This document shows, one piece after another, positions 1 through 64,000 of a DNA stretch of 64,000 nucleotides (its first letter is position 1; each line of letters starts with the position of its first letter). Source of the stretch: Bryum argenteum (lineage: Eukaryota > Streptophyta > Bryopsida > Bryales > Bryaceae); assembly GCA_037043015.1 (NCBI GenBank), contig CM073323.1, positions 28,114,758 to 28,178,757 of the forward strand, written 5' to 3'. The notes under the pieces are model-generated. The model did no database searches, was not told the DNA's origin, and was given only the letters and a program-made list of their open reading frames with translations. The position numbers were made by a program, and so were the translations under genes.

Positions 1-1
1 G

Positions 2-914
2 GGTATTCCTCATGGCACAAAATATAACGTGCCTCTTCTGAATGCGCTGGTGCTGTACATTGGCATGCAGGTAGAGACTCCAGATTCTGTTTCTTTAAGC
101 TACAGAGTACTGGGCATGTAATTTCAGTCATCTCATTGACTTAAAGCGGACAGGGGCAATAATGGTATGAGTCTTGTATGCAGGCAATACAGCAGATGCA
201 GAGCAAGACAACACCACAACAACTGGCAGTCCCCACAGCTCCTATAACTCATAGTGCTCCTATGGATATCTTCCAGCGCCTCATTACTGATCTTGACACA
301 GAAGGACGCTACCTCTTTCTGAATGCTGTGGCCAACCAACTTCGTTACCCCAACAATCACACGCACTATTTTTCATGTGTTTTGCTATATCTCTTCGCGG
401 AAGCAAATATGGTAAGTTCATTAGAATAGCTTCTTCATACAGATGGTTTGAGACGAGAGATTGGACAATGTGATTGCTGTTTTTAAACAGAGGTTCCGTA
501 TCATACGTTCAAGTTTTGTCTGCATCTGAAGACTTTTGCACGCTTTTGCAGGAAATCATACAAGAGCAGATTACCAGGGTGTTGCTGGAAAGGCTTATTG
601 TGAACAGGCCTCATCCTTGGGGCCTGCTGATCACATTCATCGAGCTCATTAAGGTAGATCTTCTGCATTTACTGATTTCTATGGCTGTGATGATGAACTA
701 GACTTTAGTTTTATACTGGTCAAAATTTGTCTCACATATGTTGTTGGCTGTGTAGAATCCTCGGTACACATTTTGGAGCCACAGTTTCACGCGCTGTGCC
801 CCTGAAATTCAAAGGGTGTTCGAGTCAGTTGCTCGCTCATGTATGGGCCCTTCGCTGAAGCCTTCTGACGATGATCTTACAGCAAGTCTAGGGGCTGAAG
901 CTTTGAAGAATTAA
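2..914 (+). CDS. NOT1: CCR4-NOT complex subunit 1 (NOT1), C-terminal exons, 5' partial
   Basis: NOT1 is the large scaffold of the CCR4-NOT deadenylase complex, which shortens mRNA poly(A) tails in the cytoplasm. Four exons read in one frame: 2-70, 184-411, 552-653 and 756-914 (stop TAA 912-914). All introns have GT/AG ends; the first three junctions are phase 0. The 185 residues match the conserved NOT1 C-terminal domain, including [20 protein letters not shown], the block [20 protein letters not shown], and a tail with NPRYTFW and [17 protein letters not shown]. The rest of this roughly 2,400-residue family protein lies left of the window. The end after the domain ([20 protein letters not shown]) is the usual variable tail. 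Family identity is seen directly; function follows from the family. The reading frame shows no breaks, so the gene is probably intact. Confidence 0.95.
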
Positions 915-1460
915 AGTGGAGCCTACTCACTTGTACCATACATTGTATAGATTTGACAGTTCGGAATCACTGATGCGGAGGCTCCAAGAGGTTTTTACTG
1001 CTACATCTCTTACTCCTGGTTTCCTTTATAGCCTTCGAAGCTGTGTTCAGTCATCAGTAGCTTCTGGAAAAAATGAAAAAAGTGCTCATGTGGACATTCG
1101 TCTTGAATAATAGAGTTCTGAGTTCTGGACTGTATCTCGGTTTGCTTTTGTACTATGCTGGCTGTTCCTTTTGTGTTTGCTGGGGTTTTTGTACAATGTC
1201 AATTCATCGTTACTAGAGAGCATCAACGAGGGCCAGCTCGGCTGATGCCTTGAAAACAAATTCTACTGTGCCTAATGCACTATTTTAACACACACCACAT
1301 TGTGCTGTGCCTAAATAATATCTACATCATGAGTTACAATCACAAATTACCCTTCTAGACATATTTTTTTGTGGTGGCTTTTGTAGCAACTTCAAATGAG
1401 TGTAGATTATATTGAATTTGTATTTTTTGATGAAATTTTTTGTGATTTCTCTTTTCTCCT
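915..1460. other. NOT1 3' untranslated region and spacer
   Basis: T-rich sequence after the NOT1 stop, as expected for a plant 3' UTR. I see no perfect AATAAA signal; AATAAT-like sequence occurs near 1312. No other coding sequence was recognised before the Tc1 relic that follows. Confidence 0.4.
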
Positions 1461-2430
1461 TTCTGTAGAACGTACATAGAATTAGCATCGGTATGATGAA
1501 GTCATTTTCACGAGTCAAAGTGAGATATTGTTGGGCTAAGAGTCCATGAGAAACCCAAGGACTTCGCAACCATTGTGGAAGTGTGGTGAATAGAGTGAGG
1601 AAGTAAAAATTGTGGTAACTTAGAATTGTCAAAATGAGATGTTTTGTAGATTCTTACCACTTTGGAGAGACGACTTGCACTGCGTTTTGTCATGGTTGGA
1701 GGGCTTATACATGCATCAGAAGTGTTGAGAGAGGGTACAGAAGTGGGTTCTCTTTTATACCCACTTTGCGGGTTGCTTTGAGAGATGTTGGATTGAGTGC
1801 TTATAAGAAAATTCCTAAGCCTTATTTGTCGCAGAAAAGTATACAAGAGAGGCTACAATTTGCAAGAATTCACAAAGAGTGAACAATAGAGTATTGGAAG
1901 AGAGTTGTATTCAGAGATGAAACAAAGATAAATCGTTTTAATTCCAATGGGAGAAGTTGATGTTGGATCAATAATAATAAAAAGTTTGCTTCATCATGTA
2001 GTGAAGCATGGTGGAGGGTCTATGATGCTATGGAGTTGTATAGCAGCAAACGGTGGATGCGAAGGACTATTTCAAACTTGCACGGAGATTTGTACATGAG
2101 TTTAGAGAGATTAAGATACATAATGCTCCTATACATAAAACAAAGATTGTTCAAAAATGGTAGAGCACCCATTCACTATCTGAGGGTGGCCAACTCAATC
2201 TCCATACCTAAATCTCATAGAACATGTTTGGGCAATTCTCAAACATGGTTTGAATTCCTATCTAGCTCCTCCTATAGGTGCTTTGAAATTATGGAAGCGT
2301 GTGACGATCACTACAGAGCAATGTGAGCAATTGTATGCTAGCATCTACATCAAATTGCAGCTATTTTGCCAAAAAAACTGCTTTAGGAAAGCGGACAAGA
2401 TTCTGACTACCATATATATAAATATATAAT
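1460..2430 (+). pseudogene. Decayed Tc1/mariner (DD34E) transposase
   Basis: Reading across frames gives most of a Tc1-type transposase. There is an N-terminal HTH end with VALRDVGLSAYKK and LQFARIHKE near 1760-1880, then after an in-frame stop the first catalytic block WKRVVFRDETKINRF (Asp codon 1916-1918). Next come a VKHGGGSMMLW-type block near 2005-2035, an APIHKTKIVQKW block near 2122-2160, and SPYLNLIEHVWAILK with the catalytic Glu at 2220-2222. The second catalytic Asp is changed to His (CAT 2119-2121); His to Glu spacing is about 34 residues, so the type is DD34E. Several stops and frameshifts make it inactive. Terminal repeats were not identified. Plant mariner-like elements are usually DD39D, so this type is unexpected here. 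Confidence 0.8.
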
Positions 2431-2512
2431 GCCTCAAAAAATGGGTTTATGTACATAGTGAACTTTGGCATTATGTACATTTTAATTTAGCGGCAATTTC
2501 TTCTCAGCTTTC

Positions 2513-2883
2513 TTAACCCTTAAACGCCCAAGGTGACCCGAGGGGTCCTTTTCCAACAAAATCTCCTCTGTAGCTCTCAATGTACTCAACTTTTCACTTA
2601 TATTTTGATGTCAAACTGGTCACCTTCTTGTGATGCATTCAAAAAGTGAAATTTTACAATTCAAATCACAATTTGTATGAATGATTTTGTGCTTTGAAAG
2701 GATTGTGGTAGGTAGGTTGGGGTTGTACATAACCTTGTAGGAGGTTGCAAGCTCATCATTGATTGGTCCATTCATGATGCCCAAGTTCAAAAAGTGCACT
2801 ATTCATGATGCCCAAGTCCAAAAGATGTTGTGATCCAATTTTTGGGCTGCCCGTTTTAGACCCCATGGGCGTTTAAGGGTTAA
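2513..2883. mobile_element. TTAA-flanked MITE, family P1, copy 1
   Basis: The element is bounded by TTAA at 2513-2516 and 2880-2883. Its terminal inverted repeats begin CCCTTAAACGCCCA and end TGGGCGTTTAAGGG. The interior has no coding capacity. It is nearly identical to 9206-9584 apart from a small internal duplication there, so the two are recent relatives. TTAA target plus CCC...GGG ends is the layout of piggyBac-type elements (established for that superfamily; assignment here is inference). Confidence 0.85.
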
Positions 2884-3122
2884 GGTTGTCGCTTTCTTCA
2901 GCTCTCAAACTTCCATGCTCAAAATTTATTGCTTCGATTCTTTATACTCTCTAGATTGTTACTTTACTAAATCAAATACCCTCATAGACTCATTTCTTGA
3001 AGTCGCTATATTTTCACTCTCTAAAAAAGCATGTGGGAAAGATACCATAGTTTACTAAGGTAATGTGCTCAATGAGAGCTTAATTTTCAGATTGGCCAGC
3101 TCATTGGGGGACGGTTAACATC

Positions 3123-3878
3123 TTAACGTACCGAATGTCAAAAAACGACATTGTGGATGAAGGGCAGAAACTTTGAAGAGCCATAACTTCTTCATTGGGA
3201 CTCTGTTTTGGATGACATTACTTGGGTTGGGTCTTAAATCAAGTCTAGTTTGTGTGGTAAAATTTGCAGACCCATAAAATGAAGTAAGAAAATGGGACGC
3301 ATTTAGTGCAGGCAGCTCTTGTTTTTAATGTATTCAATCATGGGGTATGTTTTACCATTGTAAACCAATTGTGAGAAATCAAAAAGATGTTTTTTTGAAT
3401 TTTTTAATATAGAATCATGACCTTAACATGAAGATTTTTGATTTGAATAACTTTGGTAGTGCATTTGCAATGATCTGTTTACTATGAAAAAAGTCAATAA
3501 GTAGATGATTTCTGAGGGGCTACATCTCCTTCATCCACCATTGGAGATTTTCATTATTTTTTTTTTGGGATGGGTTCAATTTGTGTTTAGTTTGTGGTAG
3601 AACCCTTGATAAAATTAAAGATGTATCTAAGATAAGGCATCGATTTATTGCAATGTATCGAATGATAAGGTATTTGAGATTTTGTGATGTTTTTTGAGTA
3701 CTAATATGTTACGATCTCGTAATCCATGAGGCCTAATGACTCAAAATTTGAGTCACATAATATACAATATCTATACTACAAGATTGAATAGTTGAGATTT
3801 GAATAACTTACCTTAGTTAGATTGAACACATTATGGAACTCATTTTTGTACAAATGAGTCAATCCATTTAGGGGTTAA
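3123..3878. mobile_element. TTAA-flanked element, family P6, diverged copy (inverted)
   Basis: The left side starts TTAACGTACCGAATGTC and the right side ends CCATTTAGGGGTTAA. The interior matches the reverse complement of 54705-55856, including the CCGAATGTC terminus, the GGATGAAGGG block and the TTTGAGTCA / ATGAGGCC segment. There is no coding capacity. It is more diverged and shorter than the other copy, so it is probably older. Confidence 0.55.
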
Positions 3879-5103
3879 AGAATCAATTTTGGTACATGTG
3901 AATATGATCAATATGAATTTAAGGCATGCATTTTTATCAGGGCTATAAGAATTTAAGACATGCATTTTTGTCAAGGCTACAAGGCTACTGTTGTTTTAGG
4001 ATTTTTGAACATGAAGCATAAATTTTACCATTGCAAGTTAAATATGTAATAAGAAATTAGATGAAATTTAATTTAATTCTTCATAAATAAATCTTCACTT
4101 AGTACAATCCAAAAACTTCCTAGTTAAAATATTTATGATCCAAATAAATCTGGTTGTGATCCAATTAAATCTTGAGTTGCAATGATGTTTCAAAATCAAA
4201 AAATTGATAAAACACACGGTTTTTGAGGAGCTATATCTACTTCATGTTGGATTTTGCTTTATTGGTTGGGTTGAATTTAAATTTGACTCTGGTATTTGTG
4301 GTGAGAATCTTTGCTCACTCAAGGATGTGAGAAAGATATGGCATTCATCTTAAAGCAAGGGATCTAGATTTGGACTTTTGACCCTTTGTAGATTTTGGTT
4401 GTTATTACTATTGTGAGACTATTATTAGATTCTAGCAACAATTACTATAAATAAGTTCTTGATACGTTACCTTCATTTTTTAATCTATAACTTTTGGCTT
4501 ATAACAAGAGTTTTTTAAGTTTCAAGGTCTAGAATGAGTGCTTAGTGGTTCTGAAATTGTTCAATTATCAAGTACTGAATGGTAAACATTGATGTTAAAA
4601 AAACAATGTGATTTCCCATACCTTAGATATCATCCTTTAGGTAATAACTACTTTTGTAAATCCAAAGTGATGAACGGTTTACAGTTCAAAGTAAGCCTCT
4701 TGAACAACGCAAATACGTTTTATATTAATTTTACTACAAAGTTTTAATTTAGAGTATGCATCCAATTTCAGTTGGATAACATGTATAAGTTAAAGTCAAA
4801 TAATCCTAAATACAATGCACTAGAGTTACAAGCCCCATTTCAATACAATAGTGTTATATAATTTTAAAAATAAAAGTTGGAGTTTTTAAAATTCTTGATC
4901 ATTGAAAATAAATAAGTCCTAAGGTAATAATGAGAGTTAAGTTGTTTGTCATATATCTTTGAATCATTAGAAGTGTCCAATCATAAATAGTCCACTCCAA
5001 TGCATGTTATTTGATGCGAATGCGCCTTTATGCAGTTGTTCACCTTCAGTGAGAACCATATCTCCAAACCTAGATCTCTAACTTATATTATATATGGGGT
5101 TGC
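3879..5103. other. AT-rich spacer, no gene seen
   Basis: AT-rich sequence with a short imperfect direct repeat near 3920-3985 (TTTAAGGCATGCATTTTT type). No reading frame, RNA gene or complete element was recognised. Confidence 0.4.
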
Positions 5104-5371
5104 TTAACCCCTAACTCTCCTTGTTGCAATACGGTCAAAGTCACAAAATTTGACCTTCCTTTATATTAAGCTCAAAAAATCTCAATCCAAGCATTATTTA
5201 AAAGATTCAACTGTAAGATCTCAAAGTTCACTAAACATTCTTCTCACAAACCAAATTTGAACCGTCCATTCTTCCTCATTTATGAGATTATAATGGTCAA
5301 AGTTGGCTGAGTTTTTCTCCTGCAGGAACCTCCAAAACCCGTTCCGGGTTTTAAGGAGAGTTAGGGGTTAA
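5104..5371. mobile_element. TTAA-flanked MITE, family P2, copy 1
   Basis: TTAA at 5104-5107 and 5368-5371 flanks an element with terminal inverted repeats CCCCTAACTCTCCTT and AAGGAGAGTTAGGGG. The interior includes CAACTGTAAGATCTC and GGTCAAAGTTGGCTGAG, shared with copies at 31691-31958 (opposite orientation) and 33135-33402. No coding capacity. Confidence 0.85.
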
Positions 5372-6049
5372 ATCAAATGCACTCCATTTGAGATTGTTAT
5401 ATTCTAGTGCACATGTTATTTACTTAAAGCTCTGTAACTCTTATCATCATCTTCGTAACAAAGTATCAGCCGCAAAGGAAAATGGCATCAAATCTCTATT
5501 TCACCCACCCTCTTTCAATGCAAGGCAAATATTTTAAGTCAGTGGTGTTTCGAAGGAATGTAACCATGTGATTTAATACTTATCTTGTATATGTGAATCA
5601 AATCTTAAATACAAATCCCTCCCTATCTGTGAGTAATAATGCTCAAAGATGAAAAATAAGAACCGATTCTTTGCAAACCGCCTGTACGTCCATGTATAAA
5701 GAAATAGGGAAATTTGTGGCTCTTCAAAACTTGAATAATTCTTCTGCTAAAAACGGGAATAGGGGAACAGAAGTTTACACCTTCCCTGCATAGAATCTCA
5801 GCAAGTCTCCAAGCACATTCCGCAACATAAGCTCCACATACTTCGCATGGCTTGTGAACAAAGAAAGGTTTCATTCGGATGCTGTTGCTGTTGCTGTTGC
5901 TTTGGACAACAGCCGGATTGCAGAGTTTGCCAAAGTCGCAGCAAAAGCTCACACGGTTTCCATGCAGAGAATAGATGTGCCTCAGATTCGCACAATGATC
6001 GGGAGTCAATCACGGCTAGCCTAGCTAGCTAGCTTCCCCTCGAATCATT

Positions 6050-6800
6050 CATTCGCTCGCTCACAGATTAATGTTGTTACCATGCTGCAATCATCGGCAT
6101 CAAAAGGACGCCACTTCACATGGCATCTATGTGGTTTTAGATGATAATTCGTATTCTGTTCCACTCAAAAGAAATCGAATAATATGCTCCAAGGTTAATG
6201 TTACCAATGCATCACGAGCATTTCTTGGCTTTGATGTAGGAGTAGATGAGAATCCAAAGGGAGTGCAACATTCTGTCCCACTGAGTAGAAAACGTATTCG
6301 CTTACAGGTTAATGTTTCCATGCACCACAAAGCACAAGGCAGTTATTGGCTTCTGATCGCACAGATGTGAGCATTCGAAGGGAGTGCAACATTCTGTTTC
6401 ACTGTGTACAAAACTTATTCTGATCGAATGATTCGCTCGCAGATTAATGTTACATTGAATCACGCAGCACAAAAAGGCATTGGATCGCACAGAACTGATG
6501 TGAATTCGAAGGGTGCGCAAGATTCTATTATACTGAAAAGTAAACATGTTTTGATCGAATGCATCAGCGGCATCATCTTATTGGTTTTGGTGGCACAGAT
6601 GTGGGCGAAGATGAGAACTCGAAGGGAGTGCAAAATTCTGTCACTTCGATAAGTAACGTATTCTAAGCGAATGACTCGCTCACAGGTTGATGTTACCATG
6701 CATCTCAAAGCACAAGGGCAGTTATCGGCTTTGATTGATAGCACAGATGTGAGCATTTGAAGGGAGTGCAACATTCTGTGTCAGTGAAAAGGAAACGTAG
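6050..6800. repeat. Degenerate tandem array, 120-135 bp unit, about six copies
   Basis: Landmarks recur at regular spacing: the GGTTAATGTTACCATGCA-type block near 6067, 6187, 6306, 6440, about 6560 and 6684, and the GAAGGGAGTGCAACATTCTG block near 6254, 6377, 6506, 6622 and 6759. Successive units are about 119-134 bp apart. Units differ by many substitutions, so the array is old or under no constraint. Short ORFs crossing it are by-products. Nothing identifies a function. Confidence 0.75.
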
Positions 6801-9205
6801 ATTGATCGCCAGCGATGAAGTAGTACAAGTACTACTATCACTTCGTGCACAGCTCTCGAAGCTGGAAAGCAGCTATTTTCCACGAGCTCTCGAAGCTGGA
6901 AAGCGGCTATTTTCCACGAGCACTGGCATGACAAAGGTACCTTGAGGAAGACGCTGTTTCTCCAGACCCCACATTTTTGCAGGGCCAGCCAGCCAGCATG
7001 ATGTTGCACGTTTCTGCAGACTGGAGCACCTCCGGGTCCACACCACACCTCGGTTCTCTCGAGGGAGGCAGAGTTGCAACTATACCCCGGCAATCATCAC
7101 GGTAAATTTGCTTGCTACAATGATTCCGTTAAAATCCCGGGCACCGATGATCCGTTTCTATCTGTAAGTACAGGACCCCACAGAAAGACCTGCACAGCTT
7201 TCTAACGGAGTGGGATTGAAATTCCTTGCATTGGTAAGTCTGTCTGTCGATCGATGCAACAATTCAAGGCTGTTGACTGAAGCGACAATCATTGATGCGA
7301 TCTTGCCACCCATGCCCAAGAATCTCCAGCCATATGGCGATAGATACTAGTTTATTCATTGCTTTTTCACTTGATCACCCACAGCGCTGCCTCGAGTGAG
7401 CCAATCACTGTAGTAGTAGTAGTGGTAGTACCATGTACTCGCTCTAAGATATCGTGCACACCGCTCCCCTGTAGCACGCGAATGTCATCACGTGAACTTG
7501 CAAAGGAAGCTGCATTCCATAGTATTGTAACAATCAGTGTAAATTCGTAACTAGCTTTCGAAGATGTCTGTGGCATATCCATGGTGGTAGGAAAGTCATG
7601 GTGGTAAGAAAGTATGCACACATCGGCAGTAAGTGAATAGTCGAAGCAGATCTGGACATGGACCTCGCCGTTAGCTCGAATATTGACAGAGCATGCTAGA
7701 ATAGTATAAGATTGATATGATGAGCTAGCACATGATGCTCTCCACGTCCAAAGTGGAATGATAGTTTCGAAAGAGTATATATCAAAAAGGATCTAGTACT
7801 GCAGACAGCACCTTGCGGTGGTGGCCACAATACTAAAGAGTACGGAGTAAAAAAATAAACACATTGAATAGGTGCAAAATCTCGTCCGCCACTCACAGGC
7901 GTCCCTAGAGCGGGGCACCGGGGCAGGGACATGGGCATTCAGTACGAATCGTCTGCACAGTAGTGGGGTCCGTAAAGTTAAAAGTGGAGTGGAGTAGAGT
8001 AGAGAGAGCGAGTTCTACAGTTCGATGGCAGTATAAAATATAGATAAAACTGTTGACAGTTTCCTCAGGCAGCTTCTAGAACGTCTCATGATGTTGCAAG
8101 CGAAGGAATATCCGATGCATCATGTGCTCCCAGACATGGCACACTGTGACACGGAACCCGAGGAGCAGGGGGCGTTGGCCTCGATCACTCGTCCTGCGAC
8201 ACTTGCAGATCCACGATTGATCAATGCCACACTCCGTGCTCTGATCGAGGACCGGGAGTTCACACTTGCACCACAACAAGGAATCAAGATATAACGTGTG
8301 TACGATTTCCCCAGATATTGTCGCACACAATGGAACGAAAAAATGAGCAGTAAGGAAACTAGCTCCAACATCGTGCAGTGCAGTGCAGAGCAGTGCAGCA
8401 GCAGCAGCAGTTTATTAAGGTAGATTGAATGGTCTACGTGATCGGGTACCATCATATAGTGTGTCCCTCTCTAGCTCCATGCAGAGCCACTGTAAGTTTT
8501 TTTCTTCCAGTGTCATACATCGAGAACCACGTCTAGATGCCTTTTCGATTAACAGCCGATTTAGTCAAGTTTGTATTATAGCTGTCATTCAGTCTAACTT
8601 GCAGGACTATGGAAGTCATCATTTGCATATACCTAGAACGTAAGTAAGAAAGAGAGAGAGAGAGAGAGGAGAGAAACCAAAAGGCTGTACAATACTGTAC
8701 TAGTGTACAGTAGTAGTAGTAGTAGTACACCCTATATTCTGTGGATTATTGATCGATCCGCTCGGGGGGTAATACTGCGACTTACCTTGCCAAATTTATG
8801 AGTGTGATGATGACTCCCTCAACACGAGGAGAGTCGTGGCTCCGATGACGTCGTGCCCGGCGGAGGTGACATCCATACAGTGACGAATTTAGGCTTCTTT
8901 TTGCTTTTTCTCTCACTGGTTTCCGGAATTGCAATGTAAGCTGCACTTGGACAAGTCCCGATTTCCAGGAGCGTCTGCGACGAAAAAAGAATCGGAAGGG
9001 CTACGAGTTCCTGGAAAGGCAAGAAGCAGTCCCCCGGCCCTAAAGCATCTGCGACGGCAAGGCATAAATTTGACACCTTGGGGGCAGGAGGGTGTATTTT
9101 GTCTAAGACATCCAATTTTCAAACATGGTGACCGGGGAACACCCAATTTTTTTACAAAAGTGTCCTTTTGACACCCAAAAAGAAAATTAGGGTGTCCCTA
9201 GTACC
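6801..9205. other. Low-copy region with microsatellites, no confirmed gene
   Basis: More balanced base composition than the flanking repeats. It contains a direct repeat of CACGAGCTCTCGAAGCTGGA type near 6845-6920, a GTA microsatellite at 7411-7430, a CAGTG/CAG cluster at 8375-8410, a GA run at 8650-8668 and a second GTA run near 8708-8727. Short ORFs exist, for example 8088-8294 (+), but none has a recognised domain, so I do not call a gene. It could hold an unrecognised low-expression gene or be a promoter-like spacer. Confidence 0.35.
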
Positions 9206-9584
9206 TTAACCCTTAAACGCCCAAGCAAGCCCAAGGGGCTTGATTCCAACAGAATCTTCTCTGTAGCTCTCACTGTACTCAACTTTTCACTTAAATTTTG
9301 ATGTCAAACTGGTCACCTTCTTCTGATGCATTCAAAAAGTGAAATTTTACAATTCAAATCACAAATTCACAATTTGTATGAATGATTTTGTGCTTTGAAA
9401 GGATTGTGGTAGGTAGGTTGAGGTTGTACATAACCTTGTAGGAGGTTGCAAGCTCATCCATTGATTGGTTCATTCATGGTGCCCAAGTTCAAAAAGTGCA
9501 CTATTCATGATGCCCAAGTCCAAAAGATGTTGTGATCCAATTTTGGGCTGCCCGTTTTAGACCCCATAGGCGTTTAAGGGTTAA
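9206..9584. mobile_element. TTAA-flanked MITE, family P1, copy 2
   Basis: TTAA at 9206-9209 and 9581-9584. Termini are CCCTTAAACGCCCA and a matching GGCGTTTAAGGG. The interior aligns almost base for base with 2513-2883, with a short duplication of CACAAATT near 9361. The low divergence suggests recent copying. Confidence 0.85.
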
Positions 9585-9798
9585 TATTTTCTTGAGTTTA
9601 CATGAGAAAAATCAAATAGAGTTGCACAACCCCGGGAAATAATGAACGCAAAATAAATTTTTTAGACCTCTACAAGAATGGTGCAATCACATATATTACA
9701 TCATGTTATATTGATGTCATTCAAATGAACATGAATATGGTATTATACACATGCCAATGTGGTTAAGGTGAGATAGTGAATTAGGGAGTGATCTAGAG

Positions 9799-9891
9799 CT
9801 AAATTAAATAAAATTTTCTCAATGTAACTAAATTATGCAGACCCATAAATTAAATAAAATTTTCTTAATGTAACTAAATTATGCAGACCCA
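9799..9891. repeat. Tandem duplication, about 47 bp, two copies
   Basis: Two adjacent near-identical units, each containing AAATTAAATAAAATTTTCT and ending ATTATGCAGACCCAT. A local duplication with no coding content. Confidence 0.7.
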
Positions 9892-11559
9892 TTAGTTTCT
9901 CACTCGCTTAACAGTTGTGAGAGAGAATTTTTCACTTAAAATCATATCAGGTCTAGTTTGTGGTCTAGTTTGGTATTTTAGAATTTGGAGACACAAATGA
10001 GAGTTGCAATGGCAAAATTACCATAGCAACTTTGATTTTTAACAAGTTTAAATAAAGCGGTGTGCCATGAAATCCTTAAAGAAAAACCGTTCATTACTTT
10101 CAACTTTTTGAGGCACTACGAACAATCTTCGAGAAATGTAAACTCTAAATTTCACACTGAAACATTTCAAAACGGAATTATAATTCATAAATATGATATT
10201 AAGAATTATAGCTCATATTACTTCACTGTGTGAATATTTTTAAAATGCTAGAAGTTCAAGTGCAATTGTAGGGGGACACCCAAAATCTGGCGTAGTGTGA
10301 GACGGTAGCGAAAGAATAGCACCCTGGCTGCAGAGCTCCACATCTGCTGGAACAACAATTATTGACGCTGAAGAAAAATAATCAATCGCTCAAAAGTAGC
10401 GGGTCACCCCACTCGATATGATGATTGCTTGCTATACGTATCTATATGTATATCAATAGTCAGGCCTAATGTAGTTGCTTAGGGCGGGGAGAGATTAGGG
10501 TCATTGGCGCTCTAGCTAATGAAATCGTATCTTTGAATGCCAAAACATATCGAGGGGTATTCTTTGACCAGACTTTGGTGTCGTCATGATCGCATATCAA
10601 ACCCTTAATTTGTCACTGTTTGATTAATTATGTAAGTACTGGACAATTGGGCGTGATATAATAACTGCACAAGAATGTGGAAAAAACTGCGAAAGGAATG
10701 TACTCGCACCACCATGCCACTGCACGCTTGGATGATCAGATCGATCCTTTGCGCAATAACAAAAAACGGTGGTACTTGCGAGTGATGTTACAACTTTCGG
10801 TTGCAAAAGGGCGCAATCATCAACACTTACCTACTCGAAAGTACACAATTGGAACAGTGAGAGCGTGTGGTACCCTGTCATCTTGTCAGACACATAAATC
10901 CAAGCGATCGAAGACCAAGCGGTGGTGGTGGTGTATTGTCTTCACCACAACACACACCACAACTTGTACATAGTACACGTATACTACATACTGATAGGAG
11001 ACTAACTTCCGCAGAATCGAACCTTCAAGTGGCTATCTAGGATCATCTGAAAAGCAGCAATGATCGTCGTTAATTCGTCGCATTATTTTGAGATAAAATG
11101 GTACCAAGCCGGCTAGCTAGCTTCGAAACGCGATCCTGTAAGTTAGAGACCTTTTGGGCAGCAGCTTTTGCAGAAATTCGCACACGATGGAGGCGCATGA
11201 GTTCCACAAGAATATCAAGCAACGCCGGTGGCACTGTTGATCCTCGATCAGTCGCGGGCTGCATGCAGCCAAGTGAGTGGTGAGAATCGCCTCCTCGGTC
11301 GCTGTAAAAGTGGGACTACACACTCTACTTTACCCGGCTTTCAAGTTCCTTTGGGAAGGGATCGTTGGTCCATTCTTCCACCTACCAAAGTGTAACGGTT
11401 GATCTTCCCCAGGCAAGCAGGCAAGCATGGCTGCATAGATAGGATCCAATTTATGACACGACGGAAGCTGGAATATTAGCGCCACTAATCACAGTTGTCA
11501 GGGCAAAGCCTTTCAACTTATGGTAGAGCAGCCAAAAATGGCGCAGTGCCGAAAATGGA
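9892..11559. other. Spacer with short ORFs, no confirmed gene
   Basis: Mixed-composition sequence. The minus-strand frame at 11070-11264 reads like an ordinary soluble helix (LLDILVELMRLHRVRISAKA), and an acceptor-like CATGCAG precedes part of it. No donor, second exon or family could be matched, so it is left uncalled. Confidence 0.3.
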
Positions 11560-11860
11560 GCCCTAGTAATCTTCACTGTCACGTACATAATAGCTTCTCC
11601 TTACAATAGTACCATGTACACTCTGCAAAGATTGTAGGGCGTCACTTTAGGGCACCATTTTAGGAACACCTATATTTCCATCTTTAAAAATTCATTACTC
11701 ACTGTAGAAGAGTCGAAAAATGATGATTCCACTTGCTCTAGTTTTCTACTAATTTTCCCCATGCACCAAAATTGCGTGCACTCGCAACATTCCAGTAGAT
11801 TTTCTGTGCTGAAAATTGCGCCATTATAGGACACCTTACCATAATCGTTGCGATATCGTT
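11560..11860 (-). repeat. Dispersed fragment, copy 1 (paired with 27030-27290)
   Basis: Aligns over about 300 bp with 27030-27290: CTAGTAATCTTCACT, GATTGTAGGG, TTTTAGGAACACCTAT and ACTTGCTCTAG occur in the same order. On the minus strand both copies keep a peptide of the form GKxSRKLEQVxSSFxDSS. This could be a gene fragment or part of a larger element; the family is not recognised. Confidence 0.6.
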
Positions 11861-12914
11861 TAACGAGTACTACACACATGCTGGAGCTCTGCAACGATGC
11901 AGCAGCATGCTGTCAGAGGAACCATTACTGAGTTCTGACTATTTGCGCTTGTCTGCTACTCCTTGTAAAGATCCAAGGCTCTAAACTTGGAGAATGATTA
12001 GCATAAGTTAGCTAGTGTTGTTGCGACTTGCGAGTCCGCAATCTAGTGTCAAGACTCACTCGATCCACACCACTGCTGCACTATATTATATTATAATGGT
12101 TCTCTCTCTTTCTCTCTTCTTTTTTAAATGCTTGCTATATATAGCTGGTGCATGCCACCAATGGGTGGTGTCTGGAGACCCAAAAGTGGTGGATCCCAAT
12201 AATTGAAGCCGGATAACTCTGCGACTCTTCCATTTGACGAGAAGTGTGCTCCCCACCCACACTATATAAGCTCACGAGCAGCAAAAGATATACTCTATGG
12301 GTGTTTTGAGTTTTAGCAAAAACCAACTGGCCTTGATCATGGTCTGAAAGACCTCGATTATGGTCCGAAGAAAAGGCTTGCAAGTGGGGGTGCCAATTAT
12401 TGAACGATCAAGGTGCCATATGCCTTGGGTGTTTCATGGAGACTGATTCTTTTCCCCTCCCCCCCGGGCTCGAATTTTAGCGAGACAATAAAGTGACCCA
12501 GGAATCCTAAAAGTTGATCGTCAAAAGGTGGCTGTCTTCAATGGCCACCAATTGGAGCTCCCTCAATCTTTTACGGTGGCTGCAGAAAAGTGGAATTTGG
12601 AGTATCTATATTGTCTAAACTTCGACAGCAATGATGATGATCACTTTGTTAACCTAACGCATGTTTTGAAACAGTACAGAAGTTACTCATTTAGCATGAG
12701 CTTGAAAGAAATCATGTGAAAGGTTATGGATACTTTATTGGGCACAAGGTTTGTACTAGGGGTGAGGAAGTTCTAAAGCAAGGAAATGAACCTACAACCT
12801 CATGGCCACAATAATTTTTGAGTAATTTTTTATAAAACTCTTAAAATTACTTAATGGAGAATTGCCTAATTTGTTAAAGAGGACCTTTTCTACTTCAAGC
12901 ATTTAAAAGGGAGA

Positions 12915-12919
<5 letters not shown>

Positions 12920-12952
<33 letters not shown>

Positions 12953-13085
12953 AATCTAAGCAGTATTTAGAAGATCCGACCGTAAAATCTTGAAGCAAAT
13001 TTGATATTTTATTCATAATTATAGTAGATTTGAACAATTGATTCATCTTCATTTCAACCATGATGGTCAAAGTTGGCGGGAAGAC
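12920..13085. repeat. Poly(A) tract of about 29 bases fused to a P2-like fragment
   Basis: A run of A from about 12922 to 12949 is followed directly by TCAATCTAAGCAGTATTTAG and GACCGTAAAATCTTGAAG, and then ATGGTCAAAGTTGGCGG. The last three match the interior of family P2, where the equivalent position is a short A run. So this looks like a P2 remnant with an expanded A tract rather than a retroposon tail. Confidence 0.55.
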
Positions 13086-13669
13086 TATAACTCATTTTAT
13101 ATACTCATTTTTTTTTTTTTTTTCTTGAACAGTATATGCTTTACTGAAGTTAAACACATACAAGAGCCAGAGCCGAAGCCCGGCAGAATTAAACCAAATT
13201 CTTTTTAAGATTTTCTGAGACTAAACCACCAGGCTAGTTCAGCCACTAAACATCCACAACCTCCACCAAGTGGTGGAGGTTCTCCACCAACCGCAATTAT
13301 ATACTCATATTTGTTCACATAGTGATCATTTTATTTCATGTAAAAACTAAAAATTTGGTTTCTTAAAATCCACCCTTCGACTATATGCGCATTCGTTGGA
13401 ATCCAAAATCCAAAGATTCAATATAAATAAAGCTGTAGCAAAAACTGCATATTAATTCAAAGTCAAAAGATGATGATAATCTTTAGCGTCAGTACCAAAA
13501 TAAACTTTCAGTGTACCCAAAAGATCACTATATCAACTAAATAAATAAAAAAATAGCAATATCTAAGTTGCAGAAATGGTGAAATCAGCTTTTAGGTTTT
13601 TTTTTCTTTTTTTTTTGAAACAAATTGATTACTCAGCTTTTAGGTCTTTCTCTCTCAGCATATGTTATA

Positions 13670-13775
13670 TACTCCCTCTGTCCCATTCTTATTGTCCAGT
13701 GGGTTATTTCCAATCTACCTTGAGAGGTAGATTTGAGAGAACTTACTGGACAATAAGAATGGGACAGAGGGAGTA
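13670..13775. mobile_element. Stowaway MITE, copy 1
   Basis: A 102-bp element between TA dinucleotides (13670-13671 and 13774-13775). Terminal sequence CTCCCTCTGTCCCATTC is repeated inverted at the other end, and the inverted repeat extends almost to the centre, so the whole element can fold into a hairpin. TA target and CTCCCTC ends are the hallmark of Stowaway (Tc1/mariner-dependent) MITEs. Confidence 0.9.
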
Positions 13776-14169
13776 TACTGCAGTGGTCAATTTGGTCCTT
13801 TTTTCTTATAAAAAAAACCACTGGCTACCCAAATCCCTATGTTTTTGGGCTGCTTCCAAATTAGATCCTAGGTTCCTGGAAACTGTAGCTTCAGAAATCA
13901 AGGGAGTTGGCGTGGGCCTACGACCCAAGAAACTTCCAAGTCCAGCTCAGAAAAATACATATTAAAAATAAATACTTTCCATTAATTGATTAATACATTG
14001 ATTGGTTACAACAAAATTAGATTAAATGAATCCTAGTGTATAATTACGGGTTACTACTTCAAAAATACGAATATCATGTTTTACATTCTTTATGCGAGAG
14101 TGGACCTTGACTTCATGTTATCACTAGATATGGCTTTGTTGTTTACAATATATCTATTGTCTCTAGGCG

Positions 14170-14590
14170 TTAACCCCTAATCGTCCTTGTGTGTTTTTGG
14201 GAGCTTGAAATCACAAACCTGCGATTTTCTACCTCTATGCACTTACTTCCAATTGTGAAAGCTTGTACATCAGAATATTTTTAGGTAATTTTTTCCAAAA
14301 TCAATCGTTGAATGTTTACTTTTCGAGAGATCATAACATAAGAAGTTTGTCTCCCATGTTTTTTATTGGGCATTGTGAAGATTGAAATTTATGGGGGTTG
14401 CCCTTGTATTTTTTGACTTGGAACTTAAGTAGTATTTTGATTATGTACATACTTCCAAGAAATAAAATTTAAACAAATTTAAACCCGCCCAAACTGCCCG
14501 GCTATTTGGACTTGAAACCTAAAATTTGTAGATGGAGGTTCTTGAAATTGCGGTTTTAGGAGGCCTAAAATAGGTTATTCTATCTTTGGT
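14170..14590. mobile_element. Fragment of TTAA family P4
   Basis: It begins TTAACCCCTAATCGTCC and continues TTTTTGGGAGCTTGAAA, CTACCTCTATGCACTT, GAGAGATCATAACAT and TGCCCTTGTA. This is the same order as the reverse complement of 42444-42996. No clean right terminus is visible, so it is truncated or rearranged. Confidence 0.6.
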
Positions 14591-15591
14591 CGTACTCCCA
14601 TTTACTCAATTTTTTGGATACTAAGTTAAACCCCTGATTTTCTTGTATATTTGGGAGCTTGAAACCTCATAAATTCTATTTAATACATTTATGCACTCCC
14701 AAGGGTGTGTTGTCAAAAAATTAAAATAATAAATATATATAGACTTCCGACTGTAAGATTTTGTACCTAAGCCTATCTATATTTTTGAAACTCGACCATT
14801 TGATGTTTATCATTTGTAGAATCATATCATCCATATTTTGTGCAAGACATTCCTATGGAGGCATGGTCTCCATGGAGCAAAAGGGAGCTTTAAGAGTTGT
14901 AAGTCATTTTATTTTTATTTTTTTTCACTTTTTTTTCTTTTCATGGGTAATACTAAGTTGGGTATCCTTGTGCAAAAGTTTGGAGACTCATTAAGTTTTT
15001 TTGACCTCCACACAAATCATTTTCCATAAGAAGGACTAAAAACAATGATATACTAAAACATGCTTCATGTTAAAAATATTTGGTATGAAAGAAAACTGAA
15101 CCGTGATTAGGTGCCTTCATAAGTTTTAAAACTTGGGAAAGAACAAAAATCTAAAAAACTCTTTAATGTCAAATTTTGATAAATCTTGAAAGAAACAATC
15201 GTAACATTTCTAAATCTTTAGAGCATGCTCTAGGGAATGAAAAGAATAAAATAGAATATTTTTAGAGGGCTGCCCTTGTAAACCATAAAAAAATTGGACC
15301 TTAAGTCACATGGGAATCTATGTGTGGATTGGTATCAAGAACAAGTTATTTAGTAAAATAGCTCTTAAAATGTTGATAGTAAAAGTTATTTTCTGCCCCA
15401 AAAATAAAAGTCCAAAAATAAAAGTCAGCAATTTTTAGAAATCTGAAAATGGATTTGACTTTGCCATTTCTTTTCCATACACTTTGTAGTTCAATGAACA
15501 CCCGCTACGAATCTTATGCAAAATTATTGATTTTAACCCCTTCATCTAAGATTTTAGGCTCCTTGAGAGCCATTTTGGAGTTGAAAAACAA

Positions 15592-15845
15592 TTAACCCTT
15601 AATTGACATCATTGTTTTGAGAAAAAATGTGACCTCACTGTCCTTTGACCATATTTTAGCATAGATAATTAAATAAATTCGAAAATCCAAAATGGTGAGT
15701 GTCGAGCTAACTTGATTCTATAAATATTTTTTAAAAAGAACGACCACATCGGGTAAAAATCTCGAAATTTGCCACAGTTGAGAGTATGGAAGTTCTTGTT
15801 TAGATGCGAGGACCAATCTGGTCCCCTGTGTCAATAAAGGGTTAA
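15592..15845. mobile_element. TTAA-flanked MITE, family P7
   Basis: TTAA at 15592-15595 and 15842-15845. The left end is CCCTTAATTGACA and the right end is TGTCAATAAAGGG, an imperfect inverted repeat. No coding capacity. It has the same CCC...GGG in TTAA layout as the other families, but its interior is distinct. Confidence 0.65.
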
Positions 15846-16966
15846 GGGTTGAACCTTTTGCAGATCGTAGTGTTTTCTCATACCTTCCTAACAAGATTAC
15901 TCACACTTTAAGATTATACCTATGAAGATGTTCACTCTTAAGTTTCAAGAATGTACTCACACTAAGTACAAATCTACACAAAACTTGTAACTTTTTTTAA
16001 CTTACCATTAAAATCTTCCCAAAGTTAAAGTTGCTCAAAGTTAAAAGTATCACCAAAATTATTAAAATTGAATTTTTATTTGATAAAAAATTAAACATGA
16101 AATAGATAGCATGTAAATGTAGCACGAAGCATATTTTAAAATAATATGACAATCTTTCAGTTCCCTTTTTGATTGTCAGAAACCTAGCTTTGTATTTGTA
16201 TACTATGTAAAAACCAAAACCACCTCTAGGTTTTATAAGTTCTAGGAGGTAAAAGTTATATAGTCAAATTTTTGAATATATTAAGTATAAGAATTTGAAT
16301 ATCCATGCTACATCTAACTACTTTCTTGGACGAGAAGTAGTTCAATCGAAACATATCTAGTGCTTCCCTTATGGCCATGTGAACAAGATACAATCTTAAT
16401 ACAAAAATGTTAATCACGAATTTACCGAGAATATAAAGATACTCAAACCCCCCAAATTTAAATTTTTAGTTAGCATAGTAGTCAGTTCACAAAATTGAAA
16501 CTTCCAAAATTCCAATTTTTGTCCAAAATTCTTGAATGAGTCTGGACTTAGTTAAATATAGCATAGCCTTAAGTTGAATCCACTTTCAGAAATATTGAAT
16601 TTCTCCTAAAAAGACTACTTTCTTATTTTACCGAAAGATAAAGAAACTTCTTTTTATTAACTTTAAAGATTACAATAGTAACAAATGTGAATTTGAGATT
16701 TGGCATACATGTACATCTTAGGGCATTCCAAGTGGATTGGCTAAATGTAGCCAAGGAAAAGAGGTTGCTAAATGTAATATCCCTTTTAATCTGCACCCTT
16801 TCCCAACGGGATTGGCTAAATGACCCTGCTATATTCTCTCTTCTACTACACCTTGACAAAATTCTAAAAGTGATTGAATTAGGCAAAATGAAATTTCCTT
16901 CAAGTCGAATTAAATCCAGTGAAGTTTGAGTGGGAGTTGGAAGGATAACCAGGGTTGTGGGCGGGC

Positions 16967-17017
16967 GCTACCTTTGGCAGATCTCGAGCATTTATCTAGC
17001 GAGCCGCCAAAGGTAGC
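16967..17017. repeat. Short inverted repeat (12-bp perfect arms)
   Basis: GCTACCTTTGGC at 16967-16978 and GCCAAAGGTAGC at 17006-17017 enclose a 27-nt loop that has its own CTCG/CGAG pairing. It lies 12 bp left of a MITE. It could be a small foldback remnant or a transcript hairpin; nothing shows expression. Confidence 0.6.
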
Positions 17018-17028
17018 AGGTCAAATAG

Positions 17029-17250
17029 CTACACTAAATAGGTAGATTAGTGTTAGATGCACTAATTTATATAAACATGTTATAAGTTTTTATTGTTAAT
17101 AAATATTTTTACCCTCTACATTGGTCAAGATGGGGATCCTTCCATAGTATTGGAATCAATACCCTTGGTAATTTTTTTTATCAGAAGTAAAAACTTGTAG
17201 CATTTTCAAATCTTATAAAAATCTAACACTAATCTACCTATTCAGTGTAG
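17029..17250. mobile_element. MITE family B, copy 1
   Basis: A 222-bp element with ends CTACACTAAATAGGTAGATT and the inverted form ending TCTACCTATTCAGTGTAG. It contains a shared interior with TTACCCTCTACAT and AAGTAAAAACTT. Copies are at 53606-53827 and 63545-63767. No convincing target duplication was found, so the superfamily is open. Confidence 0.85.
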
Positions 17251-17357
17251 TTTGTTGGAAAAAGTAATGACCTTCGCCTTGCTAAACATAGGCAGCCTTG
17301 CTTCTTTAGACGCCCTTAGGTACTAGGATAGATGCATCTATATACAAGTTCTCCTTT

Positions 17358-17453
17358 TTGATTGGCCAACCTCTTTCACAGATTTTCTCACTTGTTTGTT
17401 AAATTTTGATCGGCCAACCTCTTTCACAAATTTTCTCACTTGTTTGTTAAATT
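17358..17453. repeat. Tandem duplication, about 49 bp, two copies
   Basis: Adjacent units share GGCCAACCTCTTTCACA and TTTTCTCACTTGTTTGTTAA with few differences. Non-coding local duplication. Confidence 0.75.
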
Positions 17454-18085
17454 AGGCAATCCTTGCATGTACCCCATGCATACATATTTAGAGTGTTCAC
17501 TTATAGGTAAGGCTATACTAGGCTTTTCTAGAATTTGCATTTGATAATTTAAGTGCTTAAAAATATCACAAAAATGTAGAAAGATTGTCTTTTCTATTTG
17601 CTACTCACTCGAAAATAGTAAATCACATGTGTCCTTACTCCAAGTTTGGTCAATGGCTAAAATGTCCAAAAATAGGTGTACTTACCCTAGTCCTTAGGCT
17701 TTTGAAACACATCAAAGATTGAAACACCTTGTATTGAAGGAGGGTTCCTTTGAGGATTTTGCCAGATCTAAGTTCTCCTTACATTACAAAGTAAATCATT
17801 TTCAAGGTCACAACTCTTGGTCAACAGCCGTGGTCATGAAGACTAAAATGAGTAAAGTGGCTTGATACTTGATACTAAAAAAAAAATGTGATATTACAAA
17901 GTGTTCCATATAACAAGCATTGGTGTGACAAGATTAAACAATAGTAAGATTTCAATTTTTCAAGCGTACAATCATGTAATGAACTTATTTAAAGTCATGT
18001 GTATGAAATTTCGGGTCATGAGGCCTCATATATTACAAGATCCTAGTGTTGTAGTACTCAAAAAAGACTACAAAACTTCATTACT

Positions 18086-18677
18086 TTAACCCCTAAAGTA
18101 GAGTGGCCTCCAAACCGCCCAAAACCCTCAAGTTTGACCTCATTTAACCCTTAAACGTCCAAGCATGCCCCTCGGGCTTGGTTTCCACTGTATTTTTAGA
18201 GGGGCTTGGTTTCCACTGTATTTATAGAGGGGCTTGACGTTTAAGGGTTAATGCAAGATGCAAATCTCAAATTTGACAAGTTTTTGACCGTAGGATCTAG
18301 TACCTAATTTGAACACTTATGTGCACACCATATCTTAGATTCAAATTCCTCACCATGTGTGAGATCATAACCTTCAAAGTTGAAGAAAAAGTTCTTCTAC
18401 CCTTATTGCAAAAGGGATTGAGGTGTTTCATGAGCCAAAAAAACCAATTTCAGAAGAATATCTGATATGAGTCTCTTTTTATATGTCCTAAGTGAGTTAG
18501 GTACATGTCAACATAATTTTTACCCTCACAGGACTTATAAAACCTAGTGAAAATCCTGATTTTTCACATGAAGGTATGCTGAAATTTACTAAATATAGAT
18601 AGTATGAAGTTGAACTATCTACTAAGGCCAACATCAAAACGTCTCATTTTGGGCTTCACTCTCCTTTAGGGGTTTAA
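18086..18677. mobile_element. Older TTAA element interrupted by a younger one
   Basis: The left end TTAACCCCTAAAGTAGAGTG pairs with the right end TTCACTCTCCTTTAGGGG as an imperfect inverted repeat; the right target is now TTTAA. The interior contains the shared core GACCGTAGGATCTAG. The element is split by a 100-bp element at 18144-18251, so this one is older. Confidence 0.6.
18144..18251. mobile_element. Short P1-type TTAA MITE nested in another element
   Basis: TTAA at 18144-18147 and 18248-18251. Ends CCCTTAAACGTCC and GACGTTTAAGGG are the P1 termini. The interior is only about 75 bp and contains a 36-bp direct duplication around GGGGCTTGGTTTCCACTGTA. This is a deletion derivative of P1. 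Confidence 0.8.
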
Positions 18678-19079
18678 AAAAAATATACCATACCTCTTTT
18701 TGTGTACGTTATGTACAAAAAAATTACGCTTGCATCCTTCAAAATACATTGGAAATTGAAAATTTTGACCTTGCAATTAGGGAAATGCATGGAAATGAGG
18801 CAAACCCACCAAAAAGGGTGCATTTTTCACGTGAATCCCCGAGTGATATTTGAGTATTAATACTCAAGATGTCCAAAATCCAAAGTTGGCATTACACTTA
18901 GTGGTGGGGGTACGATATGTTATGGGTGCAACATACGGAGGGGCAAGGTACAAAAAGAGATTTGTGGGAGGCATAGAAAAGGGGGTTTCTACAATTGGGA
19001 CTTTTTTTTGGGGGGCCCCAACAACAAAAACTATTCAAACTTAATGAAGGTCATGAAGATCCCCATAATTTGGACACCC

Positions 19080-19202
19080 GAGCTTTTCGGTGGCGGGAAG
19101 GCCGAGGCGAGCGAGCGAGGGCGGGCAGCCGGGCAGCAGGGGTGGTGATGAGCAGGCCCCCATTGGCCAGATGATGGAGGCCCCGGATCTAGTCCTTTAT
19201 TC

Positions 19203-19240
<38 letters not shown>

Positions 19241-19330
19241 AAAAAGAAGGATCCACTTTCGAGGCACTTGAAAGGAATGGAATGGCGTCGAAGAAGAAGG
19301 AGAAGAAGAAGAAGAAGAAGAATCCCCCCT
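19080..19330. other. GC-rich patch, 30-base T tract and GAA microsatellite
   Basis: A GC-rich stretch (19080-19150, with GAGCGAGCGAGGGCGGGC) stands out from the AT-rich surroundings. It is followed by a T run at about 19205-19233 and an AAG/GAA run at about 19289-19320. No reading frame or element ends were recognised. Confidence 0.5.
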
Positions 19331-20099
19331 TCCCTTTCACCTTCTCATTCCTCCCCCTCCACCATGCCACATTCCTTTTACACTCCGCCTCTTTATGTAT
19401 TCTCAGCACTATACAAGAGTTGTTGATTACTGTTGATTGCAAAACATAACACTAAATGTCACACGTCACCATAGTGTTACGACAAAACATAACACTACAT
19501 GTGAGAGACATAGAAACTTTTTTTTGGAAGAAAGGAGAGTTATTTGAAGTGGTGCCGTAGATGGCTCGAAAAAAAGATGAGGGGTATTAATTGTAGTGGC
19601 GGCCCAAAGTGGTTAAAAGAGTTTTAAAATAGTATATTGGGGTAAAAACACTAATTTTCATGTAACACTAATCAATAACTCTTCTGTGTACCGTAAAGGC
19701 GGTCTTGGTATAATAGTTGAGTCGAAGCAAATGCCTCGACTCAACTACAATCAAGAAGACCATGATGGTCGAAAAAAAATATTGATTGGCGAGAGTTCAC
19801 TTATTCAAGGAGAGAGGGGAGGGTAAACGAGAGAATGATGGAGATTTATTTTTAATAATTGAGCTTCAAATTGTCCTCGTTTAAATCCACTTTACACTAC
19901 GAGAGTGATCAGGCCACTCAAAACTCCATATTCCATTCATCATCGTAACCATATGACCATGAAAATGATTTAAATTTTCTTGGTCATTGCTTGTGGTCCA
20001 TAGAGTAAAGGGACCCTTACTTCTAGTGTAAGAAAGACATTAGAGTACAAATTAAATCTATTATCAAACTTTCATGATACATATCTAGACGTTGACTTC

Positions 20100-20790
20100 A
20101 AAATTCAATATCTTAGGATCCGTTGACTCCTTTTGCAATCCGATAGTTTTTCACAAGTCTACAAAAAACCCGCTTCTAACGACACCTCATGCGGCCCAAT
20201 CCGATTAGTAGTCCCCTAGATGATAATCTCACATGACAAAACAAACTACTTGCTAGCTAGAATAACAAACTAGAATGTCCTCGCAGCGTCGCCATGCTCA
20301 CTTAAATACTTTGACTGTGCCCCTTTGATATTTCTCCTAGACATGTAGTTAGGTCAATTTTGTAAATTTTGGCGATTTGAAAGCCGTAAATACCTAAAAA
20401 TTTAATATTCCAGGACCCATTAAACCGCTTTGCAATATGATTTTTTCTCTACAAAAAATTCTGCTTCAACGACACCTCATCCGACACGATCCAACGGGCG
20501 GTCTCTTAGATCATAATGTCATAAAACAAAACAAACTACATGCCTTGACGAATGGACTCGTACGTCCTCACGGTGTTGCCATACTCAAACAAATAATCTT
20601 CAGTATTTTTGGGGCCATAAGTACTTTGAAATTGAATATCTTGGGACCCATAAGCCCATCTCGTGCTCCGATTATTGCCTACACCTCTACACAAAATCCG
20701 CTTACAACGACACCTCATGTGCCCCGATTCTCTTGGGGATGCCCCATATGATAATGTCATTCGCAAGTCAAAACAAAACAAACTACCCGC
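20100..20790. repeat. Degenerate tandem array, about 230-300 bp unit, three copies
   Basis: Three successive units carry the ordered blocks AATATCTTGGGACCCAT, CGCTTCTAACGACACCTCAT, GATGATAATCTCACATGA and AAAACAAACTACNTGC (starting near 20105, 20405 and 20630). Units are substantially diverged. There is no coding evidence. Confidence 0.7.
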
Positions 20791-21039
20791 CTTAAATAAT
20801 AGATGTTTTGTAATGTACATATTTTAATAACATGAAACATCTAGATATTGAAGTAGTATGTGCATACAAATAGGGCTTTAGAAGAGTTCAGGAGGCATAG
20901 TATTATAGTTAATATTAATAGTTTGATAATACATTACGTGGTTTTTAATCTTCTTTCTACATTTAAAATTTGGACAAATCATCCCCAAAAGCATTTTCAA
21001 AGTAAAATCCACCTTTTGAGTACTCGGGCAACCTAGTTG

Positions 21040-21535
21040 AAAGGGTAAAAAGTAATCATTTTGTTTAAGATTTTTGGTGGGTGCTCAAGTGCAAGGTGTA
21101 TGTGGTAGAATTTGCAAAGCCAAATTCCAATTTTAAATTCTGCATCTAGAAATCTTAGGATTTAAGTCAATATCGCACAACTTAAAAAATGAATTTATGT
21201 GAAATTCATCCATGACTAAAGTGACCTAAGTCACAAAGTTTATCGATTTTACAAGACCAACCTCTAAAAATTTCAAATACAATCTGCATAATGCCCAAAA
21301 AAACTTCGGAGACAATCTCTGGAAGTTATGATTTTCCACATGGTAAACATACAACCGTCAATTTTCAGATCAATAACTAAAAATAGTCTTAAGTACAAGA
21401 TCCTACACTTGAAAGTTCCAAAAAAAGGTAAAATAATTGATCTTCACCTCCGGGAGTGCATAAAAGTAGAAAATTGCAGTTTTGAGGTTTGAATCTCCCA
21501 AAGACACACAAGAGGCTTTACGGGTTATTACATTG
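21040..21535. mobile_element. Fragment of TTAA family P4
   Basis: It matches 42444-42996 over most of its length: TGTATGTGGTAGAATTTGCA, AGCCAAATTCCAATTTT, then AGTGCATAAAAGTAGAAAAT and GCAGTTTTGAGGTTT. The right end has decayed to TTACGGGTTATTA. No coding capacity. Confidence 0.55.
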
Positions 21536-22133
21536 CATCGTACAAAAGGATATATGACACCACAATTGTAAGTTATATTTTGAAAAATTGAAACCACAAC
21601 ATACCACAATTTTATAAACATATGAAATCGTTTTGGAAGTTTCTTGTCTTCCTATTGTTGCAAAATAAATCCTAAATAGATTTTACCTTTTTGAAGTTTA
21701 TCTTTTCTCTCTCTAATGTAGGTGTAGTATCCCAAGGGATGTATTGACCATACATTAGGACACGATTAAGAATAGAAAACCAATCAAAATGTCCTTAAAT
21801 GTCAATTGTCTTTTTACAAATTGATTGTATTGCTAAATTAACAATTGGCAGATTTGGGTTATGGGTGGGGTTTTAAAAAGAGGCAGGCGGATCTGACAAT
21901 GTCTTCCCAACTACTATACTACAGGCAGGCTTTATGCTGGCACAATTTAAAGAGACCAATTATTTCACCTATGCAACTACAATCCATGATTTCAGGATTT
22001 TGTCTTTGGGGAGCAAAAGGAGTTGAAAACAAAATATTACCCACCATTTCAAATCTCATGTCCACCCCACTCTAATTCTTATTCCTTAGTATGATTGACA
22101 AAGGTAAACAACATTTTGAGTTTCCAAATATAT

Positions 22134-22239
22134 TACTCCCTCTGTCCCATTCTTATTGTCCAGTATGTTCTCTCAAATCTACATTGCAAGGTAGATTTGA
22201 GAGAACCTGCTGGACAATAAGAATGGGATAGAGGGAGTA
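22134..22239. mobile_element. Stowaway MITE, copy 2
   Basis: A 102-bp element between TA dinucleotides, with CTCCCTCTGTCCCATTC ends and a nearly complete palindromic body, like the copy at 13670-13775. A related right-hand fragment (GGGACAGAGGGAG end) is at 26282-26357. Confidence 0.9.
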
Positions 22240-22504
22240 CCTTATAAGTTTCCAAATAGTGTTTGAATGCTCAATTGTCACCCACTCTCAAAGTTAAATA
22301 AGTTCTAATTTTGGTAATCTCAAAATGCCCTTAGTTTTTTTCACTCTTAAAACATCACTATTTTTAGGCTATTATCGTTGATATTTAGATATTCAAATCT
22401 CAACTGTACTTTGTAATAGATCATATGGATCAAAGTTGGAGTCACGAGACCCCTTGCTTGTTGAGTTCTTATTGGATAAAAGAATCAATTTTCAATTTTT
22501 AATC

Positions 22505-22505
<1 letters not shown>

Positions 22506-22546
<41 letters not shown>
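22506..22546. repeat. Poly(T) tract, about 40 bases
   Basis: Uninterrupted T run. There is no target duplication or element body on either side that would mark it as a retroposon tail. Confidence 0.8.
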
Positions 22547-22547
<1 letters not shown>

Positions 22548-22692
22548 GGTTGTTGTTGAGAAGTTTTACTATGAGTTCCACAAAAAATTTGAGTTTACTT
22601 ATTAGGACGAAACGAATTAATGCTTCTAGTATCCATTGAATTGTACACATTAAGATACTATCAACAATTCTCTTAAAATTGTGTTGTTTTTG

Positions 22693-22731
22693 TCAAAATG
22701 GCATGCCTCAAGTTGCGGCATGCCATTTTGA
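22693..22731. repeat. Perfect hairpin, 15-bp stem
   Basis: TCAAAATGGCATGCC at 22693-22707 and its exact complement at 22717-22731 enclose a 9-nt loop. The AAAATGGCA sequence also occurs in the termini of the foldback element at 43547-43930, so this may be a remnant of that type. Confidence 0.75.
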
Positions 22732-22753
22732 TAGCAACTTTAGAAAAAGTTGT

Positions 22754-23022
22754 TTAACCCCTAAAGATCCACAATGTTTTGGGAGCTTGAAATCCCAACA
22801 CTGACCACTATGTACTAATGCGGGTACGTCCAATATTTTTGAAAATTTTTGATAACTTCAACCGTAGGATCTTGAAGTAGACTACCATAGGTAGTAATGT
22901 GAAAATTTTCAACCGTTGGATCATCACTGGATGTGAGATCATAACATTTATAGTTGACTGTAAATTTTTTATGGCCTTGACCGTAAAAGCCGAATCAGTG
23001 GCCGTGGTCGTTTAGGGGTTAA
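22754..23022. mobile_element. TTAA-flanked MITE, family P3
   Basis: TTAA at 22754-22757 and 23019-23022. The left end CCCCTAAAGATCCACAATG and right end CGTTTAGGGG frame a non-coding body with the shared core CAACCGTAGGATCTTGAAG near 22858. The element is similar in size to P2. Confidence 0.75.
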
Positions 23023-26000
23023 AAACCATGTAATAGTACAAGATTTAAAGGTGTTATTATGGAACATGAGTAATATTTATACATACAATTGCGTGCAATT
23101 TGCAAATGGTGCTTCTCACTAAGCTTGGTAATGATTTGAAGGGTTTTGATTACTGGTATTTTATTGTTACTAGAAGTTGATTAGATTTAGTTATTGGCAT
23201 CAAATCTCATAGTTATTCTAAATAGCTCTATGGCATAATTGACTTCCTACGTTTGTCATCTCTCCTATTTCTCAGGTGTAGTCATCAAGCTAGAAGACTA
23301 TTCGTTATGATCACATCAGCCATGAACTACTACACATGACATTGGTACATCTTAAAAGCTCATTCTAGTATTAAAAGCTCATATCATGGTGCCTATCCTC
23401 CACAATACAAAGGTGTGGTATTACAAAAGTGTGACATTACAAAGAAAGGAGGAGGTGCATTTGTACATGCACCTTTGTATTATGTAGAGAACTTTTGCTA
23501 GTTGTACAAACAAGAGTACGTGATACTTCGGGAAAAGAATGTGACATTGTAGAGAAGACCATTTGTTAAGCGTACAAATGCAAATTCTTGTGTGACAATA
23601 TTTGGGGGGGGGGGGGGGTCACTTAGATTTTTTACCAAAGGATGCGGCATAATGTAGGGAGGTATTAAATCACGGTGTCCAAAAATATTAGAAAGAAACA
23701 CTTTGAGATAATATAGAGCATACAAATTATTGAACACTCAATTAAAGTAAGATACTTAGGTAATTTATTAGTCATATTTATACTTTTTTTCCTAAGATAC
23801 CCTGAAAAATAAAAATATAATCAAAAATTATTTTTAGATCAATTATTTCACGTTGAACTTGCTTCGATGGATAAAAAATTGCATGTAACGGTCGACCATT
23901 ATGACCATTTTTTGATTATGTAAAAGTTGATATGAAAGTTTGTAACTATAGAATCTTGTAATGTACTAGCATGAGAAGTTTCACAAAAAGTTAAAACTTT
24001 CTTCACCGCACAAATGGGAAGATATATGAACTTAATGAAAACAAGCAAACAAAAAAACTTGAATCTCCTATTTTTAGCAATGTACTTTGACCAATAATAA
24101 TAGCTTTATATGAAGTCAATAAGATGATCTCCCTTGAAAATACATTGCACAATAAAATTACCTACTATTCTTTGGTTCATCCTTATATTCTTTGAGGTTT
24201 ACAAAATTAATTGTGAAGCTTGCAATAAGCCGAGGTACACAAAAATTGATCACTATCTGGAAAATATAATAATCATTTAGGCAAGTATGAAATAATGGGT
24301 CAGCTTAAGGAACCTTTCATTTCTCTCCAACTCCAAAATGAACCAAACACAATTACCATCTTCATCTTCAACTCTTCTTTTATACATCACTGTAGATAAA
24401 TAACCTCTCCTCTTTGAAATTATGGAATTTGACTTAGAAAGTCACATGTGACTCTCACACTTTCCTTACCTTTGTCCATAGATTTTGAAACTAGGCATTT
24501 GATGGACTGTGCACCTTATACATATATTGCAACTTGCATGGTTGTTACCTTGGCCTCCAAACTACCAATGACAAAAACCTTGCCTTCTTTGTGTTTGGAG
24601 GCTTATAGCAAATAATGTACAAACCTATATGAAGTCTTGTAAATTGCACATGAAACTAAACTAACCAAATGTGTACTCTTAACCAAGAAACTTTTAAGAA
24701 ATATATGTGGCATCACTTCAAAAAAGATTAATCAACCCAAAAATGGTTATTTTGACTTTTAAGGTATAAAGAGGCCGCTTCTAATGGAATAATATTGAAT
24801 TTGGGCTATATATAGAAGATAACATCTAACTTCCTTACTCCAATTTTTGTACTTTGGTTGGGGCTTGTATAGAGTGAAACTTGATTGAATTAAGTTGGGC
24901 TTTCTGACAATGATCACCTTCTACGTAAAGAATATAAGTGTGTAACTACGGAAAAACATATTATTTACACAAAACTATAGTTCTTCAAAGTTAGAAGTCA
25001 CAATCAGGGCACCTTTTTGATTTATAAGTGTAAATATATTTGAGTTTTCTTTTTTCACAAATTTGCAATCAATGACTAAACATAGTGTGAGTTTTCCGTA
25101 ACAAATCATGAACATGCTTTACATAAAAACAATGCCAAAGTTTGAACAATTTGACTAAACGACACTCTTAGATGATTATCTCTCGTGAAATGCATCTACA
25201 TTTTTTATTAGGTCAATTAATAATATACTTCTAAACTTGCGTGTAAATGCCTTGAGTGAATTTTTAAATTAAAAAAACTTATTCTCCCGTGATTTTCTTC
25301 ATATGAGAACAATGACAAACGGTTTTTGTGCAAAATTACATCTGCATGTTACTTATAAAGAGATCAACATCAACACATATAGTTCTAGAAGATTGTTATA
25401 AAACATCCAACTTGGCCAAAATGCAAAAAGCAACACTCCTAGATTTATAAAAGTTGACCTACTACCAACGAGATCTTATTAGCACATAAGGTCGAATGCC
25501 CTAAAACCACCAACTTAAGCTTTTTGAGGTTATTTTAGAATGATTATTTTTGGGGTATATTTTTCCCATGTAGGAAAGAATTTTTCTCATAGGATGCAAG
25601 TTTTTTCAAAATTTAACTCCTATTACATAAATAAATATAAATTTTCAAAGGCAAAAAGTACTTGGTGACCCAAAACTAATATGTAGACTTTCCCATTGTC
25701 ACACCTGGCTGGTACAAATTTCCATTCATGATTTGACCCAAAACCACCAACTTTTTTATTGTTTTGATTCGTCAGTTTGAATTGAGTGTTCTGACAATGC
25801 TAGTTCAGGCTAGGTGCGGTTATGGGGAGACCTATAGGTTGATACTGGGGTGCCGGTGGTTTTAGGTACTTCTACCATACATACATTCAGTACTAAAAAT
25901 CTCAAAGAGCCAAAACCATTCTTCAACTAACAACAAAAGCAACATAGGCCTCTACTTGCATAAAATGCCAAATTTTGCACTTCCTCCTATGCAGGCATAA

Positions 26001-26090
26001 GATATTTTTCTCCAAAGATCATGCACACAACAACAATTGTAGAGCAAGGTGTCCTATAGAGGTGTGGGGGAAATTGATAAGACAAAGAAA
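23023..26090. other. AT-rich spacer, no gene seen
   Basis: AT-rich DNA without recognised genes. It contains inverted GTGCA-type repeats around 23440-23480 (GAGGTGCATTTGTACATGCA) and a G run at about 23607-23619. ORFs here are short and feature no domain. Confidence 0.4.
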
Positions 26091-26281
26091 AGGGAATTAG
26101 TTTGGTCCACAGTAATTGCACTTTTGGTCTTGAGCCGTCACAAGCAAGGAAAGGGGAAGAAGCGAGAGAGAGATAGGGTAGAATAACTTTTTAGGGTATG
26201 GCGACTTGGAAGCAGCCAAAATGATTGATTGAACAAGGCGAGTGAAAAAGCAACAAACACTATTTAGGAGAAGTAGTTTCA

Positions 26282-26357
26282 TACTCCCCAGAAAAATCTA
26301 CCTCTGCGAGTAGATTTGAGAGAACATACTGGACAATTATAATGGGACAGAGGGAGC
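26282..26357. mobile_element. Truncated Stowaway MITE
   Basis: It contains the palindrome centre ATCTACCTCTGCGAGTAGAT and the right arm TACTGGACAATTATAATGGG followed by ACAGAGGGAG. The left terminal sequence is reduced to ACTCCC, so the element is internally deleted. Confidence 0.7.
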
Positions 26358-27029
26358 AAGGGAGAAATTTAAAAAGGGAGGGAGGAAGGGCCTGGGGAGA
26401 TGTGCCGTGGGTGCAGGGCCCGGCAAATGTAATGTGAGGGCGGTGATTGGGTGGGGGGGGGCAAAGGTAAACATTCGCATGGGGCATGAAAAGGGGGTTC
26501 TATTCAGGAAAAGAGGAATCCCCGGAACAAGGGAAGCTAAAAGGTGTACCACAGTAGGATTTGGACAGTGGCTGGCTCCTATTATCAGATGCCCAAAATC
26601 TCTGTCATATTTAATGCCCTGCTGCCCGCGCTGCCCGCTGCTGCCCCTGCCCCGCCACTTGAGCCTCGGGATTCGTGAAGATCGTATGTTCTAATTTTTT
26701 CTGCTTTTGCCCGTATTTCCTCTCTCTCTCTCTCTTTTTCTTATTCCTCCTCCTTTTGCACTTGCCTTCATTTAGTGCCCCGGTTTTCAGTGGCTGTTTG
26801 GAATTTGGAATTCTCACTTCCCGGCATCTCTCATTCACTCAGCCTGTGGTATTGCTCCTCTAGCTCCCCCACCTAGTCACCCAATTGTTGGTACCAAAAG
26901 TCAATGCTCACCTTTGAGCTTGCTTCCCTACAAAGTTGTTGACTACCACCTGCGTGCTGTGGACCATGTCTCACTTCCTTTAGTATTTTTGCTAGTAGAG
27001 TGGTCTAAACTGGAGCAGGTCCCACAATG
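26358..27029. other. Mixed-composition spacer, no confirmed gene
   Basis: G-rich then pyrimidine-rich sequence with a GC-rich spot at about 26622-26655 (GCCCGCTGCTGCCCCTGCCC) and a CT microsatellite near 26720-26735. No coding region was recognised on either strand. Confidence 0.35.
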
Positions 27030-27290
27030 GTGCTCTAGTAATCTTCACTCACATGTTGTATAATAGCTGCTTCATACAACAATACCATGTACTCACGACA
27101 AGCATTGTAGGGTATCACTTTTAGGAACACCTATGTTTTCAACTTCAAAAATATATGGTTAACTATTAGAAGAGTCCAGAAATGATGATGCTACTTGCTC
27201 TAGCTTTCTACTAAATTTCCCCTTGTAGTAACGTCCATGTAGATTCCCCGTGTTCAAAAGTGCACCATCAATGACCACCTTACAAGAGCA
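27030..27290 (-). repeat. Dispersed fragment, copy 2 (paired with 11560-11860)
   Basis: Same ordered blocks as 11560-11860. The minus-strand frame contains GKFSRKLEQVASSFLDSS, matching GKISRKLEQVESSFFDSS in the other copy. The peptide is unrecognised. Confidence 0.6.
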
Positions 27291-27758
27291 CAAGCCAAGG
27301 GGCTCGTTTACTCTATGACGGAGAAGGCCTTTGAGTTGGCTGAAACTTTGAAGAGTTGTAACTTCTTCGATCCAATAATTTTTCATTTGCCTTTTTTATT
27401 ATCAAAGTTTGGCTTTTGTATTCGAATTTCAACATACCTCGAGGTGAAAAATCAATCATTTCTTTAGGTTTTATAGGTTGCATGAGGGTAAAAATTGCAT
27501 AGACACATTCCTGACTCACATGTGAACAAGAATGTAGAGAGCCACATATCTAAATTGTTTTCGAATCCGTTTTTTGGGCCCTTGAAGAACTACTTAACCT
27601 TATTCCAACCATCCATAAGAATTGCTTTATCAACTTGAATCGTTATGGTCTCACAATTGGTGAAGAATTTCAATCTAAAATCTGATATACATATACATAT
27701 ACAAGTTAGGTACTAGATCGTAGAGTTACATACTTCAAAGTATGTTGTAAAATGAATA

Positions 27759-28200
27759 TTATTGTCTTGCATTGAAAGAGCACAATTTTGAGGGTGAAGG
27801 ATGCAAATAGTGCCTTGAAACTTTTGGGGTCGAAATTTGAAGAATTGAAATACATAATGCATCAAGAGAGAAGGCCGAAGTCTTATGGCTGAGGTTTTCT
27901 ATATTCGGCTTATACTTCTTCAGCCAAGATATTCCAATAACGATAGGATGGGAGGGACTATTGATTACATTAAACATAATCTTAATATTATAACCGTCCA
28001 TTGCTATATTTACAAGTACAATTTTGTAAACGACAACTATAGGTCGCCCATCTACTACCTCTACTTGTACATGGTTAGGCTTGTGCTGAATCGTGATCTT
28101 CAGAAAGTTTTGCAAAAGTCATATTCACGAAATAAGGAGATGTTGTAAAGTCTAATAAGCTATTATTTTCTTATATTTTCATTTCGGGCAGAAATAGATA
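27759..28200 (-). pseudogene. Ty3/gypsy retrotransposon protease relic
   Basis: The minus-strand frame at about 27759-28115 reads like the C-terminal half of a gypsy retropepsin: VEVVDGRPI, then a FNVINSPSHPIVIGISWLKK stretch, which is the usual ILGxxWL region. In another frame just upstream, LLDFTTSPYFVNMTFAK corresponds to the catalytic segment, but the D[ST]GA motif has become DFTT. A frameshift separates the halves. No reverse transcriptase, integrase or LTRs were found nearby, so it is a dead fragment. Confidence 0.6.
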
Positions 28201-28259
28201 TTGTAATAAATCGGGCACATTCAGAAGAGAGGTAAGGACCTTGATGTTTTGATGAAGGT

Positions 28260-29550
28260 GAAAGGTCAAGTTGCATAGCCCGTACTGAGACTGGCCATTC
28301 TTGTTTTCCTCAATCGTGGTGCTTCTAATCGATGACGTAGGTAGCTTCCACTTCTTTGGGCAGCCGTTGACAATTCCTCATAGGCATACTTAACTTAAAT
28401 ATCTACATAGAAAAATATTAAAAACATGTACAAAATGTTTGGAGTAACAATTGTTGAGTCTCCAATTGCACAAAGTCGACTATGTCTTCCAAGAATACCC
28501 AAAGAAATGATTTGAATCAATTTTGAACATTAAAATCTTCCAAATGGTCAAGATTCAACTGTTGAAATTTTACATGGTGGTGTTGATAGTAGCAAGGTTC
28601 AAGATCCTAAGGTTAAAAGTACATAAAATCAACAAAGTACAAACCAAGAAACCATACCACAAGTCCAAGAAGGTGATAGAAAACTTCAAGCTCCCAAAAA
28701 CACAAATTCGTTGGGGTTTACAACTTACATGATACGCACATTGAATTCATTAAAATCCTCCTACCTTATCTCTTCATTTTCTTTCTAAACTACATTACTC
28801 TTGAAGTGACACTTTGGAGACAACAATTTATGGAGCTCAAATAAGTTCAAAGTTGCATGAGAACTCAATTCACATGCAAATTCCAAGTTACATGCAAACT
28901 CCAATTGATAAACAACTCATTAGATCGACCCCCAAATTAGAAAAAGGAAGCATGCAAGTATGCCAAACATGAATCTCTCTTGGAGCTCGTTGTGGTTGCA
29001 CATTAAATGCCAAAAGAGTAAAGAAACAAAAAGAAGCAAAGAGCACCCATAAACTTTTTCCTCCATAACACATAACATACTAGTTTACCCGAATAAAATA
29101 AAGGATAGGGTTAGCTTAGCTTAGCTTAGACCATTTTTCATGCAGAAAAAGGAAGGGATTGTCAGGGGGCAAATTAAGCTAACCTAAGTGAGCTGCACCG
29201 TCCACAATGGGTGGCTGAAACCCCCTACCCCAAATGATTGATATACCCCTCTTGGAGCCCTCTCATTGGCTAGCCAAGTTTTTTTTAACCTAGTTACCCT
29301 AGCCCCCTTTGTAATAGTGGTATTTACCCCTTTGAAGTGACGAGTAAAAGGAGCCAATGGTGGGGCTTGGCAGGGTCACTTAATGCCATGCCAACCCCAT
29401 CAATTCATAAAGTATGCTTGCACTTTTCTAGGGACCCAAAAGTTTCTTACTCATCTTACTGTACATTATTCACCTGCTTTTACCCTCCCAGTACCATAAA
29501 AACGAATGTACTTCAATTCTGTTTGCTGCTTGAATCGACTCTCGGAAGAA
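28260..29550. other. Spacer, no gene seen
   Basis: AT-rich DNA, possibly more of the retroelement relic to its left. It contains a short TTAGC repeat near 29111-29127. No confident reading frames. Confidence 0.35.
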
Positions 29551-29552
29551 GT

Positions 29553-29600
29553 GGTTTAGGGTTTAGGGTTAGGGTTTAAGGTTTAGGGTTTAGGGTTTAC
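29553..29600. repeat. Interstitial telomere-type repeats (TTTAGGG)
   Basis: About seven imperfect units of GGTTTAGGGTTTAGGG type, including TTAGGG and TTTAAGG variants. This is the plant telomere motif at an internal site. The tract is too short to be a chromosome end. Confidence 0.8.
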
Positions 29601-29879
29601 CGGTTTTCGTTGTATTGAGCTTTGGCCGATATAGTTTTGATGGTTTTTTTATGGTAATTTGGATAGTTTTTTAATTTTGTATGGTCTATGTAATATATTT
29701 TACTTGATTTTCCGGCTCGTTTTCTCATAGTTATTAACGTTTCCCATAATTTATTGATTTGGCAGACATTCTGATACTTATTTTCTGATTGAAAATATCC
29801 ATAAGTTCGGAATTTGTCCATAATTAATTAAGTATCTGTTTTTTTAGGTTGCCTCCTCAATTTTCTTCGTGTAAAATTG

Positions 29880-30090
29880 CGTAAATTACAAAATGTGATC
29901 CTAAGTGTTATTTAGGAGATTGAACCGTAGGATTAAACCAAAGTTATCTTGGCCTTCTACTTACACATAGAATTGGAATAGTTGCCTTTTCTTGACTTGT
30001 GTGATCGAAGTTGACTGAATTATTCTCCTCTAGGAACCTCCTTAACCTATTTTGGGTCTTAGGGAAAGGTAGAAGTTAACCTTAACCGTG
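29880..30090. repeat. Diverged P2-like remnant
   Basis: It contains GAACCGTAGGATTAAACC, GTGTGATCGAAGTTGACTGA and CTAGGAACCTCCTTAACC in the order seen in family P2. Termini are eroded. Confidence 0.45.
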
Positions 30091-30659
30091 AAGGAGTATC
30101 GCCTTGAAGCTCAGACACAAGACTGCCTTCTTTTGTTGCAAGGTGCATATTTCCGAAGTTTGATGTGTTTTAAGTTGTGGAATCGCACGATCTAGTACCT
30201 AACTTGAACATGTACATGAAATCTTAAATATAAAAAAATTCACAATTAGTGAGATCATAATGTTTAAAGTTGAGGACAAGGGTTTTTTCCCTTGGTATAG
30301 AATATAAAAGTAGTGTTTTGGGGGTCATATTCGAAAGCAAAGTTGACATGAGGCTCTTCAAATTCTTGTTCCTAAGTGAGTTAAACACGTACATAAAATT
30401 CTACCTCCATAGGACCTATAAAACCCAGATAAATGCTCATGTTTGAAACTCGTGTACAAAGGCAAAATTTTAACAAGTAAATGCATGTAAGATAGAACTG
30501 AGTCAAGAATACCGCCTTGAGTATCCAAAAAAGAATAAAGAAAAGATTCATCCCCCCTTATGTATATAATGGTAGAAAAACGTAATTTTGAGTCTTTAGA
30601 CTTCCAAAAACACAAGGAGCTCTTGGTTTACCTCTAAACATCCCAACCTATTTTCAGCC

Positions 30660-31260
30660 TAATTTTTATAAACAATAAGTGTCCTATATGATATGAAGGC
30701 AAGTGTTTTTTAATCTTAAGAGTACAATCTTGTAGTAGACTAACTGTAGTTGATGTGAGTCACATTTTGACTTGTGAGGCCTGATAAGTTGCGAGATCGT
30801 AATGTATTGGTTCTTGACAGAGATTTACATTTTCCACCATTTTCACTTTGAAGTGGAAATGCTACCAGTAGACATGTTGCCATGAAAAACTCATTGATTA
30901 GAGAGTAGTTCACCTTCATCTCATTAATACCCTTGTACCAAATAGATTTATCAAAGAAATTCTTGACTCGAAAAAACAGCCTTACACTAGTGAAAATTGC
31001 CCCAAAAATACACAAAGGAAAAAAGGGCAGTAACTAGACTCTTTGCACTAAAATACATGTCATGTCTTCTTCACATGTTGGTGAGAAATAAGGTTCCTAC
31101 AAAAAAAACTAAACTCAAATTCAAATCCAACCCAACATAAATAGTTGAAATCTAACGGTGGATGAAGGTGATTTTCCTCCTCAAGATTCATGTACTTTTA
31201 TGGTTCTTCTAATATAAATACTTCTTTGCAAATCCAATTGCAAAAATGTTGATAAGAAAG
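30660..31260. repeat. Diverged P6-like remnant
   Basis: It shares CATTTTCACTTTGAAGTG, GAGGCCTGATAAGTTGC and CTCATTAATACC with the left half of the 54705-55856 element, in the same orientation. Termini were not found. Confidence 0.45.
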
Positions 31261-31690
31261 CTCTCAACTATAAAGACTTTGAATTCACCATTATACTTGT
31301 CCTTGTGTATAAAAACAAGTAAAATGAAATACTAATTTTTATTTTACATAATTGACTTGCAATGATGTAACATGCCTCATGTTTAAAAAGCTTGAAATCA
31401 AAAACCGTCTTGATTTAAACCCCAAAAGTCCATGATGACCAAAATGGTCCCATTTCCTATGTAATTTGACATCCTTAGGCCGTTAGGGGTTAACTCATGC
31501 CATAAAACCATACCTTGAGGATGGGTTTGTAGCTTTTATTACATAAAATATACTAAAGCCAACATATTTTGTCAAAAGTCAAAAGTCGATTTGGAATAAA
31601 GAAATTATGGCTTGCCAAAGATTTTGACCTATCATCCATTGTGTTGATCCTTGACACAATGTCAAGTCTAATTCTAGTAATTTGAATCTA

Positions 31691-31958
31691 TTAACCCCTA
31701 ACTTTCCTTAAAACCCGAAACGGGTTTTGGATGTTCCCGCAGGAGAAAAACTCAGCCAACTTTGACCATTGTAATCTTACAAATGAGGGAGATTGAACGG
31801 TTCAAAGTTAGTGTGTGAGAAGAATGTCAAGTGAACTTTGAGATCTTACGGTTGAATTTTTCAAATAATGCTTAGATTGAGATTCTTTGAGCCTAATCTA
31901 AAGGGAGGTCAAATTTTGTGACTTAGACTGATTTGCAACAAGGAAACTTAGGGGTTAA
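31691..31958. mobile_element. TTAA-flanked MITE, family P2, copy 2 (inverted)
   Basis: TTAA at 31691-31694 and 31955-31958. It is the reverse complement of the 5104-5371 and 33135-33402 copies, with CCCCTAACTTTCCTTAAAAC at the left and AAGGAAACTTAGGGG at the right. No coding capacity. Confidence 0.85.
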
Positions 31959-32713
31959 TGCCAATTTTCAAAAACCTTTCGGGCCCAATAAGAGCAGAAG
32001 ATAACTCTTCATCCTCAATATTTATAGGATTTCTTTTGAGAAAATTAGTTCATAACCAAAATTCCACTCAAATTTACAAGTGACCCAAGTTGAAATTTTA
32101 AGGAGGATTATAACGGTTGGTGTCAAGTTTTACATGTGTAAACTTTTAGTAATTTATCCTTTTAAGATTTTTAAGTAAGATTTAGAAATTTTCCAATAAA
32201 GAATTTGCTTGGACTACGCAAACTCACATACGTACACAATGACCGTTCATTTGTTTCCTATTCCAAACTTATGTTTGATGTGATGCATGTTTTAGCACAT
32301 TGTAGTTTCTAAACCTTTGTTTCTAAATCACGCAAAGGAACTTGCGTAATGAAAAAGCATAATGATTCTCTAAAATTTTGCATGGACTTACTCAACTGAG
32401 TTTATCTACATGGAGAAAAATTTGAGCAATATGTTTAGGGTAACAATCATTGAGAGTCTCCCTTTGCACAAAGCTAACTATGGTCCCCAAACGATACCCA
32501 ATTTCTTCTATTGCATCAATTTAGATTGTTTCAATCTCCCAGGTTGCAAATCTAATGGCAAGAAATATCACATAGTATTTGCGATCATAGCAAGATCCTA
32601 TAGTTGAGAGTACATTAAGGAAACTACACCAACCTCAATTCTAACAAGGTGGTAGATCATTCAAGCTTTTTAGTTTCGGAGGTCCAAAACATACTTAGAT
32701 TTTTGAGGGTCGA

Positions 32714-33138
32714 TCAACCCCTAAAGATCCTTGATTCAAAATTCCCTAAATCACATAATATTACCTTTGTCTACTTTATGCCAAAAAATCTCAATCTACA
32801 TATCAATTAGAAGATCCAACGGTGGGATCTTAGAGTTATTTGCATGTAATACTGAACTATTGATTCTTTTGCATTAGCGAGATTCTAAAGGGTCAAGAAT
32901 GGCTGATTTTTATTATGCCAGAACCCCAAGAAGCCATTTCAACTACCTTTGTCTACTTTACGCCAAAAAATCTCAATCTACATATCAATTAGAAGATCCA
33001 ACCGTGGGATCTCCATGTAAAACTGAACTATTTATTCTTTTTCATATGCAAGATTCTAAATGGTCAAAAGTGGCTGATTTTTGTCCTTACGGAAACCCCA
33101 AGAAGCCATTTCAACTTTCTTGGGTTTTTAGGGGTTAA
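32714..33138. mobile_element. TTAA-type element with internal duplication, abutting P2 copy 3
   Basis: The left end is TCAA then CCCCTAAAGATCCTTGA (a mutated target), and the right end is TTTTTAGGGG plus TTAA (33135-33138). About 174 bp is tandemly duplicated inside: CTACCTTTGTCTACTTTA and AATTAGAAGATCCAAC each occur twice (near 32767 and 32942). The right TTAA is shared with the next element. Confidence 0.65.
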
Positions 33139-33402
33139 CCCCTAAATTTCCTTGTTGCAAAACGGTTTAAGTCACAAGATTTGACCTTCCTCTAGATTAA
33201 GCTCAAAATATCTCAATCTAAGCATTATTTAGAAGATTCAACCGTAAGATCTCAAAGTTCACTTGACATTGTTCTCACATACCAAATTTGAACCGTTCAC
33301 TCTTCCTCATTTGTGAGATTATAATGGTCAAAGTTGGCTGAGTTTTTCTCCTGCGGGAACCTCCAAAACCCGTTTCGGGTTTTAAGGAAAGTTAGGGGTT
33401 AA
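33135..33402. mobile_element. TTAA-flanked MITE, family P2, copy 3
   Basis: TTAA at 33135-33138 and 33399-33402, with CCCCTAAATTTCCTTGTTGC and TTTTAAGGAAAGTTAGGGG ends. Same orientation as 5104-5371 and closely similar. Its left TTAA is also the right TTAA of the neighbouring element. Confidence 0.85.
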
Positions 33403-33540
33403 CAATGAAATGTTGTTATCAACAACATGATGATTGTTGGGGATGATTATATTGTTTTCCTTAAGAGATCCAAGTTATAGGTCAGAGGTCATGTGTAAGA
33501 AGAAGTAGGGGTGGATGAGTGGGGGGAGTTTGGAGTTTTG

Positions 33541-33769
33541 TGGAGGGGGGTTGTTCCCTCAACCAAACCGTTCTGTGGCAACATCAATTTTTGTCTCAGT
33601 TTGTGTTTGTCTTGTTTTGCGTGTCTTTCCCCCAGTTTGTACGACCGTCAGACCTTGCAATGAAAATCTTGTTCCTTTGTACACCTCCGCCTGTTTATGG
33701 CTCTGATTTTATTCTTTGTTTTATTCATTACCAAGTAAGGTTTAAAAAAAAAAAAAAAAAAAAAAAAAA
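33541..33769 (+). repeat. Possible retroposon 3' end with poly(A) tail
   Basis: T-rich, GT-rich sequence (GTTTGTCTTGTTTTGCGTGTC, TTTGTTTTATTCATTACC) ends in about 26 A at 33744-33769. That layout suggests a LINE or processed transcript 3' end, but no coding sequence or target duplication was recognised. Confidence 0.35.
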
Positions 33770-34087
33770 CCTTAAGAGTTGAAAATGCATGTGAAAATCA
33801 TCATATGCCTCTCGGATTGTGATGTGAAATTCCATGAGAATATAGGGTTCAAACTCGGTTATGAAAATCATCCAAAAATAAAGTCAATTGTGTTGCGGTA
33901 TGTTCATTCCGTGAGTGTCGAAAATTGCAGTTTTGAGGTTTCAAGTTTCCAAAAACACAAGGAAATTCAGGGGTTAATACTCTCATTATTGATATTGACA
34001 TCTCTATGTGTGAACTCACTTCCATAGTTGTAAGCATCATTCTCAGAACTACAATCATTCAACCTCATATATTTTTGTGATCAAGGC

Positions 34088-34380
34088 TAACTTACCCCTA
34101 AATTTCCTTGTGTGTTTTTGGTGCAATTTTCTACCTCTATGCACTCTTAGCAGTGTGAAGTGAATTTCTTTTAACGCTGCAAGATCTTATCAATAAGCCT
34201 ATTTTGGTTAGTGGTTCAAAGATTGACCATTGATTTTTTTAATCATTTGCAAGGTCATAACATTTGTGCAAATTTTTTTACTGAAATTTCTAAAAGCTTT
34301 GAAGGTTGCTCTTATAAAGTTTGAAGGTTGCCCTCGTAGAATTGGTACACTTTATTGACTTAGGGTCCACACGCTAATTA
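34088..34380. repeat. P4-like remnant
   Basis: It begins CTTACCCCTAAATTTCCTTG and continues GTGTTTTTGGTGC, CTACCTCTATGCACTC and GGTTGCCCTCGTAGAATTGG, the order of the P4 family. An oppositely oriented P4 end lies just left (AAAACACAAGGAAATTCAGG then GGTTAA, 33950-33977). Confidence 0.5.
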
Positions 34381-35160
34381 TAGAGGGAAGCTGCTATATG
34401 TGTATAATAGCATAGGTAAAAATCTAATGCCTTGGTTGTTATAAACAAACCATTTTATGTTTAGGTGAGAAAAAGTATTCTAGTAAGCTTGTTCACAAGT
34501 GATATGAGGGTAAAACGTTCAAAGTGCTTTATTTGTCTCAAATGAAATTGTTCCACATTGAGGGGCCATGGTTGGTGGAGAAGTGTTGGTTTGCTAGGTG
34601 TGCAAGGGTCATGTGGGATGAATGTTGCTTTTGAAATGTTTAGGTTTAAGGGTCACTTTAAAATTTATATAAAGGAAGGTCATATGTAAGGAGTGGATTT
34701 AGGTATTTTAGATGTTGTTGTAATTAGTAATTTGCTCTTACAGATACATGATAATCCTTACAAAAAACGGTTTTGAGCAAAATGTGCATGTTATAGTGTA
34801 ATAGAGGAGGCTCCTCCAGAGGGAGCTTATTGTACAAGTTTGCACAAATGCGATGCTATGGTATGTGTGATGTGTGATTTAACAGTTACCAAGTAGTACA
34901 TAACAGAGGATTGTTATGTACCATGTTGCTTTATTATGTGTGATGTGTTTCAAAGTGTCAGTTTTCATGAATGAGCCACGTAAAAATTTACTAAGCACAC
35001 CTACTTATTGCTATATTTGTGAAGGAAAAGATATGCTCATTATGCTTCATATGCTTATGAGAATTGTGGGCAAACACATGTTATTCAAAATCTTAAGTCT
35101 TACTTAGAAGCGTTGAATGTTTGCCCAGAGAATACCAAAGACATCTTAATAGTGTGAGTA

Positions 35161-35400
35161 GACTCTTGCTACTTTGTCACGGTTTGATAATTTGGAATCT
35201 GTGGAGAGAATGCAATGAAGTCACTTTCAATGATACATGTGGTTCCAAAAAACGCTAGAAATTACTCTTTGGCTTGTTTAAAAAAGTATGGGAGAGCGCT
35301 TGGTGGCACACCATAAAAATTACACCAAGTTTGCACGCCAGAAAGATGAATCCTTTCAAACAATTGGTGACGGAATGAGGTTCTAGCTCCATGAGATCGA
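35161..35400 (+). pseudogene. Possible LINE C-terminal relic
   Basis: The plus-strand translation includes LIIWNLWRECNEVTFND, which resembles the zf-RVT tail of plant LINE reverse transcriptases (pattern WxLWxxRNxxVF). Stops interrupt the frame and no polymerase motifs were found upstream. The match is a short motif only. Confidence 0.35.
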
Positions 35401-36399
35401 GACCATTTCCATTAAATACATGCTCATTAGATCCTTGGGACCCAAAATCTTGGTGGTGTTACAGCTTTCATGAATAGTTCTTTTGGAGCTCAAGGCTTCT
35501 AATTCTTGGTTGTGGTTTCTTTTGTATTTATTTTGCCCTTGTTCATTTGTAATTTAACTAACATCTACCTCGCACTGCACTTTTGTGGCTCCTCTGTACA
35601 TGGACGGGTTTAACCGTTGTACTTTTTATCTTGCACCAAAAGAAAGTCTATATTTGTGCCAAATGATAAAGTTAAACATGTACTCATTAAATTATTTGTT
35701 AGAAGTTACTTTGGACATGTATTGATACCCTTTATTGATTGGATGTATTTAGTGATATTCTCCAATAATAATTGATATCATATCATGAAACTTGTACATG
35801 TAGAATCAAATTTTAGTTTCAGTGACCATAAGAAAACTCATGTACCAAGTTTTAGAACAATGTAATTCCACTTCCATAAGTCATGAGTTCTGTAGTTATG
35901 ATTAGGTTGTACCATGAACCATGATCCATGTTTGATTGGATTAGATGTACCTTGTTGTATATTTGTATATACATATGTATGACACAAACACAATAATTGT
36001 ACCTTTAGGATCAACTCTTGAACAATTACAAACACTTAATTTGATGGAAAATAATATGTGATGGAAGAATGATATGTATAGTTGCCATGTTTAAAAAATT
36101 AAAGCCTTAGCCAAAACAAAGAAGTTTAGACCATCTTAACAAATTCCAAATTGTAAAACATAAAGGAATTTAGCTAGAAGCAATCACAGAGTTACAAGTC
36201 AAAAACTAAAGTGTACTTTGTATTCTATTCATAATAACCTCAACTATTCACCAATTAGTACTTCAATAATTTCCCCCTATATAAATACGATAAGAAAATT
36301 ATATCAAAATTATGCTACCATCCTTAAGAATACATCCATCATTTTTTTTTAGCATGGCTATTGGTTGACATGTCAACTCACTCAATGAGTAACTTGGAA

Positions 36400-36642
36400 C
36401 TCAGCTCACCCTTATTTATATTTATAGAAACTCCGGTCCCTTTCAACTCTCTTGGGCCGGCGTGAATGAAGTATCCGTTCGTAATGCCAATATCCTGATG
36501 GCCACTGGACAAGGGGAAATTGGAACAATACTACTTTCCCCTTCCGAGGGTGTATACTATAACTACGCTAGTTTCTAGCCTAATTACTAGTGTCTTGAAG
36601 ATACTTGACATAGTATCCCCCCAAAGGGCTCAGCTCACCCTT
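36400..36642. repeat. Segment between 14-bp direct repeats
   Basis: CTCAGCTCACCCTT occurs at 36400-36413 and 36629-36642, enclosing 215 bp. The spacing and length would suit a SINE-sized insertion with target duplication, but no A tail or clear polymerase III boxes are visible. Confidence 0.35.
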
Positions 36643-37450
36643 GCAGTGGAATACACCTTTCGAACCGCTCAAAATTAGTTGTAGCATGGGATCTTGACGT
36701 GCCCCCAATCCACCTTTTTCAACTTTGTTTTTTGTGATGTTAGCTTGTTGTCCTTGTATCTCTTATGTTGCTTGTGTCTCAAATTTGTGCATATTGCAAG
36801 CATGGGTGACCTAGAAGTTTTTCCATGGAGCATGATAGCAAGAAACAACTTGGAAGAGTAGGCGTTTAGGAAGCCCGTAACAATGCTCTTGAATGATACA
36901 TCTTTTGTGATTGCTCATTAAAGATTCTGACCTACTTTTTGAAAAAAAAAAAAAAAAAAAAAAACTTCAATCCAATAGTGAATATGCAATGCATGGAGGT
37001 GATAGCCAAATCTCACTATCCATCAGGAAAAACAAGTCTTGCAATGCTTGTTATGATCATTTCTACCCAATCTAGCTTGTAGTGAATGCACAATACAAGT
37101 GACTTGAGTATGCCTATACCCGTGGACTTTACTGGGACAAAGTATCCCGTAGTGATGCTTGAAACACTTAGGGGCATCAAGTCAAAAATGCTCACAAGAG
37201 GATTTGTTTTCCACCTAAAATGCAATGAATCGTTTCTTCGTTTTACAGATGCCACATTTCAAGACGGTTTACGATATTTCTATGCAAGAGCGCTTGGAGA
37301 GAAGAACCTTGTGCACAATAGTGAACAGTGAAGGGAATAGAATTTACCTGGACTTTATCTGCCATTCCAACGTAGTTCCCGAGGATGGCCCAGTGGAAAG
37401 GCAGCCCACATACAGTGCGCCCCGGTGGGCATGGGCTGGGAGATAAAAAA
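36643..37450. other. Spacer with poly(A) tract, no gene seen
   Basis: It contains an A run at about 36942-36964. Overlapping short ORFs on both strands near 37016-37330 show no recognised domain. Confidence 0.35.
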
Positions 37451-38527
37451 ACAGGAGGCGACCGAAAAAGCAAAGAGAGAGAGAGAGAGAGTGTAGAGAG
37501 GAGATACCACCACCCAGGCAGGCAGGCAGGCAGCCGCGCCGTGCCGGGGCTGACGACAGCCCCGGAGGGACGGGGAGCCGTGGGGCCGTGGGCAACAAAG
37601 GGAAGCATCGGGACAAGCAGATGCTGACATCTACGCACGGGAGTAGATTCCACGGCGGCGGGCGCGGAGCAGAGGCAGCAGAAACCCACCCAACCCGCAG
37701 GCCAGGAGCAGGCACCAGGCTTCCTTTCCTTTCCTTTCTCTTCCCCTTCTTCTCTTCCAGAACGCTTTTCATGCCGTGTATGTATCGCTTCCCAGCTTGT
37801 CGTCGTCGCTGCGACTCACTAGAACCCATTCATTCTCCCCTCTAGCACTCGCTCAATCACTCACTCACCCCACTCACTCACTCAACTCCAGCCAAGCCAA
37901 GCCGCGGCCGGCCAGCTTTTCTCATACCCCAATTTCTTTCCTCACGCACCAGTCGCACGCACCGGTTGCTGCTTAGATTCCGCCCCTCTTGGTCTGCCAC
38001 CACCAGGGTTGGTCGCCGTTTGGGGTTTCTGCAGTTCGAACTTCGTAACCCTCGAATATTTGCCGGACATTCCTTAGATAGTCGTTCGCGAGGGTGAGAG
38101 CGGAGCGGTCCCTATTATCGCGGGCGAGGAATTCTGCAGGCAGCAGTGTTGGGTGGTAATCATGGTTGGACGCCATCTGTTCGACTTGCAGAGAAAGTAT
38201 TGCCACTAGTCTTCGAAGGGAAAGAGGCAGCAGTTGCAAGTGCAAGACTGACTACCTCTCCTCATGAGAACTTGAAGATCATCGACATCGTAATAGCTAG
38301 TAAGCGGAGAATCTGCTGAAATGGACGCCATGTAGATCAACCCTCGCTGCAGGTGCTCACTCATATCTGTCATATCTATCTAGTACCTTCACCGGTCGTA
38401 GTAGTCGTCTCCCCAACAATCGACTCTCACTGTACTTAGCTCCTACCGATTGAATTCCTTCGAAACTGCGTAGTAGAAGTAGTACCGATTCGACTTCTGT
38501 GACTGGGATCAATTGCTTTGGTACGGC
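37451..38527 (+). promoter_or_regulatory. GC-richer promoter and leader region of the HSF gene
   Basis: Base composition changes abruptly from the AT-rich left side. There are a GA run at 37479-37497, a GGCA repeat at 37516-37532, GC-rich sequence to about 37700, then pyrimidine-rich CTTTCC repeats and many CACTCACTC stretches, typical of plant core promoters and leaders. One partial heat-shock element is seen (TTCCAGAA at 37755-37762). Several ATGs precede the chosen start, so upstream ORFs are possible. The transcription start cannot be fixed from sequence. Confidence 0.5.
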
Positions 38528-40329
38528 ATGTCGCTGTCTTTCGATAACTCAGAGGCCGGGTGCATGCTATTCTATGACTGTCATCGGTCGGTGCCAGCTC
38601 CCTTCCTAACCAAGACTTACCACCTGGTGAACGATCCCTCCACCGACGAAATTGTGTCATGGGGCGAGGACCACACCACATTCGTCGTCTGGCGTCCTCC
38701 CGAGTTCGCCAGAGATCTCTTGCCCAACTATTTCAAGCATAACAACTTCTCTAGCTTCGTCCGCCAGCTCAATACTTACGTAAGCTCCGCATTCTTGCTG
38801 ACAAACTGATACCTCAGTCTTAAGAAGGTTCTTAATCTTAAGCTGCAGAGAGAGAGAGAGAACCATGGAGTTGAGCGATCATTGCTTCGAAGTTTCTTCG
38901 GGTCTTAGAATCATGATACATTGGCTCAAAATTGAGTGTAGGCGACGGTCGGTCACTGTAGGTGCCACGGACTGATGTGAGTTCTGGCTGGCTGGCATTG
39001 AACGTGAAAGTTGGATTATGGTATGATGACAGGGTTTCAGGAAGGTGGTGCCGGACCGGTGGGAGTTCGCGAATGATTTCTTCCGGCGCGGGGAGCGGCA
39101 TCTGCTGTGCGAGATCCACCGGCGGAAGGCATTACAAGCGCCGACCTCGGGGAATTCCAACCAGCAGAGCCGCTCGTTGTCGCCGTCCACTTCGATCGAA
39201 GACCAGCCTCCATGGGGGTCGCCCATCTCATCACCACTGCCGTCGCCTATCCCTCCCATCCACATTGTTAATGTCCCACCTCCAGTACTACCGCAGCTTC
39301 CGCCCCCCCAGCCTCCCTTGAGTATTTCCGATGAGAACGAGCGCCTCCGAAAGGACAACAACCTGCTTTTATCTGAGGTGTCCCGCCTTCGCCGCCTGTA
39401 TGAAGACACTATCAACATGATTCAGCACCAGTTTAAAGGAGCCTCTCCTGAACTCTTCAGTTCCATTGTCAGCAGGTACTGCATCCATCAATGCCCAATT
39501 CCCTTGTACATCACGAATTATAATACATTCTCTTCGAATTATGTGTATATGGTACAATACGGATCGGGTACTGGAAACTGAGAGAATGCGAAGCGGTGTG
39601 ATTATTTTAAGAGAAATATTTAATGTCATGTCGGCCGAGTGTGTACAACGAAGGAGCGGTTTTATGACATCGGCGCCGTTAACTGAATTGAATGCACGTC
39701 GTAAATTGGCTGACATGAAGTGATGGTTTTGCAGCGCCAGAATTGGACAGTCATCGGATTGTCGTGCATTACAACAACAGCTTCTACTCATGGACCGTCC
39801 AGTAGGGAGAAGGGAATTGGAGAATTACGGCGAGCTCTCTGTCCATGTCAGACACCAACAACAACAAAGCGTTAGCCAAGAGGTCTTCTTCTGTAAGAAT
39901 CCTGTGGCAGTTTCATTCCCCTCGTTTCAAGTGTCCATGCAACAGCAACAGCAACAGCAGCAGAATGGTGTCGTCGACTCGAAACAGGTGTGCGAAACGT
40001 CAACGACAGAAGTGAAGCAGCTTCCTGTGAAGCTTTTTGGTGTACCACTGCAGCATAGTAAGCCGATGGAACAGGCAACTATTACTAGTACGCCGACTGC
40101 TAGTTCAGTCAGACATGGTCTTCATGCATCTTCCGACGTTGTGCAACTTGCGGGATTGAAGCGACGGCAACCTGAACCGTGGGACGCGGTGAGTGAGCCC
40201 GTGTTCCTAAGACCGCCTCCTCGGAAGTGTCTGCAAGGAACATCGGAGCTGGGGTCCGAGACCGTGTCCGCTGTGCAGGCGCCGTGGCTGCAGATTTGCG
40301 CCACCCGGGACGAAGGAGTGTACATTTGA
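38528..40329 (+). CDS. HSFB: Class B heat-shock transcription factor
   Basis: Class B HSFs bind heat-shock elements (alternating GAA/TTC) and generally act as repressors or co-regulators in the nucleus. Exons are 38528-38779, 39033-39475 and 39735-40329, giving 429 residues with GT/AG introns. Residues about 23-115 form the HSF DNA-binding domain ([26 protein letters not shown], then [17 protein letters not shown] and CEIHRRK). The first intron sits after RQLNTY, the conserved HSF position. A proline-rich linker is followed by a compact leucine-rich coiled coil (about 181-218) without the class A insertion. LFGV at 332-335 is the class B repressor tetrapeptide. A polyglutamine run (301-308) and a basic LKRR (373-376) that may act in nuclear import are also present. 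The second intron is not usual in this class. The first ATG in frame with the domain was chosen as the start. Confidence 0.93.
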
Positions 40330-42443
40330 GTTTAATGAATGAATGATTCCCAGTCCATGTTACTACAAAGTCTATTTCGATCCTGTTATTTAAGCAGAAG
40401 CCACATCAACCATGTGCATTTTTATAGTTACTAGCATTCCATTACTTCGGGTTTACGAGACCTTACTCTTTTAAAGAGTTTGTAAAATTTTGGAGGCTTA
40501 GGCCCGACATGAATTCGAAGCACCTTCCCGTGCTTCTAACTGATATCTCACGTTGACCACTGTTGCCTGCTACTCTACTCTACTCTCCATCTTGTGTACT
40601 ACTCTCCACACAGGTAAGAAGCAAAGTCGCTCACTGTACTGATTACACTGATTGATTGATGGGTACCCTAAAGTTAATAATATCGGCATGGTGGTACCAG
40701 TGTTCATGGATTCGATCTTGAGCTTCTGATATTCGCTAACGTGCTTGTCAACTCAGCTATGAGAATTTGAAAACGAGTACCGCAGCGATGTGAGGACTGT
40801 CACGTGCGAGAGCCTGCACAGAGCTGATGATGGGGTTCCAGTACCACAAGGAGGGAGTCTCGTGATGAATCCACAGTTTCCACGGGAGCTCACTGCGCTC
40901 TTGTCCTCATGTCGTTGATCTTTTCTCCAACAACAGGTTAAAAGCTAAAGTTAAGATGAAAATCTGGGAGAATTTTAGTTGCCATGCCGTTGACGCACTA
41001 AGTGCCAAACAGGCCAGTGTCCACTACTGTACTGTGATAGAGCTCGCGTCTACTGCTTTTGCTCGTATGTGACAAGTCAATTTTCGGAGCCTGTAAAGCA
41101 GATGTCTGTTTCCATGATGTGGAAGACGGAGAGTATAAGTGTGGCGCCTTTTCATTAATGTTATTTTTATTTTCTCTTTTGACTAGCTAGCTTTGCAATT
41201 ATGAGCTACCTAGTATGCTAGGTGGAGCACCACACTTTTGTTTGTCAAGCTTCTTGATCGCTACCTGCATGAGCATGCAATCCAGGTTCTTCTCCGATTT
41301 GCTTTGCTAGACTTCAACCCAAATTTACACCAGTTCTAGAACCCGCTAACGTACACAGTTTCGAACCTTACGATTTTCCATTACGTCGTTCCGGTGGTCC
41401 CGTGATTTGTGCGTGCTCACCCACCAATCGACCGAAAGGCTTGCTTGCGTACCTTCGGCTTCAATGTTTCCATTTTGATCACCTGATTAATGCATCTTCC
41501 ACGATGCTGATGATGAGCTTTATATCTCAATAATATTGAATTGCAAAAAGTCAAGTTAGATCTCATAAAGGAGAGATCTCATAAATAAACGGACTCTGAA
41601 ACTTCTACATTCTTATTGAATTACTGTATATTCATAAATGGTGTGGATACAAGTTCACGAGCTATATAGTTAACACCCATGAGGCGCTTTGCAAATGTCA
41701 TATAATGAACTTATGAAATAGAGGACATATGGATGTACTATGGTGATTCATTTCAATCGAAAGTATGAATTTTGATAGAAATTTCGATAGCAATATAAGT
41801 TTTTTCAACACCTAAAGTATCAATGCATTAAAATTGAACAAAAAAAAACAAAAAAAACTCTACATCTACGTTTGGTTCTCTAATGGTTAATCATGTACAG
41901 GTGTTATGGTTTAGAAGGTTTAGAAGGTACATGTATTATGGTTCATAAGGTTTAGAAGGCAATCATCAATTCATCATTCTTCATGATCTATGGTGTAAAA
42001 TAAATCTTAAAAGTATTGTTGGTGAAAATTTGTGGAAACATTTGTGACAAATGGCAATGAAACTAGTTTTGACCTCTAGTGTTTTCTCCAATGCATTGCT
42101 TAGGAAGCATTGTCTTTACAAAGGCAAAGGGGGACTTGAAGATTGTTACTTCATGATGGTCAGAACGATTTTTCAGCGTACATAACTAAGTAGTACACTC
42201 ATGCAAAATCTTAAAAACTCACTACGCTTTTTTAATCTTCATGCAAATTATTTCCCAAAAGGTAAAAAAATCAATCTGGTAAAACATGCATCAAAATAAT
42301 TGTATGTAATTTTTAGTAGAATGAAAAATTATTAATTTCTTTACGAGTTTATGATTTTGAAGCAAACTGTGTCTTAGAAAATTCTTATTTTCAAAATTGA
42401 AAGAAAAAAGTATAAAATCACAAAAAACCTTGACGCTGAATCT
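40330..42443. other. HSF 3' region and spacer
   Basis: The first kilobase has genic-like composition and is probably the HSF 3' UTR and downstream sequence. Beyond about 41500 it turns AT-rich with a short GGTTTAGAAGG repeat (41908-41958). No further gene was recognised. Confidence 0.4.
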
Positions 42444-42996
42444 TTAACCCCTAAAGATCCAGGACCTCCAAATCGGCGTTTTGCTATTTTGGGCAGCATA
42501 GATGAATAGGTTAAAAGTAATATTTTTGCCTAAACTTTTTAATGGGTGCTCCCTATACTGCAAAGTGTATGTGGTAAAATTTGCAAAGCCAAATTCCAAT
42601 TTTTGAGTCTTCTATGACAATTCTTGGCACTTTAAATATAGTATTTTTTTGAGATTTTTTTTTGGAAATATGTTCATGACCAAATCACTACTTAAGTTCC
42701 AAAGGGCCCCAAGTCACAAAAAGTACCAATTTTACAAGGGCAGCCTCCAAAAGTGTCAAAAATAATCTCAACAATGCCCAACAAACTTTGGATGTTATGA
42801 TCTCTCAAATGGTAAACATCCAACGGTCAATTTTTGAATCAGATACTAAAAATTGGCTTAGGTACAAGATCTTACGGTTGGAAATTAAAAGAAGAATTAA
42901 AAATTTGTTTCGCACCCCTTGAAGTGCATAGAGGTAGAGAATTGGAGTTTTGAGGTTTCAAGCTCCCAAAAACACCCAAGGATCTTTAGGGGTTAA
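42444..42996. mobile_element. TTAA-flanked element, family P4, full copy
   Basis: TTAA at 42444-42447 and 42993-42996. The left end is CCCCTAAAGATCCAGGACC and the right end is CCAAGGATCTTTAGGGG; about 13 bp of inverted repeat is clear. The interior contains TACAAGATCTTACGGTTGG, the core shared by several TTAA families. Fragments occur at 14170, 21040, 33906 and 34088, making this the commonest family here. Confidence 0.8.
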
Positions 42997-43542
42997 GGCT
43001 ATCCTTGCCAAACCCATAAAATGATGGACTTGGGTCACTTGGAATCTAAGTCTAATTGTGGTGAAGAGCATGTCACTTAAGAAGAAATAAGTAGGATTTT
43101 ATTTTATCTTATTATTCTTTTATTCATTTTCCTACCTCAAGTGGGCCTAGAAACAAAAATTTGCACCAATAAATTTTTCAAAAATAAACTTTGACTTTCC
43201 AAATTTTACTATGTACACTTTGTATGTATAATCATTCTCCCATGCCAAATTATAGCCTAAAATAATGAAAATTGATCCTTAGTCGAGGTTGTCGGAAACA
43301 ACAAAAAGTCATTTTGGCTTTAATTTATAGATAGTTACTAAGGGGTTAATCACGTTTTATTCCTCAAGTTGAGGGAGCCCACAATATGTCCATGTGGCTT
43401 TTTGTTCAAGCCTATAGTTGCACAACTGTTATGTCATGAAGTTGATACCTTACTAGAATTCTAAAAAAATTCTATATCTTTCTAATAAGGTCACTTGTAC
43501 TTGGAAACTCCTTAGACCTTAACGGTTATTCTATCTAAAAGT

Positions 43543-43934
43543 CAATAACCTCAATTCGGTTAGAATGGCGTTATTCCGCTAAAATGGCGCTTTTGGGGTA
43601 CTTAAAATGAAAAAAATGATGCTGGTTTTTGTCGAGTTTTTGTCGAGTTTTGACATGATAGGGTAAATATTTCTGAATGGCTGTTCAAAAACTTTCTCAA
43701 CGGCCGTTCAGAAATATTGCCCTTTTACTGTGTCCAAAGGTCAAAAACCATAAAAGTGTGATATTATGGAGTACATGTGTGATATTAATAAACATGCCAT
43801 TTTGTAGGCATAAATACTTTTGAACTTCAGTTCAAAAATATGCTTGTAAAATGGCAGGTTTGCACAATATGGCATTTTAGCTTCGCTAAAATGGCACATG
43901 GAATAGTGCCATTTTAACGGAATTGAGGTTCAAT
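43543..43934. mobile_element. Foldback MITE with CAAT flanks
   Basis: Inverted ends AACCTCAATT (43547-43556) and AATTGAGGTT (43921-43930) continue inward as imperfect repeats around GTTAGAATGGCG / GCCATTTTAACGG. The interior is itself palindromic: AATATTTCTGAATGGC against GGCCGTTCAGAAATATT. CAAT lies on each side (43543-43546, 43931-43934), a possible 4-bp target duplication. Non-coding. Confidence 0.7.
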
Positions 43935-45571
43935 TTAAAGTTGTTCACAATTGCATGAGGTCTCAAATTCTATAAAACATTCTCCTATTCTTTGATATCT
44001 TAATTTCTTAAGGAGAAAAGAAAACCCAAAAAATGTTCCAATTTTTGCCTTAAGTCATAGTGTATGAAGATGAATCATTTTGCAAATGTAGAGTTTTAGT
44101 TTTCTGTGCCATAGGCAAGAAGACTATTGTAATCACGATGTTTGTGATCTTATAAAGGGCGTGATTGTTTGACCTTTCAAGAGGTGTGTGTGGTTGGTTT
44201 TTCAAAAGTTGTGATTGGTTGACCATATATTCGGCACAAAATACACAATTGCACTATACCCTGTTAGCATTAATTGATATATGCGTTGTACAAATGGTTT
44301 ATATTTAGTCTACCGTATATAATGTAATATATACTTTCCTAATACAATTTGCAAAATATGGCCTTCCATTTATGGTATCAATATACGAGCTTTAGTAAAC
44401 AATCAATATAATATACACAATATAATGGCCTCACTATACAATCTCTTGTATAGTGTTGCAATATACAATATATTGTCAACATTTAGTGTCATACAACGCG
44501 CTATGGACAATCTGCATGTAGTAAGACAAAAGATGGTTACCTGCAATCAACTTTGGTGATAGTGTCCCTCTTGTTTCCATATATTTCCAACAAGAGCATT
44601 TGTGCTTCACAACTCTTGATACTCTGAAGGAGAATCACTTTCGAATTACATAAGTTACATAAATTACATAAGGTAATGAAAATACTTCTCCTTACATGCT
44701 AAAACCTCCAATGGATATTTTAATTCATTATGGACAATTGAATAGTCCAGAAGTAAGACGGCTTTTGTCCGACAAATGCCAAAAGTGCAAGGAATGAAGA
44801 AACGAAACCAAGAATATGTGAATAATCAAAACTATTATTGATTCGTAGAATTTGAAAATTGAAATCGGTGGCCAAATACAAGTTGCTCATATAGAGCATA
44901 ATAGAGTCACATAAGCAGACTAATGCGTTTCAATAAAAGAATATTCTACATGAAGTTGGACCCACTACTTCGTGCTGTGGGCGCGCAACCGACAACCATT
45001 TACTACAAAGGAATACTAGCACTCCTTGCAATAAACAACACTAGACGCTTCTTGATCATTTGCGACATAAAGGTGTTGAAACAAAACGATATCTTAACAT
45101 AGGAACATTCGAGTAGTAGTGTCGGCTCGCAGCTATTAAGCAACACCTGGACTCCACCATCCGCTTTCTTCTCGACTCCACCATCTTCTAGCGCTCGAAC
45201 TTCTTCAATCCAAGTTATTCTTCCTTGAACACTCTCCATGCGTGGATGCGGAAAGCCCAATTGCCGCTGCGGCAGCGAGTGCTAGTGCTCCTCCGGCTTA
45301 TTGTAAGTTGTGCAAATACAACTTGGTGTAGTTGCAATGCCTTGTTAAAAAATCGAGTTGCTGGAGTTGACGGTGTAAAGGAGCTTAGATTGAAGAAGCT
45401 TGTAGTGTCGACTCGTAGCAGATAGGCATGCAGACAAGGGAAAAACTAAGAATACTCCGATGCGAGAAAACACCGTACTTGAGGAAATTTGCAACTTCAT
45501 AGTGAAGTTGATCGGGTCTATTAGAATGAATCATATAATCACTCACAAACTTGAATTGATATAAGGGGTAG
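43935..45571. other. Spacer, no confirmed gene
   Basis: AT-rich with many ATATAC-type stretches at 44270-44520. The segment 45100-45430 has more balanced composition, and a minus-strand frame (45003-45260, TWIEEVRALEDGGVEKKADG) may be a gene fragment, but no family was recognised. Confidence 0.35.
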
Positions 45572-46058
45572 TGTCAGGGACACGGAAACAGATGATAAGA
45601 ATATGTGGAAACTAACAAGAACTGACAGGAGCTTGAATTAACAAGAAGAGTACACGAACAACAACAAGAGAGATGAGCTAGAGCTCCAAGAGATGCGTTG
45701 TCGAGACTGAGGTTGCCCTCAGCCTCGACTCCTATATATACTAGCTAAGAAGAAGGTTCTCCAGAACCTTCCTCAACCTAGGACCTTCTAGGACCTTCCA
45801 AGAACTTCCAAGACCTTCAAGAAGCTTCCAGGGCCTTCCGGAAACTTCAAGGACCTTCCAAAAACTTCCAGAGACTTCCAGGAACTTCCAGAAGTTTCCG
45901 GAAGCTTCTAGAACCTTCTAGAACCTTCCTAAGTTGTCTACCTAGTACGTGGCCGTGACACAGGGAATCTTCAAGGAATCTTCAAGGAATCTTTTAGGGA
46001 ATCTTCAGAGAATATTTTAGAAGAACCTTCTAGAAACTTCTTGTGTATGTCCGTGACA
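45572..46058 (-). mobile_element. Solo LTR with heat-shock element array
   Basis: Read on the minus strand the unit begins TGTCACGGACATA and ends GTGTCCCTGACA, i.e. TG...CA with a TGTCA/TGACA inverted terminus. GGTAG directly repeats on both sides (45567-45571 and 46059-46063), the 5-bp target duplication expected for LTR elements. At 487 bp with no internal domain, it is a solo LTR left by recombination. On the minus strand the order is a U3-like region with the HSE array, a TATATATA box (45733-45740), then about 160 bp resembling R-U5. It is probably copia-like by size, but this is not proven. Confidence 0.8.
45751..45930 (-). promoter_or_regulatory. Heat-shock element array (15 units of 10 bp)
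   Basis: From 45781 to 45930 the sequence is fifteen 10-bp units of the form GAANNTTCNN. TTC is present in all fifteen at fixed spacing, and GAA is perfect in six with near matches (GGA, AGA) in most others. Between 45886 and 45928 nine successive pentamers alternate TTC and GAA without a mismatch. Three pentamers are the HSF minimum. A further perfect trio (TTCTAGAAACTTC) lies at 46028-46040, and GAACCTTC occurs at 45764-45771. The array lies about 10-40 bp upstream of the minus-strand TATA box, so it is placed to drive LTR transcription under heat. Confidence 0.85.
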
Positions 46059-46063
46059 GGTAG

Positions 46064-47605
46064 ATGAAAGGAAGGATATTTGTAGCAACATTAGGAATAG
46101 TCGTACTTGAAGATGTCAAATTATCTTGAAAATGATAAAGGCCCGTTCGCACTTGGCCTTTGCAAAGAGCGTGGTTAAAAATTTAACACCCCCACAATTT
46201 GGGGAGGAATACCTTCTTTTGAGGAAAGGTGTCATCAATGAGGCTCGTAAAGGTGTAATCAATAGTGAGAGGATTATGTAACGGCCCCTCAAGTATAATA
46301 CCACTCTTAAGTGAGGAAAATTTGAGAATCTTTCCAATATTGGTGCCCCCTTTAAGTATTGCCTAGTATTGCTCAAAGCTCTTTTGTCCTCCTAAATGTT
46401 TGCTAATACCCTACTCTTTAAAGTGTGCCATGTGGACATCCATGTAAGATTGGTAATTACTAATGAATGTAGGTGCGAACACACATTTTTTAATAGAGTT
46501 AAGACCCCCTCCTAAGACCTCCTCTAAGGCCAAGTGCGAACATGGCTTAAGGCATGTAGCACGCAACATCCAACACCAATTACAGACTTAAGAGAAACAT
46601 CAATGAGGAGAAGCTGGTGAGGCCTCCACACCTCACGGGAACGGCGCTTGGAATAAAGAGTTTTCAGAAGCTTGTAACACTAGGGATAATTCATAGGACA
46701 ATCACAATATTCTTTACCGAAAACAAATGATAGCCTGTTCAAAACGCCGGAAGGTAGAATGTAACTTAGGAGAGCCCTTAAATCACGGATCGATATCGTA
46801 CACCACAGATCAACATGGAAGCGCTCCAACAACATGGCAAACAACTTTCAAAGACCTGGCCGCTTGACAACATTACGGTGAGTATTCCAACGGTTTGTCG
46901 GAATACTAGGATTGATTACTAGCAGAGCAATTCAATCCTTAGAAATTGTGCTATATTCTCCTTTACTCTCAAAATTTCCCCATAAACAATTGAATATAAA
47001 GAACTTGAAAAATTTACTATATAATTTTACGAATTTTCAATTTTTGTTTTTACCACACATAATTTTGGTACTAAAGCATGATCTCATCATTGGATTCTCA
47101 ATATTAACTTATCACTTGCCTTCTTTATTGTCAAAGACCAACCTTTATATTTGAAAATTAGAAGACCTCCATGTGAAATATCAAGAATCTCTTTAAGTTC
47201 TGTATTAGGTTCTATGTGGCTTAAAATTAAGTAAAAGTATCCCTAACCCACCTAGGAACAAGAAATTTGAGAGCCTTTATTTGTATCACATTTAAGAAAT
47301 GGTGTTTTTGGTATTCATAGTATTTTTGGTATTCATAACGCTTCTTTCTCATATTTTATATATATGGTTTAAACTAAAAACGGACTTTGTATTTAAATTT
47401 CAAAACGGACTTTGTATTTAAATTTCAGCATACCATCATGGGGGAAATTACAAGTTTCAGTTTTTAAATGTTGAATATTATCAAGGACGTTCATGAGGTA
47501 AGGATGCATGGTCAATAGGTTGGGTCTCAATCTTTAATGATTTGTTCAAAATAAACTGAAGGGTGCAGGTTTTCTTGGTTGTGTAGTTAATCGTAGAAAC
47601 TCGAA
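46064..47605. other. AT-rich spacer, no gene seen
   Basis: It contains a 25-bp tandem duplication (ACGGACTTTGTATTTAAATT, twice, near 47380-47428). Short ORFs show no domain. Confidence 0.4.
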
Positions 47606-48555
47606 TGTACAGTACCCTCCAGATGATTTACGAATTCAGCAGTGAGGGACAGTTTTCTATCAACTTTGAACATTGCTTGTGCACTCAAAAATGATCCGAT
47701 TTCAAAACCGTAAAGTGGGTTGCAACCGCAATGAAGACTACTACCTCTCCAACACTATTGTACACATTCATCAATGAAAGGAATATGAACGATCAAAAAT
47801 ACTTCATACACTATCGACAAATAAGTGTTACCATTCTTTGCTTCAATTTGAATGTTCATACAAGCTTGCAAATTTGAAATGAGCTTGCAGGTTTGTTCTT
47901 TAAATAGTGTGGCACATTCGTAATGCATGATTTGAATCTCTTCCTCTCGTGTTGTGGTGTGGAGCAGTTTTTGTAAAGGTATTACATAGTATTTATAGTA
48001 GATTGATAAGTCATTCCTTAAGATCGGCAAGAATAACAAACATATTTGAGCTTAGTAAGCAATTCATGAGAGATATCACTCAATGTCTCATGCACCACCC
48101 TTTACTTTCTAGTGCAACATTGTGGAGGAGTGAGAAGGGCTTTTACAAGCTTTGACAGAAATTCTTTAAATTTGAAGAATATTAAAGACTCCGCTCCAGA
48201 TTGTAGCATGAAGTAAAAGTGATACAAATCATGCATTAGAATGATCTACAATATCTAAAGAACAAAATTGCAAGCTCAATTCAAATTTGCAAGCTAGAAT
48301 GAACATTCAAATTGAAGCAAAGGATGGTAACACTTGTTTGTCGATAGTGTATGAAGTATTTCTCATCGTTTATATTCCGTTCATTGTTGAATGTGTGCAA
48401 TCATATCAAAGATGTAGTAGTCTTCATTGTGGTTGCAACGCACTTCACGGTTTTGAAATCGGATCATTTTTGAGTGCACAAGCAATGTTCAAAGTTGATA
48501 GAAAAATTGTCCTTGAATGCTGAATTCGTAAATCATCTGGAGGGGACTGTACAAA
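47606..48555. repeat. Large inverted repeat, arms about 300 bp
   Basis: The left arm (about 47606-47920) reappears inverted at about 48240-48555. Outer ends are GTACAGTACCCTCCAGATGA and TCATCTGGAGGGGACTGTAC. Matching blocks in opposite orientation include AACATTGCTTGTGCACTC, AATGATCCGATTTCAAAACC and AAGTGTTACCAT. The spacer is about 320 bp. Both arms encode the related peptide MNIQIEAKxGNTxLSIVYEV, on opposite strands. It is either a foldback element or an inverted gene-fragment duplication; a transcript would form a long hairpin. Confidence 0.75.
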
Positions 48556-49547
48556 CAATGATCAAAGTCCCGAGCATGTCTGTGTTTGAATATGTCACTT
48601 GTTTGGTTTTTGAGAAATGTAACAATCTCACAACGATACCAAAGCTTCCCGATCTAATTTTCTAAAATAGATTCAACCAGTAATCATCTTCATCGAATCA
48701 CATAAACTCCACTTATTGTTGCATGACTTTCTAGTATCACAAGAAAGAAGAAACATTCAACTCTTGTGAACATTCATATTAATCTCGTTCCTAAAAAATT
48801 CCAGATTTTCTACTTGTGTAAGCATTACTACCTATTTTCTTCGAACCCAACATCATATTCTCTTCTTTCGAAAAGCTTCAAAATCATAACAAAATGTTCT
48901 GATTGTTACGTGCCATGCTTTCTTTGTTAAGATAAAACATGGTTGTACTGCAACCATTCCTGAATTCTCCTTAGACTTTGCAGCTCCAACATTTTTATAC
49001 GATAACACATCATAAATGATACGAAATAATCAAAATACAAACTTCCTGACTTGATCATTGTACTTTGTGAGTCAGTGGTGGAAAGATTGTCTTAACCTTG
49101 TTTGAAGGCGGACTTGATGTGCTTCTACATAAGTTTTACCTTCACAGGACATGTAAAACCTTGACATTCAACGTTTTGGAACTAAATAACTAAAGAGCCA
49201 TATGTTTTAAATATATATTCGTTGGATCGAGGTATTAAGCGGTTGAAAAGAATGATTCCAATGAGCAATAAGCAACATCATAAAAGTCAGTAATAAGACA
49301 TTGAATGTGAAAAAATTAGAGCAAGATACCATACTTGATCTTCACACTAGCTACTCAAAACTGCTGAAAAAACACAGAGCCCAGCTTGTTGGACCTCGGA
49401 AGCTTCACTGACAACTACATTAGCAACCAACGTCAATCTAGAATGCAATATGATTTACAAGGGCGTGCCCACAATCTACGATCAACACTACTCTCATGCA
49501 TCCAAGCTAATGAAAGACTACACCTGTATGGTACAAAGGGAGTGGTA
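48556..49547. other. AT-rich spacer, no gene seen
   Basis: No recognised coding sequence or element ends. The plus-strand frame running into the inverted repeat (to 48665, with CNNLTTIPKLPDL) is faintly LRR-like, but too short to call. Confidence 0.35.
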
Positions 49548-52417
49548 TCAATGGAAGAAAGGGAATGGTATCCTTTTTTTTGAGAAAAGCAGGAGTAGGA
49601 CGCTGAACAGAGTTACCAAAACCGCAACGATTCGAAGCACAAGAGGCAAAAAGCGGAGCACATCCTGACGCACAGGCTTCTTCCTGTAGGTTCTCTTCAG
49701 CAGCTGTTGATCCGACAACGAAAAGTCGCCTTTGGCAGGAAGCAACTTCGTTCGAGTCACCACTTCCTCCACTGTCAGCCCCTGATCAGTTTCCCTCACA
49801 TTGTACACAGAGGAATGGACCTCACTCTCATCACCTGACGGGATTGGAAGAAGGGTCGACCGCTTGACAACCTCGCGCACTTTCACACCCTCAGGAGTTT
49901 CTTCAGACCCAGCCACAGACGAAGACACTGAAGCTTTGATTTGCAAGTATGCTTCTGAGCCCTCCGTGAAATGCTTCTTCTTTGGACGCAGCTTGCCATC
50001 CCATATACTCTTCGCTTTCTCGGTCTCTGCTCTCTCCCTCTCAAACTCCCGTATCAGATCAGTCGAGCCATCTGCATCCATCTTGTATACTGCCTCACTG
50101 TATGTTGGCACCTTCGATGTTGTAGCTCGCAGTACCTTGTACCCGTTCACTGACTCCCATCGCCCTGCTTCATCCACGATCACCTCTTTGTCTGCATCAA
50201 ATTCGGGAAGGTGTTTCGTCTTTCTCTTCTCCCCTTTCTCCTCTTTAACCTCTTTCTTCCGCCCCTGTTTCGACTCTCCAGAAGTTCCGCGTCGATGCTT
50301 CCTCTGCAATTGCCATTCTAAAACCGTTTCAATATCTTCCCACTTCGAGTGAATGCCATACTCGGTTGATAATCAGGCTCTGGCTATGCTTGCAATTTGG
50401 CTAGAATGTTTGTCAACCTTGCAATATAGCTTGATTACTACACGACTAGCTTTGGTAGGAGTCCTCAGTGGGCGATGATTTCAACAAAGCTTTAAGAGAT
50501 GAAGTTGTTGAGGATGCATAAGTGTAAAAATATAAGCACATAGTATAAAGAGCTGAACCTGCGTAATAGAACCGCTTGCATCACTTGAATCGTTCTTCGT
50601 TGACTCCTTACTGCACAGATAGTAAGTATCAGCTTCTTCTCTTAAGGAAGCAATAGAATGGATGAGCCTCCCGTCGCTACTAAACATATTCAAAACAAAG
50701 AAACACTAGACTAATTGATTGCATATCAAAGTGGCATTTGAGCAACCCATACAACTCATCATAGATTCTGGAGTGCAACAGCCATGCATTTACTGTAGAC
50801 TCTATAACCAAAAGCTTCGGTATGCCTCAGCTAAATACTGAAGACAATGTAGATATCTGAAATACAAAGCTGTACATACTTCGAGATGCAAACTAAGTGA
50901 AAATTCACTGCTGCATGTTTAGAGGGCCAAGGATAGATTAGAAAACAATCGTAAATAGAACTAAATTTGTATCGCTGAAGAACGTATCGGTAGACCCACA
51001 CGTATGCAACGAATTCGAGGGCAATCCTCATGATACCTACTCGCAAGAAACATGAGGATGTCTTTGAGCACTTGTAATTAACATCTATGTGTGCACGTTT
51101 GTTTACTCGAAAAGCCGCCCACACATAGACTGAATTGAATGCAAAGAGGACCAAGTATGGACACATAGCAGATCCTCCGTAAAGAACGTCATTACTGTGT
51201 ACAGGCTAATGCACTTGAGCAGCATTCAAATAAGAACATCTTTTGCACCATGAGAACCATGGCAAATCTGGACACAAGAATTTAAGTTCTTACTCGACCA
51301 GCCAGGGCCTCTTGAAAGAATGTTCATGTTAATTACCAACAATTGAAAAATAGAGTTGAAATATAACTAAAGAAAAATGTGAAAAGAATTGCTCACCTCG
51401 CACGATGATGTTCATCTCTTTCCTCGTGATGCTCGTCTCGCTTCTCGCGATGCTCGTCTCCCTTCTCGCGGTGCTCATCTCTCTTCTCGCGGTGCTCGTC
51501 TCTCTTCCCGCGGTGCTCATCTCTCTTCTCGCGGTGATCGTCTCTCTTCTCGTAATGCTCGTCTCTCTTCTCGTGATGCTCGTCTCTCTTCTCGCGATGC
51601 TCGTCTCTCTTCTGGTGATGCTTGCCATTGGCATCGGCATTCGACACGCCCTTGATATTGAAACCACCACTTTCGCTCACTAACAACTGCTTCCCCTTGC
51701 GAGCTACAAAACCTTCACGAGCAGCCTCTTTCGAGAGGTCTCTACTGCAGGGGCCACACAGAAAGAATAATGAAGCTGAATCGAATGTTAAAACTTCAAT
51801 TCGGACCAAAAAAAAGAAGAAGAACGGTTCAAGCCTCCCACCTGCGAGTGCTCTCGCGACGCATAACAGTCTCTCTGGAGCCATCTCTGCAGCACAAGAA
51901 AAATCTGGTCAACAAACATGAAGCCAAAAAATTGAGAAATTAGTCAAATTGTGAGAGGGTCTGGCAGGCACCTGCGTCCAACGGGGTCCTGGTTGACATA
52001 AATTTCGTTCTCGTTCGGGATGTCGTCCTCGGAGACGATTTCTGAGAACGAGTCAGCATACTTGGAGCGGCGTTTGCGGTTGACGACTTCGTGATCAGGC
52101 TCATCGTTGTCAAGGTTGGCGAGCTTGGCTCTCTGCACCTGCGCTTGGAGTGACGTTGCATTATCGCTGTTTCGCTCTATAACGGATTCCAGCGTTTCCA
52201 CATCGCCATCCTTTCGCCGCTTGGGTTTCTCCCTTCGCAGCACTTTCAAAAGCGTGCCCACGAAACCTAGCCCCGCCACTATGCCTACTCCCAGCAGCAC
52301 ATTCCGCTGCGTCTTGTTCAGCTTCCGCTTGCTGCGAACCTCAACCACTCCTCCTCCACTGGGCTCCACATCCACTTCCACCTCCACTTCCTCCATTCTC
52401 CCTGCAATGCGCTTCAA
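49548..52417 (-). CDS. Unrecognised two-membrane-segment protein with KRDEH heptad repeats
   Basis: I infer five exons: 52417-51972, 51886-51842, about 51744-51397, 50679-50559 and 50360-49548. All have GT/AG ends and compatible phases, giving about 590 residues. A second ATG at 52396 is an alternative start. Residues about 40-60 (VLLGVGIVAGLGFVG) form a hydrophobic segment after a basic stretch. Exon 3 encodes about nine tandem heptads of the type KRDEHRE (about residues 209-275), highly charged and probably helical. Exon 5 begins YGIHSKWEDIETVLEWQ, continues with two similar RExVxRxxLLP segments, and ends with a strongly hydrophobic segment (about 555-579) followed by a KKR tail. Those features suggest an integral membrane protein with a long charged loop. 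No domain or family was recognised, and no function is proposed. Confidence 0.75.
51405..51625 (-). repeat. Coding minisatellite, 21-bp unit
   Basis: About ten 21-bp units (plus strand CTCGTCTCTCTTCTCGCGATG type) lie inside exon 3 of the gene at 49548-52417 and encode KRDEHxE heptads. The unit is a multiple of three, so copy-number changes keep the frame. Confidence 0.85.
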
Positions 52418-52603
52418 AACCTAAAACCCTGGCAATCACGCCATGCTCACAAATTTCGTGGAATCAACTGCAGCAATTGTCATTTGATTTAAGCTACTGG
52501 TGTCCTGATCACGGAGAAACCTAAAGGGAGTTAGGAAGTGAGGATTTTGCATATGTATTTGAATAGTGTGGGCGGCGGGTTAATTTTAGCGCCTAGGCTG
52601 ATA

Positions 52604-52830
52604 TGACGTGACAGGTCGCCACGTGGGATCCGGTTGTGCCACGTGACAGATGCCAGGGGGGATGAGAAAGGGTAGGAGCCAATGAGAGAGTGAGCACCAA
52701 ATGCACCTGCCACTTGTCGTGATGAAGCTTGTGAAGTTTGAGCCACGTACAGATAGGGGAATGGGTATTCTAATCATCTTTATCCAATCGAACCCTAAAG
52801 TAGTCATTGTGCTATAAAAAGGCCGAGGGA
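52604..52830. promoter_or_regulatory. G-box cluster and TATA box upstream of the minus-strand gene
   Basis: Two perfect CACGTG boxes (52620-52625 and 52640-52645) follow a TGACGTGA site (about 52604), with another ACGT core near 52744. These are the standard bZIP/bHLH binding sites of plant promoters. A plus-strand TATA-like CTATAAAAAGGCC lies at about 52811-52823, which could serve a divergent transcript or an LTR-like promoter. The cluster is about 190-330 bp upstream of the minus-strand start codon. Confidence 0.45.
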
Positions 52831-52922
52831 TGACACATTCGAGTCGGTATATGTGAGTAGAACTTCATTGTTGTCTCAGACACTAGAAAATTATGTTCAG
52901 TGTAACCACATTATCTGATCAG

Positions 52923-52967
52923 GGTAGTTGTTTGCTTTGACTTTTTTTTACTGAGCAAACAACTACC
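52923..52967. repeat. Perfect hairpin, 14-bp stem
   Basis: GGTAGTTGTTTGCT at 52923-52936 pairs exactly with AGCAAACAACTACC at 52954-52967 across a 17-nt T-rich loop. It could be a terminator-like or foldback sequence; no flanking element was defined. Confidence 0.7.
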
Positions 52968-53605
52968 AATAGTATAAAACTGTCCATGGAATACCCACAA
53001 ATACACCCGCGTGTCCTCAATTACAAGAGCGAGCAGATGTAAAACACCAATCTGACATATACATTCAGAAAAGCTCCACAATGTTCCTGCTTCGAAATGA
53101 GCTCCCTGATCCTGCACGATGAGAAAGCTCGACCGCGTCGAACACCATGCAATGAGCTAGAACGGCCTCGAAGAACACCCCCTGCGATGGGCTAGCAGCG
53201 AATGAACGACCTCTACGTTGACGGCCAGCGTCAATATTCATCCCACGAAGAATTACAGTTACTGTAGCTGGTTTCAAATCCCCGCCGGCTAGTAACCATT
53301 CCTGGGTCTCCCTCCCTACCGGATGAGGCAGCGCGGAAGGAGTACTGTAGCGCGGTGGATGCACATGGAAACATGGAATTTTTCTATTGCAATGCAGATG
53401 GGGCACGGGTGGCTCGAATTTGCGAGGTAGATTTTGGACAACTGTTGGTCTCGTGACAAGGCTCATGAGGAACAGTGCTTGATTCTCGGCAAAGTCTCAT
53501 GGAGAACAGGGTTGGACATTGGCGAATATGAAATACTCACTCCAATACGCCTAACGTAGCTTTCTCCCTGGTGCTGCACTCATCACTAGTGTTAAAGGGG
53601 ACTAA
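52968..53605. other. Moderately GC-rich spacer with an open minus frame
   Basis: A 133-codon minus frame (53065-53466) is open, but no start context, domain or homologue is recognised, and the plus strand is comparably featureless. It may be part of an LTR-type element or a decayed gene. Confidence 0.3.
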
Positions 53606-53827
53606 CTACACTGAATAGGTAGATTAGTGTTAAATACACTAATTTATTTAAACATATTATAAGATTTTACTGTTGGTCAATATTTTTACCCTCTACATCC
53701 GTCAAGATGTGGATCCTTCTAGAGTATTGGAGTCAACACTCTTAGTAATTATTTTTTACCATAAGTAAAAACTTATAGCATTTTCAAATCTTATAAAATC
53801 TTACACTAATCTACCTATTCAGTGTAG
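53606..53827. mobile_element. MITE family B, copy 2
   Basis: Ends CTACACTGAATAGGTAGATT and the inverted TCTACCTATTCAGTGTAG; 222 bp, closely matching 17029-17250 and 63545-63767. Non-coding. Confidence 0.85.
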
Positions 53828-54356
53828 TGAACATAGTTAGTGAATTCTCTGATTGAAAGTAAAAAGTTGTAGGGAAAATAAAACTAGTGCAGAATATAGT
53901 AGTCATAATTTCACAAGTACAAAATTGCATTGTGACATCCGTAATGATCTGTCCCTAGTAGTGACGTAGAGTGCTTGCTTTAACTGTGCTTTTTAATGAC
54001 ACCAAAATAAATTATTATATGTGTCACTTTTCCTTAGATTTTTATTTTTTTCGTGATAAATAGACTATACCTTACTAAATTAGTAAAAGCTTTAAGAAAG
54101 AGTTATTTGGATTAATTTAAATCTCAATTAAAAGCACAAATTAAACAAGCACTCTGCGTTACTAGGGATAAGGCATTACAAACCAAAGTCTGGAAAGAGC
54201 CTAAGGTCAATACAAATGCAGCCTACAAAAATGGCCAAATAGCCTATTAGATTTTGGACTTGTAGGAATAAAACTCATGAGAATAGTATATCTATTACAA
54301 TGTAGGAGCAAAAAATTGCCCTATTAATATTTATAACTTAACCTACTTGATATGAG

Positions 54357-54446
54357 GAATGTAGGAGAATAGCTAGTAAAAATCAAAATACTTTTCGGGA
54401 GGAATGTAGAAGAATAGCTATTAAAAATCAAAATACTTTTCGGATG
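54357..54446. repeat. Tandem duplication, about 46 bp, two copies
   Basis: Two adjacent units containing AAAAATCAAAATACTTTTCG and GAATGTAGGAGAATAGCTA with few differences. Confidence 0.75.
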
Positions 54447-54704
54447 TTCATCTGAACGACACCTACATTGCAAATTTTAGTGTAATGATTGTAGTCTTTT
54501 ATGTTGTAAGCAAAAAACTATTGCAAATACTCAGTTTGTCTCTTGGACTTTTCAACAATAAAAGTAATATTTTACTTTTTTCCAAGCAATGTTTTTCTTT
54601 TATTTGAAGCTCTTGACATGCTCGGATCCTGCGCCTGATGTTGCTAGAATGCTTGCCCAATTTAGACTCGAAGTTGATTTGAAATTCAAGCTTGAATTTC
54701 GACC

Positions 54705-55856
54705 TTAATCCCCAGATGGTTTGACTCATTCATTTGTACAAAAAAAGAACACATACTCAAAATAGTCTTACAAGTAGAAAAGGTAAGTTATTCAAATCTC
54801 AATCGTACATTCTTGTAGTAGACATATTGTACATCATGTGGCTCAAATTTTGAGTCATGAGGCCTCATAAATTGCCAGATCAGAACGTATAAGTACACAA
54901 AAAACATCACAAAATTTCAGCATTTTCACTTTGAAGTGAAAATACTATTTGTAGACTTGGTGCAATAAAATATCTACTCACTATGAAGATATTAACCTCA
55001 TCTCAATAGTACCTTTGAACAAAACATATCCATGAAAAAAAATTCTTTGCGCTAATAACAGCCTTTGTAATGGTGAAATTGCCAAAAAATTTACAAAGAA
55101 AAAATAGTCTAAAACTCAACCCTTTGCAACTCAAATCCGTAAAACTCTAATTTTGTCAAGGTTTCTACCACCGGAACTAGACCTCTAATTCGAACCCATA
55201 AAGAAAAAAAAAATGTCAAAATCCAAGTGTGGTGAATGAAGGAGATATAGCTCCTAAAAAATCATTCATTTATTTACTTTTTTCATTGTAGAAACATCAT
55301 TGCAAATCCAACACAAAAGTTATTTGGATAAAAAATCTTCCAACTAAGAAGTTACCGGCCTTCATGTTAAGATCATTAGGCTATAAAAATCTCATACAAA
55401 CATCTTTTTGATTTCCTATAATTACCTTACAAAGGTTGAAAACTGCCCGATGATTGAAAACTCAAAAACAAGAGCTGCCTTTACTAAAATGCATGCCATT
55501 TATTCATATGTCATTATATAAATTTGCAATTTTTATCACACATAATAGACTTGATCTGGGACACAATCCAAGGGATTTGATCCAAAACAAACTCCAGATG
55601 AAGTTATGGCTCTTCAAAGTTTTGACCCTTCATCCAAAATGTCATCATCCAAAGCAAGAGCTAACTTCACTAAAATGCATGCCATTTCTTCATACGTCAT
55701 TATATGGATATGCAATTTTTACCACACATGGTAGATTTGATTTGGGACCCAATCCAAGTGATTTCATCCAAAACAAACTCCAGATGAAGCTATGGCTCTT
55801 CAAAGTTTCTTCCCTTCATCCAGAATGTCATATTTCGACATTCGGCAAGGGGTTAA
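54705..55856. mobile_element. TTAA-flanked element, family P6, 1.15 kb
   Basis: TTAA at 54705-54708 followed by TCCCCAGATGG, and GGCAAGGGG before TTAA at 55853-55856. The right end carries a small palindrome (GACATTCTGG / ATGTCATATTTCGACAT region). An internal segment of about 185 bp is tandemly duplicated (ACTAAAATGCATGCCATTT and CCAAAACAAACTCCAGATGA occur twice, near 55475-55600 and 55670-55790). A 149-codon ORF across the duplication is a by-product. It is related to 3123-3878 (inverted) and 30660-31260. Confidence 0.65.
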
Positions 55857-56628
55857 GGATTGATGCTAAATCAAGTCAAGTAAAATCTCCAAAATTAAAG
55901 TAGGATGCATTTTCTTTTGTACTTAAAAAACCAAGTTTTGAAGTTTCAAAAGCAAAGCGGTGTGAAATTTGGCCCACTTTTTTGATTCGGTATTTCAATG
56001 TCATGTATTATTTGGGCAAACTTGGTGGATGAATTTGTATAATACAGTGATGAAGGATATTTGCCTTCATTAGCAATATTCATTAGGCTTGTATAATGTA
56101 TTCCATGGACAGCGCGAGAAGTTGACGAATACTGTACGAGTTTTCGGGTTTGCTACCACGCAACACGAGGACGGAAGCTGCGGCGAGCTCTGTAGAGAGA
56201 GGTGATACAATTTCGTTTTTGATGAGCAAATGCTGGCAACAGTTTTAGAATCGTGAGCCCAATGTTAAAGCAAGAACTTCGGTGGTTTCAATGGCTATAG
56301 CCGGATATGACCATGGACACAACAGATCAATCAAGCATTGTGGCTTGCGCAGTCTTGGGTCAAGACTGCACATTCTTGCATCTTTGAGTTCTGCGGATAT
56401 TACAACTGGGCTTGATAGCATGTTCAGTATTCCAATTCATGAACCCCGGAATGCATTTAGCTCTCAAGACTTTCATCATCAGAAGTTTCAAACTGAAACA
56501 TCGTGAATTGAGTGTGTTACACATGCGACAGTATTCTCTCTGATCATGAGTGCCAAGGGACGGAAGACCCTCTGCAATTCTCAATCGAAGAAAAACATAT
56601 ATCACTCCATGAGTGGACAATGTTTTTA

Positions 56629-58480
56629 TTACAGAATAGTTGATGTTTTCACAAGTGCGACTGGTCTACTCAGCCATCAATGGCGGGTGGGCAGATCGCG
56701 AGAAGATGATTTCCATGGCAAGGGAGGCAGTGTTAAGATGCAGAGACCTTCTCACATGCACTTCACAAAAATCAGGCTCTGCGTCTGAGCTCCACTAATT
56801 CACACCTCTATCCCAGAATCTAAAGAAGCACCTACTACAAACTAGCAGCAAGCATCCTATTCATGGACGCTATGGAAGGGGGGGGGGGGGGGTTGTACAG
56901 ACAGGTTAATTGACATCAACTCCCGCTTCGTCCGTCAGAACCTTCAGTTGGCTGATTATTGGCTGATCGCTGTACAGACAAATTCATACTGCTCCAAACT
57001 TTCCTTGGGAGTGCTCCATGTGATAAGCGGTGTCGTGTCCTTCGCAGTACCTATATTGACACCAGTAACATAGGCGCATAGCCTCATCGACGTGGAATTG
57101 CGTGCCGATCAAGGTCTTCGGACGTCAAAAATGACAGAGCTCATGTGCATCAATCTTGAAGGGCGAACAGCAGCTATGGGGATCGAGGGAGGCGGGGGGG
57201 AGTGGCTCAGGGGGGAGAAGTGGGTCAGGCGGGTTCCAGAGGCTTCTTGGGGTACCATCGTGATCCTGAGCCATCTTTGTTGCGAGTTTTCTCGAACCTC
57301 CGACAAGCAGCAGCAACGATTGCGCTTTTGCCGCACACGCCCTGAATTAGACCCACAACAGCTGAAAGGGATAATGACTACAACTCGAAACTCGAATTCG
57401 TGATCGATTTCACATTCTAGCAGGAACTCGGACCAAGCTGCAACAGCATCGCAATGCCGGGCGTGTCGAAGCAACTGTGCAGAACGGTTGCGTGGGCACT
57501 ACGGCAGTGGAAAAAAGCATATCTTTGTTCACGTACCTACCCCGGTACGTTTCTGTTTGTAGGAGGAAGAATCATGAAGGAACTTTATATATTTATTTGA
57601 TTATTTATATTTATATTTATTTATTTGTATACGCATCAAACACAGACATTGTTTCCTCGCAAGCAACTCGCAAGCCGCAGCCGAGGCCCATGGCTGTGGG
57701 GGCGTCGGCCATCGCCCAGGCTCAGCCAGCTTTCAATAGTAACCTCGAGGAGCCTCATGCACGGGACTGTCGCAGGACCGGGCTGCTGCTCTTTCAACTA
57801 CACTAAAAATTATATTTAGTGTTGGCAACACTAAACACGAACAACAACACCAATTGTCAACAAGGGTAGAATTGTAGCAACTCTCATTGTCAATTCCAAC
57901 ACCAATTGAGAACAATAGTAAGAATTAAAGAATTGAAAAGTGAAGAAGTTGACATTTAGTGTTAGATTTTGATTTGGTGTTAGCCAACTTGCAACTGTGG
58001 TGACTAAAAGGGGGGCTATTATTAAGACATGGTGGCCCCCAATACACTAATTGTCTACAAGTTGCCTATGAAAGGGAGGTTGCCATAAAGAAAGGGTAGC
58101 CACCCAATACACTAATTGTCCACAAGTTGACTAATAGTGTTGGAGCATGATGGTGATAACTACACCAATTGTCATCCAACACTAAATATAATTTTTAGTG
58201 TAGTGGATCTGATTCTAAGTTTTGTTTGTCTTTCTTATTCTCATGATCAATGTAAGGCATTATAAAAATTGAATCAACTTATACCTAAGTAAATTTCTAA
58301 AAACTGAACAAAAATAGATGTACTTTACAACAATGTCACAAAGTATACTAGATTAGAAAAATTTAATGTATACTCTTACATCCATTCAATTATGATAGAG
58401 GTAATTGTAAATTCCTATAGTTTCTTTCATATCACTTTTTCTACACATTGGTTTAGAAGTTACTCTAAAATTAACTTGTA
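56629..58480. repeat. Segmental duplication, copy A
   Basis: Highly similar, in the same orientation, to 61168-64000: starts GTTGATGTTTTCACAAGTGC, passes TCAATGGCGGGTGGGCAG and GCCTCATCGACGT, and ends in the GTATACTAGATTAGAAAAA region. Differences are a 14-base G run near 56879, short indels, the absence of the hAT insertion found in copy B, and a different MITE at the shared site. The offset of about 4.54 kb brackets the kinase gene. Confidence 0.85.
57798..58203. mobile_element. MITE family A (28-bp perfect terminal inverted repeats)
   Basis: A 406-bp element whose first 28 bases (starting CTACACTAAAAATTATATTT) are the exact inverse of the last 28. The interior has repeated ACACTAATTGTC and CACCAATTGTC motifs and no coding frame. 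Flanks are TTTCAA left and TGGATC right. The termini resemble family B elements. Confidence 0.9.
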
Positions 58481-59218
58481 GTTACTTTGGACTTGTTTTT
58501 ACAATCACAAAGTTAGCAAAAATGGAATTGAAGTTAATTAGTAGTAATTTAAAGTCATAAAAACAAATGTTACATAAGAATTTCCAAATATGTATATTAT
58601 TTTGGATTTATATTTTTATTACTTTGATGTATAAAACATGGATGTGTTATAAGATGCAAGAGATGTTCTCTAAAGAGAAATTTGCAAAGCCAAACTTAAA
58701 CTGCGCATTTAAATTTAGCTTTTTTTTTAGTAAAGCCAAATTTCAATTTTAACCCCATCAAATGAGTTGCCCAAAATCTCAAAAAACCCAATCAGTTCTC
58801 CTGGATTGTTAGGGGTTAGAATGGGAGTTCAAGTGTACTGTTGCTGATTGAATAAATTGAATAAGATACAACTCACATCCGCTTTGCTATACCTCGAACT
58901 TGAATGGCAAACTTCTGCTATATACACTGAAATTGGAATATATAGGAAGTCAGTCGTACACACTACATACTAGTGAAATGGTTTAGTATACCGATTGCAC
59001 TTGCAACCCTTTGTAATAATTTAGTTTAATTTTTAGTACAAGTAATCACTATGTAATAACTTAGAGCAAACTGCCCTAAAGGAAAAGCATAGGGCAACTA
59101 AAGAAGCTTCTACTCCTAGATTGAAAGTCTAGGGCAAGGAGAGGTCCAAAAAATGACACGAAGTGTTATTTGTATGCTATCCTTCTTGAGCATCTAGGAA
59201 CTATCTTTCGAGGACTCA
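58481..59218. other. AT-rich spacer downstream of the kinase gene
   Basis: It contains a short TTAA-type remnant (TTAACCCCATCAAATG at about 58750 to GTTAGGGGTTAG at about 58806) and probably the kinase 3' UTR near 59100-59218. No gene was recognised. Confidence 0.4.
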
Positions 59219-60517
59219 TCAATCTCTTTCTGGGTAAGTTCTAAATTTCATCCTATCTCGAGCCTCTTTTTCTATTATTTTTTCTCTTATACTTTTCACA
59301 GTAGATGAGTTAGCCTCAAGAAGTTCCTGTATCTCCACAAATGTTGGTCTATCTTCAGGATGGAACTTCCAACACCTAGTTAGAAGTTGACACATCCAAT
59401 CATCAACATATTTGGGCAGTTTTGGACGTTGACCTTGAAGAACAAGATCATAGTCAATGAGTAAATGACCTTCAAAAGGAAGCCTTCCTGTCAAGATTTC
59501 ATAGCAAGTCATCCCATAGCTATAAACATCAGCTGCCGTGGAGAATAAATGTGGTTGTTGGCTTGCATTCCCATCCTTGCAAGCTTGTAATATCTCTGGT
59601 GCCCTATGATATCCAGTTCCTATGGTTCCAATGGAACACTCAAAGTCAGCCACATAACATACCCAAGTATTGTTCCAGTCTTTGTGTTTTTCAACATAGA
59701 GCACATTAGATGCCTTCAAATCTCTGTGCACTATGCCACGATTATGCAACCACCTCATCCCAAGCGCAACCTTATAGATAATGCCCTCAGCAAGCTCTCT
59801 CGAAAAAGGTCCCAAGTCTTGTGAAATCCTCAACTTCATGTGACGCTCGATGTACCCACGCAGATCTCCCTCTTCTTTCTTCATCAAGAATGCAAATCTA
59901 CCGTCCACCAACAATGTGGCACAATATACCTCGCATATGTGCCTTGCTGCAATCATGTACTCTCCAACTTCACCTCTCCAATTTTTTGAAAGTTCAACAA
60001 TGTCTGCATGATTCTGAAGTATCCCGTGCGGTAACTGGGACTGCAAATGTCGCAATAACGTCCCTTTCTTGAAGACTTTTAAGACATACTCCATACCTCG
60101 GTACTGATCTTTTTCATTGTCCTCTTGATACGCCCACTTGACTTGGACTTCGTATATCTCTCCTTGGCCTCCTTCTGCGAACTTCTTCCCTACCACCAAC
60201 TCACCAGAACTTCCACGGACTCCATAATCATGACCAAAAGTGGCGAAGAAAGTACCCCACCTTGAATGCATCTGGAGAGCCTTGAAGACTTCCTCGTTAT
60301 CAGCCTTCACTGCTTCCTCCTCATCTTGGTCAATGTCGGAATCCGAGTAAGCCACCTCACTCCAGTGGGTTTTAGAATGCTCGATCTGCTCCTCAATACT
60401 TGAGCCATCGCCATCCTTAGTCCCAGAGAGGAAAGACGTTACAGAAGTCTCGGTGGCTGTGGTATAATCCGAGCTCGTGTACTCCGGTTCATTTGTGCAT
60501 GCACTTGTACTTGCCAT
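59219..60517 (-). CDS. Protein kinase with DFE in place of DFG
   Basis: A single coding exon of 432 residues. An acidic, Ser/Thr-rich N-terminus (1-105) precedes a kinase domain (about 107-402). Visible motifs are the glycine loop FAEGGQGEIYEV (113-124), catalytic Lys147 in YVLKVF, the catalytic loop VHRDLKASNVL (H264 R265 D266, N271), activation-loop start DFE (291-293), GTGYHRAPEIL ending at 310, D330 in subdomain IX and R390 in subdomain XI. All catalytic residues are present; only the Gly of DFG is Glu. The GTGxxRAPE form resembles plant tyrosine-kinase-like or MAPKKK-type kinases, which are often expanded in non-seed plants; substrate unknown. A 5' UTR intron is likely (60678-60557, GT/AG). 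The gene lies between two direct duplicates, suggesting a tandem kinase cluster. Confidence 0.9.
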   Translation of the reverse strand: MASTSACTNEPEYTSSDYTTATETSVTSFLSGTKDGDGSSIEEQIEHSKTHWSEVAYSDSDIDQDEEEAVKADNEEVFKALQMHSRWGTFFATFGHDYGVRGSSGELVVGKKFAEGGQGEIYEVQVKWAYQEDNEKDQYRGMEYVLKVFKKGTLLRHLQSQLPHGILQNHADIVELSKNWRGEVGEYMIAARHICEVYCATLLVDGRFAFLMKKEEGDLRGYIERHMKLRISQDLGPFSRELAEGIIYKVALGMRWLHNRGIVHRDLKASNVLYVEKHKDWNNTWVCYVADFECSIGTIGTGYHRAPEILQACKDGNASQQPHLFSTAADVYSYGMTCYEILTGRLPFEGHLLIDYDLVLQGQRPKLPKYVDDWMCQLLTRCWKFHPEDRPTFVEIQELLEANSSTVKSIREKIIEKEARDRMKFRTYPERD

Positions 60518-60556
60518 CGCTGTTGTCTAGGCTTGCCCTTCAAAGTTTCACTTTCC

Positions 60557-60678
60557 CTGCATGAATAGGGTTAAAGTGTTAGGACTAAGAAATATCTCTT
60601 ACGCTAATCACAGGAAGAAAGAATCGTCTATGTGGTAACGATGATGGGTTAGATTGATTCAAGGGTGAGAGATCATAC
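60557..60678 (-). other. Probable 5' UTR intron of the kinase gene
   Basis: On the minus strand CTGAAG is followed by GTATGATCTC (donor at 60678) and CATTCATGCAG is followed by GGAAAG (acceptor ending 60557). The 122-bp interval is a plausible intron just upstream of the start codon at 60517. Inferred from splice signals only. Confidence 0.5.
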
Positions 60679-61524
60679 CTTCAGATCCGGCGAAAAAGAG
60701 CCAAGATGACAAGCTGAGAAGCACAGCATACTATTGCTCCCCCCACGCTGCGGACGTGTCGAGAAAAAGATGGACAACGATTACCGACAACTGACCCGTT
60801 GAGCATATACGCGGACGCTTGTGCGGTTAAGTAGCTCGGATCGGGGTTCTGAGACTCTGTCAAGATACACGAGCTTAAGAACGATGAGGACTCAAGAGTC
60901 AGCTTGAGAACGCTCAAACGCGGGTCCCCTGTAAAGGAAAGGTTCTAGAGAGTTGAGACAAATTGTCGACGCTACTGTCGTACCCTAAATTCTAATGAAC
61001 CAGGAATCACCGTGGATTCCTGCTTTCCGTTGTCTCTTGTAGTTTTTAGTATTGAGCTAGAGGTACCAACCATCAACGAAACACTAAGGGCGAGCATCAT
61101 GTAAAATAGACGTATGGTAATCTGCTCATTGACTGCTCGGAGAACATAGCCATGTGAATAGTCTACTGTGAATGGTTGATGTTTTCACAAGTGCGACTGG
61201 TCTACTCAGCCATCAATGGCGGGTGGGCAGGTCGCGAGAAGATGTTTACCATGGCAAGGGAGGCAGTGTTAAAATGCAGAGATCTTCTCAATCACATGCA
61301 CTTCACAAAAATCAGGCTCTGAGTCTGAGCTCCACTAATTCACACCTCTATCCCAGAATCTATGTAGCACCTACTACAAACTACTACAAACTAGCAGCAA
61401 GCATCCTATTCATGGACGCTAAGGAAGGGGGGGAGGTACAGACAGGGTAATTGACATCAACTCCCGCTTCGTCCGTCAGAACCTTCAATTGGCTGATCAT
61501 TGGCTGATCGCTGTACAGACAAAT

Positions 61525-61760
61525 TCATACTGCTCCAAACTTTGCTTGGGGGTGCTCCATTTGATAAGCGGTGTCGTGTCCTTCGCAGTACCTATATTGA
61601 CACCAGTAACATAGGTGCATACATGTTGCCTCATCGATGTAGAACTGCGTGCCGATCAAGGTCTCCGGACGTCGAAAATGACAGAGCTCATGTGCATCGA
61701 TCTTGAAGGCAGCCATCTCCGCCACATTCAGGGCGAACAGCAGCTCGGGGACTGGAGGGA
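61525..61760 (-). pseudogene. Unrecognised Cys-rich exon-like frame
   Basis: The minus strand reads LLFALNVAEMAAFKIDAHEL then CHFRRPETLIGTQF and CYWCQYRYCEGHD before a stop. The duplicate at about 57000-57170 keeps the sequence but contains a stop after CHF. I do not recognise the family. The region could be the last exon of a decayed gene; no splice partner was confirmed. Confidence 0.35.
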
Positions 61761-62164
61761 GGCGGGCGGAGTGGCTCAGGCGGGCTCCAGAGGCTTCTTG
61801 GGGTAGGTTCTGGAGTCATCTTTGTTGCGAGTTTTCTCGAACCTCCGACAAGCAGCAGCAAGCAAGTGTAACGATTGCGTTTTTGCCGCACACGCCCTGA
61901 CCCACACCAGCTGAAAGGGGTAATGACTACAACTCCAAACTCGAATTCGTGATCGAGTTCACATTCTAGCAGGAACTCGGACCAAGTAACAGCATCGCAA
62001 TGCCGGGCGTGTCGAAGCAGCTGTGCAGAACGGTTGCGTGGGCACTACGGCAGTGGAAAAAAGCATATCAGTTTGTTCATCTACCCCGATACGTTTCTGT
62101 TTGTAGGAGGAGGAATCAGGAAGAAACTTCTATATATATATTTGTATACGCATCAAACACAGAC

Positions 62165-63399
62165 ATTGTTTCCAGTGCTCAAAGTTGAAGCCCTCATATA
62201 AATTTCATTTTGAAGGGCTCTGAACTTTCAGCATTTCAATTGAAGGAAATGTCCAAATCTAGGACGTCAATGGAAAATTTTCAAAGAAATAAAAAATCTT
62301 ATATTAAAAATATGCATGATTTGTATGGGACATGCTTCCACTACAATGCAATAATACACAATTGAATTACCATTTTGGAAAGTGTGATTAAGTCACTGCA
62401 ATTTAGCAACACAAGATTCATAAACCTTAGTACAATCAATGGGTTTTCTGAAGCTTTTTAGGGTTTTGAGAGCTTATATATTTGGCCTACTTTCTTGGCA
62501 GCGTGCGTGAAACGTGGCGCATGAAATCTAACATACTCCCGTCGGCAATCGGCTTATCTCCCGTCTCGCACAACAACTTGTAACAGAGCTCCAGGGGCTC
62601 CAGAATCTGGCAAGCAAATCAATCAAACAAACTTAGGAACTTCGTCTGTTGCAATAGATAAGCAATGATCCAAATCATCCTCTGCATTCGATCAAGAGAT
62701 TCAATTCAGTAATTATTTAGAGAATCACAAATCCTTTCTTGGAAAAAACAAAAAAACTTGATATTTGCTTAAAGAAGTTTTGAAATCCTAATTCTAATTT
62801 GCGAAGCAGAGAGAAATGGTCAGCATTGACAAGAATCCTGGTCCATGGCCATCGCTTTAAGTTCGGCATGAAGCAAGTGGCAAAGCTCCGTGGCCCAACC
62901 AAAGGCATACAAGAGCAAATACAGAGATCAACACATTGTGACAAATGGATAAAAGAAATCATGCGATGAAAGTGCTCTAACCAGGTTTTGCCGAAGGTTG
63001 TGTGTTGTTTGCTTGAAGGTAGCAAGCGTTACCTAGAAAAGCTCCATCTCTACCAAAACGTTCCACAAATGCTCTCTTAAATGGGCAGCTTGTCGTCAAT
63101 GTTGTGTAGTGTCGAAAGTTGAAAGGTTGCAAACTTGCAAAATGATCTGGATCTAGATCTTGGGTGGAGGCAACAAAGGCGCGGAGCGGAGGCGGCAGTA
63201 AGAGTCAACATATTTTGAAAATTCTATTGAGATAATGAACAGTATTTGAAGGGCAATTTTCATCGAGAACTTCAAGTGACGGGAGCACTTTGACATGAGG
63301 ATTGCATATTGAAGGGTTATTTTCCTTGAGGTATTTTTTGAAGTCCCAAAAACCATTTGAAGGGCACTGAAGACTTCAAATTTGAGCACTGATTGTTTC
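62165..63399. mobile_element. hAT-type element with 8-bp target duplication
   Basis: The element (62173-63391) begins CAGTGCTCAAA and ends TTTGAGCACTG. ATTGTTTC directly repeats at 62165-62172 and 63392-63399. The duplicate segment has a single ATTGTTTC at the matching place (about 57648), i.e. an empty site. An 8-bp duplication and CAGTG ends fit the hAT superfamily. Subterminal TTGAAGGG motifs recur at both ends. No transposase was recognised, so it is non-autonomous. The interior includes a captured PEP carboxylase exon. Confidence 0.88.
62487..62606 (-). pseudogene. Captured exon fragment of phosphoenolpyruvate carboxylase
   Basis: On the minus strand, after an acceptor-like TTGCCAG, a 39-codon frame reads [20 protein letters not shown] then [13 protein letters not shown] before ending at TAG (62489-62487). 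This matches the plant PEP carboxylase block with [11 protein letters not shown] and IADGSLLDFLRQVS. The family sequence should continue FGLSLVKLDIRQES but does not, so the copy breaks off there. It lies inside the hAT element. The protein cannot be functional; a chimeric transcript is possible. Confidence 0.8.
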
Positions 63400-63544
63400 C
63401 TCTTATCAAGGCAACTCGCAAGCGGCAGCCGAGGCCCATGGCTGTGGGGGCGTCGGCCATCACCCAGACTCAGCCAGCTTTCAATAGTAACCTGGAGAGC
63501 CTTATGCAAAGGACTACTGCAGGACCGGGCTGCTACTCTTTCAA

Positions 63545-63767
63545 CTACACTAAATAGGTAGATTAGTGTTAAATACACTAATTTATATGAGCATGTTATA
63601 AGTTTTTACTCTTGGTCAATATTTTTACCCTCTACATCCGTCAAGATGGAGATCCTTCCACAGTATTGGAATTAATACTCTTGGTAGTTTTTTTTTATCA
63701 AAAGTAAAAACTTACAACATTTTCAAATCTTATAAAAATTTAACACTAATCTACCTATTCAGTGTAG
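63545..63767. mobile_element. MITE family B, copy 3
   Basis: A 223-bp element with the CTACACTAAATAGGTAGATT end and its inverted form, matching the copies at 17029 and 53606. Flanks TTTCAA and TGGATG are the same as those of the family A element at 57798-58203. Confidence 0.88.
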
Positions 63768-64000
63768 TGGATGTGATTTTAAGTTTTGTTTATCTTTCTT
63801 ATTCCCATGATTAGTGTTAGGCATAACAAAAATTGAATCAACCTATACCTAAGTAAATTTCTAAAAACTGAGCAAAAATAGATATACTTTATAACAATGT
63901 CATAAAGTATACTAGATTAGAAAAAGTTAACATATACTCTTATATCCATTCAATTATGATAAAAGTAATTGTAATATCCCATAGTTTCTTTCATATCACT

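Follow-up and report, generated by a model that had tools for sequence, protein, structure and literature searches.

The 64-kb stretch of Bryum argenteum DNA analysed here (the window) carries, on its minus strand, a single LTR of 487 bp with the termini TGTCAC...CTGACA in sense orientation. It stands between two exact copies of the duplication GGTAG and has no attached internal region, and the first-pass annotation, which had called it a solo LTR with TG...CA ends, is borne out at both flanks (45567-45571 and 46059-46063). We assign this LTR to family A, in which sense position p equals window position 46059 - p, and its features are:

45567..45571, unstranded: left copy of the target site duplication GGTAG
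45572..46058, minus strand: solo LTR of family A, 487 bp
45698..45708, minus strand: AGTCTCGACAA (sense 351), predicted 5' end of the transcript and self-primer
45733..45740, minus strand: TATA box TATATATA (sense 319)
45779..45928, minus strand: fifteen 10-bp units with invariant GAA on the sense strand, read as TTC on the plus strand, the first at 45786
45816..45828, minus strand: 3-pentamer site within the ladder (sense 231)
45836..45848, minus strand: 3-pentamer site within the ladder (sense 211)
45886..45928, minus strand: core of nine perfect alternating nGAAn/nTTCn pentamers (sense 131)
45953..45960, minus strand: internal TGTCACGG, homologous to the outer end of the LTR of sister family B
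46023..46040, minus strand: separate, perfect 4-pentamer heat-shock element (HSE) near the start of U3 (sense 19)
46059..46063, unstranded: right copy of the duplication GGTAG

The window also encodes an HSF on the plus strand (38528-40329). An intron interrupts its DNA-binding domain (E 8e-21 for the first exon, with the second-exon piece below cut-off), and we take its LFGV motif to be a class-B marker. This gene lies 5.2 kb from the solo LTR, and the LTR promoter points toward it. A kinase encoded in the window finds its species-named matches in Ceratodon purpureus at 45-54% identity, among the 120 of 386 matches listed, in keeping with a moss as the probable host. Elsewhere, seven copies of GGTTTAG form a plant-type telomere-like repeat at a chromosome-internal position (29553-29599), a 21-bp unit recurs ten times with 87% likeness (51407-51622), and an Rfam scan of the 64-kb window gave no match.

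The most conspicuous feature of the LTR is its array. Fifteen GAA at exact 10-bp spacing run from sense position 131 to 271, and the fifteen TTC in strict 10-bp register, the nine perfect alternating pentamers and the placement of the array upstream of TATATATA on the minus strand (gap about 40 bp) are all as first described. Both the nine-pentamer run and the 15-unit ladder exceed all 5000 dinucleotide-preserving shuffles of the LTR, in which the longest perfect run was four pentamers (2/5000) and the longest 10-bp ladder likewise four (7/5000). With the 64-kb window itself as the background for pentamer-run counts, 63 two-pentamer runs were found outside the solo LTR and none of three or more perfect pentamers.

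A search of the genome (258.8 Mb, 25 contigs) led us to reject the possibility that the array is unique to this locus, since the 33-base core has 171 matches at up to three mismatches and the 24-base word from the TATA region has 340, with no control matches in either case. The case that the first-pass annotation had set against its own reading, a recent simple-repeat expansion at one locus, therefore gives way to an array present across the copies of family A. Moreover, a generic 7-pentamer pattern matches 353 times, against 11 for the same pattern read backwards, and all of the matches listed are the family A LTR core or a near variant of it. Among viral contigs, five pattern matches yielded no confirmed relative. 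The 80 LTRs that we fetched comprise 30 5' LTRs, 26 3' LTRs, 17 solo LTRs with an exact 5-bp duplication, the window copy included, and seven others. Full-length copies, for which the first pass had proposed to search, are present as 22 LTR pairs, 21 of them spaced by about 5.7 kb and one (L011/L081) by about 8.6 kb. The two LTRs of a pair differ by 0.21-3.33%, and the outer duplication is exact in 14 pairs, one base off in four, non-matching in two and not judgeable in two; from this divergence and the mostly exact duplications, we conclude that family A has moved in the recent past. At G000:C4:3744021-3761067, four family A LTRs stand at an even spacing of about 5.67 kb, as if head-to-tail elements shared LTRs.

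Array length, which was also to be compared between copies, varies from 4 to 17 ladder units and from 4 to 11 perfect pentamers across the 80 LTRs. The ladder has 15 units in 60 of them, 16-17 in three and fewer in 17, and the longest perfect run is 11 pentamers in two, at most eight in 14 and nine in 64, a proportion that overstates intactness because the set was picked for similarity or presence of the core. In a second sample, the 92 exact-TATA LTRs on C1-C7 among the 100 matches listed (the other eight are on C8), the exact 7-pentamer core is present in 65 and absent, among the matches listed, from 27. Five of these 27 were already in the 80-LTR set, two were not fetched, and the 20 newly fetched resolve into 18 members of family A and two of related families (L093, L095). 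All 18 family A copies keep at least one run of four or more pentamers, often the 4-pentamer site at sense 19, and their arrays show single-base substitutions, indels of 1 bp or length shifts of 10 or 20 bp; the idea that the core-less LTRs form an array-less family was rejected on this basis. When 51 family A copies of exactly 487 bp are compared with the window copy as reference, GAA differs at 24/2295 positions, the TTC slots at 44/2295 and the spacers at 114/3060; the last count is inflated by position 240 of the LTR, at which it is the window copy that departs from the others.

Such changes are what would be expected if the array were a neutral tandem repeat that grows and shrinks without a regulatory role: its length moves in 10- or 20-bp steps even within one insertion, where the two LTRs L079 and L080 measure 509 and 487 bp with ladders of 17 and 15, and 1-bp indels occur in the arrays of many copies. 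We nevertheless consider this reading very improbable, because all 45 GAA letters are kept over the 15 units of one LTR in which the other columns are variable, and because GAA is also kept between families, as set out below. The spread of the ladders and perfect runs constitutes a natural dose series in which HSE number and helical phase could be related to heat output.

The interior places the array in an element of known architecture. Read in pieces from one natural copy, whose frameshifts were left uncorrected, it gives Pfam matches to Retrotrans_gag, Ty3_capsid, an aspartyl protease (one of three models above cut-off), RVT_1, RT_RNaseH, Integrase_H2C2 and a chromodomain (PF00385, E 3.4e-13). 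In the latter we placed by eye, against an HP1 alignment, what is presumably an aromatic cage (Y, W, Y), with residues that straddle a frameshift. The first bases past the 5' LTR, GTTTGTCGAGACT, form a PBS that pairs 11/11 with LTR positions 351-361 (AGTCTCGACAA); the pairing was read from one interior, L049, and the 11 nt are identical in 39 compared LTRs of 487 bp. Shuffled PBS letters reach 11-nt pairing in 0.15% of 20000 trials, and the complementary match starts 25 nt past the TATA box, at the expected transcript start. This complementarity is a predicted self-priming arrangement of the Tf1 type. The CTGACA end beside the PBS is absent from 17/30 5' LTRs (L054, L057, L060, L062, L066 and others; e.g. 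CGACG, CGATGG) and present in 21/26 3' LTRs and in all 17 solo LTRs with a duplication, and imprecision of the self-primer or of strand transfer where U5 meets the PBS perhaps accounts for the deviating 5' ends.

The RT is 65-68% identical to those of Leptobrachium (the better of two), Ascaphus and the fungus Absidia, 59-65% to those of other frogs, 52-53% to Tanacetum (Asteraceae), 50-51% to the alga Closterium and 50% to the lizard Anolis. Phylogenetic analysis of 20 RT rows separates those of seed plants and algae from the other 15 (moss, fungal, vertebrate) at 100/99, in a tree with an arbitrary root, no named Tcn1 reference, a long Anolis branch and no settled order among moss, fungus and vertebrate. 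Taken together, the sequence fits a Ty3/gypsy chromovirus of the Tcn1 (Tf1/sushi) type, and we infer that the solo LTR was formed by recombination between two LTRs of such a self-priming element.

Two related LTR families bear on how the array is maintained. Family B (L114-L117, L119-L121; LTR of 413 bp in L117) starts with TGTCACGGCTACGTACTAG, for which family A has an internal match at position 99, and has perfect runs of 5, 3, 3, 3 and 3 pentamers in L114-L117, L119 and L120 and of 5, 3 and 3 in L121, on ladders of 13-15 units in L114-L117 and L119, nine in L120 and seven in L121. A further variant pair consists of L093, with no run of three and a ladder of 11, and its partner L113, with a run of five in the piece and a ladder of 13. 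Six of the ten related pieces have ladders of 13-15 units. Family C (L095, L122-L131), with LTRs of roughly 260-280 bp by eye, starts with TGTCACGGACATACA as family A does; in its eleven pieces ladders do not exceed three units, and six have one 3-pentamer run, four have none and L129 has a run of four. Most of the 40 scored family C matches are on G000:C1, several with identical flanks, as if they were borne by a C1 repeat. Given its C-like start and its internal B-like match, the family A LTR looks like a composite of a C-like 5' piece and a B-like LTR. In addition, L118 (G000:C10:1268440-1269050) combines a family-A-like U3 (4/128 differ) with a family-B-like U5 and has the look of a recombinant, which suggests an exchange of U3 modules between LTR families.

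Comparison of the window LTR with six family B copies separates the parts of the array. GAA differs at 1/267 positions, the spacers at 59/356 and the TTC slots at 66/267, while R/U5 differs at 120/978 (12%); by column, the three GAA positions differ in 0, 0 and 1 of 89, the next G in 6/89 and the remaining columns in 13-24 of 89. This sum omits four of the ten related copies (L093, L113, L118, L121), with which GAA differs at 5/444. The contrast between GAA and spacers gives a Fisher p of 1.5e-14, which is not a true probability, as the family B copies are related to one another and the differences are non-independent events; it nonetheless speaks against neutral growth and shrinkage. Because the TTC slots diverge most, the greater part of the array has not retained an uninterrupted alternating HSE; what these alignments show to be conserved is a GAA ladder on one strand, in phase with the helix and with a canonical core. 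The earlier proposal that U3 had expanded into an HSE array therefore stands in part: the array is long and family-wide, but because family B has one too it was not expanded in family A alone, and it is mainly the one-strand GAA ladder that is kept.

The one-strand conservation of GAA fits use by HSF through step-type sites beside a high-affinity core, and it leaves room for another GAAG-reading factor or a role in RNA. If a different DNA-binding factor read GAAG repeats on one face of the helix, with the perfect HSE core as a by-product and another cue or none, the kept word would be GAA followed mostly by G on one strand and the TTC slots would be free to diverge, as observed (6/89 changed for the G). 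We regard this as improbable, since both the 9-pentamer core and the 4-pentamer site apart from it have the canonical HSE form, nine in a row lies beyond chance, and family B retains runs of five and three. One-stranded conservation would also follow if the GAA-rich stretch acted in RNA: the genomic RNA includes it within its 3' U3, where it could serve, for instance, as a purine-rich signal for export or processing. Such a signal would not need an exact 10-bp register over 15 units, let alone its maintenance at 13-15 units in six of ten related pieces, and it leaves the perfect TTC pentamers without explanation; we give it very little weight.

We therefore favour, as the likely reading, a solo LTR of a Tcn1-type chromovirus whose U3 array is an HSF-bound enhancer for heat-induced transcription. 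HSF binding, heat induction and the transcript start site are here predictions from sequence. The enhancer of a full-length copy would consist of the array in U3 together with the 4-pentamer site. Heat-activated HSF trimers would occupy neighbouring GAA cores, all on the same face of the helix, using canonical alternating sites in the 9-pentamer core and step-type sites in the rest of the array. The loaded array would drive Pol II from the TATA box downstream, and the transcript would start at or near AGTCTCGACAA and then fold back, such that its first 11 nt, paired with the PBS immediately internal to the 5' LTR, could prime reverse transcription.

Several observations support the HSF-enhancer reading, namely an array beyond all 5000 shuffles, 171 core sites, the far stronger retention of GAA than of spacers between families, the persistence of a run of at least four pentamers in 18/18 fetched core-less family A copies, and the order of array, TATA box and, 25 nt on, the self-primer match. 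Further support comes from Physcomitrium, where 49 of the 100 top-ranked genes in a heat module are described as having the HSE-like motif GAAGYTCTAGA (PMC7073223) and the moss family RLG2 is heat-induced (PMC7466625). The divergence of the TTC slots counts against it, as do the statements that gap and step HREs are mostly insufficient in Brassicaceae copia elements, where 4P HREs go with strong heat induction (PMC5059998), and that activation through step-type HSEs is low (PMC4552642). On balance, the element is probably heat-activated. A wider, speculative and on present grounds unlikely extension is that family A is the chief reservoir of long perfect HSEs in the genome, with about 170-340 dispersed, helically phased GAA ladders that load HSF cooperatively; it would thereby evade silencing in heat and also either distribute heat enhancers across a moss genome or act as a sink for HSF there.

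Finally, the element can be set beside known systems. The Tcn1 clade, which is related to the Tf1/sushi elements of fungi and vertebrates, has been described in mosses and clubmosses, with chromodomains that have an aromatic cage and with predicted self-priming (Neumann et al., 2019; PMC6317226), although for SM-Tcn1 of Selaginella the source reports that neither tRNA priming nor self-priming was found (PMC2864245). Family A shares with this clade the Ty3/gypsy domains, the chromodomain, self-priming and an RT nearer to fungal and vertebrate than to seed-plant rows, whereas an HSE array is not among the features that the available descriptions give for the clade (PMC6317226, PMC2864245). In the titles and opening lines of abstracts of the open-licence literature matches listed, an HSE array is reported for neither a Tcn1-type nor a moss LTR. 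RLG2 of Physcomitrium patens is likewise a moss gypsy family, with strong heat and ABA induction, but its available description mentions no HSE array, and the comparison covers its family type and heat response (PMC7466625). PHRE1 and PHRE2 of moso bamboo are Ty3/gypsy elements examined under heat, but their LTRs are reported to bind TCP, DOF and GATA factors, and the term 'HSE' is absent from that text (PMC8656106). In Cryptococcus, the LTR elements TCN3 and TCN12 are mobile at 37 C and have putative HSEs, but these elements are fungal and, as described, carry two such sites in the TCN3 LTR and one in that of TCN12, without an array (PMC12810828).

Heat capture by retrotransposons is, in the literature seen here, best documented in copia elements of Brassicaceae. 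Like family A, ONSEN/COPIA78 and TERESTRA have HSEs in their LTRs; heat activation has been demonstrated for them and is predicted for family A. HSFA2 binds the ONSEN LTR and HSFA factors are required (PMC3907296). In contrast to family A, with its Ty3/gypsy interior and 9P + 4P sites, these elements are Ty1/copia with at most 4P as described (PMC5059998), and one TERESTRA set has up to five adjacent nGAAn (PMC5059998). Kinship with copia elements or ONSEN was rejected, since Ty3_capsid, RVT_1, Integrase_H2C2 and a chromodomain stand in place of a copia-type pol and the RT is placed elsewhere. The independence from ONSEN that had been suggested at first pass is thus better supported than noted, with a Ty3/gypsy interior, self-priming and RT that are not those of copia, and the HSE density is likewise above that of ONSEN, at 9P + 4P and a 15-unit ladder against the 4P type reported for ONSEN and TERESTRA (PMC5059998). 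If family A is heat-responsive, a self-priming chromovirus from an early-branching land plant evolved the strategy known from these copia elements on its own, with its HSEs laid out as a 10-bp array.
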